A stretch of 64,000 bases of DNA from a virus: positions 1 to 64,000 of the IMG/VR virus record IMGVR_UViG_3300040801_001103, one strand, 5' to 3'. The notes under the pieces are model-generated. The model saw only the letters and a list, made by a program, of their open reading frames with translations, was not told the DNA's origin and did not search any database. The position numbers were made by a program, and so were the translations under genes. Below, in pieces: positions 1 through 64,000 of this stretch; within the stretch, counting starts at the first letter, position 1; each line of letters opens with the position of its first letter.

Positions 1-2354
1 CTGATCACAGTAGAATTTACACTGTCCACGTCTGCTTGTACCGCTGCTATTGCGTTAGCTAGGTCACTGATTCCTTGCTCTACACTATCAGTGTCCAGGT
101 TGATGGTGTCCACAGTGCTCTGCACGGCGGCAATGTCTGCTGTCAAGCTGAAGTTGGCGTCTGCCACATTAGTTGTGAGTGTATCAATCTTGTTGTCCAC
201 AATCACCAGGTTGGTATCGATTGCACTAACAGTGGTGTTGGTAGCAATTACCGAGGCGTTGATGCTGTTGATGTCGGCTTGCGCTCCTGCTACATCACCA
301 GTCAAAATCACCACGTTAGCGTCCACACTGTTAATGATCGTTTGTGATGCCAGTGTGGTAGCATTAACCGTATCCACGTCTAGCTGTACCGCTGCTATTG
401 CATTGCTCAAATTGCTGATGCCAGCTTCCACTGTATCAGTGTCCAGGTTAATGGTATCAACTGTGGTTTGCACATTGCCCACGTCTGTTGTTAGCCCATC
501 AATCTTGTTGTCTACTATTACCAAGTTGCCATCAACCAGTATCAGGCGGTTCTCAATGTCAGTTACATCAACCGCCACAGTACCTAGCAAACTCTCAATG
601 TCATTCACATTGGTGTCAATGGTGCTCACAGTTGTAGCTGTGCTGTCTACTGTGCTCTGCACACCAGCAATATCTGTGATTGCTGTATTGACTAGTCCAT
701 CCACGATGACCAAATTTGCATCCACACTTGCCACCGCGTTGGCTAGATCATTTAGTGATGTAAGCACCTGGGTGTTTGCGCTGATGGTCTGCAAACTGCC
801 CTCGATGCCAAATATGTTGCCCTGCAAGCCAATCACGTTGCTGTCAATAGCATTGACGGTAGTGTTGCTGGCAATCACAGTCGCGTTCACACGGTCAACG
901 TCTGCCTGCACGTTGGCTAGTGCGCTTTCAATGCTAGCAATTCCTGCTTCTACTGTATCAGTGTCCAGGTTAATGGTGTTTACTGTGCTCTGTACGTTGG
1001 CAACATCAAATGTCAATGCATCAATCTTGTCGTCTACTACGTTCACTGTGATGTTACTGCTGATCACAGTAGCGTTGATGCTGTCCAGATCCAGTTGCGC
1101 ATTAGCCAGGGCGCTGGATAGTGCTGCGATGTCTGCTTCCACAGTATCAGTGTTGGTGTTGATGGTATTCACTGTGCTCTGCACTGCTGCCACATCAGAG
1201 TCCAAATTATCGATCTTGTTGTTCACCACGTTTAGATTACCATCAAGTGTTTGCAGGATGGCAAGGTTATCATTCACTGTGATGTTAGACGACAATACCG
1301 TGGCTTCTATCAAATCCAGATCCACTTGCGCATTGGATACATCACTGGTTAGTGCAAGCAGATTGGCATCCACCACGTTGAGTGTGGCCTGCACTGCGTT
1401 TACGCTTGCGTTAGCGCCCGCTATGCCAGCTGCCAGTTGCGTCTGGCCAAACTCCAGTGTATCAGTATTAGTGTTGATAATGTTAACAGTTGCTCGTGTA
1501 CCCAAGAGGTCAGTGTGTATTCCATCAACCTTGTTGTCCACCACAATCAGGTTAGAGTTGATGTTGTTTGTGGTGACATTGGCTGCTAGTGTGGTGGCAT
1601 TAATGGTATCCACATCCACAATCAAGCCATCAATTTTGTTGTTGATGACGTTCTCAGTGTTAATGATGGTGCCCACCTGAGCATCCACACCATTTACTGT
1701 GGATTGAACTGAGTCAATTAGTGGGTCCAGAGCATTAACGTTAGCGTTTACTGCACCAACATCAATTGCCAAAGCATCCACTTTATTTTCAATGTCAAAT
1801 GTGGTTGCATTAACAGTGTTTACGCCTGTTCGTATGGTGGGTATGATGTCAGTGTTCGCTATAATTCTAGCAAACTGAATACTATTTGCGTCCATCTCCT
1901 CACGTATTTGCACCGCAGTAGGTGCATTAACACTGATGTTAGCATTGGATAGATCCAGGTTACCAGCTTCAAAGAGCGCGTCAATACCCACAAATTGCGT
2001 GAGTGAGCTGGTGTTAAGTCGTATGCTAGTGTTGAATGGTCCAGTTGTGGGTGCAAACAACGGTCGCGTGAGATCTTCTGGGTACAGGTTACCGTTGATG
2101 GTAATCTCAATATTTTCTTCAGGTGGTTTGACGCGCCAACCGTCTTGGTTCTGCAGGAAGTAATATGATCCAACCTCGACACCACCACCAATAGCTTCAC
2201 CACCAATAGCACGGAATGCTGGTGGATATTTCAGATTGGCAGGTTCTCTGGCCCATTCCTTCCAGTCGCTGTATAAATCGATGCCCGCGTCGACTTGCTT
2301 CTCACCACTTAATATGGTGATTAGCCGTCTTGCTCCATCAAAAGATACTCTCAT
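1..2354 (-). CDS. Large coiled-coil tail-fibre protein, C-terminus cut by window edge
   Basis: The minus frame is open from an ATG at 2354 to base 1, so at least 784 residues are encoded and the C-terminus is missing. The first ~110 residues (for example DLYSDWKEWA, FRAIGGE, VGSYYFLQN, WRVKPPEEN, INGNLY) resemble an N-terminal domain I recall from many marine phage fibre and baseplate-attached proteins. From about residue 150 the chain is a long series of imperfect repeats rich in Val, Asp, Asn, Thr and Ile, built on VQSTVNTINLDTDTVEAGI and VIVDNKIDGL. This suggests a trimeric coiled-coil shaft. A late promoter lies about 40 nt upstream. It is probably a receptor-binding or whisker-type fibre; which one is inference. 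Confidence 0.8.
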   Translation of the reverse strand, partial: MRVSFDGARRLITILSGEKQVDAGIDLYSDWKEWAREPANLKYPPAFRAIGGEAIGGGVEVGSYYFLQNQDGWRVKPPEENIEITINGNLYPEDLTRPLFAPTTGPFNTSIRLNTSSLTQFVGIDALFEAGNLDLSNANISVNAPTAVQIREEMDANSIQFARIIANTDIIPTIRTGVNTVNATTFDIENKVDALAIDVGAVNANVNALDPLIDSVQSTVNGVDAQVGTIINTENVINNKIDGLIVDVDTINATTLAANVTTNNINSNLIVVDNKVDGIHTDLLGTRATVNIINTNTDTLEFGQTQLAAGIAGANASVNAVQATLNVVDANLLALTSDVSNAQVDLDLIEATVLSSNITVNDNLAILQTLDGNLNVVNNKIDNLDSDVAAVQSTVNTINTNTDTVEADIAALSSALANAQLDLDSINATVISSNITVNVVDDKIDALTFDVANVQSTVNTINLDTDTVEAGIASIESALANVQADVDRVNATVIASNTTVNAIDSNVIGLQGNIFGIEGSLQTISANTQVLTSLNDLANAVASVDANLVIVDGLVNTAITDIAGVQSTVDSTATTVSTIDTNVNDIESLLGTVAVDVTDIENRLILVDGNLVIVDNKIDGLTTDVGNVQTTVDTINLDTDTVEAGISNLSNAIAAVQLDVDTVNATTLASQTIINSVDANVVILTGDVAGAQADINSINASVIATNTTVSAIDTNLVIVDNKIDTLTTNVADANFSLTADIAAVQSTVDTINLDTDSVEQGISDLANAIAAVQADVDSVNSTVI

Positions 2355-2394
2355 AAATTAGTCCGTGGCACTTGGCATACTCGCCATTATGCAC

Positions 2395-2402
2395 TATTTA
2401 TC
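2395..2402 (-). promoter_or_regulatory. T4-type late promoter
   Basis: GATAAATA on the minus strand, 41 nt upstream of the fibre start at 2354, matches the T4 late -10 box. Confidence 0.6.
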
Positions 2403-2434
2403 TAATTTTGAAAGTACAGGATTGCAGACTGATT

Positions 2435-2626
2435 TTACAATCGATCAATAGCAAAGCCAGATATTTCCATGCTCTCAGCTTCAATAGCTGCTTCACTAGC
2501 CTTGGGAAACGTGGTGGCCTGTGTCGACTCGCGGACATATTCCACCTTCTTGGTGGTATCCAGTTCATTGTCAGGGAAGACATCTGAAATTTTTACATAA
2601 AAGTCCATGACTTTGATGGCAAACAT
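2435..2626 (-). CDS. Small hypothetical protein
   Basis: A 63-residue protein starting MFAIKVMDFYVKISDVFPD. A GGAG ribosome-binding site sits 8 nt before the ATG, which favours this frame over another minus-strand frame that overlaps it. It lies between the LamG fibre genes and the long coiled-coil fibre gene and reads in the same direction. It has no membrane segment, is moderately acidic, and shows no family I recognise. It may be a small accessory or chaperone of the fibre module, but only position supports that. Confidence 0.6.
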   Translation of the reverse strand: MFAIKVMDFYVKISDVFPDNELDTTKKVEYVRESTQATTFPKASEAAIEAESMEISGFAIDRL

Positions 2627-2662
2627 TATAATTCTCCAGTAATAATATGCTTACTTATCTAC

Positions 2663-4831
2663 TCAGGGATTATTGTAAGTGCGATCACGGCGCTGCTGGA
2701 TGGGGATGGTGGCATTTGCTGCTGTGTTAACGTTGGACAGGCTTAGATATTCAAATTCCAAACTGTGTACTACAATGTCAACAGCATCCGAAATAATTGA
2801 AAAAGACTCAGATGTATTGCTATTTTCCACACCACCCAGCTCAATGGTGGTGTTTGCTTGATATAATCGCACTTCAGAGTTAGCCTGTAAACCAGTCAAT
2901 GTAATCGTGGTAGGTGTGATTATGTTCACTGTTCCGTTTCTGGTGGCGTATACTTTGTCTTCGCGCAAATTACTGCCGTTAAGATTGGTCCAGGTCAGTG
3001 TGCCTGTTCCTCTCCACTCAACCCATATGGTGGCTTCTTCTGGGAATATAATTCCATCAGCATCAAATACTGCATTAGTACTACCAGAAGCAGGCTCTAT
3101 CCTTATGCTCAGCGGAGCATTGGGCCGTAACGCCGTCAAGGCATTTAATGCTGCTTGCTGGTTAGCAGGGGTGTCACTATTAATTATATCGTCAGGTACA
3201 GCGCCGCGTCGGAACAGATCCACGATATCTGAGTCAGGTTTACTAATAAACCAAGAATACCAATTACTGTAGAGCATATCAGACACGTTAACGAACGTCA
3301 CGTCAGTACCGGCCACTTCAAGTGAACTGCCTGGTCCACCTATGGATATATCGCCTGAGTGACTATCCAAGTCGGTACTCAATAACGGATTACCTGATGA
3401 TACAGTTTGTTTGACACCGTCAATATACATGGTCCACTCGCGCACTGGGTCAGTGTAGCTAAAACGGAACATGATGTGATAACTGCGGTTGGGGTCCAGA
3501 GCAAAGTCGCTAAAAACTTGCGAGTTGTCATCGGCCGTGTCAGCGAAACTCGCTATCAAGCGGTTACCTAATCCGATCAGAAAGCATAGATTGTTAACTC
3601 CACCACCTTCTTCATATATGCATGATAGACCCGAATAAATTGTTCTTGGTCGAATCCATCCACCCATTAATCTGTTGATGGTTGCTGTGTTATTCATTCT
3701 GTTACTGTTGGGACATTCGCGGCGTCCAGAGTTGGGATTCCAAGAGTTGGTCGTGCCTTCGGAAATAGCAGTTGCTTCAAATCCATTTGACCCCACTGAA
3801 GAACTGGTAAATGGGCTTCCGCCAAAATCTCCGATATCATCATAAGTGTTATCAAATGTCCACCAATGATCAGGTGCCTGTGCAGCGATAATTTCAGCAT
3901 AAGTGCTTATACCCACAAGAGTTTCATATGGTATCGTAATATTTCCCGTGTCATTTCTAACAACCAGGAAAATCGTGGTATTATCGTCTAAACCTCCTTG
4001 AGTGGCAACATATGTAATGGCAGTATCAGACCAACTGAGTATGGGTTGATCAACACTGATAGTGCCAAATGGGTCGCTCCACAGTTGTACATTACCAGTT
4101 CCCTGTGTGCTTTCAAAACCAAATCCTGATATTGTGATGTTTGCGCCATAATTAATGCGCTCATCACGAACAGTCACGGCAATGGTAGTGGGTTCAGCTA
4201 ATACTACAGCAATGATCTGCCCAAATGTAGAACCGCCACCAAATGTGACTACACCACTTGCAATCGTTGTGGGAGTAGATGGTGTTTGTTCAGCAAAACC
4301 ACCAGCACTCGAAGCAGCACCTGTACCTGGTGGCCCGTTGGTGTTGTCATCAACTCCCGTCCAACTACCAGGCCACGTCAACCCCAACGGATTTCCACTG
4401 TTACCAGATTCAGTACCTATGAATGCAACGGCAGTCTGATTAGTGCTCACTGTAGTCAGTGAAGGCACATCCATGGTCTGATCAGCCGGATTGTTGTCAG
4501 TTGTAGCCAATGATACTATGGGATTTATGGTATCAACATTTCTGTATGCGACCATGGCGATGTATGTACGTTCGCCTCCAGTTCGCGTTAGCGTATAACT
4601 AGCTGGCTCACTGCTGGCAGCGCGCCAGTATAAAGCATCAGTGTGACTGCCACCAGAAGTTGCACCACCAAAAGCCAAGGTCCACCCAGCCGGCGTATTC
4701 CACAATGTGGTTCCGTCACTTGATATAAACAACAGCAACACGTCATCATTCAGTGTTCCACCAGGAACACTGATAGTGGCTGTGGCAGCGTTATCTGAGT
4801 TGGTGGTGGTAAATCCAATTCTAGTAGCCAT
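2663..4831 (-). CDS. LamG-type lectin tail-fibre/adhesin protein
   Basis: A 722-residue virion protein. The N-terminal ~210 residues form one Gly/Thr/Ser-rich beta domain, followed by an Ig/IPT-like stretch near 215-300. A concanavalin A/LamG-like domain then starts with APDHWWTFDN (about residue 310) and carries the typical YHIMFRFSYTDP and WTMYIDGVKQ strands. The last ~170 residues match the C-terminus of the next upstream gene (LRPNAPLSIRI, GTGTLTWTN), so the two are paralogues. It ends in DRTYNNP, a tag shared with two neighbours. The stop of the upstream gene and this ATG overlap as TAATG. Binding of a surface glycan is inferred from the lectin fold. Confidence 0.75.
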   Translation of the reverse strand: MATRIGFTTTNSDNAATATISVPGGTLNDDVLLLFISSDGTTLWNTPAGWTLAFGGATSGGSHTDALYWRAASSEPASYTLTRTGGERTYIAMVAYRNVDTINPIVSLATTDNNPADQTMDVPSLTTVSTNQTAVAFIGTESGNSGNPLGLTWPGSWTGVDDNTNGPPGTGAASSAGGFAEQTPSTPTTIASGVVTFGGGSTFGQIIAVVLAEPTTIAVTVRDERINYGANITISGFGFESTQGTGNVQLWSDPFGTISVDQPILSWSDTAITYVATQGGLDDNTTIFLVVRNDTGNITIPYETLVGISTYAEIIAAQAPDHWWTFDNTYDDIGDFGGSPFTSSSVGSNGFEATAISEGTTNSWNPNSGRRECPNSNRMNNTATINRLMGGWIRPRTIYSGLSCIYEEGGGVNNLCFLIGLGNRLIASFADTADDNSQVFSDFALDPNRSYHIMFRFSYTDPVREWTMYIDGVKQTVSSGNPLLSTDLDSHSGDISIGGPGSSLEVAGTDVTFVNVSDMLYSNWYSWFISKPDSDIVDLFRRGAVPDDIINSDTPANQQAALNALTALRPNAPLSIRIEPASGSTNAVFDADGIIFPEEATIWVEWRGTGTLTWTNLNGSNLREDKVYATRNGTVNIITPTTITLTGLQANSEVRLYQANTTIELGGVENSNTSESFSIISDAVDIVVHSLEFEYLSLSNVNTAANATIPIQQRRDRTYNNP

Positions 4832-6036
4832 TATGGGTTCTCATAATTACGATCAAAGAACTGACCAGCAAGAATAGTGACGTCACCAGAAGACAAATCA
4901 ACTGCGGGTATCCTTTTGATTTCAAATGTTATAGACACAAGCACAACATCCACGAGATCTTCTTGCACTGTTGCAGAAAATTGTGTACTCGAATTTTCCA
5001 CACTAGCTAACTCATTTGCGGTTCCTGACTCATAGTAAACTACTTTGGTGTTGGGCTGTAATTCTATTACACTTAGCGTGGCTGGGTTGATCAAATTAAC
5101 TGTGCCGCCGTTTGGTGTTGAGAATACAGATGCGTCTGATCCATTACCGTTGACCCATGTTAGTGTGCCTGTGCCTGTATACTGCACATCAATTGACGCA
5201 CGTGGATTAAATGTGACATTGGATGCAACTAACTCAATGTCTCCTACCACATCAACTCTGATGCACAATGGTGCATCTGGTCTGAATGAATTTGCGAGAG
5301 CATCAAGCCCAGCTTGGTTGGTGATGGTGACGTCAGGTAGCGCACCTTTTTCAAATAACTCTGTGCGTATCTCCACGTTTGAGGGCACATTAGCATCACT
5401 AAACGATGCCCAAAAATTGTAATCGCAATTAGTAGAACCGGTTAGCAGAACTGTTTGGTTTCCCACTTCTGTTGCACCAGCTGGATCACCAAATTCAATA
5501 GGAGATCCTGAATCAAACGTGGCACCCACAAACTGTCTATCTGTTGGTGCGGTGATTTCTTGTAAATCCCCATCCACATACAATTCGTAATCCCCATTGC
5601 CATTAACAATGCCAAAAATATGATACGCGCGGTTGGCTTGCAGTACTTGGTCACTAAACGCTTGATACACACTGGCGCCGTCCACGATATCAAGCATCAG
5701 AGTATTACCAGCCCAAACAAGAAATCGGAACTGCTGACCAGTTGTACCCTCTCCATAGATAGAGCGAGGAGGCAGTTGTATAGAATCAAACTGTACCCAA
5801 CCGCCCACGGCTTTATTGGATAGCGCACTATTAATTGTCGCAGTATCTGGAATGGTGACACGATCACTCACGGCGTTACACTGTGAACTGTTGGTTGCGT
5901 CTTCGCAAATTGCTGTTGAAGTTAAAAGAAAGCCAGTATTGGTGCCATCGGCGGCACCAATACTGTCTAGAACATCGCCATCGAACCGCCAAAGGTGGTC
6001 GGCCCCGAGTGCGATAATATCGTCTCTATAGGCCAT
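4831..6036 (-). CDS. LamG-type lectin tail-fibre/adhesin protein, shorter paralogue
   Basis: A 401-residue protein. The LamG-like domain begins almost at the N-terminus (LGADHLWRFDGDVLDS) and includes AYHIFGIVNG and YELYVDGDLQ. The C-terminal ~170 residues align with the 722-residue neighbour (FRPDAPLCIRV, GTGTLTWVNGNG, ELQPNTKVVYYESG) and end in DRNYENP. Relative to that neighbour it lacks the extra N-terminal domains, which suggests tandem duplication with domain gain or loss. It is translationally coupled to the downstream gene by TAATG. It is most likely an adhesin or decoration on the tail fibre or baseplate. Confidence 0.75.
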   Translation of the reverse strand: MAYRDDIIALGADHLWRFDGDVLDSIGAADGTNTGFLLTSTAICEDATNSSQCNAVSDRVTIPDTATINSALSNKAVGGWVQFDSIQLPPRSIYGEGTTGQQFRFLVWAGNTLMLDIVDGASVYQAFSDQVLQANRAYHIFGIVNGNGDYELYVDGDLQEITAPTDRQFVGATFDSGSPIEFGDPAGATEVGNQTVLLTGSTNCDYNFWASFSDANVPSNVEIRTELFEKGALPDVTITNQAGLDALANSFRPDAPLCIRVDVVGDIELVASNVTFNPRASIDVQYTGTGTLTWVNGNGSDASVFSTPNGGTVNLINPATLSVIELQPNTKVVYYESGTANELASVENSSTQFSATVQEDLVDVVLVSITFEIKRIPAVDLSSGDVTILAGQFFDRNYENP

Positions 6037-6048
6037 GTGGCTCCTTTA

Positions 6049-7731
6049 TTATGGGTTATCGTAGTTACGTTCCAGGGCTGATACCAAGCTAAACGTAATA
6101 CCTGTCGCCTCTGTAATAGTACCTGTTGTTTCCACGAACTGCGCATTGTCCAAACCAATAGCACGAACTACTACCGCAGCATCTGTGCCTGCTGTGCGCC
6201 CGCCCTGTGTATTGGCATCGTAACCAAAGTCAAATGCTACACTTGAGCTTACAATGTCGCCAGAGATGGGTGTACCACCCAAGTCTTCAACAATGATAGC
6301 ATCTGGTGAGTTGATGGGATCTTGGTCAATGTTCGCAATAAAGCTGGATGCTGCTGTGGGAATCTTGTCATCCACACGAGTAGCATTCATGGCGCTAGAT
6401 GACGTATAAGTCACAACCTGCCAGATGCCATTGTTGTTTGCTGAAACAGCGCCGCCTAGTGAAAAGTAATCGTTCACTGACAGTGTGGGCAAGTTGCCGC
6501 CAGCACTAGTGAAGTCAGCAGCCTGTCCAACTGGTGTACCAATCACCAGGTCTGTTACGCTGGTACGGATAGTGTACTGGAAGAACGCAAAGTAACGCGC
6601 AGGCCCACTGTCTGCAACCAAGTTCTGGTTGAATTCGATGGTACCGGCAGCAACGAATGGAAACGCAATACCGCTTGATCCAGTGTTGTCAGTAAACGTC
6701 AAGCTGTTGGTATCGTTGGGATCAAAGTTTGTGATCGCAACACCTGAACCACCACCATCAGTGTTTGTCACGCTCAATGTTTGAAGCTCGCTGCCAACAA
6801 ATGTCAACATCTGGTCTTGCAGCACACCAATCTGTGTGTTGGCGTTTGCACTCTCATCAATGTCACCAGTCTGGCGCAATTGATACTGCACCCAGGTGTA
6901 CAAGTCCTGAGTACTCAGGCTTTGTGATGTATTTGAGGTTGCATCAATCACAACACCAAAGTTGTATGGTCCGCCAAACAAGTCTTGTCCAGGATACAGC
7001 GAACTGGAAATCTGAGGTGTTTCAAAGTAAGTGATGTTAGCGTCACCGTACTTCTCACCAGGAGCACTGTTAGCGATAATAACTGCATCACTATCAGTGA
7101 TGTTAAGGTCATTCTGTTCTGCAAGTGGGAATCGGTACACAATGTAGTTCAGTGTTCCGGTTACACCGATATCAGCTGTTGTAGCCTGGTCGTATGTCTT
7201 GCCTTCTGTGCGGATGAATACTGTTAGTGAATCGTTAGTAACATCAAAGTTACCATTTGTAGCGTCACCAAATGTCTGGATGGCTTCGTTAACTGGGCCA
7301 GAGTAAGTGAAGTCTGTGCCCGCCGTGTCTGAGCTGAATGCGTAGTAAACCGTGTCACCACTGATTTTGCTGACAGCATCGATTGTGCCCAGTGTGATGA
7401 TACCCACATACTCACGCTTGCGGTTGTTGCTAGCGTCAATCTCACGCCATCCGCCGGTGCGCAACAATTTACGAGTCGCATCGTCTGCTGGTTCCCAGTC
7501 TTCAATAAATTCAAACTGCTCTGGTGTAATCGCCACCAGTGGGAATGGGAATGGGATTAGTGCTGCATCTGTCCGCCACTCTTCCTTGAGGAAAGAGTAA
7601 AGGCACTGTAGCGTAACCCCATCTTCGCTCAGGTCTCCTGAGCCATTGTTTAGGGTAATTTGTCGGGTACCCGTGTTAATTGTTACTTCTACGCCCTGTG
7701 CTAGATCATCAGGATCAGTAATTAGTGGCAT
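6049..7731 (-). CDS. Virion structural protein of the fibre/baseplate region
   Basis: A 560-residue protein starting MPLITDPDDLAQGVEVTIN. It is acidic, rich in Thr, Asp, Gly and Asn, beta-predicted, and has no membrane segment. The N-terminal region contains LQCLYSFLKEEWRTD and FPFPLVAITPEQFEFI, a pattern I associate with conserved structural proteins of marine T4-like phages. The C-terminus is ERNYDNP, the same tag as in the next two genes. The leader contains a late promoter and an AGGAG ribosome-binding site. A fibre-associated structural role is inferred from composition, late promoter and position; no enzyme motif is visible. Confidence 0.7.
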   Translation of the reverse strand: MPLITDPDDLAQGVEVTINTGTRQITLNNGSGDLSEDGVTLQCLYSFLKEEWRTDAALIPFPFPLVAITPEQFEFIEDWEPADDATRKLLRTGGWREIDASNNRKREYVGIITLGTIDAVSKISGDTVYYAFSSDTAGTDFTYSGPVNEAIQTFGDATNGNFDVTNDSLTVFIRTEGKTYDQATTADIGVTGTLNYIVYRFPLAEQNDLNITDSDAVIIANSAPGEKYGDANITYFETPQISSSLYPGQDLFGGPYNFGVVIDATSNTSQSLSTQDLYTWVQYQLRQTGDIDESANANTQIGVLQDQMLTFVGSELQTLSVTNTDGGGSGVAITNFDPNDTNSLTFTDNTGSSGIAFPFVAAGTIEFNQNLVADSGPARYFAFFQYTIRTSVTDLVIGTPVGQAADFTSAGGNLPTLSVNDYFSLGGAVSANNNGIWQVVTYTSSSAMNATRVDDKIPTAASSFIANIDQDPINSPDAIIVEDLGGTPISGDIVSSSVAFDFGYDANTQGGRTAGTDAAVVVRAIGLDNAQFVETTGTITEATGITFSLVSALERNYDNP

Positions 7732-7766
7732 AATGCTCTCCTACTAAAAGATGTTTGTTATGCCGT

Positions 7767-7774
7767 TATTTATC
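7767..7774 (-). promoter_or_regulatory. T4-type late promoter
   Basis: GATAAATA on the minus strand, 35 nt upstream of the structural gene starting at 7731; the leader then carries AGGAG before the ATG. Confidence 0.65.
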
Positions 7775-7802
7775 TTTTTAGTAGGAGAAGCTGGCCGGAC
7801 GG

Positions 7803-7946
7803 CTAGGGAAGGGTGGGGTCGAAAGAATCCTCTAAGTAATCATCGTCCCACAGTGCATATTCTTCATATGCGTTGGTTGTGTTGTACTGGTCTTCACCGT
7901 CATCCTGTACCATCAGGCTGTCGGCGTAGTCTTCTGGGTCAAACAT
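7803..7946 (-). CDS. Very small acidic protein
   Basis: A 47-residue protein, MFDPEDYADSLMVQDDGEDQ at the start and ending SFDPTLP, with many Asp and Glu. AGGAG lies about 9 nt before the ATG. Its start overlaps the end of the upstream gene, whose TGA lies inside ATGTTTGA, a coupling seen throughout this phage. The function is unknown. Strong acidity can indicate a DNA mimic or an inhibitor of a host enzyme, but nothing here shows that. Confidence 0.55.
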   Translation of the reverse strand: MFDPEDYADSLMVQDDGEDQYNTTNAYEEYALWDDDYLEDSFDPTLP

Positions 7947-8112
7947 TTTTGAGATCTCCTGTGCTATTAAAGATTTCATTGATTACCAATTCCTGAGCAA
8001 GAGCTTGGTGCTCATCGCTGAGCTTGTCATACTCAGGGGTGTTGGTTCGGCCTTGGGCTTCCAGCTGATTCAACTGTTCCGCCAAATTTGCTAGTAACTG
8101 TTCGTCATGCAT
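7939..8112 (-). CDS. Small coiled-coil hypothetical protein
   Basis: A 57-residue helical protein, MHDEQLLANLAEQLNQLEAQ at the start, with heptad-like Leu spacing. The start at 8112 is preferred over the in-frame ATG at 8118 because GGAG then lies 8 nt upstream instead of 2. Both ends overlap neighbouring small genes (8105-8296 and 7803-7946), so the three form a tight operon. The family is unknown. A small oligomeric helper protein is one guess, not supported beyond composition. Confidence 0.55.
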   Translation of the reverse strand: MHDEQLLANLAEQLNQLEAQGRTNTPEYDKLSDEHQALAQELVINEIFNSTGDLKNV

Positions 8113-8296
8113 GATCATGTCTCCGGTTGATAAAAATCTTCATGGTACGATCCTGGTCTTGCATGCTAATTTCCACATTCAGTGGATATCGTTTGTCGTG
8201 CACGTAGGAACGACCGTCCTCGTCAATCACTTCCAGTCGAGTTATCGTCTGATCGCTTAATGCTACTACTGCTGCTAAAATCGTCTGGTCGTCCAT
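8105..8296 (-). CDS. Small hypothetical protein
   Basis: A 63-residue protein, MDDQTILAAVVALSDQTITR at the start and ending IFINRRHDHA. An upstream in-frame TTG at 8302 would add two residues. The ATG at 8296 is chosen because AAGGG lies about 8 nt before it. A short helix is followed by beta-like segments (RLEVIDEDGRSY, LNVEISMQ). Its end overlaps the next small gene. No family recognised. Confidence 0.5.
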   Translation of the reverse strand: MDDQTILAAVVALSDQTITRLEVIDEDGRSYVHDKRYPLNVEISMQDQDRTMKIFINRRHDHA

Positions 8297-8369
8297 CCTC
8301 AATACCCTTTATAACCCACCATGTTGTAATCACAGGCATGGCAAGTGCGGTCATCAATACTGCCCACAT
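8223..8369 (-). CDS. Possible small membrane protein
   Basis: A 48-residue frame, MWAVLMTALAMPVITTWWVI at the start, giving one N-terminal transmembrane helix followed by a hydrophilic Ser/Asp tail. AGAGAG lies about 8 nt upstream. It overlaps the gene at 8105-8296 by 74 nt, which is more than usual here and lowers confidence. If real, it is a single-span inner-membrane protein of the kind often found in lysis or superinfection-exclusion roles. The alternative is that the frame is open by chance. Confidence 0.35.
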   Translation of the reverse strand: MWAVLMTALAMPVITTWWVIKGIEDGRPDDFSSSSSIKRSDDNSTGSD

Positions 8370-8407
8370 TTTTTTACTCTCTTATTATAACTTGTTTTAT
8401 GTATCTG

Positions 8408-8656
8408 TCAATACTGGCATTGCCAGCGATACTGGCCGTGAACTGGGTACCACAGGCTATAAGACCGGGGATACACATGGAACGGTGTGTAATTGTGCTG
8501 GTCCTGTATATAGCATGCCAGCGTAATATCCAGAGCGTTAGCTATACGAACCACCGTGATACCATTTGGCGTCATGGTCTGCTCAGGAAATACTCCTGGG
8601 TTTCCAGCAAAAGCAGATAAGGCCATAAATGCCATGGCAAGGATCACTGCTCTCAT
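8408..8656 (-). CDS. Small secreted protein with signal peptide
   Basis: An 82-residue protein whose first 17 residues (MRAVILAMAFMALSAFA) form a clear signal peptide with a cleavage site after Ala-Phe-Ala. The mature part is about 65 residues, rich in Tyr, Pro and His, with two Cys (about 48 and 80) that could form a disulfide in the periplasm. There is no lipobox cysteine. The start overlaps the end of the upstream membrane gene as ATGA. It may act with that protein at the host envelope. A spanin-like pair is possible, but the lipid anchor expected of an outer-membrane spanin is missing. Confidence 0.6.
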   Translation of the reverse strand: MRAVILAMAFMALSAFAGNPGVFPEQTMTPNGITVVRIANALDITLACYIQDQHNYTPFHVYPRSYSLWYPVHGQYRWQCQY

Positions 8657-8961
8657 TCTTTGATACCCAGCATCTTGTTTCTCTGCTTCTGTAACTCTCT
8701 GATAGACGATATATCCAGCTGGTAATTGGTCTCGTCAGCTGCTGTCACTATGGCTCGGGTGTCCACCAATCGCTGATAGTCACGCAAATTCTTCTCAATT
8801 AAATTAATTTGAAGATCAATATAGCGTATGTTGGCTATATCGTTGTGCATATATCTGTCGTCAACCCATAAAATTAAAGGCGTGATCATGGTGACCACGC
8901 CCAAAATTGCTGCTATGCTTCTGGCTGCTTTTACTACTCTTTTATGATTTTCTGGAGTCAC
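8653..8961 (-). CDS. Membrane-anchored coiled-coil protein
   Basis: A 102-residue protein. After a basic N-terminus (HKRVVKAARS) there is one membrane helix (about residues 17-32, AAILGVVTMITPLILW), then a charged helical region (about 45-100) with coiled-coil spacing. This predicts N-in, C-out topology. The start is GTG, placed exactly 5 nt after a late-promoter box (ACTAAATA at 8967-8974), so the mRNA may be nearly leaderless. The gene is coupled to the downstream secreted protein. The topology resembles an inner-membrane spanin, but this is inference only. Confidence 0.6.
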   Translation of the reverse strand: MTPENHKRVVKAARSIAAILGVVTMITPLILWVDDRYMHNDIANIRYIDLQINLIEKNLRDYQRLVDTRAIVTAADETNYQLDISSIRELQKQRNKMLGIKE

Positions 8962-8966
8962 ATAGC

Positions 8967-8974
8967 TATTTAGT
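8967..8974 (-). promoter_or_regulatory. Late promoter 5 nt before a GTG start
   Basis: ACTAAATA on the minus strand, a one- or two-base variant of the late box, followed by exactly five bases and the GTG at 8961. Confidence 0.45.
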
Positions 8975-9650
8975 CGATATTGAGAATATCACGCGCTAAC
9001 GGAAAGGCATCTGTGATGACTTCAGCACAGGCTCGAGCAATCTCCATGTGCTCTTTCTGTGTACCGTTTGCTGCTCGGAGATCAATATAGTGTATCCAGG
9101 AGCGCAGTGTGCCGTTCATGTACATACGGCTCTGAGTCATGCCTTCTGGTAATACAGCCCGTGCCTGTTCCTTGGCTATGCCATTTTCAATAGCCCATGA
9201 ATATGCATCCTTGACTGCGTTGAGCACGTTTGCTTGTTTCATCAACCACTCAGCTTGCAAATCACTGTCTTGCACATCAATACTGTTCTGTCTGTTTTTG
9301 GTATCCTGTAGTCGAGCATCGCGGAACTCAAAGTCTAAATCCCGTGTGGGATCAGCATATCGCTGACTAAACTCCTGGAAGCTGAAACTGCGGTGGCGCA
9401 GAATTTGTCTGGCGATGTCGCGTGTGGTGTTAATCTCCAGACACATGTTCACCATTTCCAAGGGACTCCAGTGCTTCTCTCTGACCAGATAGCGCACTAA
9501 CTTTTCCGATGTCGCAGTGTTGTTTTGATTACTAGGGTTGCTGACTCTAGCACAAAATACCACTAGATCCAGCAAGTCCTGATCCCGCTCAGGTTCAAAC
9601 TCGAAGGCACCCGGAGCCATTTTACTGTAGCTAATTAGTTTTACGTTCAT
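8970..9650 (-). CDS. thyX: Flavin-dependent thymidylate synthase ThyX
   Basis: A 226-residue ThyX, which makes dTMP from dUMP using methylene-tetrahydrofolate, NADPH and FAD, supplying thymidylate for phage DNA. The ThyX signature is at about residues 85-97 (RHRSFSFQEFSQR; RHR, then Ser89, Ser95 and Arg97). The later stretch ARAVLPEGMTQSRMYMNGTLRSW also fits the family, with QSRMYM aligned to the usual substrate-binding region. The length is normal for ThyX. It overlaps the upstream sulfotransferase-like gene by 20 nt and heads no operon of its own. ThyX replaces the ThyA-type enzyme of T4 in many marine phages. Confidence 0.95.
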   Translation of the reverse strand: MNVKLISYSKMAPGAFEFEPERDQDLLDLVVFCARVSNPSNQNNTATSEKLVRYLVREKHWSPLEMVNMCLEINTTRDIARQILRHRSFSFQEFSQRYADPTRDLDFEFRDARLQDTKNRQNSIDVQDSDLQAEWLMKQANVLNAVKDAYSWAIENGIAKEQARAVLPEGMTQSRMYMNGTLRSWIHYIDLRAANGTQKEHMEIARACAEVITDAFPLARDILNID

Positions 9651-10227
9651 GTATTCCTCTTATTTTAGTGAGTGTGTCGGCTGCTAGAGCCTGTGTGATA
9701 ATTTCTTTACTGTTGTGCTTGACTATACCAAACAAATGCATCTGGAGTTCATCAAGCTTTTCGATATTTTCATTTTTCATGTCATTAAAATTCATGGTAA
9801 AAATATCTGGCTGTGATTGCCACTTGGCAATGTCCTTGAATTTATGGATATATTCTTCACCAAAACAAAATAGATTGGGTCTGCCAGTGGCCTTTGACCA
9901 TCGATCAAAGCTTCGAATGCTTTCAGTTATGTTACGGACTAGCAATACCTTTTTGAAGTCACTGAATAGTTCGCAATTTTCTGGAGTGTAAGGGCTGTGC
10001 GTTACAGCAAACTGACCATGCTCCACTAATTGTATTGACTTCTTGATGGGCATCTCGAAAGTGTATCGCTGAGGATAAATTCTACCGTAGGGCAATCTGT
10101 ATGCATCGTATTGCGAGTATGCTTTCTCAGACAAGTGCAAGTAAGGTTGCTGGATACCCATGAGTCTGAATATCTCGCTGCACAAATAGGTGCCTGACTT
10201 GGGCTGCGAAATAATCAGATATTTCAT
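9631..10227 (-). CDS. Sulfotransferase-like protein
   Basis: A 198-residue protein with a P-loop-like PAPS phosphosulfate-binding start (SQPKSGTYLCSEIFRLM, residues 7-23) and a later segment KKVLLVRNITESIRSFDRW that matches the 3'-phosphate-binding arginine region of sulfotransferases. The sulfate would come from host PAPS; the acceptor is unknown. The gene lies in an overlapping run with a SAM methyltransferase and a second sulfotransferase-like gene, which points to modification of a small molecule or glycan. Which one cannot be read from the sequence. Confidence 0.75.
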   Translation of the reverse strand: MKYLIISQPKSGTYLCSEIFRLMGIQQPYLHLSEKAYSQYDAYRLPYGRIYPQRYTFEMPIKKSIQLVEHGQFAVTHSPYTPENCELFSDFKKVLLVRNITESIRSFDRWSKATGRPNLFCFGEEYIHKFKDIAKWQSQPDIFTMNFNDMKNENIEKLDELQMHLFGIVKHNSKEIITQALAADTLTKIRGIHERKTN

Positions 10228-10877
10228 GAAGCAAGCTTGATTGACTCCATGGCTTGTGATGCCTTTTCACTGTCACCGTACCACAGCACCAGAATGTTGT
10301 TATCAGTCTTGTTGGTGGCATGCGGAAGTGTCAGGTACTCAAACTGTAAACCTGTTTCCTCTGCATACCAAGCAAACTCTGATCGGTATGCTTGTTCGCT
10401 GTGCCCCTGGATGTCTTCAATGATGTACAGTCCATCGTCAGCCAGCATGTGAACACTGTGAGCAAACAATGTGGTGGCGGCTTCCAGTGTGTGTAACCCA
10501 TCGTCAATGATGACGTCAAACACCACGTCTTCGTCAAACTGGTCCCACATGTCCAGCACATCAAGCTCGTTGGTCTGATCCAACTCAAAGGTTTTGATGC
10601 GCTCTTCTTCAAACAGAATGTCTCGATCAATGTCAGCACCGTATACTTCTGCTACAGTGAACCAATCACGCCAGCCTCGCAAGCTTCCGCCTGGCGTGTA
10701 CTCAGGCTTCATGGCGCTCTGGAATTTGGTGTTGTTGGTGCCAATACCCACTTCCAAAACCTTGGCGGCAGTCTCGCGATATTGTTCCAGTAGCTGAGAA
10801 TATGTGATGGTGTAGTTGTGCCAATCATCACCTTTGTCGCTGCCGTGTTCTTTCATCAATTTACATAGTTCAGTCAT
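10224..10877 (-). CDS. Class I SAM methyltransferase, CmcI/TylF-like
   Basis: A 217-residue Rossmann methyltransferase. Motif I is VLEVGIGTNN (about 40-49), the acidic end of strand 2 is VYGADIDRDI, and VFDVIIDDGLHT is the family's metal- and substrate-proximal region. The N-terminal LMKEHGSDKG is typical of CmcI/TylF-type sugar and antibiotic O-methyltransferases, which suggests a sugar hydroxyl as substrate. It overlaps both neighbours by a few bases, so it is co-translated with the two sulfotransferase-like genes. The acceptor is not known. Confidence 0.75.
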   Translation of the reverse strand: MTELCKLMKEHGSDKGDDWHNYTITYSQLLEQYRETAAKVLEVGIGTNNTKFQSAMKPEYTPGGSLRGWRDWFTVAEVYGADIDRDILFEEERIKTFELDQTNELDVLDMWDQFDEDVVFDVIIDDGLHTLEAATTLFAHSVHMLADDGLYIIEDIQGHSEQAYRSEFAWYAEETGLQFEYLTLPHATNKTDNNILVLWYGDSEKASQAMESIKLAS

Positions 10878-11481
10878 GGTCTTTTCCTAGTGTGTCCAGT
10901 ATTGTTGTGTCAAATTTCACGTTGAGCACTGGTTTGTTTATCCAGTTGTATTTTCGCGTGTATGGATTTTGCTTGGGGAAATCTTCTAAAGCTTGTATCT
11001 TTCCTGGATATCGATTGTACGTGGTTACCAGAAACAGATAGTTGGCGCCCAGAACATCAGTCTGCTCATCAAAGAATTCTTGACTGGCATCAATGTCGTA
11101 TGTACGGGTCTCACCATAATGATGATTGTGACTGTTAGCTGGGCTCTTGAGCCAGGCTGTCCAGCTATACGCTTGTGCAGCAAAGTCACGACGATACAGA
11201 TATTCCACATCACACACTTCAGCTATGCGGTCCATGATGGCAGCATCCCATAAAATGTGATCACCCATGAGCTTGAAAAACGTGGGCTTCTTGCTAATAC
11301 GATCAATCAAGCCATCCACGTGGTCCATGTTTTGCTTGAGTATGTTTTCTCTGGTGGGCAGGATGCCTCGTTTGTCACCAAACAGTTCCCATCCATTAGC
11401 CATGCCCTTGCGCCCAGAGCGAATGGTGTTGGTGCTGCCCACTCGATAATTGCATACTAGACACAGAGACTTCTTCATCAT
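10870..11481 (-). CDS. Sulfotransferase-like protein (Stf0-type)
   Basis: A 203-residue protein. CNYRVGSTNTIR (10-21) resembles the 5'-phosphosulfate loop with RxGST. VEYLYRRDFAAQAYSWTAWL resembles the LxRRDxxAQAxSW motif of Stf0 and related sulfotransferases. It differs in sequence from the other sulfotransferase-like protein two genes away, so the pair is not a recent duplication. It overlaps the methyltransferase genes on both sides. The acceptor is unknown; a lipid-linked or virion glycan is one possibility. Confidence 0.7.
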   Translation of the reverse strand: MMKKSLCLVCNYRVGSTNTIRSGRKGMANGWELFGDKRGILPTRENILKQNMDHVDGLIDRISKKPTFFKLMGDHILWDAAIMDRIAEVCDVEYLYRRDFAAQAYSWTAWLKSPANSHNHHYGETRTYDIDASQEFFDEQTDVLGANYLFLVTTYNRYPGKIQALEDFPKQNPYTRKYNWINKPVLNVKFDTTILDTLGKDHD

Positions 11482-12011
11482 CCTGCCTTGGGCTTCACGT
11501 AAAAGAAGCCACGTTGTAGTTTCTCATCAAACGAACTTTCCACGATGGTAAATCTTTCAGCTATCTTGGCTTCCCACCATGCAAACGGTTCTACAATCAG
11601 GTGTGCGTTACGACCATCTGGCAAGATGGCTGCTGCTGGACGAGTGCTCACAGTGTAGTAGCCACCCTTGAGTGTGCATCGTTTGAGATCATCCAGCACA
11701 TTGTCAATGAACTCTGGCTCGATGTGTTCTAACACATCAATGCTCACCACGTAGTTGTGTGGTGTGTTGTTCTCTCGGGTGCCTGCTCTGCCGGGCTCAT
11801 ACTCAGTAACTGTGAACTGCTTGGGATAACGACGCTTGAGGGCTTGTGTGAGACCACCTCGCCCTGCCCCGTAGTCCAAGAGCTTGTTTTCGTTGAGCTC
11901 CTGTGCATGCTTCACAATGACGTCCACATACTTCTCAGCCGTGTGACCCCATGCGCTGCGCTTGTGCTGCTGGGCCAGCTGGTCCTGATAGTTTTCTGAG
12001 ATGAGAGTCAT
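11478..12011 (-). CDS. SAM methyltransferase, tandem paralogue 3 of 3
   Basis: A 177-residue class I methyltransferase. Motif I is LLDYGAGRGGLTQAL (43-57), the post-motif strand is VTEYEPG, and motif IV is VVSIDVLEHIEPEF. The C-terminal part has KGGYYTVSTRPA and LPDGRNAHLIVEPFAWWEAKI. The last two elements recur nearly unchanged in the two upstream genes, so the three are tandem paralogues joined by TAATG or ATGA overlaps. The DGRNxHLI...WW motif may mark a common acceptor. The substrate is unknown. Confidence 0.8.
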   Translation of the reverse strand: MTLISENYQDQLAQQHKRSAWGHTAEKYVDVIVKHAQELNENKLLDYGAGRGGLTQALKRRYPKQFTVTEYEPGRAGTRENNTPHNYVVSIDVLEHIEPEFIDNVLDDLKRCTLKGGYYTVSTRPAAAILPDGRNAHLIVEPFAWWEAKIAERFTIVESSFDEKLQRGFFYVKPKAG

Positions 12012-12547
12012 TATTCCTCCAAAGGCTTCACGAAGAAGAAACCACGTTGCGCACTGTTGCTAAAATCTTCTTCCACGATAGTAAATCGTTTCTGGATGTG
12101 CTCCTTCCACCACGCAAAGGGCTTGATGATCAAATGCGCATTGCGACCATCTGGTAGCTTTTGTCCTGCTGCTCGTGTGCTCACAGTAAAGTATCCACCT
12201 TTGAGAGTTACGCGCTTCAAGTCATCTAACACGTTGTCCAGCAAGTCAGGCTCAATGTGTTCCAACACATCAATGCTCACCACGTAGTTGTGTGGAGTGT
12301 TATTGTGCATCAAGTCGTCCCTGCTGGGCTCATACTCAGTGACTGTGAACTCTCCCGGAAAGCGTTCCTGTAATACTCTGCTCAGACCACAACCACCTGA
12401 TCCATAATCAAGCAGCGTATTTTCGCCCAATTCAAGAGCATGCTGCACAATAAAGTCCACATACTGCGCGGCTGCAGGATCTTTCCACCCACCAGTGTCA
12501 TGCTTGGCTGCTAGTAGTGCTCGGTATTCCTCTGTAAGTAAAGTCAT
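12011..12547 (-). CDS. SAM methyltransferase, tandem paralogue 2 of 3
   Basis: A 178-residue paralogue of its two neighbours. Motif I is LLDYGSGGCGLSRVL, followed by VTEYEPSRDD, VVSIDVLEHIEPDLLDNVL and KLPDGRNAHLIIKPFAWW. It is closest to the downstream copy (11478-12011): the central ~40 residues differ at only a few positions, whereas the third copy is more diverged. This suggests stepwise duplication. The start is joined to the upstream stop by ATGA. The substrate is unknown. Confidence 0.8.
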   Translation of the reverse strand: MTLLTEEYRALLAAKHDTGGWKDPAAAQYVDFIVQHALELGENTLLDYGSGGCGLSRVLQERFPGEFTVTEYEPSRDDLMHNNTPHNYVVSIDVLEHIEPDLLDNVLDDLKRVTLKGGYFTVSTRAAGQKLPDGRNAHLIIKPFAWWKEHIQKRFTIVEEDFSNSAQRGFFFVKPLEE

Positions 12548-13068
12548 TTGGTAGTCACCACATACAGGCTGCGGGCACTGTTAATGTCTTTTCTTTCAAC
12601 ATTAAAGCGCGAAGTAATTTTGGGTTCCCACCACTCAGGTGGCTCCACAATCAGGTGAACGTTGCGGCCATCTGGTAGTGTCTTCAGTGACTCAAAGTGA
12701 GCAATCTGAAAGTATCCTGCCTTTAGCGTGACACGTTGCAGATCATCCAGGACATTTTCCAACAGTTCAGGTTCAATATGCTCAAGTACATCCACGCACA
12801 CCACAAAGTCGTGAGGTGTGTTGTTGTTCTCATATCCTGCCAGGCCTGGCTCGTAGTTGGTTACCTGGTACTGACCTGGACGTTGCTTCTCTACCATCTT
12901 GCCCAGGAAGCCTCTGCCTGAACCATAGTCCAGGAAGCTGTTGGCACCGTGACGATCCACTTGCTCCAGGATGTGTTCCCAGCTACGGCTTGCTGTGTTG
13001 CCCCAATCTCCAGGCTTGTGTAGCTCCTCGAGTTGTTGGCGATAATGTTCTGATATTAACTGACTCAT
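12544..13068 (-). CDS. SAM methyltransferase, tandem paralogue 1 of 3
   Basis: A 174-residue member, first of the tandem trio in the direction of transcription. Motif I is FLDYGSGRGFLGKMV, then VTNYEPGLAG, VVCVDVLEHIEPELLENVL, and TLPDGRNVHLIVEPPEWW. It is the most divergent copy: the C-terminus is SARSLYVVTTK, where the other two end in an RGFFYVKP-like stretch. All motifs needed to bind SAM are intact, so all three copies look functional. Confidence 0.8.
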   Translation of the reverse strand: MSQLISEHYRQQLEELHKPGDWGNTASRSWEHILEQVDRHGANSFLDYGSGRGFLGKMVEKQRPGQYQVTNYEPGLAGYENNNTPHDFVVCVDVLEHIEPELLENVLDDLQRVTLKAGYFQIAHFESLKTLPDGRNVHLIVEPPEWWEPKITSRFNVERKDINSARSLYVVTTK

Positions 13069-13077
13069 GATTTTTCC

Positions 13078-13710
13078 TTATGTTCTCCGCCGTGGCTGTA
13101 TTTTGTTCATGCCTCGCGGGTGTAGTTTCTGCATATCGCTGAATGTGTTGTTGGTGTTCTCGATACGGTAGAGCACTTCTTTCCAAATTTTATACAGTAT
13201 GGGTGTGTGCTCCTGTACTCTGTCGATTCTAGTGTATAAATTTTCCACCATGTCGCCGTGCTTGAGTGCAAATGTGCGTATGCCATCCCAGGCATCTTTT
13301 GACGCAGTTGTGGCCGCATCAGGTTTCAGAGCAGGGTTCACCACAATGTTTTTGTATGTGTCCATGAGCTTGATGTGGTTTACCACAGTGCTGATCAGGA
13401 TGGCATTGCTGCGCTCTACTGGTGTGCGTCCCACATCTGCATAGGTGTCAGTGATGCTCACCAACCAACGAGTATTAAAACTGTTGATGATATCCAAGTG
13501 GTGCTCATTCATGTATTCATGAAATGCTTTGCTGTCGTTTTCCCAGTCGATGTTGCGGCGCAAACAAACTATCAAGTGATACAACGGGCGATGGTCAATG
13601 CTTGATGGCCGATACATCTCCTTGGGGCGCACTGCTCCACCCACGTGCTGTAGAGCGGCATCTTTACGTTGCTTGATTTCTTCTGGCGTTAAAGTTGGGC
13701 TGTTTGACAT
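13078..13710 (-). CDS. Hypothetical protein
   Basis: A 210-residue protein from MSNSPTLTPEEIKQRKDAAL. The frame is open further upstream, but the ATG at 13710 has a GAGA-type ribosome-binding site and only a 22-nt overlap with the previous gene. It is largely helical, with HLIVCLRRNIDWENDSKAFH, FNTRWLVSITDTYADVG and a basic tail (IQPRRRT). No catalytic motif is visible. It stands between the methyltransferase trio and a zinc-finger protein. The function is unknown. Confidence 0.7.
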   Translation of the reverse strand: MSNSPTLTPEEIKQRKDAALQHVGGAVRPKEMYRPSSIDHRPLYHLIVCLRRNIDWENDSKAFHEYMNEHHLDIINSFNTRWLVSITDTYADVGRTPVERSNAILISTVVNHIKLMDTYKNIVVNPALKPDAATTASKDAWDGIRTFALKHGDMVENLYTRIDRVQEHTPILYKIWKEVLYRIENTNNTFSDMQKLHPRGMNKIQPRRRT

Positions 13711-14366
13711 GTGGCTTGTATCTCGTCTACTTCGGCTGGGTTCTTGGCAAATACTTTTGCCCAAAACTCAGCATCGATTATATGGTTTATTATTTTGATC
13801 TGTTCATCATTCATGCGCACCATGAGCTCTCTTCCGGATTCACTGAGATAAATCACCCAGGGAGAAATCTTGGCTGCACGTATATCATGAACGGCTCTGT
13901 TAGTACTTATCTCCTGAAAATATGTGTTCCAAGCATTACCGGTGTCAGCCTCCCACTCGGCAAGATACAGAATGGTTCTCTCGAGGGCTTTAAGCCCTGG
14001 CTCCTTCATGACATATTCCATCATGAATTTATCATATGTTTTGTCCTTGGGCCAGTCGTCTAGTTTGACACCGTTGCGTATCAACCACTCAGCAAACTTC
14101 TCTGGATACAGGTACTCGTTAACCATGCAGGCTCTGCCGAACTTCACAAAGCCAGTATAGTACTGACTGCGGATAAAGTCCTCCATGCTCTTGGGTTTGC
14201 CGTTTGTGGTGTACTCATGAAACATGTGAAACACACGATGCGCCAAACGCACATGCGTCATGTCTTTGTCGGCCCAGCGTCGTTTCTTGACGCACATATG
14301 AGTTATCAGAGTGCGCTCACTCTTGAATGTCTTGTTACACCATTTGCAAGTGGTATCCTCAGCCAT
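13689..14366 (-). CDS. C2H2-type zinc-finger hypothetical protein
   Basis: A 225-residue protein starting MAEDTTCKWCNKTFKSERTL. Residues 7-24 give CxxC-x12-H-x-C (Cys7, Cys10, His23, Cys25), a small zinc finger suitable for nucleic acid or protein contact. The rest is helical with many aromatic residues. The ATG at 14366 is chosen because an upstream in-frame start would lie wholly inside the overlapping small membrane gene. I recall similar zinc-finger starts in T4-like cyanophage hypotheticals, but no function is known to me. Confidence 0.7.
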   Translation of the reverse strand: MAEDTTCKWCNKTFKSERTLITHMCVKKRRWADKDMTHVRLAHRVFHMFHEYTTNGKPKSMEDFIRSQYYTGFVKFGRACMVNEYLYPEKFAEWLIRNGVKLDDWPKDKTYDKFMMEYVMKEPGLKALERTILYLAEWEADTGNAWNTYFQEISTNRAVHDIRAAKISPWVIYLSESGRELMVRMNDEQIKIINHIIDAEFWAKVFAKNPAEVDEIQATCQTAQL

Positions 14367-14493
14367 ATGTATACGACAAGACCATGGCCATGGCACCCAA
14401 CACCATGGCCACAATGCCCATGCCAATTAGAAACCCAGCCACACTCTCGCGCAACACATGGCGCCAGCTTGTGAAGTCATCTTCTGATTTCAT
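14359..14493 (-). CDS. Small single-span membrane protein
   Basis: A 44-residue protein: a hydrophilic start (MKSEDDFTSWRHVLRES) is followed by one long hydrophobic helix rich in Gly, Ala, Met and Val (about residues 19-41). AAGGAG sits 8 nt before the ATG. The start overlaps the upstream stop as ATGA, and the end overlaps the next start. Such good signals for so short a frame make it a real gene. The function is unknown; it probably resides in the host inner membrane. Confidence 0.7.
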   Translation of the reverse strand: MKSEDDFTSWRHVLRESVAGFLIGMGIVAMVLGAMAMVLSYTYG

Positions 14494-14951
14494 TTGAAAA
14501 TCTCCTTGATCTGTTTGGCATCCATGCCAGTGCTGCGAGCCATTTCCTTGAGATCGTCTTTGCTGTTGAGCTTGAGCATGAGTTCGATCTCGTCTCGCTT
14601 GGCTAGTGGATACTGACTGTACAGAAACTCTGATACTTTGTCCTTGCGCTTGCGGGCTGTGGGTGGTTTCAGATAGTTATGAGTTTCCACCTTGCCTTTG
14701 CCCACTGCTGTCAACAGCAACCACTGTAGCTCAGGGTGCTTGCTGATCTCAGCAAAATGTTCGTTCACCATGAGATTGGTAAAGTACAAATAATGCTTGT
14801 CGTGTTTTCCTTGCACTGTGCTCACATAGCGCAACAACAACCAAGCGTTGAAACTCTTCTTGCGCTCAGGACTCAAGCGATCATACCAGCCACGATCCTT
14901 CTTGTCGATTGCCGGCAGTATTTCTTTTAAGGGTATCTGCTCTTTAGCCAC
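14490..14951 (-). CDS. Possible clamp-loader small subunit (gp62-like)
   Basis: A 153-residue protein with FNAWLLLRYVSTVQG, YLYFTNLMVNEHF, HPELQWLLLTAVG and a C-terminal helix set ending MARSTGMDAKQIKEIFK. The order (mixed helical core, MVN segment, then a basic KRKDK linker and an acidic helical tail) resembles the clamp-loader A subunit (gp62) of T4-like phages, which works with gp44 to load the sliding clamp. The match is by eye and distant, and gp44 and gp45 are not in the window. It is otherwise hypothetical. Confidence 0.4.
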   Translation of the reverse strand: MAKEQIPLKEILPAIDKKDRGWYDRLSPERKKSFNAWLLLRYVSTVQGKHDKHYLYFTNLMVNEHFAEISKHPELQWLLLTAVGKGKVETHNYLKPPTARKRKDKVSEFLYSQYPLAKRDEIELMLKLNSKDDLKEMARSTGMDAKQIKEIFK

Positions 14952-15198
14952 GTGGTAGTTCTACCCGCATGCCGTTTGTGTACCAATCAGGTGTTGCGCT
15001 GGGCTCTGCTGCGTCGGTTACTCCTGGCAAACCCATGGCTTCTTTCAGGCAGTCCATGTAATCAGCATGCCAGCCAGTGTTGCCCATTTCAGGCAGTTCC
15101 CAGTTCAGTATCCAGTTCTTGCTCTCAGGGCATTGTATTGCTACTGCTTTGTGCTGAATTACCCAGTCCAGCATTTCACTTTCAGGCGTTGTCATCAT
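14944..15198 (-). CDS. Hypothetical protein
   Basis: An 84-residue protein starting MMTTPESEMLDWVIQHKAVA. GGAG lies just upstream, and the second Met may be the true start (better spacing). Trp-rich segments (NWILNWELPEMG) suggest a small folded domain. It overlaps its upstream neighbour by 17 nt and the clamp-loader-like gene by 8 nt. No family recognised. Confidence 0.65.
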   Translation of the reverse strand: MMTTPESEMLDWVIQHKAVAIQCPESKNWILNWELPEMGNTGWHADYMDCLKEAMGLPGVTDAAEPSATPDWYTNGMRVELPRG

Positions 15199-15511
15199 AT
15201 TCTCCGTAATTGATATTTAACCAATCAGTGTCCTGGGCCATGACAGAAACCAGTTCATGCTCAGTAAATTTTGATAATACACCAGTGTTGTGCATTCCGC
15301 GTATGCCGTAGTTCTCTGGGTGCACCGTGTATCGTGAACCACTGTACCCCTCAAACACCAGCATGCCGTCCTGTTCGTATGCTCGAGTGATTCCAGAATT
15401 CATGCGCCAGCTATCACCATCCAGGTAACCACCGCTCCAGCCACCAAACACTTTGTATCCGGCGCCATGTATTTTGAGTACTACCCAGTTATGCGGTGTG
15501 TATTCACTCAT
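15182..15511 (-). CDS. Conserved phage hypothetical protein
   Basis: A 109-residue beta-rich protein with HNWVVLKIHGAGYKVFGGWS and GYLDGDSWRMNSGI. This pattern (WV.LKI...YKV..GW.GGYL.GDSWR.NSGI) is one I recall from several phages and some bacteria, without an assigned function. It overlaps both neighbours slightly. It has no signal peptide or membrane helix, so it is likely cytoplasmic. Confidence 0.7.
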   Translation of the reverse strand: MSEYTPHNWVVLKIHGAGYKVFGGWSGGYLDGDSWRMNSGITRAYEQDGMLVFEGYSGSRYTVHPENYGIRGMHNTGVLSKFTEHELVSVMAQDTDWLNINYGEYDDNA

Positions 15512-15866
15512 CTATATCCTCCCAGGTTGCATCCGCAGTAAAGCGAAAGCTTCCAATATGTTCTCTGTCCCATTCATGCGGCTCAATCAAGCTCAGCATA
15601 TATCGATCTCGTATGCTGTATAAATGATACACCTTACCCACTTTGGGTAAAAAGCTATAATCAGCATTATACACTAGGGCCGTCTTCTGTGCAAGCGATT
15701 CCAAGCGATCAATCTCTGCCTGCAATGCTCTGGCTTTTTCAGTGAAGTAATTCTGAGCCTGGGTTCCCCGGTCGCTATGAAACTTATCTCGATCAGGAAT
15801 CTCCATGGGCGGGGCACTGGGGCTCACCCCGTAAGGCAACAAGCTGTTGGGCTTGTCCTCACTCAC
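15504..15866 (-). CDS. DUF2452-family protein
   Basis: A 120-residue protein. The N-terminal LLPYGVSPSAPPMEIPDRDK, the central coiled helix (ARALQAEIDRLESLAQKT), YNADYSFLPKVGKVYHLY and LSLIEPHEWD follow the DUF2452 pattern (PYxxxxxAPxI, helix, FxPxxGxxYHLYxxxxxxxLSxIxPxEW). The family occurs in bacteria and phages with no known function. The pieces are in the right order and the length is near normal. Confidence 0.75.
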   Translation of the reverse strand: MSEDKPNSLLPYGVSPSAPPMEIPDRDKFHSDRGTQAQNYFTEKARALQAEIDRLESLAQKTALVYNADYSFLPKVGKVYHLYSIRDRYMLSLIEPHEWDREHIGSFRFTADATWEDIDE

Positions 15867-16360
15867 ATCAGATCACTCAAATCAATATCACACACCTTGT
15901 TGAGCTCTTTCACAAAGTATGCGCAGCGAGGGCTGTCGCCGTCTTCAATGGGGATAGCCAATACATGACCATTCTTGAGCTTGGGGAAGTACCACTTGAT
16001 GTCTTGGTATATGTTGGTGATGCTGATGTCTTCTCCCTCGAAGTGATTGCTCTTCATGGGGTTCATGGTCACAGCCTGGAAGCCACGATTATTCAGACTG
16101 GCTAGCGGGATGATCTCCAGCGCAGTGAAGTCGTCATCACAGATCAAGATGCTCCAGTCCATGGGCATCTGTATCTTATGACTGCCTATGTTCAGACAAA
16201 TTGCTGGCGCGTAAAAACTCTCCAAGAAGATCAGGGGCAGAAAGTAGAAGTCCACCTCATCTTTGTCGCTGGCGTCTAGCACACAGTATCGCACATCATC
16301 TATTTCGTCTGGAATAGTATCCAAATCATATGGTGTGTTTTCCACTGTTAATATCTTCAT
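15863..16360 (-). CDS. Conserved T4-like phage hypothetical protein
   Basis: A 165-residue protein starting MKILTVENTPYDLDTIPDE. The start at 16360 is preferred over an upstream ATG at 16390 because AAGGA lies 8 nt before it and it overlaps the previous stop as ATGA. The segments FYFLPLIFLESFYAPAI, MPMDWSILICDDDF, FQAVTMNPM and DIKWYFPKLKNGHVLAIPI form a pattern I recall as a conserved unknown in marine T4-like phages. It is acidic and likely soluble. The role is unknown. Confidence 0.75.
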   Translation of the reverse strand: MKILTVENTPYDLDTIPDEIDDVRYCVLDASDKDEVDFYFLPLIFLESFYAPAICLNIGSHKIQMPMDWSILICDDDFTALEIIPLASLNNRGFQAVTMNPMKSNHFEGEDISITNIYQDIKWYFPKLKNGHVLAIPIEDGDSPRCAYFVKELNKVCDIDLSDLM

Positions 16361-16596
16361 TTTTGTGTCCTTATGTTTTTGGAAATCCAATTTCGCATCT
16401 GTGTTATGTGTTCCTGTCTTATTTTATATACAACCTTGCGGCAGCTTTCGCAGTCCCCAAGCTCTTTACTCATATGGCCATAGGGAATAAATTTCTGGGG
16501 TTTGGGTTTACTACACTCCCTACATATATCTTCACCTTCCAAGATACGTTGTGCTATCTGCATGCGCTTGCGGTCACGAAGCCATTTCCTGATCAT
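16357..16596 (-). CDS. Small zinc-ribbon protein
   Basis: A 79-residue basic protein with CRECSKPK and CESCRKV, two CxxC knuckles about 25 residues apart, suggesting one bound zinc. The segment before the first knuckle (RMQIAQRILEGEDICREC) matches the arrangement in two nearby small genes (WERAQRKLENRCLGC and WEMAQIKLGGKLCCGC). It is coupled to the downstream gene by ATGA and lies just behind an early-type promoter. A regulator or host-takeover protein is plausible, but this is inference. Confidence 0.65.
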   Translation of the reverse strand: MIRKWLRDRKRMQIAQRILEGEDICRECSKPKPQKFIPYGHMSKELGDCESCRKVVYKIRQEHITQMRNWISKNIRTQK

Positions 16597-16602
16597 GATA
16601 AC

Positions 16603-16630
16603 AGTCTAGCATGTTTGACACACAATGCAA
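16603..16630 (-). promoter_or_regulatory. Putative early sigma70-like promoter
   Basis: TTGCAT (16625-16630), a 16-bp spacer ending in TGC, then TAGACT (16603-16608) on the minus strand. The fixed 16-bp spacer and TGC match the other early promoters here; the -35 box is weaker. It would drive the small gene at 16357-16596. Confidence 0.45.
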
Positions 16631-16879
16631 TCATTTTTTATCTGCTAATGCTGCGGCCAAGGCTGCCACAGTTTCAAGTGATACCTGTATGTACCGTCTG
16701 TCATTGGCTTGCATACTGTCAAGCATCCGAATATTTTCTCTTAATTGTATTACCAGACGATCATGACATTCATCACATCCGTCAATAATCGCTATCTCAT
16801 CAGCCAAGTCAACACCACACCCTAGGCAGCGATTTTCCAGTTTGCGCTGAGCGCGTTCCCAATCAGATGTCGATGTCAT
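16631..16879 (-). CDS. Small zinc-ribbon protein
   Basis: An 82-residue protein from MTSTSDWERAQRKLENRCLG. The ATG at 16879 has GGAG about 9 nt upstream; longer in-frame starts would overlap the preceding gene heavily. CLGC and CDEC are the two CxxC knuckles (about 18-21 and 35-38). The N-terminal W..AQ.KLE...C.GC pattern is shared with its neighbours, so the genes are probably old duplicates. It ends in a helical Ala-rich tail. Confidence 0.65.
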   Translation of the reverse strand: MTSTSDWERAQRKLENRCLGCGVDLADEIAIIDGCDECHDRLVIQLRENIRMLDSMQANDRRYIQVSLETVAALAAALADKK

Positions 16880-17132
16880 ATATATTGACTCCATATAATG
16901 ATCCCAAGAGTCTGCCGTGATTACTCCGGAGATTCGCACTAAACACATTACTGGACAGCAAACGTTCCACAATATTGCTGACTGTGGTTGGGCCTGGGTA
17001 ATCACACATCTTGTCTACCAGCTTAAAAATTTCTGTGCAAGCCATTGTGTGACCGTTTGAGTCCCGACAGCCGCAACACAGTTTGCCACCCAGTTTAATT
17101 TGCGCCATTTCCCATTTTTCATCTTCTGTCAT
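16863..17132 (-). CDS. Small cysteine-rich protein
   Basis: An 89-residue protein, MTEDEKWEMAQIKLGGKLCC at the start. Cys19, Cys20 and Cys22 are followed by His28 and Cys32 (CCGCRDSNGHTMAC), a likely zinc site. The N-terminus is paralogous to the next gene, but the C-terminal half is different. It overlaps both neighbours by a few bases and is therefore part of one translation unit. Confidence 0.65.
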   Translation of the reverse strand: MTEDEKWEMAQIKLGGKLCCGCRDSNGHTMACTEIFKLVDKMCDYPGPTTVSNIVERLLSSNVFSANLRSNHGRLLGSLYGVNIYDIDI

Positions 17133-17374
17133 GTGAACTTTATGAAACCTCCGAAGCCAATGTCTGTTTCATCTGGGAAGGACATTATGATAGCCTCCCC
17201 AGTGTTCCTGTAATATGGGCCGTTAGTGTCACGAGTGTTGTAGAAGTTGCACAGGCGTTCCTCCACATCACCGCCCATGTACTCCGCTGTGACATCACAC
17301 TCCAAAGTGTGCACACCGTCTGGCTTGCCACAGCATGCACAAGGGCCCGCTGGCTTTCTGGGAAGCCCTGCCAT
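17129..17374 (-). CDS. Small cysteine-rich protein
   Basis: An 81-residue protein. PCACCGKPDGVHTLEC near the N-terminus carries a CxCC...H...C zinc-type motif similar in spacing to the adjacent gene (CCGC...GH...C). The C-terminal half contains YNTRDTNGPYYRNTGEA and is not recognised. The ATG (17374) overlaps the UvsW stop, so it is translated together with the helicase. The function is unknown. Confidence 0.65.
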   Translation of the reverse strand: MAGLPRKPAGPCACCGKPDGVHTLECDVTAEYMGGDVEERLCNFYNTRDTNGPYYRNTGEAIIMSFPDETDIGFGGFIKFT

Positions 17375-18825
17375 TAATACTTGACCTTGGTTACTGTAAA
17401 CGGAAACTTCTGCTCCTTGTAGAACTTCTTGCGCTTGGTCAGGTGTCGCTTGCTGTACTTGGTAGCACCGCAGATATCAATCACATCCACATAGTCCTTG
17501 TCTTCGGCTTTACGGATGCCTCGGCCAATACTCTGGATCACACGGATGAAACTCTTGCCGGGCTCAAGCATGGCCAGGTTGAAGATGCGGGGTATGTTCA
17601 AGCCCACAGCCGCCACGCCATATGTTGCCACGATGACCTTGTTGTCGCTGTCACTGATGCTGTCGTATTGTTCTTGTCGGTCTGCCTGCTTGGTTGCCCC
17701 GCTCACAAACTCCCAGTCTGGGTTCCACTCAGCTAGCATGTCTCCTGTGGCAATGCGGTCAATCAACAACAGGGTGTTACCGTTTTGCGCATACTGATTC
17801 ACGATGTCGCTCAGGGCTCTGAGTCTGCCCTGGTCTGTGGTCAACCACTTGAGCTCTTCCTGATAATTCTTGAACTCGCGTACCACGTCTTGTAGTTGCA
17901 ACACACTGATGTCTAGCCGGGCTAACACCCCCATGTCTTGTAGCTCTGCGCTTGTGAGCGCTCCCTCACATGGACCCAGCGTAGCCAGTAGCTTGAGCTT
18001 CTCATGTTCTTCTTCTGGTAGGGTGCCCGTGAGACCCCAGCGTATGGGCACGTTGGCGAACGGGCCTGTCAGAAGCTCCATGAGCACGTCTGCTTTGGCT
18101 TTGTGTACCTCGTCCACCATGATGCAAACCACGTTGTCCAGGAACACGTCAATGTCGATGGGGGCTTCCCCAGCCTTGGTCTTCTTGCGCATGACTTCCA
18201 GGCTCTGCCAGGTGCAGATGGTGTGGGTGCGGTCGTAGTCTTTGCGGTCGCCATATAACACGCCCACGTTCAGCCCTAGATTGATGTAGTCCTTCTCTGT
18301 CTGTACCACCAGATCCTTGTTGGGCACGATTACAATGGTGCGCCCTATCTTCTCACATCGCTCTGACAGGGCGGCTGTGACTATGGTCTTACCAGCACCA
18401 GTAGCCATGACCTGCACACTCTGTGGGTTCTCCAGGAAGTTGTTGATGGCTGTGACCTGATAGTCACGCAGCATGATGGGCTGCCCTGCAAAACGATGTT
18501 TGGGTGGCCACATGATGTGGCTGAAGCTGTCTTCTTGAACAGCGTCCAGGGACAGGTCCCATTTCTGTCGCCGATCCACAACCTCCAGCTCATAGTCTGC
18601 ATCCATTACAATGGGCAGTAATTGATCCAACAGGTGGAAGTATGTACGCCCACCCACATCACACAGGCTGCTCATGCCGTTCCAGCGTCCCAGCTTGTAA
18701 GCAGGAGTGAACTTGGCATGTGGCAGGAAGAACTCCACTGCGCTGGTGAGCTTGCGTCTGGTGCCAGCGTCCAGTCCTTGGAAGCGAACGTTTACTTCGT
18801 CTGAAATCTCTAATACACAGTTCAT
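17374..18825 (-). CDS. uvsW: UvsW-like RNA-DNA/recombination helicase
   Basis: A 483-residue SF2 helicase like T4 UvsW, which unwinds R-loops and branched DNA and helps switch replication from origin- to recombination-dependent initiation. Walker A is ATGAGKT (141-147), the DEAH-type box is DEVH (238-241), motif III is GLTGTLP, and motif VI is QSIGRGIRK near the C-terminus. The N-terminal ~110 residues (YKLGRWNGMSS, FHLLDQLLP) match the small UvsW substrate-binding domain. The length agrees with T4 UvsW (~500). It is followed by four small cysteine-rich genes and preceded by a terminator. Confidence 0.95.
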   Translation of the reverse strand: MNCVLEISDEVNVRFQGLDAGTRRKLTSAVEFFLPHAKFTPAYKLGRWNGMSSLCDVGGRTYFHLLDQLLPIVMDADYELEVVDRRQKWDLSLDAVQEDSFSHIMWPPKHRFAGQPIMLRDYQVTAINNFLENPQSVQVMATGAGKTIVTAALSERCEKIGRTIVIVPNKDLVVQTEKDYINLGLNVGVLYGDRKDYDRTHTICTWQSLEVMRKKTKAGEAPIDIDVFLDNVVCIMVDEVHKAKADVLMELLTGPFANVPIRWGLTGTLPEEEHEKLKLLATLGPCEGALTSAELQDMGVLARLDISVLQLQDVVREFKNYQEELKWLTTDQGRLRALSDIVNQYAQNGNTLLLIDRIATGDMLAEWNPDWEFVSGATKQADRQEQYDSISDSDNKVIVATYGVAAVGLNIPRIFNLAMLEPGKSFIRVIQSIGRGIRKAEDKDYVDVIDICGATKYSKRHLTKRKKFYKEQKFPFTVTKVKY

Positions 18826-18843
18826 TCTTTTCCTTTATATATG

Positions 18844-18874
18844 AAAAACTCCCCGGGGCATTTGCCCCAGGGAG
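18844..18874 (-). terminator. Rho-independent terminator
   Basis: An 11-bp stem (18849-18859 with 18864-18874, one G-U pair) with a 4-nt loop, followed on the minus strand by five U residues. It lies 23 nt after the AAA ATPase stop and before uvsW. Confidence 0.9.
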
Positions 18875-18896
18875 GGAAGCTCGCTAGAGGTGGGAG

Positions 18897-19904
18897 TTAG
18901 CGGCGCTTCATACACGTTGCTTCGCTGAGCTCCTTCCAGTTGTCAGTCATCTTCTTGAGATCGGCAATCTTGAGCACCATGCGCAGCGACACTTCACGCA
19001 GTCGGGCACCGTTTTCCTTCATAAAGGTCACCAACTCCAGATCACCTTCATCACCAAAGCCGTACTCATTAAGCATGCCGTCTGTGATGATCTGCTCAAT
19101 GCGCAGGAAGCGATCACGCAAGTCCTTCATCTCGAGATCAATGTAGTGGCAGCGAGACATTAGTGCTTCCAGGTGAGGAGCAATCTTCTTGCTGGAGCAG
19201 TTCTCAAAGTCCAGGTTGGTGATGAAGATGATGCCACCCTGGAAGTCGAACGCGTCAGGAATGTTTTCTTCTTTGAGCGCGCGGCTCTCGGACTTCCAAG
19301 TCACTCGACGCTTCTTGCCTGAGTCCAGTACAGCCTTGAGCATGTTCAGGCACTGCTCATCCCACAGGATGGTATCGCAGTCATCGAACACCAGGATTTC
19401 GCCCTTGCTGCTGGAGTTGTACAGTGTCTTGTACAAGCCAATGGGAGTCATGCTGCCCTTGACAACCTCAGTCAAGCCAGGACCCTTGTAACCTTCCATC
19501 TTGGCTTGCGCCTCGTAAAGGTCCAGGATCTGCTCAACACCGTGAGACTTACCAACACCAGGAGGACCACTAATAACCAGTCCACGCACAATGCCATCAG
19601 CGACAGCATTGCTCATCTGATCCAGGATAGCGAAACGGGCGCGGATGCGGTCCATTGCCTCAGCGTCAGTCTCGACAACTTCAGGCTCTGCTGGAGCAGC
19701 TTGCGCACCGTCAATCACGACATCTTGCACACTCTCAATGAGCACACGACAGTTACGGGCAGGATCACCAGTAAGTTTGGCACCGTCAACAGTGACAAAC
19801 ATACCTTTCTTGCCATGAGAAACACCACGCACCAGTGTGAACACCTCGTTCTCTACTGGCTTGTTAGCGTAAGTGCCTCGGATAATACGGATAGTTGAAT
19901 TCAT
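18897..19904 (-). CDS. AAA-family ATPase
   Basis: A 335-residue P-loop ATPase starting MNSTIRIIRGTYANKPVENE. The start at 19904 follows GGGAGG by 9 nt. The first ~65 residues form a small beta domain. The AAA core has Walker A GPPGVGKS (113-120), Walker B ILVFDDCD, and a sensor-like GGIIFITNLD. I recall this architecture as a conserved unknown ATPase of marine T4-like phages; the partner or substrate is not known. It has its own early promoter and its own terminator, so it is a single-gene transcription unit. It is not gp44, which has a different start and Walker B (DEAD). Confidence 0.8.
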   Translation of the reverse strand: MNSTIRIIRGTYANKPVENEVFTLVRGVSHGKKGMFVTVDGAKLTGDPARNCRVLIESVQDVVIDGAQAAPAEPEVVETDAEAMDRIRARFAILDQMSNAVADGIVRGLVISGPPGVGKSHGVEQILDLYEAQAKMEGYKGPGLTEVVKGSMTPIGLYKTLYNSSSKGEILVFDDCDTILWDEQCLNMLKAVLDSGKKRRVTWKSESRALKEENIPDAFDFQGGIIFITNLDFENCSSKKIAPHLEALMSRCHYIDLEMKDLRDRFLRIEQIITDGMLNEYGFGDEGDLELVTFMKENGARLREVSLRMVLKIADLKKMTDNWKELSEATCMKRR

Positions 19905-19947
19905 AATGTAGTGCCTCCCACAGCACAAATAACTAAACAACACATAT

Positions 19948-19975
19948 ATGATAGCAAATTTTCACGGTCTGTCAA
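19948..19975 (-). promoter_or_regulatory. Early sigma70-like promoter
   Basis: TTGACA (19970-19975), a 16-bp spacer ending in TGC, TATCAT (19948-19953), minus strand, upstream of the AAA ATPase. Confidence 0.8.
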
Positions 19976-19987
19976 CACTTCTGACAG
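19969..19987. promoter_or_regulatory. Inverted repeat overlapping the -35 box, possible operator
   Basis: CTGTCA, seven bases, TGACAG. One arm contains the TTGACA of the AAA ATPase promoter; the other lies just upstream of it. Confidence 0.4.
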
Positions 19988-20001
19988 GTTTTTTAACTTT
20001 T

Positions 20002-20490
20002 TTACGCTGACCAGTAAGTTTCTGAGCTGGGTGAGCAGTAGTAAGGGGTGTTCACGTCTTCCTGGAACTCCTCACCAGTCATGAAGTTCTTGCGGGTCAC
20101 TGTACGGTTCAGCGCAAGATAGCCGCTCATAGGCTCGATCACAAACTGTTCAACGCCCTCACAGAGCTGAGGAACACGCTTTCCTTCGAGCCGAGCTTGG
20201 GCAGCTTTGCCCTTCATGCGCGTCAGAGCAGCTTTCGCAGCGCCCTGCGTAGCGTAGATAGCGTCCTTGAGCACTCCAGCACCGTTTCCACGTACCCGCA
20301 CCATGCGGTTGTTGTTTTCTGGGCTGTAAATCACGTACTTCTCGTTGGGTACCACAGGAGTGTCAACTACCTTTGACACACCAACATCGTAGCCTTTGTT
20401 AGCCAGGGCAATAAGCATGCCTTTGTCTACTTTTCCGCCCTGCTTGAGAGTCTCAAGGGCTGCTGCTTGTCGAGTAGTAAGTGCTTTCAT
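20002..20490 (-). CDS. Hypothetical protein with shared N-terminal module
   Basis: A 162-residue protein. The first ~38 residues (LTTRQAAALETLKQGGKVDK, then GMLIALANKG) match the N-terminus of the SprT-like protease at 42.3-43.0 kb (LTSRQQDALDKI...IDKGMIAALAKKG), so a small helical module is shared by two otherwise unrelated phage proteins. The rest is basic and unrecognised, with YVIYSPENNNRMVRVRGNG and an Ala-rich helix with Lys and Arg. It lies behind a strong early promoter. An early DNA- or host-binding role is possible. Confidence 0.7.
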   Translation of the reverse strand: MKALTTRQAAALETLKQGGKVDKGMLIALANKGYDVGVSKVVDTPVVPNEKYVIYSPENNNRMVRVRGNGAGVLKDAIYATQGAAKAALTRMKGKAAQARLEGKRVPQLCEGVEQFVIEPMSGYLALNRTVTRKNFMTGEEFQEDVNTPYYCSPSSETYWSA

Positions 20491-20523
20491 GTTCTTTACT
20501 CCGTTTTGTTAACCTATGTACTT

Positions 20524-20551
20524 ATGATAGCAAAACGACCGTATATGTCAA
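20524..20551 (-). promoter_or_regulatory. Early sigma70-like promoter
   Basis: TTGACA (20546-20551), 16 bp containing CGGTCGTT and ending TGC, TATCAT (20524-20529), minus strand, upstream of the gene at 20002-20490. Confidence 0.85.
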
Positions 20552-20567
20552 CACTTTCGGCCAACTT

Positions 20568-20600
20568 TTTGCGTAGATTAGAGCATTTATTCTACGCAAA
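20568..20600. repeat. Inverted repeat in intergenic region
   Basis: TTTGCGTAGA (20568-20577) and its complement TCTACGCAAA (20591-20600), 13-nt gap. There is no U-tract on either side, so an operator or RNA hairpin upstream of the early promoter is more likely than a terminator. Confidence 0.45.
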
Positions 20601-20614
20601 TCATGCCGAGATTA

Positions 20615-20664
20615 TAAGTGCTTGATTTTGTTGAAGAAAAATATCCAATGAAATCAAGCACTTA
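20615..20664. repeat. 14-bp inverted repeat after a gene stop
   Basis: TAAGTGCTTGATTT and its exact complement separated by 22 nt, one base beyond the stop of the gene at 20666-20872. The same 14-mer occurs once more at 44217-44230, upstream of another early promoter. The loop is A/T-rich; it may be a terminator-like or processing hairpin. Confidence 0.6.
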
Positions 20665-20665
20665 G

Positions 20666-20872
20666 CTATCGCCAGCTTTTGTCGCGATGACGAGCAATTT
20701 CAGCATCACTGAAGCTACCGCCCTGTCGATCCACATCGTTTGCCCATGATGATTCAGCTCGCTGAGCATCCAGGACAGCCAGCAAACCACGGGTGACCTC
20801 ATTCCATTCATCACGACCTAACACCAGAAAGGCATTGTCTTCAAAGATTTGCATTGCTTTGTGAATGTTCAT
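20666..20872 (-). CDS. Small hypothetical protein
   Basis: A 68-residue protein starting MNIHKAMQIFEDNAFLVLGR, helical and charged, ending in RHRDKSWR. It stands alone between an early promoter (20900-20927) and a 14-bp inverted repeat. It has no cysteine and no membrane segment. An early host-takeover role would fit the position, but the sequence shows nothing specific. Confidence 0.65.
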   Translation of the reverse strand: MNIHKAMQIFEDNAFLVLGRDEWNEVTRGLLAVLDAQRAESSWANDVDRQGGSFSDAEIARHRDKSWR

Positions 20873-20899
20873 GGCCTACTCCTTATTCAGTAAGCATCC

Positions 20900-20927
20900 A
20901 TGATAGCAGAACGGTCGTGTTTGTCAA
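20900..20927 (-). promoter_or_regulatory. Early sigma70-like promoter
   Basis: TTGACA (20922-20927), 16 bp with ACGACCGT and ending TGC, TATCAT (20900-20905), minus strand, upstream of the gene at 20666-20872. Confidence 0.85.
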
Positions 20928-20940
20928 GCCCCTGGATAAA

Positions 20941-21468
20941 TTAGCGCCAAGCTGGTCCCAAGCACCAGGCTACCAATGAATGACGAACACCCTTCGTGAC
21001 CATCTTGACTTCATGTGGATATATGGCAGGGAACATGATGATATCACCTGGGCTCAAATCCCGCTGCTTGCCCAGAACCATGAGATCACCGCCCTGGTAA
21101 TCGTCGTCAAGTAACGCTATTAGTGTTATTTTACGGATTACTGAATGCCCAAATATAGTGTCAGTGTGTAAAGCAAAGTTACCAGCATCACTTCCGCTAT
21201 ACCGTGTGACAAATGCTCGATAATCTTCACTTAGGTCGACTGAAATATCAAACTCTTTTGCGTAGCTCTCAAAAAGTCCACGTAAACCGGCCGTGATATC
21301 ATGATCGTGAATTGTTGCCGTTACATGTGCTCTGCGGTTTAAACTCAGGCTGTTGCTGTAGCTGTCAGTTACCTTGGCTTTTGAAAAAGGCAAATCGCAT
21401 AAACTAGTAAAGTTGGTAACGATTTGCCTCAGTGCACCTGGATATATTTTTATGTGCTCTTCACCCAT
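20941..21468 (-). CDS. 2-oxoglutarate/Fe(II) oxygenase, PKHD-type hydroxylase
   Basis: A 175-residue double-stranded beta-helix oxygenase. The iron facial triad is His101-x-Asp103 (LHTDTIFGHS) and His152 (YPHEVKMVTKG), with Arg162 (VRHSLVAW) to bind 2-oxoglutarate. GGDLMVLGKQ, LSPGDIIMFPA and the HSLVAW end match PKHD-type hydroxylases, which are common in marine T4-like phages. The substrate is unknown; prolyl or nucleic-acid hydroxylation are both possible. It overlaps the phosphoesterase gene by one base. Confidence 0.85.
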   Translation of the reverse strand: MGEEHIKIYPGALRQIVTNFTSLCDLPFSKAKVTDSYSNSLSLNRRAHVTATIHDHDITAGLRGLFESYAKEFDISVDLSEDYRAFVTRYSGSDAGNFALHTDTIFGHSVIRKITLIALLDDDYQGGDLMVLGKQRDLSPGDIIMFPAIYPHEVKMVTKGVRHSLVAWCLGPAWR

Positions 21469-22151
21469 CAGCCAATAAGATCTAGCAAGGGGATCTGGTC
21501 CACAGTGCCATCCTCACGTATCAATAGTAACGCGCTATCGCGATCTTCCAGGCAGTCAATGCACCAGTTCTCACCCTTGGTGCGGATACCGTTACCACGA
21601 GTGTGACCAAACACCTGACGAATGCCAGGGATAGGCTCAAACTCGTAGTTGAAGTCACACCAGTAGATGCCACCCACAGGGTCACGCCCCCCACGAGCTC
21701 TGCCACACATGGTGCGATTGGGTCCGTGTAAAAACATTTCCACGAGTGGACGGTAGTCATCTGCCTCAGGATTGTAAGGTATGGCTTGCAGCGTTACCCC
21801 AGCATGAGTTACCAGGATGTCGCCCACCCAGACATAGTCCTTAAGGGTCTCACGGAAGACATCGCGGTAGTAGTTCACCAGCTCGTGTGTATGGCTGTTC
21901 CAGCCAGCACAGGGCTCATCATACAGATAGCTGCGCTCATGATTGGCCAGCAGAGCAGTCACACGCTCAGGCTCGAAACGGGCGGCGCCCACCACGGTAG
22001 TGATCGTGTCGAACTGCTCTTCCGGAGTGCGCGTGAAGCTGTCCAGATAGTCCCCCACGAACACCACGTTATAGTGCCCCTTGGTGGCTTTCAGAATCCG
22101 ACGAGCTATCTCGACCTGACCGTGCAGGTCTCCAACAATAATAGTGTCCAT
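21468..22151 (-). CDS. Calcineurin-like metallophosphoesterase
   Basis: A 227-residue phosphoesterase with all main metal motifs: GDLHG (Asp8, His10), GDYLDS (Asp34), LANHE (Asn70, His71), VTHAGV, and a late FGHTRGNG. This is the PPP/serine-threonine phosphatase-like or Ap4A hydrolase-like arrangement. It may dephosphorylate proteins or nucleotides. The gene sits in the replication block directly after the RNase H-like gene and is coupled to the 2OG oxygenase gene by overlap. Confidence 0.85.
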   Translation of the reverse strand: MDTIIVGDLHGQVEIARRILKATKGHYNVVFVGDYLDSFTRTPEEQFDTITTVVGAARFEPERVTALLANHERSYLYDEPCAGWNSHTHELVNYYRDVFRETLKDYVWVGDILVTHAGVTLQAIPYNPEADDYRPLVEMFLHGPNRTMCGRARGGRDPVGGIYWCDFNYEFEPIPGIRQVFGHTRGNGIRTKGENWCIDCLEDRDSALLLIREDGTVDQIPLLDLIG

Positions 22152-22157
22152 GATATC

Positions 22158-22670
22158 TTACCGCTTTTTGGTTTTTAGTGCTTTACGCTTTTGAGCAGGT
22201 GAATCCTGACGCTTGCGAGCATCTTTCACGGCCCAACGATCCGCAACACAGCTGGCCGCAAATGCTTCTGGCTTGATCTTGGGCTCAAAACCCATTGTGC
22301 CCAGCACATAACCTGTTGCTTCCTTGACAATTTCCGAACTCTTGTATCTGGGATCTGGGTTGATATCCAGGTGGATTTCAAAGCCGCGATCCTGTATCAC
22401 GTCAGCAATCTCTGTGCCCACCATGATGGCGTCAGTAACCTCAGCCATCAGACGAGTACGGATCTGTCCGTAGTAACGGTCAGTTCGATGCGATCGGAAG
22501 ATTTGTGCGCCTTTGCTTGACCCATGGTGCAGAATCACCACGGTAACATAAGCAACCATGGCAACACCACCTTTGCTGAATACCTTGGAGTCTGCTCCGA
22601 TGTAGACAGAGCTGTCAGGTGCTGATGCACTGATGGCATCACGTAGTTCTTGCATGTCAAATTCAATCAT
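22158..22670 (-). CDS. RNase H-like nuclease (DUF458/YkuK type)
   Basis: A 170-residue protein. SSVYIGADSKVF (Asp27) is the first catalytic strand of an RNase H-like fold. AYVTVVILHHG, GAQIFRSHRTDRYY and IRTRLMAEVTDAI follow the DUF458 (YkuK) pattern, and FEIHLDINPDPRYKSSEIV gives further conserved acids. The C-terminus is very basic (RKRQDSPAQKRKALKTKKR), suitable for nucleic acid binding. It is the first gene behind the promoter at 22.7 kb. It may remove RNA primers or act in recombination. Confidence 0.75.
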   Translation of the reverse strand: MIEFDMQELRDAISASAPDSSVYIGADSKVFSKGGVAMVAYVTVVILHHGSSKGAQIFRSHRTDRYYGQIRTRLMAEVTDAIMVGTEIADVIQDRGFEIHLDINPDPRYKSSEIVKEATGYVLGTMGFEPKIKPEAFAASCVADRWAVKDARKRQDSPAQKRKALKTKKR

Positions 22671-22694
22671 TGTAGTGTCCTCTCCACTGTATTT

Positions 22695-22722
22695 ATAATA
22701 CAGTATAATGGAACGCTGTCAA
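22695..22722 (-). promoter_or_regulatory. Early sigma70-like promoter
   Basis: TTGACA (22717-22722), 16 bp, TATTAT (22695-22700), minus strand, just beyond the stop of the small membrane gene; it drives the RNase H-like, phosphoesterase and oxygenase genes. Confidence 0.8.
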
Positions 22723-22878
22723 CTACCGAATTTTGCTCCATATCTGATATATCAGTATGGATATTAGCACGGTCATAAAGACCGGAGGGTGAAGCAGCAC
22801 CGTGAGAAATATCTCAAAATATCCTACTGCTACTTCTTGCCAGGGCACCATGGGTGCTGGGGTTGTGAGTTCAATCAT
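22723..22878 (-). CDS. Small membrane protein coupled to uvsY
   Basis: A 51-residue protein starting MIELTTPAPMVPWQEVAVGY and containing a hydrophobic helix (VFMTVLISILIYQIW) near the C-terminus with a weaker one before it. The ATG overlaps the uvsY stop as TGATG. It fills the whole 156 nt between uvsY and the promoter at 22.7 kb and ends at the promoter's -35 box, so this space is not empty. The ribosome-binding site is weak and translation probably depends on coupling. The function is unknown. Confidence 0.6.
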   Translation of the reverse strand: MIELTTPAPMVPWQEVAVGYFEIFLTVLLHPPVFMTVLISILIYQIWSKIR

Positions 22879-23339
22879 CAGTCAATCACAATGTCTTCAA
22901 GTCCTGCTGTTCGCAGTTTGGTGATATGTCCAATTTGCCACTGCTTTACGTCCAGGCCTTTAAGTATGCCCAGATATCGATTACGCAAAAGACTAAATTG
23001 ATTGACAAGTTGGGTGAGATTAATGACGCTGTCTTCACCATCCACATACTTTTCAGCATCACGGCTACTGAGTTGTCTGTTGTAAGTTTCCAAATATTTT
23101 CTAAAAACATGACTGCGCTCTTTGCGCAGCAAAATGTTCAAGTGTTCCAGAATGGCTTCGATTTCTTGAAGCTGATTAAAACGATTCTCAGTGATGCCCG
23201 GAAGTTGCGAACTGTTTCGTTCCAGTGTGCCACGTATACGGACTTCAGTTTTAGCTTCGTCTAATTCAATCTCATAGAAATCTATGCAATCAACAATGGT
23301 GGACATATCGTCCACCACCGCGTTAAACCAGGTACTCAC
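22878..23339 (-). CDS. uvsY: UvsY-like recombination mediator
   Basis: A 153-residue helical protein. UvsY displaces gp32 and loads UvsX recombinase on single-stranded DNA. The C-terminal part (LLRNRYLGILKGLDVKQWQI, then GHITKLRTAG) matches the T4 UvsY C-terminus in position (a YWGIL-type stretch followed by an IKHI-type one). The N-terminal half has LERNSSQLPGITENRFNQLQ and a basic RKERSHVFRKYLETYNRQL. It lies in the same unit as uvsX and gp32, its partners. The length is close to T4 UvsY (137). Confidence 0.8.
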   Translation of the reverse strand: MSTWFNAVVDDMSTIVDCIDFYEIELDEAKTEVRIRGTLERNSSQLPGITENRFNQLQEIEAILEHLNILLRKERSHVFRKYLETYNRQLSSRDAEKYVDGEDSVINLTQLVNQFSLLRNRYLGILKGLDVKQWQIGHITKLRTAGLEDIVID

Positions 23340-23347
23340 GGGTTATT

Positions 23348-23587
23348 TTACCACTCTTCGTCTGTGTCGTCTTCATTAAGCTCATCATCGCCCAAGTACT
23401 CAATGATGGCGGCCTTCATGATGCGATCGAATTCATTTTTGTGCATGTTAAGATCCTCCTCTGGAAGACCCACATGCTCGTCAATCGATCTCAACAAAGC
23501 GTCACAAACATCGTGACGCTCGTTGATGTGCACATGATTTTTTACAATGTCCCACACTTCTGTGAGTAGTGCAACTTCTGGGCCCAT
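23348..23587 (-). CDS. Small acidic hypothetical protein
   Basis: A 79-residue acidic helical protein, MGPEVALLTEVWDIVKNHVH at the start, ending DDELNEDDTDEEW. It sits between uvsX and uvsY with only 3-8 nt spacing, so it is co-expressed with them. The acidic tail resembles tails that compete with DNA for basic surfaces (as at the gp32 C-terminus), which might link it to recombination; this is speculative. Confidence 0.65.
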   Translation of the reverse strand: MGPEVALLTEVWDIVKNHVHINERHDVCDALLRSIDEHVGLPEEDLNMHKNEFDRIMKAAIIEYLGDDELNEDDTDEEW

Positions 23588-23590
23588 TTC

Positions 23591-24694
23591 TTATTCCTCT
23601 CCTTCAGGTTCTGGAACTTCATCCTCAATCACATCAGGCTCGGGTATTTCATCAAGCTCTGCTGCCACAGGGTTGGCATTCCATTCATCTATAATTACCT
23701 GAAGTTTGTCATCAGTCCAGCCTTTCCTGAACTCCTTGATGACTTCACCAGTAACAGGGCTCACGTACTCCAATTTGTTACCGTTCTTGACCAGGATGTC
23801 ACGAGCTTCAAACAGTTCAAGTAGACCGCTGTAAGGGCTCATGCCTGATTCATAAGGAATTTCAACCTGCACACTCTCAAAAGGTTTGCTGTAACGGCTC
23901 TTCATGACCTTGCATGCACTACGGATACCGTGTACTTGCGAAGTCTTGTTGCCGTCTGCATCTACCTTGAGCTTGAGCTTGCGCATGGCCACCACGATGC
24001 TGCTAGCATAGATAAAACCTTGTCCGCCTGAGATCTTGTCATCAGGATCGAACATGTCTTGGCTAGCGTATGTGTGGTTGGTTGCCACGATTCCCACTGG
24101 GTAAGGTGCAAGCTGGTTGACCATGTTACGAACCAAAGACGTTAACGCCTTGGGCTTGCGTCCCATGTCACCTTTCATGTCACCTTTGTTAAACTGGTCA
24201 ACATCAGTGGGTGTCAACAACATTCCCAAACTGTCCACAACGAACAGTACTTTGGGCATTTCGTCATATTCAAGATCGCCATAAGCAGCCTTGTAGCTTT
24301 TCATGAACTCACTCATGGCTTTCGCCACGTCGTCAATCATGCTTACGGAAATCTTGAGAAGTCGCTCTGGACTTGTATCTACATCCAGTGCTTTGAGCCA
24401 GTCTTCATCCAAAGCGTTCTCGCTGTCAAACAGCACCACTTGGCATCCCAAGTCCTGTGCGTTCTTGGCAATGTTGCCTGAACAAATAAAGCTTTTACCT
24501 GATCCGGATTCACCGGCAAATACTGACACCTTACCAAGGGGGATTCCACGATGGAAATCCCCGCTGATTAGATAGTTCAGAGTGTAGTTGCCAGTTGAAA
24601 CCCAGTCACGTGGGTCGTGAAAGCCCGCACTGATTCCTGAAATACTTTTGGTCAGGTCACCGCGCAGCTTCGATAGATCGAAGGGCTTCTGCAT
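23591..24694 (-). CDS. uvsX: UvsX RecA-like recombinase
   Basis: A 367-residue strand-exchange ATPase. Walker A is GESGSGKS (61-68), Walker B is VLFVVDSLGMLL, and later come GIVATNHTYASQ and GGQGFIYASSIVVAMRK, the RecA-core order seen in T4 UvsX (391 residues). The C-terminus is acidic (DEIPEPDVIEDEVPEPEGEE), as in many UvsX proteins. It is preceded by gp32 (12-nt gap) and followed by uvsY, the classical presynaptic set. All catalytic motifs are intact. Confidence 0.95.
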   Translation of the reverse strand: MQKPFDLSKLRGDLTKSISGISAGFHDPRDWVSTGNYTLNYLISGDFHRGIPLGKVSVFAGESGSGKSFICSGNIAKNAQDLGCQVVLFDSENALDEDWLKALDVDTSPERLLKISVSMIDDVAKAMSEFMKSYKAAYGDLEYDEMPKVLFVVDSLGMLLTPTDVDQFNKGDMKGDMGRKPKALTSLVRNMVNQLAPYPVGIVATNHTYASQDMFDPDDKISGGQGFIYASSIVVAMRKLKLKVDADGNKTSQVHGIRSACKVMKSRYSKPFESVQVEIPYESGMSPYSGLLELFEARDILVKNGNKLEYVSPVTGEVIKEFRKGWTDDKLQVIIDEWNANPVAAELDEIPEPDVIEDEVPEPEGEE

Positions 24695-24705
24695 TGTGTT
24701 ACTCC

Positions 24706-25734
24706 TTATTCTTCAGTTTGCTTGCGCTTGCGCAGCATGGCTAGAATGTCATCAGCACTCTTGCTGGGACCAGCAGCTGGTTCTGTCTTCGCAGGTGCTT
24801 TCTCTTCAACTTCGAAGGGAATGTCATCTGTTTCAGCTTCTTCAACTTTTGCCGGTGCCGCCTTGGGCTTTGCTGCTGCCTTGGGTGCTTCAGTTTTCTG
24901 AAGTCCAGGAGTAGCTGCTGATGCAGGTACTTCAAGACCGTAAGGCTTGTAGAAGTTACCCCAACGCTCTGGATCGTAAAGCTCGCCGTCCACGCTTGCT
25001 TCGAACATTTCCTTGATCACAGCATAGTGCTCTGCGCTAGGACGCTCTGGCAAGAAGTCACTCAGGTTGTTAAGCCCGTGCTCATCAATTGCAGCCAACT
25101 CTTCCTCAGTGAGTGCGCGTTCTTTACGTGCCCACTTTGAAGTAGAATAGTCAGCATACTGGCCTTTCGCAGTTTTCTTGATGACGAAGTCAGTACCGTT
25201 GACATAGTCAGTAGGAATATTTTCCATGTCAGGATCCATGAGGGCGTCCTTGATCAGATTGAAAATTTGCTTGTTGATCACAAAACGGCGAATTGGATTT
25301 TCTGGAAAGTCATCTTCTGTTTCGCTGGGGTTTTCTGTCACGAAGCCCTGAAAGATATAGCTATACTTCTTCCAGTATGTGCGCGCCTGGTCTTCCAGTG
25401 TGGGGTCCTTGAACCAAGGACGAATCTCTGTGAGTACAGGGCAACTGTCACCATACATTTCGCCGCAAGGCACTTGTATAGTAATTGGCTTCTTTTGCTT
25501 TTCTGGGTCATCACTTACAATACCTGGAAACGGCAAACGAATCATCAGGCGCTCTGCCCAAAAGAATACGTTGTTCGGATCACCATCAGGAAGGAAACGA
25601 ATGAGTGCAGATTGATCTGTCTCAATGTCCCAGTGCTGGTAGAGGGTTTTGTCAGTGTTGGTGTTACGTGATTTGCCGGAAGTTTTTGCTTCCATTGCTT
25701 CGAGCTTGGCTCGGATGTCTGCTATAGATCCCAT
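24706..25734 (-). CDS. 32: Single-stranded DNA-binding protein gp32
   Basis: A 342-residue gp32-type protein that coats single-stranded DNA and coordinates replication and recombination. It has the basic N-terminal segment, an OB-fold core (WDIETDQSALIRFLPDGDP, FPGIVSDDPEKQ, VPCGEMYGDSCPV, WKKYSYIFQGFV, NPIRRFVINKQIFNLI), and a long Ala/Lys/Pro/Glu linker leading to the acidic C-terminal tail expected for polymerase and UvsX contacts. Only part of the T4 zinc site is visible (two Cys). The leader has an early promoter, a late-type box and a 9-bp inverted repeat; gp32 of T4 is autoregulated through its leader. Confidence 0.9.
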   Translation of the reverse strand: MGSIADIRAKLEAMEAKTSGKSRNTNTDKTLYQHWDIETDQSALIRFLPDGDPNNVFFWAERLMIRLPFPGIVSDDPEKQKKPITIQVPCGEMYGDSCPVLTEIRPWFKDPTLEDQARTYWKKYSYIFQGFVTENPSETEDDFPENPIRRFVINKQIFNLIKDALMDPDMENIPTDYVNGTDFVIKKTAKGQYADYSTSKWARKERALTEEELAAIDEHGLNNLSDFLPERPSAEHYAVIKEMFEASVDGELYDPERWGNFYKPYGLEVPASAATPGLQKTEAPKAAAKPKAAPAKVEEAETDDIPFEVEEKAPAKTEPAAGPSKSADDILAMLRKRKQTEE

Positions 25735-25793
25735 GATATTATTTCTCCTATGTTTGCCATGTTTTCCTATGTGCGTGGTGCTAATGCTCCACT

Positions 25794-25821
25794 AGTATAA
25801 TACAAGACAAAGCAGCGTCAA
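25794..25821 (-). promoter_or_regulatory. Early sigma70-like promoter of gp32
   Basis: TTGACG (25816-25821), 16 bp, TATACT (25794-25799) on the minus strand, 60 nt upstream of the gp32 ATG. Confidence 0.65.
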
Positions 25822-25841
25822 CATAAATGCGTCCACTTTTA

Positions 25842-25865
25842 GGAAAACTGGATCATCCAGTTTCC
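25842..25865. repeat. Inverted repeat upstream of gp32 promoter
   Basis: AAACTGGAT and ATCCAGTTT around one central base, flanked by GGA/TCC, at the upstream side of the gp32 promoter. It could be an operator. The T-rich side lies on the plus strand, where no gene would need termination. Confidence 0.45.
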
Positions 25866-25882
25866 TTTTGCTTTGACAATGT

Positions 25883-25890
25883 TATTTATG
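25883..25890 (-). promoter_or_regulatory. Possible late promoter for gp32
   Basis: CATAAATA on the minus strand, about 150 nt upstream of gp32. Gene 32 of T4 also has late transcription. Confidence 0.35.
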
Positions 25891-25899
25891 CTCAGTCAC

Positions 25900-25923
25900 A
25901 AAAAAGCCCGCATAAAACGGGCT
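25900..25923 (-). terminator. Rho-independent terminator
   Basis: AGCCCG/CGGGCT stem with a 7-nt loop, followed on the minus strand by six U residues, 25 nt after the stop of the 805-residue gene. It separates the structural module from gp32. Confidence 0.9.
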
Positions 25924-25947
25924 CGTTTTGAAACCATGTGTATGGTC

Positions 25948-28365
25948 TTAATACATGTCAAATCCGCTCAGGAACTTTTCGTATCCTTCGGCCAGTTGGC
26001 CCACGGTGTCCACACTCTCCGTTGCTGGATGTGTTTGGCTGGCATTGTACAGGCAACCTTTCACAGTTTTGTAATCGAAATCGTTCAGGCGCTCGCCGCT
26101 GTCCAGTCGCTTGCTAATGCCATGCAAATGGTTGCGCAAGGTACTGTCCTGTGCTGCATCACCCATCATGGTAACCTGATGACTCAGTTGTGCTTGCGGG
26201 CTGCTGTATTGCACCACTCCGTCTGTCTCACGCAATGCACTCTTCAAGCTTTCGAAGTTTTCGTTCTGGATGGCATTTTCAATTGTGCTGCGATAGCTGT
26301 TGCGCTTGGCAATGCTGTGCTTCAATGCCTGTGTGGCGCCTGCTACTCTTTCGTCAAAGTGAGTTTCAGTAAACTTGCTTTCCAGGTCGATATCGTCTTC
26401 CAGTATTTCCAGGCTACGATAGTTGGTGACACTTTCCACTGCGCGAGCATAGGTCTTGACCCCACACAGTTGATCCAAGTTGTGTTTGATGTCATTCATG
26501 TTCTCACGAGCAATCTGCACATACTCTGAATTGGTCTCGTTTACCAAACCTTTGCTGTTCACGTAGCGAACAAACTCTTTCAACTTGCGCTGCTCAACTG
26601 CCATATCCACGATGGCTTCACCTATGGAGTCGTGCATCTCGCCGCCTTGCTGTAGGTGTCGTGCCATGGCACGGGCTGCCTTGAGATTGTTCTCTTGCAT
26701 CTTGAACCGCTCTTCGCCACGCTGGATGTAGATGCTCTGAATGTTGCGGCTACGCGCACCACGTGACTCTTCATTAACAGCTTTGCGGTGCTTGACCACT
26801 AGCTTGACATCACCCAGTGGCTGGTAACTGGTCTTGGCACCACCATACATGCTTCCAAATCCTTCCATAACACTATCATCAAACATATCTTGTTGTCCTT
26901 TTGTTGGTTGTTTGGGCTCGTCCAACGGTAGTTCTCCTTGCTTGGGGCTTTCTCCGTCTGCTTTTACATTAAAGCCAGCGTCTATTAGTGCCTCGATGCC
27001 CGCTAGGTATACAGGATCTTTTTTGTTTCCGTAATTAGAAATCCAAATTTTGGCGCCTGGTTTGAACGCTGACTTGACATAGCGAACTAGCTTTTTAGGG
27101 TCGCTAGTCTTGTCGGCATAAACTCTACCATCTGGATCCTTGTCCATAGCAGGATACTCAGAACCTTTCTTATCATGCCATAATTCAAACTGCCCCTTAC
27201 TAAAGAATAGATCATCGGATGCTTCGTGACCTATTCGCGCTAGTCGCTTGAGTGGGTTACGAGTTTCTCCAATACCTTTTGACTTACCCTTGTTTTTGGC
27301 TGCGTCGCAATCTGTGCACACTTCCTTGTACTTTTGACCATCACCTGGATCACGAACCATTTCGTATCCTGTGCCGTGGCATGTTGCACACTCACTTTCG
27401 CCCATGCGCTTTTTGCGTTTTGCTGCTGCTCTGCGCTGCTGTACACCAGTGTTGGACTTCTTGACTGCTTTTTCCAAATCACGAGTTGCTCTGGTTAGAC
27501 CGCCAATTGCGTTGGTGTATGATTTTGGATCGTTGGCTTGCTTGGCTGCTTGTATGCGCTTGGCTACTATTTCAAAACGTTGCGTAAACATACGCTCGCT
27601 TGCTGAGTGATCACTCTTGAGAGTGGAACGCAACTCCTCGCGCCATGATTGAATTTTTTCATCTGTCATGGTCTGCATGAAATTGTTACGGTGTGCCACA
27701 ATGCGCTTTTGCTCACGCTTGTCACCAATAACAGGCAGTTTGTCCAACAGTTTACCTGTCGCATAGTAGATAGACTGGAACATGTCGTTCAACAGACCTT
27801 CTTCAAGCTCTTGGCTTTCATCAAAAGAGGCCTGTTTGCGTTTATTCTTTTTGCCAAGATGCTTGCTTAACTTATCCGAAGCAACGTCTTTAGACATTCC
27901 TGGCTTGCGGGGCTCGTTTGTATATTTCTTTAAAGTGGCTTTCATCTCGGGTGAGAAAGCTTCGTCTACCACAGGCAGCCCAGCTAGATGTCGCAGGCGA
28001 TTAATTGATTCTTCCATCTCGTTACGTTTCCTTTCAATGTCTATTTTTTCGGAGGCTTTGGGTTCCAGGCGTTTGCCGAATATACCAAAGTCAAAGGTGT
28101 ACATGTACTTGGTTACAACTTTCTTGAGCTGCTCACGCAAGCGATCAATCTCATCCTCATCCTGCTCACGGTGCACACTCAGGCTGACTGTTTGTTCAGC
28201 CTCATCTATACGCACCAGTATGTTGGGTGAGCTTATTGCAAAGCGGGTTGCTGTGGTGGGGTCAAAGACTACCTTGCCCTCGTCGTCATAACTGGTGACG
28301 TCGTAGCCGTATCCTTTGAGCAAGTTGAATATGTTTTCTGCCACAGTAGCAACATTAACTGCCAT
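25948..28365 (-). CDS. Large hypothetical protein with DnaJ-like zinc motif
   Basis: An 805-residue charged, largely helical protein starting MAVNVATVAENIFNLLKGYG. CATCHGTG at 326-333 and CTDC at 350-353 form one half of a DnaJ-type zinc centre. A second motif type (INRLRHLAGLPVVDEA, about 121-136) is one I recall from large marine T4-like head-region proteins. The remainder has long helices and basic stretches. It has its own late promoter, is expressed after terminase, and ends in a strong terminator. It is probably an abundant late protein (internal head or core protein, or assembly factor); this is inferred from position and promoter. Confidence 0.75.
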   Translation of the reverse strand: MAVNVATVAENIFNLLKGYGYDVTSYDDEGKVVFDPTTATRFAISSPNILVRIDEAEQTVSLSVHREQDEDEIDRLREQLKKVVTKYMYTFDFGIFGKRLEPKASEKIDIERKRNEMEESINRLRHLAGLPVVDEAFSPEMKATLKKYTNEPRKPGMSKDVASDKLSKHLGKKNKRKQASFDESQELEEGLLNDMFQSIYYATGKLLDKLPVIGDKREQKRIVAHRNNFMQTMTDEKIQSWREELRSTLKSDHSASERMFTQRFEIVAKRIQAAKQANDPKSYTNAIGGLTRATRDLEKAVKKSNTGVQQRRAAAKRKKRMGESECATCHGTGYEMVRDPGDGQKYKEVCTDCDAAKNKGKSKGIGETRNPLKRLARIGHEASDDLFFSKGQFELWHDKKGSEYPAMDKDPDGRVYADKTSDPKKLVRYVKSAFKPGAKIWISNYGNKKDPVYLAGIEALIDAGFNVKADGESPKQGELPLDEPKQPTKGQQDMFDDSVMEGFGSMYGGAKTSYQPLGDVKLVVKHRKAVNEESRGARSRNIQSIYIQRGEERFKMQENNLKAARAMARHLQQGGEMHDSIGEAIVDMAVEQRKLKEFVRYVNSKGLVNETNSEYVQIARENMNDIKHNLDQLCGVKTYARAVESVTNYRSLEILEDDIDLESKFTETHFDERVAGATQALKHSIAKRNSYRSTIENAIQNENFESLKSALRETDGVVQYSSPQAQLSHQVTMMGDAAQDSTLRNHLHGISKRLDSGERLNDFDYKTVKGCLYNASQTHPATESVDTVGQLAEGYEKFLSGFDMY

Positions 28366-28386
28366 GTAAATCTCCTTGTATGTGTA

Positions 28387-28394
28387 TATTTATC
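28387..28394 (-). promoter_or_regulatory. T4-type late promoter
   Basis: GATAAATA on the minus strand, 22 nt before the ATG of the 805-residue gene, with AAGGAG in between. Confidence 0.7.
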
Positions 28395-28398
28395 GGAT

Positions 28399-29550
28399 TT
28401 ACAAGAAACTGACCGGCATGGGAGAGTCGAACTCGTCAAGATAGTCATCTAGAGCGTCACCAGCCAGATTGCTGTTGATAACATCGTAGATTGTGTCTTC
28501 GAATGTGGCAATGTAGTTGATCATGCGGATGGCTAACACCAGTGCCATTACAGTGTCATCATGTTCGCCTGGTTTAGCTGCAAAACTCTGTCCTTTGGCC
28601 ACGAAGCCCTTGAGCTCTTTGATCAATACCTTGCTGTATATTCTGAGCTTGCCAGTCTCAATGTATCGCTTGAGACTCAGGCATGCCTCCAGTTTACTCT
28701 TGGCTGTGGTGTGGAATCCCAACCGACCTCGGCGTCCAGCTACCTTGTGTGGATCGTGGAGCATCTCGCCCGGGAATGATTCTTCACCAGTGTCACGGAT
28801 AACCACCAGTGCACCTTCGCCTATGCTGTTGTTTTCCACACTCCAATACATGCTGCTACACCCGAAGTCTTCTAAGTAGCGCAGTATTTCCATCATGCAT
28901 TTAACCTGTCCTTCCACAGGAGTCTTGTTGTGTTGCCACTCAGCAATCTGCATCATGCTGGGCATCTCTATGACCTGAATAGCTGCATAGTCGCCGCCTG
29001 TTCCAGTGCTGGGGTCCAAGCTCACCACATAAGTGCTGTTGGGGTCTGGGTACTTGTACCATCGCACTTGGCCAATCTTTTGCGCTGGATCAACTCCCTG
29101 CATATCAACCAACATCAGCTGATCAATAAGTGTCTCTTCGAAGATGATGAATTCACAGTTGGAAACCAGTACACCGTTTGCGTAGAAACGATTACCCTGA
29201 TGCACATTGTATATGTCGTAAACTTCTTCCAGTTGATGCTGGCTTATGTTTTTTACCTTGGCTGTAGTTTCTTTTACGATTATGTTATGCTCTAGAGATA
29301 AGTCTTTTGCTGCGACTCTAACCATTGCTTCTGTGAGAAACTCATGATCAGGAGTACAATAGATAACCTTACCATCATCTAACTCCACGCAGACAGTATC
29401 CCTGGTGCCTTTTTTGATTACACCATCGAAATCACTAAACCCACTATCAGTGAGTATCTTGATGCCTTTATCGTTTTTTACTAATTCTGCCACGGGTAAA
29501 TCCCTCTGGTACTTCACCATCTCGAAATTGTTTGTTTGCTGTGCCGTCAT
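28399..29550 (-). CDS. 17: Large terminase C-terminal half with C-part of a split intein
   Basis: A 383-residue frame with two parts. Residues 1-131 are the large C-terminal piece of an intein: KGIKILTDSGFSDFDGVIKK, block B YCTPDHEF (Thr66, His69), block F EVYDIYNVHQGNRFYANG, ending LVSN131. From Cys132 (CEFIIFEETLIDQLML) follows the gp17-type nuclease domain with VVSLDPSTGTGGDY, YWSVENNSIGEG and GEHDDTVMALVLA, whose Asp/Glu residues bind metal. After trans-splicing, Cys132 joins Glu279 of the N-half. The penultimate intein residue is Ser, not the usual His. The first Met may be 29550 or, ten residues on, 29520; neither has a strong ribosome-binding site. Confidence 0.9.
   Translation of the reverse strand: MTAQQTNNFEMVKYQRDLPVAELVKNDKGIKILTDSGFSDFDGVIKKGTRDTVCVELDDGKVIYCTPDHEFLTEAMVRVAAKDLSLEHNIIVKETTAKVKNISQHQLEEVYDIYNVHQGNRFYANGVLVSNCEFIIFEETLIDQLMLVDMQGVDPAQKIGQVRWYKYPDPNSTYVVSLDPSTGTGGDYAAIQVIEMPSMMQIAEWQHNKTPVEGQVKCMMEILRYLEDFGCSSMYWSVENNSIGEGALVVIRDTGEESFPGEMLHDPHKVAGRRGRLGFHTTAKSKLEACLSLKRYIETGKLRIYSKVLIKELKGFVAKGQSFAAKPGEHDDTVMALVLAIRMINYIATFEDTIYDVINSNLAGDALDDYLDEFDSPMPVSFL
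29158..29550 (-). other. C-intein segment of split TerL intein
   Basis: This part encodes the ~121-131-residue C-intein ending SN before the catalytic +1 Cys. It holds blocks B, F and G, so the split lies far N-terminal, as in the atypically split AceL-TerL intein, to which GIKILTDSGFSDFDGV is visibly similar. Confidence 0.85.
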
Positions 29551-30160
29551 TGTACCAGCGCATGCCTTTCTTGTTACTTTTACGCCCCGGCTTTCGACCA
29601 GCGCGGAATCCTTCTGGACACTCTACCGCGTATGTCTCTATGTCGCCGTTCGTAAACCAAGTTTTTCCTGTTGCTGAACCTGTTCGTCCCTTTGTTGCTT
29701 CGCTTATCTTGCGAGCCCGTTCAGAATCTTTGAGGTATTCATAACCGTGCTTTTCTCTGGCTGTCATACGTTCCTGACGTTCTTGTTCGCTCCACCCTGA
29801 GCCTTTTTTGCGACCACCTACACCAGGGCGCTTCACGCCGCGATTGGGTGCTGCCTTGCCGTACATTGGATTCTTATCGCCCATCTTGATTTCTCGTAAG
29901 TATTCAATCATTTCAGGATCATGCTTATAGTTTGTTGGGTTACCCAGATTACTGTTGCGGGCAATCTCAAACAATCTTTCTTCGTGCCCGATTTTACCTG
30001 CTAGACTCAACCATGCGACTTTATCCTGCCAGCGTCCGTGTTTTTCATATAACTCACGGTGCGCTTCAGCATGTTCTTCAATCGTGAGTTCCACTAGATT
30101 TTCTGGGGCGTCGCTTCCGCCTGCGTGTCTTGGGATCACGTGGTGCTTGTGCTTTATCAT
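29468..30160 (-). CDS. HNH homing endonuclease inserted between terminase halves
   Basis: A 230-residue free-standing HNH endonuclease. The N-terminal KHHVIPRHAGGSDAPENLVE, then LTIEEHAEAH, gives the HNH residues (His6/His7, Asn21, His30). The middle is basic with NPMYGKAAPNRG and SEQERQERMTAREKHGYEYL. The C-terminus carries two copies of a DNA-binding repeat (TWFTNGDIE...CPEGFRAGRKPG and RWYNDGTANK...VPEGFTRGR) of the kind found in phage homing enzymes. It lies wholly between the N- and C-intein coding pieces and overlaps the C-half start by ~80 nt. It probably moves the intein cassette by cutting uninterrupted terminase genes. Confidence 0.9.
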   Translation of the reverse strand: MIKHKHHVIPRHAGGSDAPENLVELTIEEHAEAHRELYEKHGRWQDKVAWLSLAGKIGHEERLFEIARNSNLGNPTNYKHDPEMIEYLREIKMGDKNPMYGKAAPNRGVKRPGVGGRKKGSGWSEQERQERMTAREKHGYEYLKDSERARKISEATKGRTGSATGKTWFTNGDIETYAVECPEGFRAGRKPGRKSNKKGMRWYNDGTANKQFRDGEVPEGFTRGRISKKR

Positions 30161-30266
30161 CAGACTTTATTACTCCATCTTCAACTTTTTCACCTGCATC
30201 AGGGTCGCGCCACATATAGCCGTCAAACCCTTCAGTAAATGTTTTGTCTATGTCTTTTAGTCTCAT
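30078..30266 (-). CDS. Small basic protein in the intein gap
   Basis: A 62-residue frame, MRLKDIDKTFTEGFDGYMWR at the start, with a very basic end (RRRKRRPRKSSGTHD). GATAAATA lies only 3 nt before its ATG. The 3' third overlaps the HNH gene by 83 nt in another frame. It could be a small late protein or a remnant of what stood between the terminase halves. A chance frame is the main alternative. Confidence 0.4.
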   Translation of the reverse strand: MRLKDIDKTFTEGFDGYMWRDPDAGEKVEDGVIKSDDKAQAPRDPKTRRRKRRPRKSSGTHD

Positions 30267-30269
30267 GGT

Positions 30270-30277
30270 TATTTATC
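30270..30277 (-). promoter_or_regulatory. Possible late promoter in the intein gap
   Basis: GATAAATA on the minus strand, 3 nt before the small gene at 30266. It could give the HNH gene and the C-terminal terminase half their own late transcript. Confidence 0.45.
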
Positions 30278-30291
30278 TGTTTCGTCCAATA

Positions 30292-31224
30292 TTACGAACT
30301 CAACAATGCTTCAAGTTCCACGATAGTTACCTCACGGATTTCACCATCAGGCATTTGAATTGTTACTTTGCTGTCACCGCACAAGCATTCGTGTTCACGA
30401 CGGAATTTTTCTTCGCCAATACTGCTACGTTCTTCTGCTGCCCAGGCATCATCTCTATCAGGGTGTGCACTCCAGATAGCCTTGTATTCACGGAAACCGT
30501 TCTTGCCCAGTCCTGTTTCAAACTCATTACCATACTCATCAAACTTATCACAAGCACCCTTCCAGATGGTGGCAAACAGATCCTCGTCACTGTTGGGTGT
30601 GCTGGTGATAATACACTTACCACCTGTAGCAAGTGTGGGCGACAATGAGGTCCAAAACTCGCCTGCAATATTGGGTTTCACAAATGCAAACTCGTCCAAG
30701 TATACAAGTGTGATGGACATTCCTCGGCCTGTTGTCTCTGTGGTTGTTTCAGCAACAATGCGCGAACCGTTGTCAAAGCTCAAGCTTCCTTTGTTGTATT
30801 CTGTGGCGCCAGCACGAATATAGTCTGGGCAGTTTTCATAAGCAAAACGCACACGCCGCATGATGTCTGATGCGTTCTTACCTTTGTTACTGGCAATTAA
30901 GATTTCACTGTCTGCTCGGAACATGGCGTACCACAACAGGTATCCTGCAGCCACAGTGGTCTTGCCCAGCTGACGTCCCATCATGTTGATGCTGCGTCTG
31001 CTGTGCACATAGTTTTCGATTAGGGCTAACTGATATTCGTAAGGTTCGAAAAGCATGCGTCCTTTAGTGGGGTGTTGAATCCACATAAAGTTGCGCATGA
31101 AGTACAGTGGCCCGTCTATGGGGTCACAACATTTTTGAAAGTGCTCTAGTTCTTCAGCTGTGTAATGATCTTGTTTAAAGGCCTGTTTGACTAGAGTTGT
31201 GTCTGCTGTTCCTTTTGTACTCAT
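30292..31224 (-). CDS. 17: Large terminase N-terminal half with N-part of a split intein
   Basis: A 310-residue frame. Residues 1-279 are the ATPase domain of a gp17-type packaging motor: Walker A GRQLGKTT (83-90, as in T4 gp17), Walker B LVYLDEFA (173-180), and the coupling motif CIITSTPNSDE. At Cys280 the sequence changes to CLCGDSKVTIQMPDGEIREV and stops 31 residues later; this is intein block A. The frame that would complete terminase is 740 nt away, behind an HNH gene. The mature junction would read KFRREHE-CEFIIFEETL, which fits T4-like terminases. The start lies 5 nt after a late-promoter box. Confidence 0.92.
   Translation of the reverse strand: MSTKGTADTTLVKQAFKQDHYTAEELEHFQKCCDPIDGPLYFMRNFMWIQHPTKGRMLFEPYEYQLALIENYVHSRRSINMMGRQLGKTTVAAGYLLWYAMFRADSEILIASNKGKNASDIMRRVRFAYENCPDYIRAGATEYNKGSLSFDNGSRIVAETTTETTGRGMSITLVYLDEFAFVKPNIAGEFWTSLSPTLATGGKCIITSTPNSDEDLFATIWKGACDKFDEYGNEFETGLGKNGFREYKAIWSAHPDRDDAWAAEERSSIGEEKFRREHECLCGDSKVTIQMPDGEIREVTIVELEALLSS
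30295..30387 (-). other. N-intein segment of split TerL intein
   Basis: It codes for 31 residues starting with the catalytic Cys (CLCGDSKV...). It is very short compared with ~100 residues in DnaE-type split inteins, and similar in length and start (CxxGDxxV) to AceL-TerL. Confidence 0.85.
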
Positions 31225-31229
31225 AGTTC

Positions 31230-31237
31230 TATTTATG
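31230..31237 (-). promoter_or_regulatory. Late promoter 5 nt before terminase start
   Basis: CATAAATA on the minus strand, followed by five bases and the ATG at 31224. Confidence 0.6.
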
Positions 31238-32087
31238 CTGCTGCAATGCTTTTTTGTGGTGCTTGAAACAAATTATGCTCCAAAACATAGTTCTTCATAA
31301 AGTGTGCTATGCGCTGCTGTCCTATGCTGTCTGGATGATCCCAGAATGGTTTCTCGCTCCACTCCACTCCTTTGCTAAATCCAGTGTACATGTGCATGGG
31401 TATCAAGCGTGGGCCCACATTCTTAAATGCACGATCAACTAGACGAATAAACGATGGATGTGTTCCAGTCGCCCAGTTAAACAAATACGCAATATTTCGT
31501 TCTTGCAACCATCGCATGAGTTGAGTAACATGGCTGTAACAATGAGATATCTGTCGTGCAAAAATTCCTGCAAACTGCTCATGGTGCCGAGCAACTTGTT
31601 CGTAGTGTCGGTGCAATGCATGCTGAGGGATATGCCTAGGACTCACATGCTCCCACAGTCGTTTCTGCCCCAAGTAGTCTTTTTTGCTGTTATGGCGGAC
31701 AAACACTGACTGGTAGTGTTCGTGTGGTTCAGGGGTGTTGGGAACAAGTTCTGGAGACTTTTGTGATACCACTGGAGTTACAATTGACCCGTTAATTGTG
31801 TAATCCAACGATTTCCAAAGCATGTGCTGGGGACCTGTAAATTCAACTATAACAAAAAGCTCACTGTATGTTTTATAACGTTCGAAATATTGTGTGCAAA
31901 AACCCATGGTGTCTTGCACAGACATTTCAGTGGGTTTGTTGTTTAAAGAATGATTCCAAAGATTGGAAAAACTAAGCTGATTTGCGAATGCATGTATCCA
32001 GCTAGGATTGTTGAGGGACGCAATAGGTTCACTACCGCGTCCCCATCCACTTGCTATGCATGTTCCATTAACAAATAGATCATGCAT
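31233..32087 (-). CDS. SGNH/GDSL-like hypothetical protein
   Basis: A 284-residue protein. The N-terminal NGTCIASGWGRGSEPIASLN, then NPSWIHAFANQL, resembles block I of SGNH hydrolases (GxSxxxGxG...P, then xxWxxxLA), although the nucleophile Ser is Thr or Cys here. HPDSIGQQRIAHFM near the C-terminus resembles the DxxH end. The central segment FVIVEFTGPQHMLW is the expected beta strand after the helix. I recall similar proteins in T4-like marine phages. Whether it is an active esterase or a degenerate structural protein is unclear. It stands between the small and large terminase genes. Confidence 0.6.
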   Translation of the reverse strand: MHDLFVNGTCIASGWGRGSEPIASLNNPSWIHAFANQLSFSNLWNHSLNNKPTEMSVQDTMGFCTQYFERYKTYSELFVIVEFTGPQHMLWKSLDYTINGSIVTPVVSQKSPELVPNTPEPHEHYQSVFVRHNSKKDYLGQKRLWEHVSPRHIPQHALHRHYEQVARHHEQFAGIFARQISHCYSHVTQLMRWLQERNIAYLFNWATGTHPSFIRLVDRAFKNVGPRLIPMHMYTGFSKGVEWSEKPFWDHPDSIGQQRIAHFMKNYVLEHNLFQAPQKSIAAA

Positions 32088-32090
32088 TTG

Positions 32091-32246
32091 TTACTTTAGC
32101 TGTGAATTGTTGTCGCTGCGTCCACCGCCGCCACTGCCACCTTGCTGTGGTGGACGATTTTTGCTTTCTTCGCGACGCTTGCGAATGTAATAAATTGTAC
32201 CGACAACTATAACGGCTACAATTCCGTATGCTACTATTGTTTCCAT
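32091..32246 (-). CDS. Small single-span membrane protein
   Basis: A 51-residue protein: METIVAYGIVAVIVVGTIYY is a membrane helix, then comes a basic stop (IRKRREESK) and a Gly/Ser/Pro-rich cytoplasmic tail. AAGGAG lies 8 nt before the ATG. A longer frame that overlaps it in another phase has no such signal and is rejected. The function is unknown; an N-out single-span protein in the host inner membrane is expected. Confidence 0.7.
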   Translation of the reverse strand: METIVAYGIVAVIVVGTIYYIRKRREESKNRPPQQGGSGGGGRSDNNSQLK

Positions 32247-32269
32247 GTGTACTCTCCTTGTGAGTTTTC

Positions 32270-32620
32270 TTACCTAAAAGCGCCCAATTTGGCACTTAAG
32301 ACTTTTTGTATTGCGTCTGCATCCACTGAATAAGACGCGCCCATGTTATCAACTGGTGACTCGCAATCACCACAGTCATCTTCTGGTGGTATATCACAGG
32401 GTTCAGGTTCAAACTGGTTGGGTGCTATTACTTGTGCGTCCCCATGAACGCCAGCAAGTTTGAGCAATTGCTGTATCTCCGCCATGTCAGCACCACTTGC
32501 AGTAATGCTAACCTGCCCGTTGCCCACATGCTTGGTTTGTGTAAACGTCGCAGTGTCCTGATCAGCAAATGATGATTCCATCAAATTGAGCATGTGTTGC
32601 ATGTTATCCAAAGAAGACAT
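32270..32620 (-). CDS. Hypothetical head-region protein
   Basis: A 116-residue acidic protein. MSSLDNMQHMLNLMESSFAD, VSITASGADMAEIQQLLKLA and a Cys/Asp/Pro-rich stretch (CDIPPEDDCGDCE) stand out. The middle pattern (VSI.ASG.DMAEI..LL.LAG) is one I recall from marine T4-like head and scaffold proteins. It begins at the stop of the upstream gene and shares its late transcript. The role is not known. Confidence 0.65.
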   Translation of the reverse strand: MSSLDNMQHMLNLMESSFADQDTATFTQTKHVGNGQVSITASGADMAEIQQLLKLAGVHGDAQVIAPNQFEPEPCDIPPEDDCGDCESPVDNMGASYSVDADAIQKVLSAKLGAFR

Positions 32621-33318
32621 TATCGGCTCCCTAGATTTTGATCGTTAACGCTAACAGTCTTTTCAGTTTCACGACCCTGGCCCATGTTGGTACCATTGTG
32701 AAGGTCATCCCACATGGGACGCAAATTGTCTCCCATGAGCTCATCTTTGGTGGGGTAGGCGCGGAAGTAATCTGCGCCTTTCTCGTCACGGATGCGCTTG
32801 AGTTCCGCCAGGAACTTGTCGTTGTAATCTTCGCCATACATGCCAGCCACTTCATCTACTTCGATTTGAGCAGCGTATGTATCGTGTTCAAAATCTTCAT
32901 TAGCCAGTACAGCATCATCCATGTTGGGCATACGATCCACATCGTTAGCCATTCGCTCTGCTGCTAGTTCATTGTGCACTCTGCGTGGCTCGTTGATGCC
33001 GTAGCACAACACACGCTCATGATCCAGTCCCATGTTTACTGCAAGCCATACTTCCAATATGCGTGGATTGGCCGGGTACTTGAGTACCACGTCAGTGCTG
33101 CAAACTTCTGATGTGCACTTGATGCCTTTCAAGCGAACAAATTCACTGGGGTTTTCTTGGATTGGAGTGCGGTTAAAGGGTGCTGCGCTCACAAAGTTAT
33201 ACTTGCTCAAGCATTGCTCAATCATGGTCATTTGATCTGACCCACAGTCAGCAGCAAATTTGATGCGGTAAGCATACTCTTTGGTGAAACTCTCAGCGAG
33301 AAAGTCCTTGAAATTCAT
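32620..33318 (-). CDS. Conserved T4-like phage hypothetical protein
   Basis: A 232-residue protein. The start at MNFKDFLAESFTKEYAYRIK (33318) is chosen because GGAG lies about 10 nt upstream; a longer in-frame start lacks this. The N-terminal half contains YAYRIKFAADCGSDQM and VRLKGIKCTSEVCSTDVVLK, the C-terminal half MWDDLHNGTNMGQGRETEK. It has its own late promoter and is part of the packaging/head block between small and large terminase. No enzyme motif is visible. Confidence 0.7.
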   Translation of the reverse strand: MNFKDFLAESFTKEYAYRIKFAADCGSDQMTMIEQCLSKYNFVSAAPFNRTPIQENPSEFVRLKGIKCTSEVCSTDVVLKYPANPRILEVWLAVNMGLDHERVLCYGINEPRRVHNELAAERMANDVDRMPNMDDAVLANEDFEHDTYAAQIEVDEVAGMYGEDYNDKFLAELKRIRDEKGADYFRAYPTKDELMGDNLRPMWDDLHNGTNMGQGRETEKTVSVNDQNLGSR

Positions 33319-33343
33319 AGTCGTAATCTCCAAAATTATACAA

Positions 33344-33826
33344 CTATTTATCGGAATCGGAATCCTTTTTGCTCAACATTTTCAAAAGATCGTTGCGATC
33401 CAGAGCTTGAGCTGGTATGTCTTCTGCTTCGGGCTTGCGAGAAGTGTCACGTTGGTCCAGATTGGCCTTCTTGAGCATGAGGTCAATCTGCTTGAGCTTG
33501 CGAGTTACTTTGCTGTCCTTGGCTTCCAGGGCAATCTTGAGCATGGTTGCTGCGTTGTTCAACACTGGCCCGGCTGCCATGTCTGTCATGTTCATGCCCA
33601 AACTCATGAGAGCCTGATAGCTTTCCATGGCTTCTCGAGCAATTTCATCCATCTCGCCATCATGTGCTTCCATGCCACGCACCTGACTCAGGGCACTATT
33701 GATTTTCTCGCTAATCGAGATGGCGTCTTCAACTTCCACAATGTCATGCTGAATGTCATCGCTTGAGGGTATGTCACTCTCGTCGATTGGAGGTAGGTTA
33801 AATTCTTCTTCTAGTCGTTTTGTCAT
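33344..33826 (-). CDS. 16: Small terminase subunit (gp16-like)
   Basis: A 160-residue helical protein. The N-terminus is LEEEFNLPPIDESDIPSSDD, followed by a central core EMDEIAREAMESYQALMSLG and AATMLKIALEAKDSKVTRKL, and a basic helix KQIDLMLKKANLDQR. This is the gp16 pattern (acidic start, central helical hairpin that forms the ring, basic tail) and the length equals T4 gp16 (164). It recognises DNA and stimulates the gp17 motor. It starts 5 nt after a late-promoter box and is separated from the large terminase by four other genes. Confidence 0.8.
   Translation of the reverse strand: MTKRLEEEFNLPPIDESDIPSSDDIQHDIVEVEDAISISEKINSALSQVRGMEAHDGEMDEIAREAMESYQALMSLGMNMTDMAAGPVLNNAATMLKIALEAKDSKVTRKLKQIDLMLKKANLDQRDTSRKPEAEDIPAQALDRNDLLKMLSKKDSDSDK
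33345..33352 (-). promoter_or_regulatory. T4-type late promoter
   Basis: GATAAATA on the minus strand, 26 nt upstream of the start at 33318, with GGAG in between. Confidence 0.65.
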
Positions 33827-33831
33827 AACGA

Positions 33832-33839
33832 TATTTATG
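33832..33839 (-). promoter_or_regulatory. Late promoter 5 nt before gp16 start
   Basis: CATAAATA on the minus strand, five bases, then the ATG at 33826. Confidence 0.6.
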
Positions 33840-33844
33840 CTTCG

Positions 33845-34300
33845 CTACTTTCGCTTTCTGGGATTTCGCTTCTTGTTGGTCTTGAAGATTTGATCTTCGT
33901 TAATGACCTTGAATCTAATTCCTTTACGACTACACCACTCTTGTGCTGCTGTCCACTTAGCGGCATTAACGGCCACCTGGATTTGTGCCTTTTTACTCCT
34001 ACCAGCATTCTCCATAGTAGTCTCTTTGCTTGGCTTGATTTCGATGACTTCGACATGTGTTGTTCCATTTTTATCCTGATACTGGATCATGAAATCCGGT
34101 ATGTAATTAGCGTAGCGGCTAGTTATGGGATTGAAGTATGGAATCTTGATATTTTCGGAAGCCCACTTGAGTATGCTGGGATGGTTGTCACAAAAGCGGC
34201 AAAAAGCCAATTCCCAACTGCTGCGGTATACTGGCGCTTGGGTACCAACATACTTTGTGGGGTCTTGTACTTGGTACGTTCCCTGCTGATACTTGCTCAT
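33845..34300 (-). CDS. 4: Head completion nuclease-like protein gp4
   Basis: A 151-residue protein like T4 gp4 (gp50 in some texts), which finishes filled heads. VYRSSWELAFCRFCD (Glu30), YIPDFMIQY (Asp69) and VEVIEIKP (Glu87, Lys89) make up a PD-(D/E)xK nuclease-type core, fully kept here. The C-terminus is very basic (KTNKKRNPRKRK). The length matches T4 gp4 (150). It overlaps the upstream gene by 4 nt. Confidence 0.88.
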   Translation of the reverse strand: MSKYQQGTYQVQDPTKYVGTQAPVYRSSWELAFCRFCDNHPSILKWASENIKIPYFNPITSRYANYIPDFMIQYQDKNGTTHVEVIEIKPSKETTMENAGRSKKAQIQVAVNAAKWTAAQEWCSRKGIRFKVINEDQIFKTNKKRNPRKRK

Positions 34301-34725
34301 GGCTGTATCTGTTGGCTAAACCTGCTGCGGCGATTGTTGAGTGGTGCCGTTAACCCAATACGGTTACCGCTCGGACGCAATTCGTTTATGATCTGATACG
34401 CATCACGAGTCAATTTCAGACTGGCATCGTTTACTTCAAAGTATTCCATGGGGCTCACACCCTGTTCACGTGCCACTTGTATCAGCACACTGGCCATGGT
34501 ACGTGCTGCTGGCTCACCAAAACCTATGCTCTCCAGTCGCGTCTTAACTGTGGTCAGTTGCACTGGATCAATTGCATCTGGCTGTGCAAAACTTGCCAAC
34601 AACTCACTTGTGGCTTCTGGCAGCGGAAACGGGATGGTGGAGTTCTCCAAGAACTGAGTCAGAGTGCTCTGCGTGATGCGGTACTTGCGCTCGTTACCAA
34701 ACGTTACATAAAGTTTTTCTGACAT
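34297..34725 (-). CDS. Virion-associated hypothetical protein
   Basis: A 142-residue protein with the C-terminal pattern ASLKLTRDAYQIINELRPSG, then NRIGLTAPLNNRRSRFSQQI, and a helical centre (RTMASVLIQVAREQGVSPME). It is linked by ATG/stop overlaps to both gp4 and the tube-like gene, so it belongs to the tail/head-completion unit. I recall the 'RPxxxRIG...NRxSR...I' type ending in other T4-like marine phages. A tail or neck assembly role is inferred from position. Confidence 0.65.
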   Translation of the reverse strand: MSEKLYVTFGNERKYRITQSTLTQFLENSTIPFPLPEATSELLASFAQPDAIDPVQLTTVKTRLESIGFGEPAARTMASVLIQVAREQGVSPMEYFEVNDASLKLTRDAYQIINELRPSGNRIGLTAPLNNRRSRFSQQIQP

Positions 34726-35918
34726 TATGGCTCCCCGCCTTGGTTACGTGCTATCTCTGTTTCGTTTGCCTGCGCATCTGGATCAGCGTTAAAGGCGCCG
34801 TTTATGATACCAGTGAGACCGCCTATGCCACGGCGGATAGCAGCGTCACGAACGTCACCACCGTTAATGGCAGTGGTTGCGATGTCATCAATTAGGTCAC
34901 CCAAGAAGCCGGTGACTGGATCAATGTCAGGTTCTTGACTTCCGGTTGTGCTACCCACGCTGTATGTTGCAGGCAGTCCTGGGCGGGCTGGCTCCGTAAC
35001 AGGGAGTGTCCGATTCGGGACAGGCTGTCCTGTACGTTGTCTAGTGGAATTCAAGACTTCGTTATTTCCTAATACATTCAAATTTTGTGATACGGCTACT
35101 GTTGGTGCTTCCGTAAAGCTTGGGCCCTTCAGGCGTGACGCATCTTCGAATCGGTTCAAATCTTTTGGTCCCAACTCAAAGTTTGTGACATTGTAGGTGG
35201 TAAAGCGTTCGTACTCAAATGACAATGCAAACTGCAATGCTTGGCTATCACTGTAATCAATTGTGCCTGGCTTGAAGCTGGTCATCACTGGATTGAACAA
35301 ACTGTACTGAACACCCCGACCGTTGTGATACATCACATAATCAATTCTCTCGAAAAAATGTGCTGATACATTGGGATTGTATCCTGCTGCGTTGCTGTCC
35401 CAAGGTAGACCGCCCGAGGATCTCCCAAATGCAGTGTTGGCCATTTCCAATGCGGTGGTTCCACTGCGATCAAACTCTGGCAGTTGCATGTCTCTATCAC
35501 CTGGTCCTTGCTCGTTGCGTGGGTCCATGTAGTGATAGCTGAAGTACTTCATGATGGTAGTCAACCATTCATTGTTCACAGTATCGTATACACTGATGTT
35601 TACAGGATTGTATTCCACACCAGTGTTCACAATGCGCTTGCGATTGTATTCGTTGAGTGTTTCAGTCTTGAAGTTTGCACTGGGCAATTCTGCACTAACC
35701 ACCAGGCTACTAATAGTCGAACGGAACCCGTCGTCATTGTCACCAAACAATGAGCCGAACAAGCTCCGGTTGAATATAAAATTGACGTAACCCTGGAACG
35801 CTTGACGCGGAGGGTTTACGTCAGGACGATATCGAAATCCGTTTCGGAAGTCGCGCAAGTAGAAGTTACGTTCTCCTTGAAATACATCAAAAAGTCTGTT
35901 ATTGAATCTTGTACTCAC
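34725..35918 (-). CDS. Tail tube-like structural protein (possible tube initiator)
   Basis: A 397-residue protein. Its central part, SAELPSANFKTETLNEYNRK, then NTGVEYNPVNISVYDTVNNEW, runs parallel to the gp19 segment VDRPTFNTEEVVLDSYNSK...NWEPINLAVRDD, so it likely contains a tube-like fold. T4 gp48 and gp54, which start the tube on the baseplate, have such folds. The C-terminal ~120 residues are Gly/Pro/Thr-rich and end in a helical segment. The position just after gp19 fits a gp54-type role, but sequence alone cannot separate gp48, gp54 and a decoration protein. Confidence 0.5.
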   Translation of the reverse strand: MSTRFNNRLFDVFQGERNFYLRDFRNGFRYRPDVNPPRQAFQGYVNFIFNRSLFGSLFGDNDDGFRSTISSLVVSAELPSANFKTETLNEYNRKRIVNTGVEYNPVNISVYDTVNNEWLTTIMKYFSYHYMDPRNEQGPGDRDMQLPEFDRSGTTALEMANTAFGRSSGGLPWDSNAAGYNPNVSAHFFERIDYVMYHNGRGVQYSLFNPVMTSFKPGTIDYSDSQALQFALSFEYERFTTYNVTNFELGPKDLNRFEDASRLKGPSFTEAPTVAVSQNLNVLGNNEVLNSTRQRTGQPVPNRTLPVTEPARPGLPATYSVGSTTGSQEPDIDPVTGFLGDLIDDIATTAINGGDVRDAAIRRGIGGLTGIINGAFNADPDAQANETEIARNQGGEP

Positions 35919-35939
35919 GCACTGACTCCTTTAGGCGTA

Positions 35940-36578
35940 TTACGCCTGGACTGATATAGTGTTAAGGTCAACAGTATCAGGGAATGGGTTGCCGCTGTTA
36001 ACTCGTCCGTTAACATCATTGTCACCCTGATAGTGTGTAGCGTTATCAAAACGCACAGTCATGGTGATCATCAGAGGCTCACTCACTGAGTAATCGTTGC
36101 CATCATATGCAACGTTCTGCAAGTAGCATCCTTCCAGGAACCATACTTCACTAGCGCCTGCGTTGGTACCATCCAATACTTCAAGTTGCATATCGAATTT
36201 GTAGTCGTTGCCTGCTGCTGGGGTGGTCTGCTGGAAGTGGTTCAGCTGACGCTGTACCTGTGATCCCACAAGCTTGCTCACTGCGTTTGAAATGTCATCA
36301 CGCACTGCAAGGTTGATGGGCTCCCAGTTGTGCTTGCCCTGAATGTATACTTTGGAGTTGTAGCTATCGAGAACTACTTCCTCAGTGTTAAATGTTGGAC
36401 GATCTACTGTCATCACATTTTGTGTAAGTACTCGTGCATCTGGCTCGCCAGCAAAGCCGCCAAGCATTGTAACGCGGAAGCGATACTTCAACTTGGGCAT
36501 CAGGATACCTGTGCCGGTATTACCTGTAACTGGTACGCCAAATTTACTGCGAGTCTCTACAGTTGGTATATTTGCCAT
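35940..36578 (-). CDS. 19: Tail tube protein gp19
   Basis: A 212-residue tube monomer. LMPKLKYRFRVTMLGGF, QNVMTVDRPTFNTEEVVLDS and KVYIQGKHNWEPINLAVRDD follow the T4 gp19 pattern (163 residues), then a helix with SKLVGSQVQRQLNHFQQ and a strand pair ASEVWFLEGCYLQNVAYDGN, DYSVSEPLMITMTVRFD. It is somewhat longer than T4 gp19, mostly at the C-terminus. It has its own late promoter and lies directly after the sheath gene, in the standard 18-19 order. Confidence 0.9.
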   Translation of the reverse strand: MANIPTVETRSKFGVPVTGNTGTGILMPKLKYRFRVTMLGGFAGEPDARVLTQNVMTVDRPTFNTEEVVLDSYNSKVYIQGKHNWEPINLAVRDDISNAVSKLVGSQVQRQLNHFQQTTPAAGNDYKFDMQLEVLDGTNAGASEVWFLEGCYLQNVAYDGNDYSVSEPLMITMTVRFDNATHYQGDNDVNGRVNSGNPFPDTVDLNTISVQA

Positions 36579-36622
36579 TGTTTTACTCTCCTACGAACCA
36601 AGGGTTCTTGTTTACTTATGGA

Positions 36623-36630
36623 TATTTATC
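36623..36630 (-). promoter_or_regulatory. T4-type late promoter of gp19
   Basis: GATAAATA on the minus strand, 44 nt upstream of the gp19 ATG. Confidence 0.7.
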
Positions 36631-36672
36631 GGAACTTGCTTAATTTCATTAACATACGTTTTATTAGCCATG

Positions 36673-36694
36673 AAAAAGCCCTCCGGGAGGGCTT
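36673..36694 (-). terminator. Rho-independent terminator after gp18
   Basis: AAGCCCTCC facing GGAGGGCTT, followed by U5 on the minus strand. It lies 36 nt after the sheath stop and just before the gp19 promoter, so 18 and 19 can be transcribed separately. Confidence 0.9.
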
Positions 36695-36730
36695 AACTGG
36701 TTCAGTTGAATCTTGCGATAATCAACTGTC

Positions 36731-39556
36731 TTAGTTGTTGGAACCCAATGTGTTCTGCACACGGATGGGAATGTAGATGAATTCCACTGCCTTGGTAGGC
36801 TGAATGGCGATGTCAATCCACAGTTCGTTTCGATCAATACGATCTGGTGTGTTGTTGCTGGTATCAACCACAGTCACAAAGTCGAACAGTCCACGCTGGC
36901 TAACCAGGTTACCCAGGAAGCGGTCCACCGTAACTTTGGCATTCTGTCGTGTGATCTCATCGTTAGGCTCAAACAAGAATGGCTTGACAATGTCATCCAG
37001 TCGCTCACGGATGAACACAACAAGACGTGCAACGTTGATGCGGTCCAATGCACTAGCATTGGGGCTCAATGTCTTCTGTCCAAACACAGCCAGTCCACGG
37101 TTAGGGAAGCTGCCAATTGGGTTAACGCTGTTCAGGTACAAGCTATCACGCTGTCCTTCACTCAAGCTAACTGCTACATACTCACCACTGTCGGCGTCAA
37201 TATAGCCCACGCTGCTGGCATTGGTTACGATACCACGCTGGAAGCCTGCTGGTGCAAACCATGGGAAGGCAACCTGGTCGTTAAACGCCAAGGTGCGCAG
37301 TGCCAAGGTGCTAGCTGGAACCACGATGTTGTTGCCATCGATGTTGCTAGTCAGTCCTGGTGGGTAGTAAATGCCGCTGTATACATAACGTGTTACCAGA
37401 CCGTCTTCACCAGTCTCGCTCGCGTTATTCTGGTTGGTTGCCCAACGCTGTAGCTCAGTTGCATCTGCACTCAAACGTAGCGGTGTGTCTCCCACAATAA
37501 ACGCTGTCTCTTTGCGATCCACGTTCAAGGTAACCATCTCGTCCAACAGCTCAGGGTAACCTGGGCATGCGATTAGATTGAAGCGGTTGCCTTCGTTACG
37601 GATGTCAGTGTTGGTAGCAACTACTGATTGCAGTGCGCGTACTACTGCGCGGCGCTGTGCCTTGCGCAACATGTAAGGTGAACCATCAGCCTTGTTGCCT
37701 GAGTAATCAACCCAACGGTTGTTCACGCTGTCCCACTGCTTGACGTTACCACCACTACCACGCTTGTTCCAAACCAAAATGCCGTATGGGAACAATGTAA
37801 CTTGTGGTGCGTCATCATCCAGTGTTGCTCCGCTGTTTGCGCGTACATCAGCAAACACCATGCCGTCGGCAGTCTCACCATCAGTTGTGTCTACTTGTAC
37901 CCATGCTGTTCCGCTGTACTTGAACACCTGTGGGTAATTCTCCAGATCAGCTGAGCTAATCCAAAGGTCACCCACCTGAAGTGGTGTACCATCACTTTGT
38001 GTTGAAGGCTCACTTGCTGCAACGTTGATGTCACCAAAGTAAGTTTCCCAAGTACCGTTGTTATTGTACAAGATATCAATGTTGTCGTTAGATACTAGTG
38101 AATCGTACCACAATGCACCTTCCGCAACACCACCAAACAACTCAGTTGCACTAGCTTGGTAGCTAAGTTCTTCAAAGTTGCTCAACGTCACAGGATCAGT
38201 GTCACTTGTCTCGTCACCAATAAAAACAGATCCAGGCCCAAAGCCAACAATTTCAGCTGGCTCAAAGTACACATTGCGCCCATTGCGGCTCACAATCTCT
38301 ATTGATGTGCCGTTTGTACGAACCACCAAGTCAGATGCTTCAGCTAGAGGATCTGCTGCTCCAAGCGATGCTGAAAACTGGTCCAGGAAGTTGCTGTATG
38401 TTACGTTGCTGCCTGGTCCAGAGTCAGATACTATAATGTCAAAAATAGCTGCGTTGCCGTTCTCCACATTGTTGTCGTTCACAATAACACGCAGAGCTAC
38501 GTTAGATCCGTTTAGCAGAACCAGTTCTGGAATTTCCTGATCCAGTATCTCAGAGGAATAAGTTGCAACAACAAGCTCGTCTTGTCCATTGTGACGCTTG
38601 ATTTGAATAACAGCTCTATCTGATTCGAAGTCAGCCCACAGGTCGCCCTGTGTTACTCCGCCTGCTGCTGTATACACTGCATACGCCTCAAAAGAGAACT
38701 CACGGTTAACCACTGTTTCTGTAACAAATTGTCCTGCTACACTGTCATAAACTTTTACTTCCAGCACTGTACCGTTATTGGGTGCTGTGGTTTGTAGCAT
38801 TACATCACCGCTTGCCAAAGAGCTGCTATCTGAACGGCTAATTGGCAGAGCTGTGTGGGGAGCTACTTGGAAATCGGCACTAGCTTTGTTAGCTATCCAA
38901 TCGCTGCTGCCCACCACGAACCATACGTTGTTAATTTTTTCCCAGATCACAATCTGGTCCAATGTGGTACCATCTGGGTCGGCTACTACTGCTGCAAAAC
39001 TACCTTCTACTCCAGCACTAGGACGTGGACGAACAGTGTCAGGCCCAGTGCGTTGTGTCTGCAAAGGATCCAAAATGCTCACTGGCTGTGCTACCCAGTT
39101 GGTGCCGTCCCACTCTTTGATGCCCAGTACACTTTGAGCAGTGTCTAGCCAATATGTGCCGTCTGCTGGTGCGCTGTTAGGAGGTGTAAAGCTTCCTTCC
39201 AGCTGATCCAGATCAATGTCTGCACGTAGAACGTATGCACGGTTGGCAATGCCCAGGTAGCTAAACGCTGCCTGCAAACCATACTCGTTCAATTCGTTTC
39301 CGTGTAGCGGGGTTCCGCCTGATGTTTTAAAGTCTGGATTGCCGTAACCGCCCAGCAACTGACGCTGACTTGTGATTAGCTTGACTTCACCAGCTTGTGC
39401 TGCTGTGGTAAATTCTGCTAAACCAAGTCCGTCAGGGCTAGATTTGTCTTGTGCGGTGGCAATGATGATTAGAGGTACTGTGCCAGGACCCCCTCCGGCT
39501 GTAAAGCTCTCGTCAGTGACGGTAACCTGTACGCCTGGTGATACTAATTCTGCCAT
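36731..39556 (-). CDS. 18: Tail sheath protein gp18, enlarged
   Basis: A 941-residue contractile sheath monomer. The start MAELVSPGVQVTVTDESFTA, then GGGPGTVPLIIIATAQDK, and the end (RLVVFIRERLDDIVKPFLFE, NDEITRQNAKVTVDRFLGNL, DIAIQPTKAVEFIYIPIRVQ) match T4 gp18 termini, which form the contractile core. T4 gp18 has 659 residues. The excess here is a large central insertion (roughly residues 110-560) rich in Asp, Asn, Ser, Thr and Trp, such as GTYWLDTAQSVLGIKEWDGT and DLWISSADLENYPQVFKYSG, a repeated surface domain. Late promoter upstream, terminator downstream. Confidence 0.92.
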   Translation of the reverse strand: MAELVSPGVQVTVTDESFTAGGGPGTVPLIIIATAQDKSSPDGLGLAEFTTAAQAGEVKLITSQRQLLGGYGNPDFKTSGGTPLHGNELNEYGLQAAFSYLGIANRAYVLRADIDLDQLEGSFTPPNSAPADGTYWLDTAQSVLGIKEWDGTNWVAQPVSILDPLQTQRTGPDTVRPRPSAGVEGSFAAVVADPDGTTLDQIVIWEKINNVWFVVGSSDWIANKASADFQVAPHTALPISRSDSSSLASGDVMLQTTAPNNGTVLEVKVYDSVAGQFVTETVVNREFSFEAYAVYTAAGGVTQGDLWADFESDRAVIQIKRHNGQDELVVATYSSEILDQEIPELVLLNGSNVALRVIVNDNNVENGNAAIFDIIVSDSGPGSNVTYSNFLDQFSASLGAADPLAEASDLVVRTNGTSIEIVSRNGRNVYFEPAEIVGFGPGSVFIGDETSDTDPVTLSNFEELSYQASATELFGGVAEGALWYDSLVSNDNIDILYNNNGTWETYFGDINVAASEPSTQSDGTPLQVGDLWISSADLENYPQVFKYSGTAWVQVDTTDGETADGMVFADVRANSGATLDDDAPQVTLFPYGILVWNKRGSGGNVKQWDSVNNRWVDYSGNKADGSPYMLRKAQRRAVVRALQSVVATNTDIRNEGNRFNLIACPGYPELLDEMVTLNVDRKETAFIVGDTPLRLSADATELQRWATNQNNASETGEDGLVTRYVYSGIYYPPGLTSNIDGNNIVVPASTLALRTLAFNDQVAFPWFAPAGFQRGIVTNASSVGYIDADSGEYVAVSLSEGQRDSLYLNSVNPIGSFPNRGLAVFGQKTLSPNASALDRINVARLVVFIRERLDDIVKPFLFEPNDEITRQNAKVTVDRFLGNLVSQRGLFDFVTVVDTSNNTPDRIDRNELWIDIAIQPTKAVEFIYIPIRVQNTLGSNN

Positions 39557-39589
39557 GTTGTTCTCCCGATATATGTTTATGGATACTGG

Positions 39590-39597
39590 TATTTATA
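39590..39597 (-). promoter_or_regulatory. T4-consensus late promoter of gp18
   Basis: TATAAATA (exact T4 consensus) on the minus strand, 33 nt upstream of the sheath ATG. Confidence 0.8.
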
Positions 39598-39668
39598 CAA
39601 AACGGGAGAAAAACGTATTAAACGGATTTAGTGCACATCAGGATCGTACGGTTTCGATAAATAGACCC

Positions 39669-40319
39669 TCAAACCATGCGAAGCTTGGTTTGGGCAAACT
39701 CGTTCATCATGGATAGCACAGCGTGGTTGAGATCTTCCATGGAGCCATCATTTGTGATGATCTTGTCCACAGGATAGCCAGCCCAGTCCCACTCGGAACG
39801 ATGTACATCAGCGTGGCGTGTTTCCATGATGCGCTCTGCTAGCACATTGCCGCCTGTTGCGTCACATGCAGTCTGGTACCATTCAGGCAGTTTGCCACGT
39901 TGTACCCAAACCACTTTGCCACCCATGCGCTGTATGATTTTCAGCTCATTGCGAAAGCGGCAATCGCTTATGACTTTGTTGGCGTTGTGAGTTTTGTGGA
40001 AACGATATTCCAGACTGTTCAACCAGATGTCTTGATGGAAATGGTCGCGCATTATGTCAGTGCCCAACAATTGTAATGCCAGTCGAGGTGTAAAGTTGGC
40101 AATGTCCAGCTTGCGGCTCCAAAACATGTCAGGTGTTTCACGGAAGCCTCTGCTTTCCATGGTGTCACCTTCCAGCAACTCTCTAGGCCACCCAAATACT
40201 GCTGCGCAAAGATCCTTCAAGGGTGCTGCAAAACTATCAGTCTGATAACCTTGCTTAACTAAAATGTCGGAAACGGTGCCTTTTCCTGAACCTATAAATC
40301 CAACTAAACCAATTACCAT
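39669..40319 (-). CDS. 1: Deoxynucleoside monophosphate kinase gp1
   Basis: A 216-residue P-loop kinase that phosphorylates dNMPs for phage DNA synthesis. The P-loop is GFIGSGKG (7-14). Further T4 gp1-type segments are SFAAPLKDLCAAVFGWPREL, RLALQLLGTDIMRDHF, HTNxNKVISDCRFRNEL-like (here NANKVISDCRFRNEL) and HRSEWDWAGYPVDKIITNDG. The length is near T4 gp1 (241). In T4 gp1 lies in a structural region too; here it sits between sheath and neck genes. Confidence 0.9.
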   Translation of the reverse strand: MVIGLVGFIGSGKGTVSDILVKQGYQTDSFAAPLKDLCAAVFGWPRELLEGDTMESRGFRETPDMFWSRKLDIANFTPRLALQLLGTDIMRDHFHQDIWLNSLEYRFHKTHNANKVISDCRFRNELKIIQRMGGKVVWVQRGKLPEWYQTACDATGGNVLAERIMETRHADVHRSEWDWAGYPVDKIITNDGSMEDLNHAVLSMMNEFAQTKLRMV

Positions 40320-40336
40320 GTGTGTCCTCTCTGTTA

Positions 40337-41092
40337 TTATCCGATGGTGAAACCCAAAGGGCTGTTTCCTTCCTCCATGTTACTTATAGACTCTAGCAAA
40401 TCTTGCACCTCTTGCTGGCCTTCGGCCTTGAGTTGTTCACCATTTAGTGTGATTGCGCCGCCTGCTCCTGGCAATCCACTCTGATACTTGCTGCGGGCTT
40501 CACCCAACATCAGCTTGCATTGCGCTAATGCATAACTGGCTATCCAAAAGCTAGCGTACACATCCTTGAGCAGCACACATTCTGGAACATAGTTATAGCA
40601 CATACACAGTATGTCTTCTTCTGCTCTGACGTTGCGCAACAGACGAAGAATTTTGCTGTTGTGATTCCATTGGAAGTCGTATTCACCACCAAATATTCTG
40701 CCGGCTGTTTCCTTCCACTGTGAGTAAAAGTCAAAAGTGCTCAGCCCACCTCCAGCACTGGCGCTCAACAGATAAGCATTAGCGTATGCTGCGTCAAAAG
40801 GATCGAAGTTTGTTCCAGTGCCGCTGTTGGTGCCTATGCCACGGCGATAAACGCGACGTATTTCCATGATTTCACTGGGAAGTTGATATTCAACCTGGTC
40901 AGGTTTGGTGCTGATAAACAGCACACTCTCTTCCACACTACCGCCACTGATCTGGCGGTATTTGCCGAACGCTTGCTTGATTGCTACATCATAGTGCTCA
41001 CGATCCAGTTCAACATCAACAATGCCGTCTGCTAGTCGTAACTGAAGTTCTCGTATGAGGTCTTGCCGATCTTTATACCCAATGTCATCCAT
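40337..41092 (-). CDS. Neck protein, gp13-like
   Basis: A 251-residue protein. The N-terminal RQDLIRELQLRLADGIVDVE and DVAIKQAFGKYRQISGGSVE, the middle YQLPSEIMEIRRVYRRGIG, and the C-terminal YASFWIASYALAQCKLMLGE fit a conserved neck/head-completion protein I recall from marine and rhizobial T4-like phages, usually matched to gp13. It starts 5 nt after a late-promoter box. Its likely partner, a gp14-like protein, lies at 45 kb on the other strand. The gp13 assignment is by general pattern and size (T4 gp13 has 309). Confidence 0.6.
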   Translation of the reverse strand: MDDIGYKDRQDLIRELQLRLADGIVDVELDREHYDVAIKQAFGKYRQISGGSVEESVLFISTKPDQVEYQLPSEIMEIRRVYRRGIGTNSGTGTNFDPFDAAYANAYLLSASAGGGLSTFDFYSQWKETAGRIFGGEYDFQWNHNSKILRLLRNVRAEEDILCMCYNYVPECVLLKDVYASFWIASYALAQCKLMLGEARSKYQSGLPGAGGAITLNGEQLKAEGQQEVQDLLESISNMEEGNSPLGFTIG

Positions 41093-41097
41093 GCCGT

Positions 41098-41105
41098 TAT
41101 TTATC
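41098..41105 (-). promoter_or_regulatory. Late promoter 5 nt before neck gene start
   Basis: GATAAATA on the minus strand, overlapping the stop of the upstream gene, then five bases and the ATG at 41092. Confidence 0.65.
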
Positions 41106-42270
41106 AGAAAACCTTGAGCAATAGCGTGTGCTCGTTCAGTCGACCATTCATCTTGGTCTCTGAAGCATTGACTTCCTTGTACAGTTTGTCAATTTTGGTA
41201 CGGGCCAACTTGTCGGCTCCCTTGAGCAATACCTCTGGCTTGCGGATGGTCTTCTGTGTACTAGTAGCAGCATCAAAACCCACAATGGTTGTGCCCTTTA
41301 CACTGAGCTCCATGCCTTGCTCAGCTCTGTAAATGCCTAGCTTGCGGTTCTTGGTGTTGAACACCCACAGTGCGTTGGCGCCAATAATGCTCACGGGATT
41401 GATGCTAGCCAAACCCAGGCTGGACTCTGAATCCTTGAACTTGATCTTTTCCACTAACTTGGTCTTGTTGAGTGACTTCTTGACGCGAGGCTTGCGATGT
41501 GCCTTGGCTTCGTTTATCACCGTGTCCAGCGCCGCAAACAGAACATCATAAAACTTTTCCATCTGCTTGCGTTTGCGAGGCGTGTCCAGGTGTGCATAAC
41601 CTTCTTTGATATCTTCATCCTTCCATGCCACAACTTCCAGAGCTTCCTGGTATCCCAGCTCAAACATGTCACGCAGAATCTTGGCGTGGGCGGCTTTGAT
41701 ATCCACCTCGTAAGATTTGATCATGTTGTAGGGCTCGAACTTCTCGGGCGTGAGAGTGCCATCAACAATCTGGTCCAGTGACCATTCCAGTTCACCTGCA
41801 AGTTCACCCACTTGCTCACGCATGCGGTCCTGAATACTCACAACAGGTGCCGCAGGCTTCTTGCTCTCAGCTTCTTTCTCAATCGCCTCAGCTTGCTCAA
41901 TCTTGCGGGCCTTCTCCAAGAGTGAGTTGTAGTATTGCTCTACCTTGTCAGCTCGTTCTTGCGTGAGTATGCCACCTTTGTTGGCAATGTAAGTGTACTT
42001 GCCTATGGTGCTGAAGTGGTAGTCAGGCAGCTTCTTGAGCACACGACTGTCTTGCACACTAAAATTCTTGGCACAGTACTTGACAAACTCGCTAGCCAGA
42101 GTTTTGTCAGCAATCTCATAATGCAGATAGAACTCTGCTTCCCAAAACAATCGATCGTAGTCACGCTTGATGCCACCGCTGCGAATGGGTTTGGCTTCCG
42201 GATTGATCAATGCCCACTCTGGGCGGGCAAAGCCAGTGGCATTGCCCAAGTTCTTTTTCTTTACTGCCAT
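41104..42270 (-). CDS. Conserved T4-like phage hypothetical protein
   Basis: A 388-residue basic protein with Lys/Ala-rich N-terminus (MAVKKKNLGNATGFARPEWA). It contains KRDYDRLFWEAEFYLHYEIA, KLPDYHFSTIGKYTYIANKG and a helical linker (EQAEAIEKEAESKKPAAP). The C-terminal domain (LASINPVSIIGANALWVFNT, NRKLGIYRAEQ) looks like a compact beta domain. I recall it as a widely conserved unknown in T4-like phages. It ends at the late promoter of the neck gene. Confidence 0.7.
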   Translation of the reverse strand: MAVKKKNLGNATGFARPEWALINPEAKPIRSGGIKRDYDRLFWEAEFYLHYEIADKTLASEFVKYCAKNFSVQDSRVLKKLPDYHFSTIGKYTYIANKGGILTQERADKVEQYYNSLLEKARKIEQAEAIEKEAESKKPAAPVVSIQDRMREQVGELAGELEWSLDQIVDGTLTPEKFEPYNMIKSYEVDIKAAHAKILRDMFELGYQEALEVVAWKDEDIKEGYAHLDTPRKRKQMEKFYDVLFAALDTVINEAKAHRKPRVKKSLNKTKLVEKIKFKDSESSLGLASINPVSIIGANALWVFNTKNRKLGIYRAEQGMELSVKGTTIVGFDAATSTQKTIRKPEVLLKGADKLARTKIDKLYKEVNASETKMNGRLNEHTLLLKVF

Positions 42271-42286
42271 TCAAATCTCCTTGTTA

Positions 42287-42988
42287 TTATCCCAAGTAGC
42301 CATCACGATTGATCTGACCGCCCGTGCTGCGCAGCGTGTAAGTCATGCCGCGCATAATTTTACTGTGTCGCCCACTCTTGAGGTCAACAGTGGTACCGCA
42401 TGTTGCGCGGTACGTGAACACTTTGCTGGGCTTACTAGGCTTACGAGGCGCAGTCTGCATCTGGTGACAACGGCTAGCCTGTTGACCAATCAGCATCATG
42501 ATGCCTTTCCAGTATCTACCATGACCCTTGCCGTGGAGCTTGTAATGCTGGACCGCAATAATGTGCGCTGCTTCATGACCAGGCGTGTCATCAATAAAAG
42601 TTTGCCCGTTCAAGTCCAACAATGTCTGGCTCAGGGTGATGACAGGCTTCTCTACGCAGTAGTGGCGTCCCCAGGACCACTTGGCAGTGCCAGCAGTTCT
42701 GGTCATCTTGCTGCTGAACTCCACAACAGGTCTTTCAAACTCACAACCAAAATGTTCTTCAGCAATAGTAAACGCTTGTTCGATTTTGTCAAGACATTTT
42801 TGCTGCGCATCAGTATAGCCACGCCGCACACTAGCGGCCGCAGTCTTTACTTTGGGAACCACAGCCCCGTCAATAAAGCCTTTCTTGGCCAGGGCTGCTA
42901 TCATGCCCTTGTCAATTCCAGCAGTATTGCCTTGTGAACGGATCTTGTCCAGTGCATCTTGCTGACGAGAAGTGAGGGATTGTGACAT
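42287..42988 (-). CDS. SprT-like zinc metalloprotease
   Basis: A 233-residue protein. HEAAH at 138-142 is the HExxH zinc/catalytic motif, with a third His at 156 in GKGHGRYWKGIM; this is the SprT arrangement (HExxH...HGxxW). The strand ITLSQTLLDLNGQTFIDDTP precedes it as expected. Residues 5-38 (LTSRQQDALDKIRSQG, IDKGMIAALAKKG) are a helical module shared with the 162-residue protein at 20 kb. The C-terminal tail with Cys195-type residues is basic. SprT/Spartan proteins cut DNA-crosslinked proteins; here it may clear host proteins from DNA. It lies behind the same type of early unit as its relatives. Confidence 0.8.
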   Translation of the reverse strand: MSQSLTSRQQDALDKIRSQGNTAGIDKGMIAALAKKGFIDGAVVPKVKTAAASVRRGYTDAQQKCLDKIEQAFTIAEEHFGCEFERPVVEFSSKMTRTAGTAKWSWGRHYCVEKPVITLSQTLLDLNGQTFIDDTPGHEAAHIIAVQHYKLHGKGHGRYWKGIMMLIGQQASRCHQMQTAPRKPSKPSKVFTYRATCGTTVDLKSGRHSKIMRGMTYTLRSTGGQINRDGYLG

Positions 42989-43020
42989 TTTCTTGCTCCG
43001 CTTTATTAACCTACATACTT

Positions 43021-43048
43021 AGTCTAGCAAAACGACCGGATATGTCAA
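43021..43048 (-). promoter_or_regulatory. Early sigma70-like promoter
   Basis: TTGACA (43043-43048), 16 bp with CCGGTCGTT and ending TGC, TAGACT (43021-43026), minus strand, upstream of the SprT-like gene. Confidence 0.8.
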
Positions 43049-43062
43049 CTTTCAGTACTTAT

Positions 43063-43100
43063 GTAAGTTGTTGATATTATTGGAGTTTTGAAAAAAGTTG
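43063..43100. repeat. 38-bp promoter-upstream repeat, copy A
   Basis: It matches 44216-44253 at 32 of 38 positions without gaps. It lies 14 nt upstream of an early promoter -35 box and directly after a gene end; on the minus strand it begins with a CAACTTTTTTCA run. Confidence 0.6.
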
Positions 43101-43106
43101 AATCTT

Positions 43107-43673
43107 TTATGCGTTCTGGAGCTTTTTGAACCAGGCTTCCATGCGCTCTTCGGCTTCCATCTCCAGTCGATAAGCTCGCTCTTCCTGCTTGCGCTCTTGC
43201 TCTGCAAAGCGGCTCTTTTGCTCACGCCACTCTGCATCCAGACTACGCTGTGTCACGCTCTTAGCGAGCGTCTGAGCCTCTTCTGCTTCTTTCTGGGCAC
43301 CTACACAAGCCCTATCAACAGGTGCTACAGCCACTCGAGCAGGTTTGCTAGCCTTGCGCTGCGCTTCTGCATCCAGCTGGCGCCAGTATTTGGCGATGCG
43401 CATGGTGCCCTTGGCGTTGGGCTTCATCCAGCGCTCAATCTGCCAGTCCAGCATGCTGCGATGCTTCAGGAAGTATTTGGCGCTGATACACCCGCTGTGA
43501 GCGTCTCCGCCTGTAAATCCCACCCCGTTATCCACGTTGGTGACACTAGCAGCTTTTTCGCCCTCAGTCTGGTTGTTGAAGATCACCACCAGTGCCCGGC
43601 CAATAAACTCAGCACGTTTCTCAGGGTTATTGGTCAGGAAGTTTTGGATGTACTCTTTTGTCACAATAGCCAT
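43107..43673 (-). CDS. Conserved hypothetical protein with coiled-coil tail
   Basis: A 188-residue protein. The N-terminal domain (ITKEYIQNFLTNN-type start, EKRAEFIGRALVVIFNNQTE, NGVGFTGGDAHSGCISAKYF, LDWQIERWMKP) is a conserved fold I recall from phages and plasmids without a function. The C-terminal 80 residues form a charged coiled coil (RFAEQERKQEERAYRLEMEA). It overlaps the upstream gene by one base. A host-interaction or early regulatory role is possible from its place behind an early promoter. Confidence 0.7.
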   Translation of the reverse strand: MAIVTKEYIQNFLTNNPEKRAEFIGRALVVIFNNQTEGEKAASVTNVDNGVGFTGGDAHSGCISAKYFLKHRSMLDWQIERWMKPNAKGTMRIAKYWRQLDAEAQRKASKPARVAVAPVDRACVGAQKEAEEAQTLAKSVTQRSLDAEWREQKSRFAEQERKQEERAYRLEMEAEERMEAWFKKLQNA

Positions 43674-43870
43674 TAGATTTTGCCCTCTTGTGTGACTGCC
43701 GCCATGTTTTGTAACGCCACGGTGGCTTCCATGCCAGCATCATCAAGTTCATTATTTTGAATATAACAAAGTGCTTCTTCCGCTATATTCAACTTGGCTT
43801 TCAGCGTATCTATCTGTTCTTTAGCGGCCATCAATTCTGTAACTTCTTCGTCGCTTAACCAGATACTCAT
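43673..43870 (-). CDS. Small coiled-coil hypothetical protein
   Basis: A 65-residue helical protein, MSIWLSDEEVTELMAAKEQI at the start. Heptad spacing in EQIDTLKAKLNIAEEALCYI suggests a coiled coil. It follows the 90-residue gene by 10 nt and overlaps the next by one base, so it is inside the early unit driven from 44.2 kb. The function is unknown. Confidence 0.65.
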   Translation of the reverse strand: MSIWLSDEEVTELMAAKEQIDTLKAKLNIAEEALCYIQNNELDDAGMEATVALQNMAAVTQEGKI

Positions 43871-43880
43871 CGTTATCTCC

Positions 43881-44153
43881 TTACGCTATATGTGCTGTTT
43901 CGGGGATGATGCTGAACTGGACGTAGCCATATTCTTCCGCCACTGCCCACTCCAGGGCTCGAATCTTGCCCTCAAACTGGCTGTATACAATGCTGTCCAC
44001 GTCCCTGCAGAACGCCTCGCACTCGTTAGCGCCAAAGCCTGTAACAGTAACCACATCATCAATGTCGTCTACCTTGAGGTTCCCGTTACGCTTGACGCTG
44101 GGGAACTCCCTGGAAATCGCTCTTGCTACTTGGTGTGTTATCAACTGGGCCAT
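43881..44153 (-). CDS. Small hypothetical protein
   Basis: A 90-residue mixed alpha/beta protein, MAQLITHQVARAISREFPSV at the start, with DDIDDVVTVTGFGANECEAF and an aromatic end. It is the first gene after a strong early promoter. It has no cysteine pairs suitable for zinc and no membrane helix. No family recognised. Confidence 0.65.
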   Translation of the reverse strand: MAQLITHQVARAISREFPSVKRNGNLKVDDIDDVVTVTGFGANECEAFCRDVDSIVYSQFEGKIRALEWAVAEEYGYVQFSIIPETAHIA

Positions 44154-44183
44154 TTCTGCTCCGCTTCTTTAACCTACACACAT

Positions 44184-44211
44184 ATGATAGCATAACGACC
44201 AGAAGTGTCAA
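44184..44211 (-). promoter_or_regulatory. Early sigma70-like promoter
   Basis: TTGACA (44206-44211), 16 bp with CTGGTCGTT and ending TGC, TATCAT (44184-44189), minus strand, upstream of the four-gene early unit at 42.3-44.2 kb. Confidence 0.85.
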
Positions 44212-44215
44212 GCCT

Positions 44216-44253
44216 GTAAGTGCTTGATTTAGTTGGAGTTATGAAAAAAGTTG
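44216..44253. repeat. 38-bp promoter-upstream repeat, copy B
   Basis: Copy of 43063-43100 (32/38 identical). It also holds the 14-mer TAAGTGCTTGATTT (44217-44230) that forms the inverted repeat at 20.6 kb. It ends in the U-tract of the lipoprotein-gene terminator. Confidence 0.6.
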
Positions 44254-44276
44254 GGCGGGCTATGTAGAAAGCCCGC
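44244..44276 (-). terminator. Rho-independent terminator of lipoprotein gene
   Basis: GCGGGCT/AGCCCGC stem (44255-44261 with 44270-44276), 8-nt loop, then CCAAC and six U residues on the minus strand; 13 nt past the lipoprotein stop. Confidence 0.8.
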
Positions 44277-44288
44277 TATGTAGAGGTG

Positions 44289-45044
44289 TTACGGGCTAAT
44301 TATGACCCCGCGAGAGATTAAACTATCAATTATCTGCTGATAGTCGTTAGAGATTTCGGAAAAGTTTGCCTGACCGTATTCATAGCCTTGCGTTGCTGTT
44401 TCGACTACTGCACCCAAGCCTGTGGCATAAAGGTCTTCTGCGAGCACAAAACCGTCACGACTCACGTCAGATACAGCATCAAGCCCTTGACTGGCGATCC
44501 CAGTTGTCGCATCCAAACCAGCTTGATTGGATACCGCTAGTGCATCAAACCCTGCTTGTCCAAGATCAGCTATAGCGCCCACACTTACTGCGGTAGCCGC
44601 TGTGCTTTCAGCATATTGCTGCCCCAAGCCCAATACCATGGATTGGTTCCCCAGCTGGATGTTCTCCTGGCTTTGGAAGTTGGCCATTTGTACTCTGGCT
44701 GCATTATCGCTAGCATTCTTGGCTACATCTGCCTGTAGTGCAATACCAGCTACTGCCGCTACTGGTGCCGCTAGAATACGTCCCCAAGTTAACGACTCGG
44801 ACTCTACATACTGTGGAGCCACAATACGATCTTGCGTCATGGCTATGGCCATGGTTGCTACTGCTGAGGTAGTGGGATCTTGACTTGCTGCCATTCCAGA
44901 CAGTGCCAAGTATCGAGCTTCTTGCTGTCTGGCATTTGCCTCGGCAGCTTCGCCTATTGCTCTGTAGTAATTTTCTTGCGATGTGTTTGCACAGCCTGTC
45001 ACAAACAGCAAAGCAAGGATACTGATTACCAATTTAATTTTCAT
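44289..45044 (-). CDS. Lipoprotein with exact 11-residue repeats
   Basis: A 251-residue exported lipoprotein. The signal peptide ends in the lipobox FVTGC with Cys18 as the lipid-bearing residue. The mature part is Ala/Gln-rich and helical. Between about 163 and 222 a Gly-hydrophobic pair recurs at Gly165, 176, 187, 198, 209 and 220, an exact 11-residue period, as in LEA-like or membrane-surface helices. There is no enzymatic motif. It is divergent from the plus-strand neck gene, 48 bp apart, and has its own terminator. It may coat or alter the host outer membrane (superinfection exclusion or lysis), which is inference. Confidence 0.8.
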   Translation of the reverse strand: MKIKLVISILALLFVTGCANTSQENYYRAIGEAAEANARQQEARYLALSGMAASQDPTTSAVATMAIAMTQDRIVAPQYVESESLTWGRILAAPVAAVAGIALQADVAKNASDNAARVQMANFQSQENIQLGNQSMVLGLGQQYAESTAATAVSVGAIADLGQAGFDALAVSNQAGLDATTGIASQGLDAVSDVSRDGFVLAEDLYATGLGAVVETATQGYEYGQANFSEISNDYQQIIDSLISRGVIISP

Positions 45045-45079
45045 GGTTTTCTCCTGTTAATATGCTTTGGACAATTACC

Positions 45080-45087
45080 GATAAATA
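45080..45087 (+). promoter_or_regulatory. Late promoter 5 nt before neck gene start
   Basis: GATAAATA on the plus strand, five bases (CTGGC), then the ATG at 45093. It starts the only plus-strand transcription unit. Confidence 0.7.
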
Positions 45088-45092
45088 CTGGC

Positions 45093-46166
45093 ATGCCACG
45101 TTTAAGTCTCTGGAATCCCATTAAATCAAACGATTTTTCGTTTATCGATCGCATTGTAGGCGAGCACATGTACGCCGGAGGCACGGGTGTCTTGGTTCAT
45201 AGATACCTGGGTATCCAAGGTGGTATCAACTCACCTGACGGCGACTTAACGCAACCTACCAGTACACCAAGTGACTCCGAAGTATTTATCCAGGATCTAC
45301 TATTTTTGGAAAACAGAGACCGCAAATACGATAAAACCATATACGAGTTGCGTGGGCAATACAATATCCAGGACGCAGATGCATATGATCTCACCCAGTT
45401 TGGTCTGTTCCTGCAAAGCGATACAGTTTTCATGAACTTTCACATCGAGAGCATGGTGGAAAGCTTGGGTCGAAAGCTTATGCCTGGTGACGTTCTAGAG
45501 CTACCGCACTTGCGCGACGACTTGCTGCTGGGCAGCGAGGATGCCATCAACCGCTTCTACGTGGTACAGGAAGGTGCTCGACCTAGCGAAGGATATGATC
45601 CCATGTGGTGGCCACACCTGTGGCGTGTCAAGCTAGGACCCATCAGCGACAGCCAAGAGTACAGAGACATCTTGGGTACTGGTGAGAATGAGGACGATCT
45701 CAGAAACTTCGTGAGCCAGTATGAGAAAGACATTCAGATTAACGATGCTGTGTTAGCGCAAGCTGAAAAAGACGTACAGTTTGATCCGCAATATCGCAAG
45801 AACGCACACCTGTACTTTGATCCCACAGTGCCAGACAAACCCACCTTGGGTTTTGACTACATGGGCGGCGGTGCTACACCCCCAAATGGTGAAATGGTAT
45901 CAGGTAGTGGCGCAAGCTTCCCCACAGAGAATGTCCACGAAGGAGATTATTTTTTGAGGACTGATTTTATGCCCAACAGGCTGTTCCAGAAGCAAGGCAA
46001 CTTGTGGAAACGTATATCAGATGATAACCGCAATGCTTGGGCAGCCGCAGACAAAGTACTCACCAGTTTCATCAACAACGACGACACTACAGAATACACA
46101 GACGGCGAAATTGCTCCAGTCAAGACTAACTTGAGCAAGGTTGTGCGTCCCAAGACGGATGACTGA
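45093..46166 (+). CDS. Neck protein, gp14-like
   Basis: A 357-residue protein starting MPRLSLWNPIKSNDFSFIDR. The longer open frame before it is ignored because this ATG has the late promoter in front. YAGGTGVLVHRYLGIQGG, EVFIQDLLFLENRDRKYDKT, LTQFGLFLQSDTVFMNFHIE and LMPGDVLELPHLRDDLLL follow the general course of T4-like gp14 (dimer-forming neck protein; T4 256 residues) with extra length. It sits next to the gp15-like gene in the same block, as expected for neck and tail-top proteins. A gp14 role is likely, not certain. Confidence 0.65.
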   Translation: MPRLSLWNPIKSNDFSFIDRIVGEHMYAGGTGVLVHRYLGIQGGINSPDGDLTQPTSTPSDSEVFIQDLLFLENRDRKYDKTIYELRGQYNIQDADAYDLTQFGLFLQSDTVFMNFHIESMVESLGRKLMPGDVLELPHLRDDLLLGSEDAINRFYVVQEGARPSEGYDPMWWPHLWRVKLGPISDSQEYRDILGTGENEDDLRNFVSQYEKDIQINDAVLAQAEKDVQFDPQYRKNAHLYFDPTVPDKPTLGFDYMGGGATPPNGEMVSGSGASFPTENVHEGDYFLRTDFMPNRLFQKQGNLWKRISDDNRNAWAAADKVLTSFINNDDTTEYTDGEIAPVKTNLSKVVRPKTDD

Positions 46167-46168
46167 AC

Positions 46169-47230
46169 ATGAAAAAACATGTAATCGCCCACTATACCTG
46201 GAATCCTGAGTTCTCCAAGAGAGGGCTTCGCCACGATCTCTTAAACTACACTAACACTAAATTTTTATTGATAGGCCCAGAAGAATCTGTAGTCTATCGA
46301 GATGATGAATTTATAGATACTCCCATCATAAGAAAAACCATCAAGCACAGTATCAATCATTTGGGTAATGAGATACATGCTGTTTTCAACTTTGTGCCTG
46401 ATACACCTCGGACAACTGAGCACGAAGATGAATATTTTGCTGATATGTTGCATGATTATATTACTGTGCATCCATACAACTCATTTTTTTTCACTTACAG
46501 CGTCAATGGGTTTATTAAACAGGCTCCTGAAGATCGCTACCCGCATGATACATCAGAATTTAATTATAACTTTTGCTGTCTGAACCGCAATCCCCACCCA
46601 CATCGCAAGTACCTCATGGACTGTCTGGCCAAATACCGCTTGATTGAATACAATGTTGTGAGCTGGCTCGCTGATTGTGACCATGATGAGCCATATAACT
46701 TTCAATACTGGACACCCAGACAGATTATTTTACCTGAGACCCGTGGCTATAAAACACGGGAAGGCAGTGAGCCAGTCGCATACAAGCAATGTTTTTCCAA
46801 TCTGGTTTCTGAGTCAACAATGGACAGAGTGTTTCTAACAGAAAAGGTGGGACGACCAATATTGGCTAAAAGGCCATTTCTGGTACAAGGCGGGGTGGGC
46901 TACCATGAAAATTTGAAAAATTTAGGCTTTGAGTTGTATGATGAACTGTACGACTATGCCTTTGACGCAGAGCCTGACTGGAAAACCAGAACAGAAATGG
47001 TTGTGAAGCAAATTCACAGCACACAGGGCGCAAACTATCAGGAACTCTACGCACAAGTACTGCCCAAGTTGGAACACAATCTGGCGCGTTGGATACACTT
47101 TGTGGTTCATGACAGACCGGTTCCTGATATAGTATCAGAGCACCCAGAATTTTTTCAGAATTATGTTCTACGTGATCAAGATGCAGTCAATTGTCTTATC
47201 CATCACGATTATTTTAAAAAGTATGTATAA
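46169..47230 (+). CDS. Glycosyltransferase-like protein
   Basis: A 353-residue protein. The C-terminal part CFSNLVSESTMDRVFLTEKV, GRPILAKRPFLVQGGVGYHE and NLGFELYDELYDYAFDAEPD is a pattern I know from phage and bacterial glycosyltransferase/fucosyltransferase-like proteins (…ExxxFLTEKxxRPIxxxxPFxxxGxxxxLxxLGFxxF). The N-terminal half is unlike standard GT folds and may be divergent. It starts 2 nt after the neck-gene stop and therefore is a late gene, suggesting modification of virion or host surface glycans late in infection. Confidence 0.65.
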   Translation: MKKHVIAHYTWNPEFSKRGLRHDLLNYTNTKFLLIGPEESVVYRDDEFIDTPIIRKTIKHSINHLGNEIHAVFNFVPDTPRTTEHEDEYFADMLHDYITVHPYNSFFFTYSVNGFIKQAPEDRYPHDTSEFNYNFCCLNRNPHPHRKYLMDCLAKYRLIEYNVVSWLADCDHDEPYNFQYWTPRQIILPETRGYKTREGSEPVAYKQCFSNLVSESTMDRVFLTEKVGRPILAKRPFLVQGGVGYHENLKNLGFELYDELYDYAFDAEPDWKTRTEMVVKQIHSTQGANYQELYAQVLPKLEHNLARWIHFVVHDRPVPDIVSEHPEFFQNYVLRDQDAVNCLIHHDYFKKYV

Positions 47231-47248
47231 TTTCAGGAGCAAGTAATA

Positions 47249-47755
47249 ATGTTTAAGAAATGTTTTGAATCGCCACTATTTAGAACTCTGTTTGCCAGAA
47301 AAGGCACCAAGATGGATTTAGACAGACTCAGAGATCAATTGATATCAGATGAGGGTGTTGTATACGCTGTGTACCTGGACCACTTGGGTTATCCCACCAT
47401 GGGCGTGGGGCATCTAATCACCCCAGATGATCCTGAGCATGGCTGGCCTGTCGGTACCGAAGTTTCATACCAGCGTGTTTGGAATGCCTTTGAGCAAGAT
47501 GTACATTTCAAGATTGATGAATCCAGAAGGTTGTACTCAAACTTTGACACCTGGCCCGGCGAGGTTCAAGAAATCATGGTGAACATGATGTTCAACATGG
47601 GGCGCAGTAGATTATCTGGATTCAAACGCATGCATGCGGCGTTGGAGAAAAATGACTGGCGGGAGGCTGCACGTGAAGGCAGAGACAGCCGTTGGTATCG
47701 CCAGGTCACCAATCGTGCTGAACGCCTGATGACTCGCTTGGAAAACGTGGGATAA
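47249..47755 (+). CDS. T4-type lysozyme (GH24 endolysin)
   Basis: A 168-residue muramidase. The catalytic triad is Glu35, Asp44 and Thr50 (DEGVVYAVYLDHLGYPTMGV), with the same spacing as Glu11, Asp20 and Thr26 of T4 lysozyme. The rest (VQEIMVNMMFNMGRSRLSGF, REAAREGRDSRWYRQVTNRA) matches the helical domain. CAGGAG lies 8-9 nt before the ATG. A 21-residue basic N-terminal extension (FKKCFESPLFRTLFARKG) precedes the lysozyme fold. It may be the endolysin, or a virion enzyme given its late, tail-gene setting. Its stop TAA lies inside the next late promoter. Confidence 0.92.
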   Translation: MFKKCFESPLFRTLFARKGTKMDLDRLRDQLISDEGVVYAVYLDHLGYPTMGVGHLITPDDPEHGWPVGTEVSYQRVWNAFEQDVHFKIDESRRLYSNFDTWPGEVQEIMVNMMFNMGRSRLSGFKRMHAALEKNDWREAAREGRDSRWYRQVTNRAERLMTRLENVG

Positions 47756-47758
47756 ATA
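47751..47758 (+). promoter_or_regulatory. Late promoter 5 nt before gp15-like start
   Basis: GATAAATA on the plus strand containing the lysozyme TAA, then five bases (CAAGC) and the ATG at 47764. Confidence 0.65.
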
Positions 47759-47763
47759 CAAGC

Positions 47764-49110
47764 ATGAATAACATGGACTATTGGTATGATGGCCAAATAC
47801 GTCGCTATCTAATACAGCTAGTCAGAGTGTTCAGTCACTTTGAGATTGCTGAGAACACCAGCGACGGAGTGAAGTTTAATCGTGTGCCCTGCAAATACGC
47901 AAGCTCAAGCAGACAGGTGGCACAGATACTCAAGGGTAACAGTGAGAATGTACTTAACAGTGCACCACAGATTACTGTGGCACTTGAAGGCATATCTATA
48001 GCAAGAGATCGCACCCAAGATCCCTTTAATGTGGACACCCGGCAGGTTGCTGAGCGTGAGTGGGATGGCGCAAATGGTCGCTACACCAGCGAGCAAGGTA
48101 ACCTGTATACCACTCAGCGTTACATGCCAGTACCATACGACTTAACCATTCAAGTTGACATCTGGACCACCAACACAGATGCTAAACTGCAAATTCTCGA
48201 GCAGTTGTTTGTGTTGTTTAACCCTGCGATTGAGTTGCAAAGCAATGATAACCCACTGGACTGGAGCAACGTGTTTACGCTTGAACTAGACACCATTAAC
48301 TGGAGTAGCCGCAGTGTGCCAGCTGGCACCGAGGACACATTGGACATTGCTACCATGACATTTACAGTGCCCATATGGATATCTCCACCAGCAAAGGTCA
48401 CACGCCAAAAGATTATTCAGAAAATTGTTGCTGACATTTACACATTGGACCAGTCATCTGAGCTACCCTCACTTGATGGCTACACTGACTTCTTTGCAAA
48501 CATTCCAGAAGATTCACGATTCACCATCACACCAAACAATTACTGGCTTGAACTTGGTCCTGATACAGCCACGCTTACTACCAGCGGCGATGTGCCGCAA
48601 ATATGGCAAGACTTGATTGAGATGCAAGGAGAGTTGGGAACCAGCAGTCGTCTGGAAGTAAACTTGTCAGACGATCAAGAAGATTTTAGCGCCATTGTAG
48701 TGGGTATTGTATCTGCGTCAGGTGATGATTCAGTGTTAAACTTTTCCCTGGATACTGATACTCTGCCAGGTAATACACTGGATGCTGTTGACAGAATTAT
48801 CGACCCCATAGCATCAACACCTGGGTTTGGCATACCTGCTGAAGCAGTAGGACAACGATATCTGCTCATCAACGGGTTTCCACCAGGAAGTAACACAGCA
48901 AATGCTTGGGGTCTTCCAAGTGCTGTGGAAAACACCATATTAGAATACCAACCCACCGGCTGGGTAGTCAGTTTTGATCCTGATCAAGCATCATCGCCGG
49001 AATATATTACAAACAATGCAACGAACGAACAATTTCGCTGGACAGGTGAAGAGTGGATAAGTAGCTGGCAAGGGACATATAATCCTGGATACTGGCGACT
49101 TATTCTATGA
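47764..49110 (+). CDS. 15: Tail sheath terminator, gp15-like
   Basis: A 448-residue protein. The N-terminal 230 residues follow T4 gp15: YWYDGQIRRYLIQLVRVFSH, GVKFNRVPCKYASSSRQVAQ, SAPQITVALEGISIARDRT, RYMPVPYDLTIQVDIWTTNT and QILEQLFVLFNPAIELQSND, ending in TFTVPIWISPPAKV. T4 gp15 has 272 residues; the extra ~200 C-terminal residues, rich in Asp, Thr, Pro and Gly (GQRYLLINGFPPGSNTANAW), form an added domain. It caps the sheath and tube and joins the neck. Its late start is nearly leaderless. Confidence 0.85.
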   Translation: MNNMDYWYDGQIRRYLIQLVRVFSHFEIAENTSDGVKFNRVPCKYASSSRQVAQILKGNSENVLNSAPQITVALEGISIARDRTQDPFNVDTRQVAEREWDGANGRYTSEQGNLYTTQRYMPVPYDLTIQVDIWTTNTDAKLQILEQLFVLFNPAIELQSNDNPLDWSNVFTLELDTINWSSRSVPAGTEDTLDIATMTFTVPIWISPPAKVTRQKIIQKIVADIYTLDQSSELPSLDGYTDFFANIPEDSRFTITPNNYWLELGPDTATLTTSGDVPQIWQDLIEMQGELGTSSRLEVNLSDDQEDFSAIVVGIVSASGDDSVLNFSLDTDTLPGNTLDAVDRIIDPIASTPGFGIPAEAVGQRYLLINGFPPGSNTANAWGLPSAVENTILEYQPTGWVVSFDPDQASSPEYITNNATNEQFRWTGEEWISSWQGTYNPGYWRLIL

Positions 49111-49559
49111 TAATCAAAGCAGCGGGCATACTATTTTTAGCTAAAGACACTGGGCGGTGTTTGTTACAATTGCGCAATGCCGACAAACGACATCGGCACA
49201 CTTGGGGATTCTTTGGTGGCACACTGGAAAACGATGAGACTCCGTTTGAAGCTATTCAGAGAGAGTTAAAAGAAGAGATTGGCTTCGTTCCTGAGCTTGA
49301 AAAACTCAACCCCATAGACATCTACCAAAGTCGTGATAAAAACTTCTTCTACTACAGCTTTGTGGCTGTTGTGGAGCATGAGTTTCACCCCACTCTCAAT
49401 GACGAAAGTGCAGGATATGCCTGGGTCAACATAGGCACGTGGCCACAACCCTTGCACCAAGGCGCAAAGGTCACTTTGCAAAAAAACAAAGGCACAGAAA
49501 AGCTTCACACTATTCTGGATATAAATAGACGGTCTAAGGCTGGGAGTGTGTGTGACTAA
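49107..49559 (+). CDS. Nudix hydrolase
   Basis: A 150-residue pyrophosphohydrolase. The Nudix box is complete at 38-59: GTLENDETPFEAIQRELKEE followed by IG (Gly38, Glu44, Arg52-Glu53, Glu56-Glu57). The sequence before it (DKRHRHTWGFFGG) and the strand NFFYYSFVAVVE are typical. T4 nudE and cyanophage Nudix proteins hydrolyse Ap3A, ADP-ribose or similar. The exact substrate cannot be read. It overlaps the gp15-like stop (ATGA), and its end overlaps the next start. Confidence 0.9.
   Translation: MIIKAAGILFLAKDTGRCLLQLRNADKRHRHTWGFFGGTLENDETPFEAIQRELKEEIGFVPELEKLNPIDIYQSRDKNFFYYSFVAVVEHEFHPTLNDESAGYAWVNIGTWPQPLHQGAKVTLQKNKGTEKLHTILDINRRSKAGSVCD
49520..49527 (+). promoter_or_regulatory. T4-consensus late promoter
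   Basis: TATAAATA on the plus strand inside the end of the Nudix gene, 18-24 nt before the start of the next gene. Confidence 0.6.
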
Positions 49560-50172
49560 GGTTGTTGATTTCAAATGTATCAAGGTACAGAATGAAATTG
49601 ACTGGTTTGTGAGAACCAGTCTTGTACCCGTGAGTTTGCAGTCTGGTGAAATTAGCATTCGAGATGTAGAGCAATGCTTGGATACCATGGACCTGCCATT
49701 CAAAAAAAGTGGTGTGAAACTTATCAATGCTTTTGTAAAAACTAATGCCGTTACTGGTTTACACGCTGCCGCTATTCGTGAATACGATTCACTATATAAC
49801 AATCTTAAATCCAAAAACAGAAGATTCAAATTTTCACAGGTGCTAGATAATTACCGCATGACCATAAACCCCCTTACTGCATTCTATTATGAGTGTCGTG
49901 AGATGCGGAGGGTATGGGACCCATCTAACGGGTATCATTCTTGGCTATTACGAACTGCACAGGATCATGAGTTTTACAGTTGCATTGTAAAAGCATTGGA
50001 TCATGATCTCGAGGCTTTAACCAGATACACCAATCGCTATTATTGGTTGCTTCTTTACATGAAGAAAGAAATGCCTATAGAAGTTTATCATGCCAAGCAA
50101 TTCATGGAAGACTTGAATGATTATCGTGAATTCTTCACAGAGCTACGTGAGTGGACCCCGCCTACCACTTGA
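49546..50172 (+). CDS. Hypothetical late protein
   Basis: A 208-residue helical, aromatic-rich protein. The start is GTG, either at 49546 or, better spaced from GGGAG, at 49552. Its own T4-consensus late promoter lies just before it. Segments such as FRAIREYDSLYNNLKSK-like (here HAAAIREYDSLYNNLKSKNR), INPLTAFYYECREMRRVWDP and YTNRYYWLLLYMKKE show no family I know. It is the last gene of the plus-strand block and meets the bilin reductase gene convergently with an 11-bp overlap. Confidence 0.65.
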   Translation: MCVTKVVDFKCIKVQNEIDWFVRTSLVPVSLQSGEISIRDVEQCLDTMDLPFKKSGVKLINAFVKTNAVTGLHAAAIREYDSLYNNLKSKNRRFKFSQVLDNYRMTINPLTAFYYECREMRRVWDPSNGYHSWLLRTAQDHEFYSCIVKALDHDLEALTRYTNRYYWLLLYMKKEMPIEVYHAKQFMEDLNDYREFFTELREWTPPTT

Positions 50173-50761
50173 CTGTGGGGAACAACATGGTCTCCATGAA
50201 CTCACGAGCACGTTGCTCACCTACATGGCTCTTGAGCATGCGGAATGTTTGCGGGTTGCGTCGTTGCCCGTCTATGTAACGCTGTTGGCCAGCTGCGTTA
50301 TCGCCTGTAGGTATGCCAGGAAGCTCATACTCCAAGTAATAGTTTAACACATACACGCCCATCATGAGATCACGTAAATCAGGCTTGCAGCACACAAACT
50401 CATCACTGAAAAAGTCTCCCCACTCTGGGATCGGTCTCGGTTCACCCACTCTGGGCAGTGTGGGTGGTGGAGTATCATCCACTGGTGTGACATCCAAGAA
50501 CATGCCCGTGAGATTACCATTGATCTCTATGGCGTCAAAACCGAATATGGGTGCGTTTGTATGAGTGTGTGGCATTATCACACAATGTATCACGCTAACT
50601 TTTTCAGTCCAGTAGTTTTCCAGATGAGCTCTGGCAAATTTGTCACTTTGCCACACATAGTTTTCCCACCCATAGTCAGGCACACCAATTTGTGTGCCGT
50701 GATTTTCCAGCAAGTCGTAAAGCTGATTACTGACTTGTCTGAGTGACTCGGAATATTTCAT
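50162..50761 (-). CDS. pcyX: Ferredoxin-dependent bilin reductase, PcyX-like
   Basis: A 199-residue member of the PcyA/PebS family that reduces biliverdin with electrons from ferredoxin. KFARAHLENYW (Glu48), VSVIHCVIMP (His59) and PIFGFDAIEINGNLTGMFLD (Asp76) align with Glu76, His88 and Asp105 of PcyA, the substrate-binding and proton-donor residues. The FDBR end (FSDEFVCCKPDLRDLMMGVY and YLEYELPGIP) is also there. It is shorter than PcyA. Phage PcyX from marine metagenomes makes phycoerythrobilin; that product is inferred here. It overlaps the heme oxygenase gene by 35 nt, so substrate supply and use are coupled. Confidence 0.88.
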   Translation of the reverse strand: MKYSESLRQVSNQLYDLLENHGTQIGVPDYGWENYVWQSDKFARAHLENYWTEKVSVIHCVIMPHTHTNAPIFGFDAIEINGNLTGMFLDVTPVDDTPPPTLPRVGEPRPIPEWGDFFSDEFVCCKPDLRDLMMGVYVLNYYLEYELPGIPTGDNAAGQQRYIDGQRRNPQTFRMLKSHVGEQRAREFMETMLFPTVKW

Positions 50762-51248
50762 CGTATAAGTCCATGCTCAACTTGAATCCCAAGTTGGCTT
50801 CATCTGCTAATTCTTCTTCCCTGCCAGCCAGTTCAGCTCGCATGTAGTCCACTAGCTCTTTACGAGACTCAAAGTCCATGTGTGATTTGTTTTCGTAAGG
50901 CACCATCTTCTTGAGCATTTGTCCACCAAACAGTTCACCCATGTAATGCACATACAAGTGACCCCAGATAGCTGCATCATCAAGAGACTGCAAATGTTCC
51001 AGGTACTTGTGTGTAGCACCCAGCAACACTCTGGGCAGTTTGTTACAGTCTTCAAACAGGCGTTCCTCACGACGCAAATTCTCAGGAAGTTCTATTCTGC
51101 TCTCAATGTACTTGTACAGGTGATACTTTTGATGCAGTAGCAAAGTCCACTGCTTTTCCGTAATGCTGCCGTCAAAGATGCTCTTGTTAAGAGGCAGTTC
51201 CTCGATTGCATCATGTGATGCTTGCGTTAGCTCGCGTAAGGTAGCCAT
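50727..51248 (-). CDS. ho: Heme oxygenase
   Basis: A 173-residue HO1-type heme oxygenase, cleaving heme to biliverdin IX-alpha, CO and iron. The proximal ligand is His12 (LTQASHDAIEE). The distal helix GHLYVHYMGELFGGQMLKK holds the Gly-rich GELFGGQ (104-110) over the heme. It is short relative to bacterial HO (about 210-240), missing mainly the C-terminal segment. TAATG couples it to the oxygenase-like gene upstream. With the next gene it forms a two-step heme-to-bilin pathway; reduced ferredoxin must come from the host. Confidence 0.92.
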   Translation of the reverse strand: MATLRELTQASHDAIEELPLNKSIFDGSITEKQWTLLLHQKYHLYKYIESRIELPENLRREERLFEDCNKLPRVLLGATHKYLEHLQSLDDAAIWGHLYVHYMGELFGGQMLKKMVPYENKSHMDFESRKELVDYMRAELAGREEELADEANLGFKLSMDLYDEIFRVTQTSQ

Positions 51249-51859
51249 TATTTCTCCACGTCGAAAAAGAACATATGCCAGAGTCGACAGTTAAATTTGT
51301 CTGAACCAAAATAGTCACTTGCGCTGTGCAAGCATCCACCATCAAATAACACCAGGCGGTTAAAGATATTACCAAAGCTATCCACTTGATCATATCGAGT
51401 GCGATCACTAAATGTATCACCAGGAAATACTTCCCAGCCCTGGCCACTTTCCCAGTCAACCTGGCTGTTGTGCCACACACGGTGCTTCTTGTGCATCCAA
51501 GTGCTTGTTCCACAGCTTGGTGGTGCATCAGGGGTGAGATAGATCATGCCAGCCCACATCTGCTCGTCACAATGATATACCAAACGCTCGCCAGCCACGT
51601 TATGCTGGAAGCGGGAGTTCATTCCATAAGTTTCATTCCAGCCAGTTACTTCTTTACCAATGAGCTCACTAAAAGCTTCCTTGACACCAGGTATGTCGTG
51701 CTGTGTGCGAGTGCGCTTGCCAATGTATCCTGGATCATCATAAAAGTCTTGTTGCAGTGCGTAGTCACGCACAGCATAAGGATCTTTGTAGAAGTTGTCC
51801 ACAACAATAGCACGTTTAGACTTTTGAAAATCTGGATTTACTCTTAATATTCCGTCCAT
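51248..51859 (-). CDS. DUF6445/2OG-Fe(II) oxygenase-like protein
   Basis: A 203-residue protein. RAIVVDNFYKDPYAVRDYAL and GYIGKRTRTQHDIPG form the start of a PKHD/DUF6445-type fold. His96-x-Asp98 (VYHCDEQMW), His178 (GCLHSASDYFG) and Arg192 (CRLWHMFFF) could make the iron and 2-oxoglutarate sites. GWEVFPGDTF and IFNRLVLFDGG fit the double-stranded beta helix. It is next to the heme oxygenase gene and could hydroxylate a glycan, peptide or the bilin product; nothing here decides. Confidence 0.75.
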   Translation of the reverse strand: MDGILRVNPDFQKSKRAIVVDNFYKDPYAVRDYALQQDFYDDPGYIGKRTRTQHDIPGVKEAFSELIGKEVTGWNETYGMNSRFQHNVAGERLVYHCDEQMWAGMIYLTPDAPPSCGTSTWMHKKHRVWHNSQVDWESGQGWEVFPGDTFSDRTRYDQVDSFGNIFNRLVLFDGGCLHSASDYFGSDKFNCRLWHMFFFDVEK

Positions 51860-51860
51860 G

Positions 51861-52703
51861 TTAAAATCCTAGGTGTTTGCTTCTGACAAAGTTTAGGTCC
51901 CACGTTGAATAGTCAATGGGTATGTCTGCCTTGCCATACGGATGTTGTACTGGCTGGCACACTCTCCAATCAGGACCCCATTTTTGTGTCATGTACTCGA
52001 TGTTTATCTGATTGATTGCATCCAGTTTGCCAGTGAGAGCAGGATCTGACTTCTTGGTTTGACTACCAGCATTTTCATTGTAGTAGTCACTTGCTTTAGC
52101 AAAACCGTGCCAGTAGTCGTTTTCAGTACCCACCATTTTCACAATGGGGCGATGGATCATGCGCATGATGTAATCAGCATCTTCGTTATATGCCGGGTAG
52201 GTGTTTTCATCAAACAGACCAAACTCTTGCACAATGATATCGCGTATCATGAACAAGTCCCAAGCGCCAATGTTAAAGTCGCCTTCGTTAGGATGGATCA
52301 TGCCCAGTTGTGGGTATTCTTCCATGAGATCATGCATTTCTTTCAGCAACCCTGGTCCAAACGCCACGTCATCGTTTGTGATCAACCAGTAAGGCGCGTT
52401 CATGTAACACTTGATGATCAAGTTCCATGCGCCACCACAACCAATGTTAGCTGGCATGTGTGTTACGGTCACCTTCTTGACATACTCGTGTTTGATGCTC
52501 TTGAGTGCATCCAGATCCGCATCAATAATACCACGCCCGTTGTTGTTGATAATCACAAACTCATCAACTGGATAATCCACACTCATTAGCAGTCGTGACA
52601 CCCAATACGGGTTGTTGACAACCGCTGTGCCAATTACAGGGATACTCTTGCGAGGTTCTGCCTGCACTACTTCCTGTTCAGGAACATTTACTTCTTGGTC
52701 CAC
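51861..52703 (-). CDS. Glycosyltransferase family 2 protein
   Basis: A 280-residue GT-A enzyme. The start IPVIGTAVVNNPYWVSRLLM and VDEFVIINNNGRGIID, the segment PANIGCGGAWNLIIK, and the metal motif NDD (110-112, WLITNDDVAFGPG) follow GT2 proteins. EDADYIMRM is the later acidic site. The sugar donor and acceptor are unknown. It lies between the FkbM methyltransferase and the oxygenase-like gene, 1-2 nt apart, so these genes form a single carbohydrate-modification operon. Confidence 0.85.
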   Translation of the reverse strand: MDQEVNVPEQEVVQAEPRKSIPVIGTAVVNNPYWVSRLLMSVDYPVDEFVIINNNGRGIIDADLDALKSIKHEYVKKVTVTHMPANIGCGGAWNLIIKCYMNAPYWLITNDDVAFGPGLLKEMHDLMEEYPQLGMIHPNEGDFNIGAWDLFMIRDIIVQEFGLFDENTYPAYNEDADYIMRMIHRPIVKMVGTENDYWHGFAKASDYYNENAGSQTKKSDPALTGKLDAINQINIEYMTQKWGPDWRVCQPVQHPYGKADIPIDYSTWDLNFVRSKHLGF

Positions 52704-52704
52704 C

Positions 52705-54027
52705 TTATTCTCTCCCCATCATGTATGATTCGGCACTCTTGGTGTCATCGTGCTTTTGCATTAGTTGTTCAATCGTTTCTGCGCTCACCAGATCAGGATG
52801 TACATACCAGTCCTCATAGGGGCGTGGTGAATCGTCTGGTGAAATGTTACCTGCTACCAACACATAACCATATGACTCCAGATACTTGCGGCTCTTGGCG
52901 CGATAAGAATCGTCTGGATCAGTATAATGATCATGCTCGTATGTGATTGTGGCGAACTTGAATTCCTCGAAAGGAATGTTTAGCAGTATCTTGTATGTGG
53001 TTGCTGCTGGCTCACAGTCAAGTTGCAAGTAGTCAAATTCTCGCTCACCATCAAAGATGCTGTCCAAGAAAGCAGTGTAGTTAACTCCAGTTGCATCACG
53101 GATAACGCAAGGATTGGCTCGTTGTGCGTTAAAGTTGTTTGCTAATCCTTCGTCAAGTTCCAGGCTGATGCCTTTCCAAGCATACTCACGCTCTAACAGC
53201 ACAGTGTTGTTTCCGTACTCTGCGTTACCTGCTCCCACTTCCACATACTTGCCTTCGCGCTTGCCGCCAGTTGCTGCCAACACAAACATATCCTGGTAGC
53301 TCTCGCTGAAGTTGCGGCGTATTAGTTTGGAGTTGTCAAACTTCACACGCAAGTCTTTATGCATGTTCTGCTGATAGCTCTGAATCTCTTTGGTGCAAAA
53401 TGCGTTAAGCTGGATCAAGTTGGTTTTTACCAATTGCTTGAGGTTGGAATCCAACTCTGGCTGTGCCCAAAGTGCCAGGAACAGTTTACGAGATTCATCA
53501 CACATACCACACCACCATGCTGCGGCGGCATGCTGTACGGCGATGCTATCTCTTCCGGGATAGTCCACATCAGTTCGCAAAAGCTCAAGCTCTCCAGCAG
53601 CAAAGCTATCAGCAGCACGTAGACCCAAGGTGGCCCATGTGTAGCTGTCAAACCAGTTACCGTCACCACCTTCGTTACTGGTGATCTTGCCCAGCATGTA
53701 ATATGCTTCAGGACGTTCTGGGCGCAATGCTATTGCATGTTGCAGCATGCCTTTAACGCTAAACTTGCGAATGCCTTGTGCGTCAAAACACATGGCTGCG
53801 CGGATCATGCACTCGTACTGCCACAATGTGTCGTCCTCAATGCGCTCTACTGTGCGAATGTAAAAGCCCACTGCTGGCGCATGTTGGCCATTCTCATGAT
53901 ACCACAATGCCAACTTCCAGTTTAGTTCTGGGTCTGCAGGTGTTTGAATGTAAGCCTGTAGCAGGCCGTCAAACTCTTCCAGGTCAAATTGTTCTAGTTC
54001 GTCTGCTATATTAAGATATTGATTCAT
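52705..54027 (-). CDS. TPR-like and FkbM methyltransferase fusion
   Basis: A 440-residue two-domain protein. The first ~240 residues are helix pairs of TPR type (LNWKLALWYHENGQHAPAVG, PEAYYMLGKITSNEG). The C-terminal half is an FkbM-type SAM methyltransferase: QDMFVLAATGGKREGKYVEV followed by GAGNAEYGNNTVLLE is motif I, then LELDEGLANNFN and FDYLQLDCEPAATTYKILLN. FkbM enzymes methylate sugar hydroxyls. The TPR part may bind a partner protein. It overlaps the GH130-like gene by 17 nt. Confidence 0.85.
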   Translation of the reverse strand: MNQYLNIADELEQFDLEEFDGLLQAYIQTPADPELNWKLALWYHENGQHAPAVGFYIRTVERIEDDTLWQYECMIRAAMCFDAQGIRKFSVKGMLQHAIALRPERPEAYYMLGKITSNEGGDGNWFDSYTWATLGLRAADSFAAGELELLRTDVDYPGRDSIAVQHAAAAWWCGMCDESRKLFLALWAQPELDSNLKQLVKTNLIQLNAFCTKEIQSYQQNMHKDLRVKFDNSKLIRRNFSESYQDMFVLAATGGKREGKYVEVGAGNAEYGNNTVLLEREYAWKGISLELDEGLANNFNAQRANPCVIRDATGVNYTAFLDSIFDGEREFDYLQLDCEPAATTYKILLNIPFEEFKFATITYEHDHYTDPDDSYRAKSRKYLESYGYVLVAGNISPDDSPRPYEDWYVHPDLVSAETIEQLMQKHDDTKSAESYMMGRE

Positions 54028-55000
54028 CGATATAATCCATTAGTGTGTTTTGGGCCACTCTCATCACAAATGCAGCGTTATCCTGGAAGCCAAATGTCAA
54101 CAAAACGTCGTCACCCTGCATGCACATTCCCACGCTGAACTCCACATCTCCATCCAGGATGCTGAAGTCTGGTGTGTACTTGACCAGGTTCCAGTCATTG
54201 TCCCAGATCAAGAAGCGGTGTCGGTAAATGGCATCTTTGCGACCCACTTCACTGTGGAACAAAGCAACTTCGTGTGTCATGGTGATACGATGGTTTTCAT
54301 CCAAGCGTATTACTTGTGAGCCGCCGCGCTGATCGTTGGGCAAATAAATGGGCTTGCCCAGGAACACAGTTTCGCTTGTCTTTTCAACTGGGTCTACTTT
54401 GACAATCTCTACTGGGTTACACCATTTGACAAAACAGTAAGGCATGTCATCAATAGGCATCCAGTTCTTTTCGCAAAAGCTGTCAGGGTCGTTTGGTGGT
54501 GGGATGCGGAAGCGGCTTACTTCCTTGATCACTGCACCATCTTCCACAATCTCACAAAGCTCCATGCGGCCTTCGCCGTTTGGCTTGAGATCACGTCGCA
54601 CACCTGTGGTGTACAGTTTGCCATCGCCCCAGTCAATCAATCTGGCATCTTCCAATCCCACAAAATCCCACTTCTCCTGCTCAGGGAAGTTAGTGGTATC
54701 AATCTTGTGTAGTTTGGTGATGTTTAGATCGTCGTCCAGTTCGCCATACCAGTTCCAGGTACGCAAATGCATATCGTTCTCTGGGTGCAAATATGTTAAT
54801 GGACCGAAAGGATGCTGAAACAGTTTCTTTTCTGAATGATAGAAGGTGTAGTTCACCTGCCGTATGTTAATCAGTATCTTGCCGTTGCGATTGTAGATAC
54901 TGGGATTCATCAGGCCTGTACCGCCCGTGTGTTTGCCTGGGATTAGCAAGGGCTTGATTACTGCTCCTCGATCCACCGCGTACTTCGCAAAGTTTTCCAT
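54011..55000 (-). CDS. GH130-like five-bladed propeller glycoside phosphorylase/hydrolase
   Basis: A 329-residue protein. TGLMNPSIYNRNGKILINIR is the first propeller blade, FVGLEDARLIDW is the GLEDxR motif, and SFCEKNWMPI, LPNDQRGGSQVIRL and DVEFSVGMCMQGDDVLLTFG correspond to later blades with conserved acids. This follows GH130-like proteins found in cyanophages and other marine phages. The catalytic Asp cannot be assigned with certainty. It is the first gene of the glycan operon that runs down to the heme oxygenase pair. Confidence 0.75.
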   Translation of the reverse strand: MENFAKYAVDRGAVIKPLLIPGKHTGGTGLMNPSIYNRNGKILINIRQVNYTFYHSEKKLFQHPFGPLTYLHPENDMHLRTWNWYGELDDDLNITKLHKIDTTNFPEQEKWDFVGLEDARLIDWGDGKLYTTGVRRDLKPNGEGRMELCEIVEDGAVIKEVSRFRIPPPNDPDSFCEKNWMPIDDMPYCFVKWCNPVEIVKVDPVEKTSETVFLGKPIYLPNDQRGGSQVIRLDENHRITMTHEVALFHSEVGRKDAIYRHRFLIWDNDWNLVKYTPDFSILDGDVEFSVGMCMQGDDVLLTFGFQDNAAFVMRVAQNTLMDYIDESIS

Positions 55001-55044
55001 GTGTGTGTCGCCAATATGTTGTGTTTGTGTACTACTATATATCT

Positions 55045-55063
55045 AGACTGGCAGAGCCAGTCT
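55045..55063 (-). terminator. Hairpin after the collagen-like gene
   Basis: AGACTGG/CCAGTCT, 5-nt loop, 13 nt past the stop of the collagen-like gene. There is no clear U-tract on the minus strand, so termination would be weak. Confidence 0.4.
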
Positions 55064-55075
55064 GAATATTTTAGG

Positions 55076-58000
55076 TTACATCAGGGTGACTATGACTTCA
55101 ATAACGGTGGACCCCGCAACGTCTGTAGATTCAATTGCCTTGCCCAGAATACGTCCTGGTGCAGCAAAGTTATTGACCGCAGCGTGACCAGCAATACCTG
55201 AACTCACCAATATATCGCCCTGAGTTACTGGCCCGATTACTTTGCATGGTACGCGGCCTGCTAGTGCCAAGTATGGGTGCGTTTCATCATCACCAGCCTT
55301 CTTGTTCATCATGAACGCAGGTTCTGTGGATATAACCCCAGCAAGTCTATGGTCGTTTGCGATGGTACTCTGGGTTATTTCGGCATTGCCCCCAAATACC
55401 ACCACTGTGCCTTTTTCAACTGGTGCATCAATTTCATAACGCTCCGCCAAGTCAGCAAAGGTTGCTGTTGTGGCTTCACCATCAAACAGATTGGCATGCA
55501 CAGTGTCCCAGTTAAGCGTGGCTGATCCAATATCTTGAGTATTATTTGCAGCTGGTAACAAGTCACCACCAGCATTGACTCTCAATAGACTGGTTGACTC
55601 AAGCGTGGTTCCGTTATAACGCAACGTCTGAGTATCTGTTCCGCCCGGGTTGGGCCCTTCGACACCCTGAATACCTTGACGTCCTTGAGTGCCTTGTGTA
55701 CCAGTTGTGCCTTGTGTACCAGTTGTACCTTGTGTACCAGTTGTACCTTGACTACCAGTTGTTCCCTGAATACCTTGTACGCCTTGCTGGCCAGTTGTGC
55801 CTTGGCGACCTTGGGTTCCTTGACTACCAGTCGTACCCTGTCGTCCTTGTGTGCCCTGGCTGCCAGTTGTACCTTGACTACCAGTTGTTCCCTGGATACC
55901 TTGTACGCCTTGTGTACCGGTTGTACCTTGGCGACCTTGGGTTCCTTGACTACCAGTCGTACCCTGTCGTCCTTGTGTTCCCTGGCTGCCAGTTGTGCCC
56001 TGTTGTCCAGTTGTGCCCTGGATGCCCTGAACACCTTGTTGTCCAGTTGTACCTTGGCTACCAGTTGTGCCTTGTCGTCCCTGTGTACCTTGTGTGCCTT
56101 GTGTACCAGTTGTGCCCTGGATGCCCTGAACACCTTGTTGTCCAGTTGTACCTTGTTGTCCAGTTGTACCTTGTTGTCCAGTCGTACCTTGTTGTCCAGT
56201 CGTACCTTGAATACCTTGAACACCTTGTAGACCTTGTTGACCGAATGTTCCCTGAGTACCTTGTGTACCAGTTGTACCTTGTTGTCCAGTTGTGCCTTGT
56301 TGTCCAGTCGTACCTTGTGTACCTTGCTGTCCAGTTGTACCTTGTTGTCCAGTCGCTCCCTGGATACCTTGAACACCCTGTTGTCCAGTCGTGCCTTGCT
56401 GTCCAGTTGTACCTTGTTGTCCTGTTGTACCTTGTGTACCTTGTTGGCCAGTTGTACCTTGTTGGCCAGTTGTACCTTGTGTACCTTGTTGACCAGTTGT
56501 ACCTTGTTGGCCAGTTGTACCCTGGATGCCTTGTACACCCTGTAGTCCACCACCACCGTTAAATCCGCTGATGCCCTGGATACCTTGCGTTCCCTGTGTG
56601 CCTTGGCTTGCTTGTGTTCCTTGCAGACCTTGAGTACCCAAAATACCTTGCAGGCCCTGTCCACCAAATATACCTTGGATACCTTGAGTACCTTGAGTAC
56701 CTTGAGTACCTTGTTGACCGGTGTTGCCTTGGGTTCCTTGGGTTCCTTGCTGGCCAGTAGTGCCTTGGAGTCCTTGAATACCTTGTGAACCCAAAGTACC
56801 ATCAATACCCTGAACGCCTTGAACTCCTTGTTGGCCAGTTGTTCCTTGCGCGCCTTGTAGACCCTGGGTTCCTTGGGTTCCTTGTTGACCGGTGTTGCCT
56901 TGGGTTCCTTGGGTTCCTTGCTGGCCAGTAGTGCCTTGGAGTCCTTGAATACCTTGTGAACCCAATGTACCATCAATACCCTGAACGCCTTGAACGCCCT
57001 GTGTACCTTGTGTACCTTGGGTTCCTTGTGTGCCTTGCGTTCCCTGTGTGCCTTGCGTTCCTTGCTGCCCAGTTGTGCCTTGCGTTCCTTGGAGTCCTTG
57101 GATACCTTGTGAACCCAAAGTACCATCAATACCCTGAACGCCTTGTTGGCCTGTTGTTCCTTGTGACGCTTGGGTGCCTTGAAGGCCTTGGATACCTTGA
57201 ACACCTTGTATACCATCAGTACCTTGTGTTCCCGATATTCCCTGGATACCTGGATCGCCTTCTGTTCCCTGGGTTCCTTGTGCACCCTGGGTTCCATCAA
57301 GACCGATTGTTCCCTGGCTGCCTATAATACCCTGGCGGCCTTGTGTTCCTTGTTGTCCGAACGTGCCCTGAGTACCGGTTTGCCCTTGGATACCTTGACT
57401 AGCCTGCGTTCCTTGTAGTCCCTGTGTTCCCTGAATGCCTTGAACACCTTGTGTTCCCTGAGTTCCTTGACGACCTTGTAGGCCTTGTGTGCCCTGGATG
57501 CCCTGAGTACCTTGACGACCTTGAGTACCTTGAGTACCTTGCTGGCCCAGAGTACCCTGACTACCAGTTGTGCCTTGTGTACCAGTCTCGCCTTGTATTC
57601 CCTGAGTGCCCTGGGTACCTTGTGTGCCCTGCTGGCCCAGAGTACCCTGGCTACCAGTTGTGCCTTGAGGACCAGTATCACCTTGAATGCCTTGCTGGCC
57701 CTGGATACCTTGTTGACCCTGGGTTCCTTGAGTGCCTTGAGTACCTTGTTGGCCAGTTGTGCCTTGTAGTCCCTGGAAACCAGTAGAACCCTGAAGTCCT
57801 TGTTGACCAGTTGTGCCTTGTCGTCCTTGAGCTCCTTGTGTACCTTGTTGTCCGAATGTACCTTGTGTTCCCTGAATACCTTGCGTACCTTGTGTACCCT
57901 GGCGTCCTTGTGTGCCTTGTGCACCAGTGTCGCCCTGAATACCTTGTGTACCAGTATTTCCCTGAAGTCCTTGAGTGCCTTGTGTTCCTTGCAGGCCCTG

Positions 58001-59410
58001 TGTGCCTTGTTGGCCTGTTGTACCCTGACGACCTTGACTTCCCTGAGTGCCTTGTAATCCCTGAGTGCCTTGTAATCCCTGAGTACCTTGCAGACCTTGG
58101 ATGCCCTGTCGTCCTTGGCGTCCTTGCAGGCCCTGTGTGCCTTGCAGACCTTGACGACCCTGTGATCCCTGGGTGCCTTGTGTGCCCTGCTGGCCCTGTG
58201 ATCCTTGTAGTCCTTGTGTTCCTTGCAGTCCTTGAGTACCTTGTGTTCCCTGAGTACCTTGAGTACCTTGCTGTCCAGTTGTACCCTGACGACCTTGAGT
58301 GCCTTGTGTTCCCTGCAAGCCTTGTGTACCAGTATCTCCTTGGATACCTTGTTGCCCTTGAGTGCCTTGCAGGCCTTGTGTGCCCTGGCTTCCTTGTGTA
58401 CCAGTCTCACCTTGGATTCCCTGAGTACCTTGTGTTCCCTGAGTACCTTGTGTACCTTGGAGTCCTTGCTGACCCTGCAGACCTTGTTGACCAAATGTTC
58501 CCTGAGTACCTTGAGTACCTTGTTGTCCAGTTGTTCCCTGTCGTCCTTGGCTGCCCTGAGTACCTTGGATACCCTGTGCTGCCTGTGTTCCCTGACGTCC
58601 TTGTGTGCCTTGGGTACCTTGAATTCCTTGTGTACCTTGTAGACCTTGTTGACCAAATGTTCCCTGAGTACCTTGAGTACCTTGTTGTCCTGTTGTTCCC
58701 TGTCGTCCTTGGCTGCCTTGAATACCGGTATCGCCCTGTATGCCCTGGGTGCCTTGCAGACCCTGGGTACCTTGTTGTCCGTTTGTTCCTTGAGTACCAG
58801 TGTTACCCTGGGTTCCTTGAGTACCTTGTGTCCCCTGGCTTCCTTGTAGACCTTGCGTTCCTTGTATGCCCTGGATGCCTTGCACACCTTGAGTGCCCTG
58901 GATGCCTTGAATGCCCTGGGTACCTTGTGTACCTTGACGACCCTGTGTACCTTGCTGGCCTTGTATTCCTTGTGACGCTTGAGTTCCTTGAAGTCCTTGT
59001 GTTCCTTGGATACCCTGCAGGCCTTGTATTCCCTGGTTTCCTTGTGTGCCTTGGCTACCGGTTGTACCTTGGCGTCCTTGGCTACCCTGGATGCCTTGGT
59101 TACCTTGTATGCCCACAGAGCCTTGAGTACCAACTGTTCCTTGTCGTCCTTGTGTGCCTTGGGTTCCTTGTGTACCTTGAGTGCCTTGTAGTCCTTGGAT
59201 ACCCTGAATGCCCTGGGTTCCTTGTGGGCCTTGGAGACCCTGCTGTCCTTGTACGCCTTGCTGACCTTGAATGCCTTGAGTGCCTTGTGGGCCCTGAGGA
59301 CCAATCAGACCCTGCACACCCTGTCCGCCGCCACCCTGGATTCCCTGGATACCTTGAATACCCTGGTTACCCACGTAGGTGTTATTTAGAAAGTCACTTA
59401 AATTAGACAT
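55076..59410 (-). CDS. Collagen-like tail fibre protein
   Basis: A 1444-residue fibre. After MSNLSDFLNNTYVGNQG there is a ~1230-residue collagen-like run of Gly-x-Gln and Gly-x-y triplets ([13 protein letters not shown] style) with Gln almost always in the third position and Pro nearly absent. The C-terminal ~190 residues (DIGSATLNWDTVHANLFDGE, FADLAERYEIDAPVEKGTVV, LAGRVPCKVIGPVTQGDILV) form a cap known from phage fibre proteins (SGNH/S74-type region without a clear protease dyad). Trimeric triple-helix shaft is expected. The late promoter and GG-rich leader lie at 59.43 kb. Confidence 0.85.
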   Translation of the reverse strand: MSNLSDFLNNTYVGNQGIQGIQGIQGGGGQGVQGLIGPQGPQGTQGIQGQQGVQGQQGLQGPQGTQGIQGIQGLQGTQGTQGTQGTQGRQGTVGTQGSVGIQGNQGIQGSQGRQGTTGSQGTQGNQGIQGLQGIQGTQGLQGTQASQGIQGQQGTQGRQGTQGTQGIQGIQGTQGVQGIQGIQGTQGLQGSQGTQGTQGTQGNTGTQGTNGQQGTQGLQGTQGIQGDTGIQGSQGRQGTTGQQGTQGTQGTFGQQGLQGTQGIQGTQGTQGRQGTQAAQGIQGTQGSQGRQGTTGQQGTQGTQGTFGQQGLQGQQGLQGTQGTQGTQGTQGIQGETGTQGSQGTQGLQGTQGQQGIQGDTGTQGLQGTQGTQGRQGTTGQQGTQGTQGTQGTQGLQGTQGLQGSQGQQGTQGTQGSQGRQGLQGTQGLQGRQGRQGIQGLQGTQGLQGTQGLQGTQGSQGRQGTTGQQGTQGLQGTQGTQGLQGNTGTQGIQGDTGAQGTQGRQGTQGTQGIQGTQGTFGQQGTQGAQGRQGTTGQQGLQGSTGFQGLQGTTGQQGTQGTQGTQGQQGIQGQQGIQGDTGPQGTTGSQGTLGQQGTQGTQGTQGIQGETGTQGTTGSQGTLGQQGTQGTQGRQGTQGIQGTQGLQGRQGTQGTQGVQGIQGTQGLQGTQASQGIQGQTGTQGTFGQQGTQGRQGIIGSQGTIGLDGTQGAQGTQGTEGDPGIQGISGTQGTDGIQGVQGIQGLQGTQASQGTTGQQGVQGIDGTLGSQGIQGLQGTQGTTGQQGTQGTQGTQGTQGTQGTQGTQGVQGVQGIDGTLGSQGIQGLQGTTGQQGTQGTQGNTGQQGTQGTQGLQGAQGTTGQQGVQGVQGIDGTLGSQGIQGLQGTTGQQGTQGTQGNTGQQGTQGTQGTQGIQGIFGGQGLQGILGTQGLQGTQASQGTQGTQGIQGISGFNGGGGLQGVQGIQGTTGQQGTTGQQGTQGTTGQQGTTGQQGTQGTTGQQGTTGQQGTTGQQGVQGIQGATGQQGTTGQQGTQGTTGQQGTTGQQGTTGTQGTQGTFGQQGLQGVQGIQGTTGQQGTTGQQGTTGQQGTTGQQGVQGIQGTTGTQGTQGTQGRQGTTGSQGTTGQQGVQGIQGTTGQQGTTGSQGTQGRQGTTGSQGTQGRQGTTGTQGVQGIQGTTGSQGTTGSQGTQGRQGTTGSQGTQGRQGTTGQQGVQGIQGTTGSQGTTGTQGTTGTQGTTGTQGTQGRQGIQGVEGPNPGGTDTQTLRYNGTTLESTSLLRVNAGGDLLPAANNTQDIGSATLNWDTVHANLFDGEATTATFADLAERYEIDAPVEKGTVVVFGGNAEITQSTIANDHRLAGVISTEPAFMMNKKAGDDETHPYLALAGRVPCKVIGPVTQGDILVSSGIAGHAAVNNFAAPGRILGKAIESTDVAGSTVIEVIVTLM
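55660..59360 (-). repeat. Collagen-like Gly-x-Gln DNA repeats
   Basis: Nine-base repeats of the GGTACTCAAGGT type with many near-identical blocks. All reading frames stay open over long stretches, which produces false antisense frames. Recombination between repeats can change length. Confidence 0.85.
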
Positions 59411-59433
59411 ACATTATAATTCTCTATTTCCTC

Positions 59434-59441
59434 TATTTATC
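59434..59441 (-). promoter_or_regulatory. T4-type late promoter of collagen-like gene
   Basis: GATAAATA on the minus strand, 23 nt upstream of the ATG at 59410, with an AGAGG-type site between. Confidence 0.65.
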
Positions 59442-59450
59442 CTTTAGAAA

Positions 59451-59945
59451 CTACGCGGCGGTATAGTTAATGCGGCACCGTAATGCATTAAATGTATCGA
59501 CTCTGTTGAGTTCCACGTTGGGGTTTACTATGCGCAATTCAACTCCAAAAGCGGGTATACGCACATCATACGGTGTAGGGGTGAGACCCCACAGTTCAAA
59601 CAACCCACCGCGTGTTGCCACACTCAAAAGATCATTTGCTGGAAACGGACTGCTTACTGTTCCAGCGTGTATCCAAACTGACAGTGTGTCATCACCTATT
59701 GGGTCGAGTATCTCTACTTCGATTCCGTCTACACTTACAGCGTCTACAGGAACACCGCCCGCAGTGTCAAATCCAAAACCAGTCCAACGACGTCGGTCTG
59801 TTGCGCCACCAAACTTTACCAAGGTTCCAGTTGATACCAGATTGATATCATCTGCATAGGCGTTTTCAGGGTTAACCCATCGTGTTTCGCCGTTGGCAAA
59901 ATACATTTCACTAGCCGTAGGGTATTTCCAATCAGTCCATGTCAT
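59451..59945 (-). CDS. Small virion protein of the fibre region
   Basis: A 164-residue beta-rich protein, MTWTDWKYPTASEMYFANGE at the start. GETRWVNPENAYADDINLVS and LWGLTPTPYDVRIPAFGVEL are typical of phage structural proteins that hold repeated beta domains. It lies between two collagen-like genes, overlapping the 188-residue gene's stop by 4 nt. It may be a collar or attachment for the collagen-like shafts; that is inferred from position only. Confidence 0.65.
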   Translation of the reverse strand: MTWTDWKYPTASEMYFANGETRWVNPENAYADDINLVSTGTLVKFGGATDRRRWTGFGFDTAGGVPVDAVSVDGIEVEILDPIGDDTLSVWIHAGTVSSPFPANDLLSVATRGGLFELWGLTPTPYDVRIPAFGVELRIVNPNVELNRVDTFNALRCRINYTAA

Positions 59946-60508
59946 CCGTAAAGTGCCGTCCAGTCTCGTTGTTGGCTTGCTTCTGCGTATCCTTCTAAAG
60001 GAAAGGAAAACAAGAAGCCAGGTATATAGTTTGCATCCACTGTGGTCTGAACTCCTGCTGGCAGGGTGTTACCAAACAAGTACTTACACATGGTTGCCGT
60101 GCGCGAATTTTCCGCGCAAATGTTCAAAATTTCCATTTGTACATCTGCGTTGCATCTGATGTACAATTCATGATGTGCGATTGCCCAACTAAATGTGGCT
60201 GCCATTCTGGGGAATGGCTCCCGTAGTTCCAAACATTCGCTAACGATAATAGTGTTGCTGGGCACATCGGCATTGTCCATCATGACTTCACACACAGTGA
60301 GCCAGTGGCAAGGAGGAGCAATATTGGATATAAGTCCTTCAGCGTTGGCTGTCTGATATAAATCCATCATGACATTCCATGCGCCATCATCCATGCCCCA
60401 CTTGTGTCCTGGAGTATAGCCGGTATCATATGACAAGTACTCAGCCTTGTGATCCAAGTTCATGGCTTCACCGGCTATCTCATACCAATTTAAACTTATG
60501 TTAGCCAT
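59942..60508 (-). CDS. Hypothetical protein of the fibre region
   Basis: A 188-residue protein from [20 protein letters not shown]. The start at 60508 is preferred because it overlaps the upstream stop as TAATG; seven extra upstream residues would lie in that gene. It contains WGMDDGAWNVMMDLYQTANA, PCHWLTVCEVMM and CAENSRTATMCKYLFGN, with five or more Cys. It is alpha-rich, unlike its beta-rich neighbour, and might be a chaperone for fibre trimer assembly. No family recognised. Confidence 0.65.
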   Translation of the reverse strand: MANISLNWYEIAGEAMNLDHKAEYLSYDTGYTPGHKWGMDDGAWNVMMDLYQTANAEGLISNIAPPCHWLTVCEVMMDNADVPSNTIIVSECLELREPFPRMAATFSWAIAHHELYIRCNADVQMEILNICAENSRTATMCKYLFGNTLPAGVQTTVDANYIPGFLFSFPLEGYAEASQQRDWTALYG

Positions 60509-63500
60509 TATACGGAAGTGTCTACCCAAATGTCGCCAACCGATGGCCCTGGTGGCGGTGTTGAGCTCACTGTTACCAGACTGTTAAGTCCATCAGTACC
60601 TTGGATACCCTGGATGCCTTGTATGCTGACCCCTTGAAGTCCTTGGTTACCAAATATACCTTGCAGGCCGGTGCTTCCCTGGATGCCTTGCACGTTAGCG
60701 TCTGTGCCTTGTGTACCGGTGATTCCTTGGATACCTTGGCGTCCTTGTGTACCCTGTATGCCTTGTTGACCGAAAGTACCTTGTAGTCCGTCATTACCAC
60801 CTGTTCCCTGGGTACCTTGTCGTCCCTGAATACCCTGTTGCCCAAGTAATCCTTGTGTGCCTTGCGTACCAGTTTGACCTTGTGTACCGGTTGTGCCCTG
60901 ACTACCAGTTGTGCCTTGAAGTCCTTGCACGCCTTGGGAACCAGTTGTACCTTGACGCCCTTGCGTTCCTTGTGAACCCACTGCGCCTTGAACACCGTCC
61001 TCACCAGCAGTACCCTGAATACCCAGTACACCTTGTAGACCGCGTGAGCCTTGTGCACCTTGTGATCCAGCGATACCACTAGTACCTTGTGATCCAGTAT
61101 TACCAGTTGTGCCTTGGAGTCCTTGTGAACCTTGTGTACCAGTTGTGCCTTGTGTACCGTTTGTACCGCCCGTGCCTTGCAGGCCCTGTTGTCCAGTAGT
61201 GCCTTGACGTCCTTGTGTTCCTTGGCTGCCCTGTGTGCCAGTTGTACCCTGTGATCCATCATTACCAGCAGTACCTTGAGAGCCTGTTGCACCCAAGATA
61301 CCCTGTGTGCCTTGAATACCTTGTTGTCCGAACGTGCCTTGTGTTCCTTGACGGCCTTGTGTTCCTTGCAGTCCATTAGCGCCCTGGACGCCAAATGTTC
61401 CTTGGATGCCTTGACTACCAGTCTGGCCCTGAGCGCCTTGCAAACCCTGATTACCCTGTAGTCCAGTAGTTCCCTGAATACCTTGAGAACCCTGTGTGCC
61501 AGTTGTACCTTGTAATCCATCGTTACCAGCAGTACCTTGCGACCCAAGCGTTCCTTGAATACCCTGAGTGCCCTGGATACCTTGTGTACCAGTTGTTCCT
61601 TGTGTACCCTGGCGGCCTTGTGTTCCCTGGAGTCCTTGTAATCCCTGGGCACCTTGTATACCATCAGTTCCTTGTAGGCCCTGAATTCCCTGGCGGCCTT
61701 GTGTTCCCTGGGTACCTTGGGTTCCTTGTTGGCCGTCAGTACCCTGCGCACCAATAGTACCAGTTTGTCCTTGTGAACCCGTTGTTCCCTGAGTACCCTG
61801 ACTACCAATTATTCCCTGTGTACCTTGAATGCCTTGCTGGCCCGTTGTTCCCTGGCGTCCTTGTGTGCCTTGGATACCTTGTGTACCTTGCTGTCCAAAC
61901 GTTCCTTGCGTACCAGTGCTACCTTGAGTACCCTGGTTACCAGTTGTGCCTTGCGAGCCAGTAGTTCCTTGGATACCCTGGGTGCCTTGGATGCCTTGTG
62001 TTCCTTGACGTCCTTGCGTACCCTGGTTACCAGTTGTGCCTTGTGTACCTTGTGTACCTTGCAGGCCCTGAATTCCTTGAGTACCTTGGGTGCCTTGGAT
62101 ACCCTGGAGTCCTTGTGTGCCTTGGCTTCCTTGTAAGCCGTCTGTACCTTGTGTACCAGTGTTGCCTTGGGTGCCTTGAGTACCTTGACGTCCTTGTGCA
62201 CCCTGGCTGCCTTGTATGCCCTGCACACCTTGTTGACCAAATGTACCTTGAGTTCCTTGGGTACCCTGACTACCAGTTGTTCCTTGGCGTCCCTGGGTTC
62301 CTTGTATTCCTTGCTGACCAAAGTTACCCTGAATGCCTTGTGATCCAGTTGTGCCCTGTCGTCCTTGGCTTCCTTGGGTGCCTTGTGTTCCTTGCGTACC
62401 CTGTGTGCCTTGCTGGCCCTGAAGACCTTGCTGGCCTTGGATACCCTGGATACCCTGAGTACCTTGAGTTCCTTGGGTACCTTGAGTACCTTGAGTACCT
62501 TGAGTTCCTTGTATGCCCTGGGTGCCTTGAGTGCCTTGTTGGCCTTGTATGCCTTGGATACCTTGTCCAGTTATACCCTGAATACCCTGTTGGCCAAAGT
62601 TACCTTGAACACCTTGTATACCAGCACCATCTGCGCCTTGTATTCCTTGCAATCCTAGACGACCAACGTTAGCCGTAACCTGCCAGGTGCTACCATCCCA
62701 TACAAAACGCACCTCAGTATCCTGTACATCAAGTACAAGCTCATGTGTTTGGCTTTCAATTGTATTGCCGTTAGGCGAGACGTTGACACTGACATTACTA
62801 AAATCGTCACCATCATAAATCCATATTGCATCACCAATTACTGGAGCGGATGGCAAATCAATCGTAAAAGGTGTACCCTCAGGATCAGCAATAATAGCAT
62901 CTTGTGGGTTAGCAGTGTATGCACTTGTTATGCGGATATAACGGAATGTAATACCTTGCAGACCTTGTATGCCCTGGATACCTTGCAGACCCTGTGTTCC
63001 TTGAACGCCTTGCAGACCTTGTATGCCCTGGATACCTTGAGATCCACCAATTCCTTGTGCCCCGGTTATTCCTTGCTGTCCGGTTATTCCTTGAGTTCCT
63101 TGGATACCCTGAACACCTTGTGTTCCTTGAACGCCTTGAATACCTTGAACGCCTTGAGTACCCTGGATGCCTTGAACACCTTGAATGCCTTGAGTACCCT
63201 GGATGCCTTGAACACCTTGAACGCCTTGCTGTCCAGTTATACCCTGGATGCCTTGCAGGCCCTGTGTGCCTTGAATTCCCTGTACACCCTGGTTGCCTTG
63301 AGTTCCTTGGACACCCTGGATTCCCTGAATGCCTTGAGTTCCCTGTACGCCTTGAATGCCTTGAACGCCTTGTATTCCCTGTACGCCCTGCGTTCCTTGA
63401 ACGCCTTGTATTCCCTGTACGCCCTGCGCTCCTTGAACGCCTTGTATTCCCTGTACGCCCTGCGTTCCTTGAACGCCTTGAATGCCTTGAACGCCTTGCG

Positions 63501-64000
63501 TGCCTTGAACGCCTTGCGTTCCTTGAACGCCTTGCGTTCCTTGAACGCCTTGAATGCCTTGAACGCCTTGCGTTCCTTGAACGCCTTGAACACCTTGAAC
63601 GCCTTGTGTGCCCTGTGTTCCTTGCAGACCCTGTGTTCCTTGCAATCCCTGGGTGCCCTGTGTTCCTTGCAATCCCTGGATACCTTGGGTACCTTGAGTT
63701 CCTTGAACACCTTGAATTCCTTGAGTGCCCTGGATACCCTGTGTACCTTGAACACCTTGAATTCCTTGGATGCCTTGCGTTCCTTGAACACCTTGAATAC
63801 CCTGGATGCCTTGCAGTCCCTGTGTTCCTTGAACACCTTGAATACCCTGGATGCCTTGGATACCTTGCGTTCCCTGCAAGCCCTGAGTTCCCTGGAGTCC
63901 TTGTATTCCTTGGATTCCTTGGATACCTTGTTGGCCCTGAATGCCTTGGATGCCTTGCAGGCCCTGTGTTCCTTGGATTCCCTGTACGCCTTGGATACCT
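60508..64000 (-). CDS. Second collagen-like tail fibre protein, N-terminus beyond window
   Basis: The frame is open to base 64000 and still repeats [13 protein letters not shown] there, so the true start lies outside; at least 1163 residues are present. Gly-x-Gln repeats fill most of it. They are broken once by a ~100-residue beta domain (about 62650-62950: [55 protein letters not shown]), likely a trimer-nucleating or capping domain. The C-terminus is short ([20 protein letters not shown]). Compared with the first collagen-like gene it lacks the large C-terminal cap. Repeats near the window end are mostly Gly-Val/Ile-Gln. Confidence 0.8.
60600..64000 (-). repeat. Collagen-like Gly-x-Gln DNA repeats
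   Basis: Same 9-base repeat type as at 55.7-59.4 kb, interrupted at 62.65-62.95 kb by a unique domain. The last ~800 bases are especially regular (Gly-Val-Gln/Gly-Ile-Gln). Confidence 0.85.

What the first reader, a model, noticed from the sequence alone, without database searches (positions are those of the whole stretch)
28399..31224. Large terminase gene broken by an atypically split intein with an HNH endonuclease gene between the halves
The N-half ends 31 residues after a Cys (CLCGDSKV...) that interrupts terminase at KFRREHE. The C-half begins with a ~125-residue intein piece containing blocks B, F and G and then restarts terminase at CEFIIFEETL. Between them lies a 230-residue HNH endonuclease and a small basic frame. 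The split site is far N-terminal, as in AceL-TerL and related metagenomic inteins, not DnaE-like. Fractured genes with an endonuclease between split-intein halves are known in principle; this one is in the packaging motor, so infectivity would depend on trans-splicing.
Basis: partly seen in the sequence, partly recalled or inferred. Interest (0 to 1): 0.92.

Follow-up and report, generated by a model that had tools for sequence, protein, structure and literature searches.

The report
Phage packaging gene fractured by split intein
A virus gene for the DNA-packaging motor is cut in two, each half carrying part of a self-splicing protein element (an intein) with a DNA-cutting gene between them; this is a new member of a known kind, but its relatives show the cassette moving between phages, swapping cutting domains, and apparently sometimes losing the cutter and re-joining into one gene.

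Summary
On the minus strand, terL is split at REHE|CEF. The N-half ends with a 31-residue intein piece. The C-half starts with a 112-residue piece, best start GTG at 29493. An HNH/NUMOD3 homing-endonuclease gene lies between and overlaps the C-half start by 26 nt. No group I intron was found.

It is not an assembly error. About 35 distinct IMG/VR contigs have the same arrangement at the same site, and 77 of 80 TerL relatives have an empty site. The closest TerL relative (77% identical) is empty.

Fractured TerL genes with atypical split inteins are known: AceL-, GOS- and Cat-TerL; annotated Aeromonas PX29 and Yersinia TG1; and Campylobacter IBB_35 by its paper. So this is a new member of a known kind.

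The family adds new points. N-piece, endonuclease and C-piece move as one unit. The nuclease domain is exchanged (HNH, GIY-YIG, DUF7487), mostly with a constant tail. Three relatives have contiguous inteins at this site; two still carry out-of-frame remnants of the endonuclease tail, implying endonuclease loss and re-fusion. Upstream of the endonuclease lies a short copy of terL sequence beside a late-promoter-like motif, as for T4 I-TevI.

Splicing itself is inferred, not shown.

The parts
30388..31224 (-). TerL N-extein (ATPase domain), 279 residues ending REHE
   Evidence: Terminase_6N 3e-18, PHROG 36964 1.7e-65; 63% identical to PA5oct TerL
30292..30387 (-). Intein N-piece (31 residues, Cys1) and stop codon
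   Evidence: aligns with the N-part of contiguous inteins in L117, L021/L129, L124
30278..30286 (-). GACGAAACA: short copy of terL DNA from just 3' of the insertion site (codons D-E-T), possible operator
   Evidence: PWM score 14.4, p=0.02 for this locus; family-wide 12.8 vs 9.24+-0.34 in shuffles and vs 8.9 after other stops
30270..30277 (-). GATAAATA, T4 late-promoter-like motif upstream of the endonuclease gene
   Evidence: RATAAATA 12 copies vs 2.5 expected in window; TAAATA after the N-half stop in 17 of 24 split relatives vs 3.6 in shuffles
30078..30266 (-). Small overlapping reading frame, probably not a gene
   Evidence: no homologue; in most relatives the endonuclease starts within about 40 nt of the N-half stop instead
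29468..30160 (-). HNH/NUMOD3 homing endonuclease, 230 residues
   Evidence: full-length relatives in the same slot, e.g. L110 63%, L116 62%, L169 57%
29158..29493 (-). Intein C-piece, 112 residues, GTG start overlapping the HNH gene by 26 nt; blocks B, F, G
   Evidence: phmmer to PDB 6dsl CatC 1.2e-7; profile 4.3e-25; start by SD AGAGGG
28399..29157 (-). TerL C-extein (nuclease domain) starting at Cys+1
   Evidence: Terminase_6C 4.9e-9, PHROG 36964 4e-50; L002 77%

Best explanation
The locus is a mobile cassette in terL. A HINT-fold intein inserted between REHE and CEF is encoded as two genes: a 31-residue N-piece on the end of TerL-N and a 112-residue C-piece on the front of TerL-C. Between them sits an HNH homing endonuclease gene whose last codons overlap the C-piece start. 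The two TerL precursors are translated separately, the intein pieces associate and trans-splice, giving intact terminase (inferred). The endonuclease is inferred to cut intein-less terL genes of co-infecting phages so that repair copies the whole N-piece/HEG/C-piece block. It probably has its own late promoter. A short copy of the terL sequence beside that promoter may let the enzyme repress itself.
For: Shown: both intein pieces belong to an intein family homologous to the TerL split intein CatC (6dsl), gp41-1 and VidaL. Cys1, block B TxxH, terminal Asn and Cys+1 are kept. The contiguous homologue L117 is predicted with pLDDT 94.6 as a full intein fold; best PDB match VidaL, TM 0.83. The empty site is exact in relatives. 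The same split arrangement recurs in about 35 distinct contigs. C-piece dN/dS is 0.03-0.14. Mobility: nucleotide identity of the N-piece/HEG/C-piece block vs TerL flanks is 96 vs 86/78% (L106/L109), 92 vs 76/72% (L130/L132), 85 vs 67/61% (L106/L122), with steps at the splice junctions; two of these pairs also have low intein dS against high extein dS. The window's closest TerL relative L002 is empty.
Against: No splicing or cleavage was measured. The family has Ser or Lys, not His, before the terminal Asn, so chemistry may be slow or differ in detail. The late-promoter and operator readings rest on motif enrichment; in the window the terL copy is only 9 nt. Three other close pairs show no or only a small identity step (L101/L166, L104/L111, L102/L131).
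Confidence: 0.88

Rival explanations
1. Assembly or sequencing error: terL is really continuous or the pieces come from a frameshift.
For: Single metagenomic contig, reads not seen. Deleting one A from the A6 run near 29475 would join the HNH frame to the C-piece frame.
Against: Same arrangement, with 308-314 nt from endonuclease stop to Cys+1 in nearly all, in about 35 distinct contigs. Stops in all frames between the N-half and the HNH.
Confidence: 0.02
2. RNA splicing: the HNH gene sits in a group I or II intron inside a contiguous intein gene.
For: HNH/NUMOD3 enzymes are common in phage group I introns; the IBB_35 authors read their terL as intein plus intron (PMC3322345).
Against: No Rfam intron at gathering or relaxed threshold. 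Spacer as short as 3-4 nt between N-half stop and endonuclease start in relatives; the endonuclease end overlaps the C-piece coding, which has its own start codon and SD.
Confidence: 0.04
3. Genes in pieces: the intein is dead and TerL-N and TerL-C work as a two-chain enzyme, like Aeh1 NrdA split by mobE.
For: Precedents in T4-like phages without splicing (PMC2988022). Penultimate His absent throughout the family.
Against: C-piece under strong purifying selection (dN/dS 0.03-0.14); catalytic residues conserved across 27 sequences; contiguous in-frame versions persist, which need splicing to restore TerL.
Confidence: 0.06
4. The broken terL is a decaying copy and another gene supplies the large terminase.
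For: The record is a 64-kb fragment.
Against: One terL in the record; flanked by other virion genes; neither TerL half carries a premature stop or frameshift.
Confidence: 0.03

Closest known systems
AceL-TerL / GOS-TerL / Cat-TerL atypical split inteins
   Same: TerL host gene, N-piece 25-37 residues and C-piece 104-115 (PMC11766414 table), here 31/112; Cys1/Cys+1 as in AceL and Cat; CatC is the best PDB sequence match, and its chain continues with C-E after the intein as here
   Different: Penultimate residue Ser/Lys not His; jumbo-phage TerL clade. That the AceL/GOS insertion site is the same one is from memory and the Cat chain, not tested.
Fractured-gene split inteins with an intervening homing endonuclease (Dassa et al. 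2009; AceL NrdHF, PMC7891396; MIJ3 PolB, PMC6892783)
   Same: Host gene in two ORFs, each with an intein piece, endonuclease ORF between; MIJ3 also has an HNH enzyme
   Different: AceL NrdHF (98/48, stated to be split at the usual endonuclease site) and, by its listed motif blocks, MIJ3 PolB are split far from the N-end; here the endonuclease is at the atypical far N-terminal site
Aeromonas phage PX29 17A/17B, Providencia PSTRCR_127, Vibrio K452 and VP-1 terL
   Same: terL broken at the equivalent site (QEH|C, or its equivalent), short N-piece, endonuclease, C-piece
   Different: Endonuclease is GIY-YIG and in PX29, K452 and VP-1 is fused in frame to one terL half
Yersinia TG1, Shigella JK32, Salicola SCTP-2, Campylobacter PC14 terL
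   Same: Homologous atypical C-piece on terL; TG1 has N-half / endonuclease / C-half
   Different: Different insertion site (Walker B, DE|C); TG1/JK32 endonuclease is another family
T4 I-TevI operator arrangement
   Same: Copy of the homing-site sequence next to a late promoter upstream of the endonuclease (PMC2988022)
   Different: I-TevI is intron-encoded and tested; here only sequence evidence

Membership tests
Fractured gene with split intein and homing endonuclease | Host gene in two ORFs that align end to end with an uninterrupted relative | tested here: met
   PA5oct, L002, L003 empty sites
Fractured gene with split intein and homing endonuclease | N- and C-intein pieces at the break | tested here: met
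Fractured gene with split intein and homing endonuclease | Endonuclease ORF between the pieces | tested here: met
   HNH/NUMOD3
Fractured gene with split intein and homing endonuclease | Trans-splicing activity | not testable with these tools
   needs expression
AceL/Cat-TerL atypical split intein | Split site far N-terminal (N-piece 25-37 residues) | tested here: met
   31 residues; table in PMC11766414
AceL/Cat-TerL atypical split intein | Sequence relationship of the C-piece | tested here: met
   CatC 1.2e-7 single, 4.3e-25 profile
AceL/Cat-TerL atypical split intein | Same TerL insertion site as AceL-TerL | tested here: inconclusive
   CatC chain continues C-E after the intein; AceL sequence not held
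Homing element | Horizontal spread with precise boundaries | tested here: met
   identity steps in three of six pairs, patchy distribution
Homing element | Endonuclease cuts the empty allele | not testable with these tools
   needs cleavage assay
Group I/II intron | Intron RNA fold | tested here: not met
   no Rfam match
I-TevI-type autorepressed endonuclease | Homing-site copy overlapping the endonuclease's late promoter | tested here: inconclusive
   enriched across family, 9 nt in window; binding untested

The most novel reading that the evidence does not exclude
The N-piece/endonuclease/C-piece block is a self-regulating mobile cassette in which the DNA-binding tail is the constant part and nucleases (HNH, GIY-YIG, DUF7487-type) are swapped. 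The enzyme represses its own late promoter through a copy of its terL target. When the endonuclease decays, the intein re-fuses to a cis-splicing mini-intein that keeps an out-of-frame scar of the endonuclease and of the C-piece start site. Split to contiguous reversal would be a second direction of intein evolution.
Probability: 0.45. Interest if true: 0.75.

Novelty: new member of a known kind. Interest (0 to 1): 0.58.

Why it matters
Split inteins with very short N-pieces are valued tools for protein labelling, and this family adds about 30 new, divergent, naturally split pairs plus three natural contiguous controls. It also gives a rare series at one site (empty, split with intact endonuclease, split with endonuclease remnant, contiguous with scar) that lets the origin and loss of split inteins be tested directly.

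Tried and rejected
Group I/II intron: no Rfam hit at gathering or E up to 10. Assembly error: rejected by independent contigs. Small ORF as a gene: no homologue. One profile of all TerL C-pieces was too divergent to scan with, so a closer set of three was used. Direct match of each junction to that locus's own terL was weak, 4 of 25 loci beating all controls; the family profile was needed. Extra scans for second copies of the three contiguous inteins found none, so each rests on one contig. The joined N- and C-pieces of the window itself cannot be folded with the tool (not encoded as one chain); the contiguous homologue L117 was folded instead. Dassa 2009 is not in the paper library.

Full report
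What is there. The window is a 64,009-base IMG/VR virus record, a fragment of a T4-type phage: tail sheath, tail tube, dNMP kinase, UvsX, ssDNA-binding protein. Its terL is most like those of jumbo phages such as PA5oct. On the minus strand terL is broken: N-half 31224-30292, HNH endonuclease 30160-29468, C-half ending at 28399. The N-half ends with 31 intein residues after REHE. The C-half starts with 112 intein residues if the GTG at 29493 is used, which has an AGAGGG ribosome-binding sequence inside the HNH gene, and ends VSN|CEF.

The break is an intein. Relatives PA5oct, L002 and L003 have uninterrupted terL with the junction exactly at E|C or its equivalent. The C-piece matches the consensus TerL split intein CatC (6dsl) at 1.2e-7, and a nine-sequence profile matches it at 4.3e-25, with gp41-1 and VidaL behind. 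No intron RNA was found.

It recurs. A scan with the TerL N-half gave 80 relatives: 77 empty, one truncated, one split (L022), one contiguous (L021). Scans with the C-piece and the HNH protein, and later with the contiguous inteins, brought the split arrangement to about 35 distinct contigs, all at this site. In nearly all, the endonuclease stop lies 308-314 nt before Cys+1. The overlap is two-frame coding: the DNA around the GTG start reads RGRIxKK* for the endonuclease and V-[EDA]-[ED]LxKN for the C-piece in most loci.

Exchange of nucleases. In the same slot the nuclease end is HNH (two kinds), GIY-YIG (two kinds) or, in L119, a DUF7487 protein (the GIY-YIG call for L104 and L111 is by sequence motif, Pfam being silent on L111). 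L104, L111 and L135 align to the window-type enzymes only over the C-terminal half (about 50% identity) while carrying a GIY-YIG-like front. The tail motif PEGFxxGR occurs twice in the window enzyme, so it belongs to the endonuclease and not to the intein.

Mobility. In three of six close pairs the N-piece/HEG/C-piece block is far more alike than the TerL on both sides, with the step at the splice junctions; synonymous divergence in the first two shows the same. Split and empty alleles are mixed on the TerL tree, and the window's sister L002 is empty. The C-piece is under purifying selection, dN/dS 0.03-0.14.

Re-fusion. L117, L021 (also fetched as L129) and L124 have a contiguous intein at this site. 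L117 reads EGFHRGRISKK* out of frame, together with a relict SD-GTG start; L021 reads RQFKGGRVSKK out of frame. Both resemble tails of the endonuclease. L113 keeps only the endonuclease tail, fused in frame to the N-half. The three contiguous inteins do not form one clade (p-AU 0.002). The simplest reading is repeated endonuclease loss with re-fusion. Caveats: trees do not give direction, L124 has no clear scar, and each case rests on one contig. The L117 intein is predicted with pLDDT 94.6 and matches VidaL best in the PDB, TM 0.83.

Regulation. After the N-half stop, 17 of 24 split loci have TAAATA against 3.6 in shuffles. GATAAATA is enriched in the window (12 against 2.5) and often lies just upstream of genes. 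Before it lies a copy of the terL codons just 3' of the insertion site. The family mean profile score is 12.8, against 9.24+-0.34 in shuffles and 8.9 after other stop codons, and only the profile at this terL position scores high. T4 I-TevI has this arrangement and represses itself through it (PMC2988022). Here binding is untested, and an insertion relic is an equally possible reading.

What is known. AceL-TerL, GOS-TerL and Cat-TerL are characterised atypical TerL split inteins (PMC11766414). PX29 17A/17B is annotated as N-intein and GIY-YIG plus C-intein. TG1 has terL / endonuclease / terL. IBB_35 terL was reported with an intein and an HNH mobE-like gene (PMC3322345). MIJ3 PolB has a split intein with HNH between (PMC6892783). 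AceL NrdHF is a 'fractured gene' with GIY-YIG (PMC7891396). So the locus is a new member of a known kind; the re-fusion series, nuclease exchange and operator-like copy at family level are, to my knowledge and within the papers searchable here, not described for split inteins.

Noticed in passing
L119 3468-4514: A DUF7487 (PF24308) protein occupies the homing-endonuclease slot between the intein halves and ends at the same position; suggests DUF7487 is a homing-nuclease family (motifs look PD-(D/E)XK-like).
   Followed up: partly
L113 1302-2840; L124 1389-2432: terL with two inteins: L113 has a contiguous intein at the Walker B site plus the split one; L124 has a C-piece at Walker B and a contiguous intein at the window's site.
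   Followed up: partly
L005 2483-4674 (Agrobacterium phage Atu_ph07); L015 1337-3553 (Vibrio VP-1): Inteins at the Walker A site of TerL: split in Atu_ph07, contiguous in VP-1, which also has the split one at the window's site.
   Followed up: partly
L015 3642-4679: VP-1 TerL C-half is annotated from a start inside the C-intein piece; the true start lies upstream.
   Followed up: no
window 11478-13068 (-): Three tandem related genes (177, 178 and 174 aa) with similar N-termini.
   Followed up: no
window 55076-59410 and 60508-63879 (-): Very long proteins with collagen-like GIQ/GVQ repeats near the contig end, probably fibre genes.
   Followed up: no
window, 12 sites, e.g. 28387-28394, 33345-33352, 59434-59441: GATAAATA is enriched (12 vs 2.5 expected) and mostly just upstream of gene starts: likely T4-type late promoters.
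   Followed up: partly
window 30160-30266 (-): About 100 nt extra between the late-promoter-like motif and the HNH start, absent in relatives; origin unknown.
   Followed up: partly
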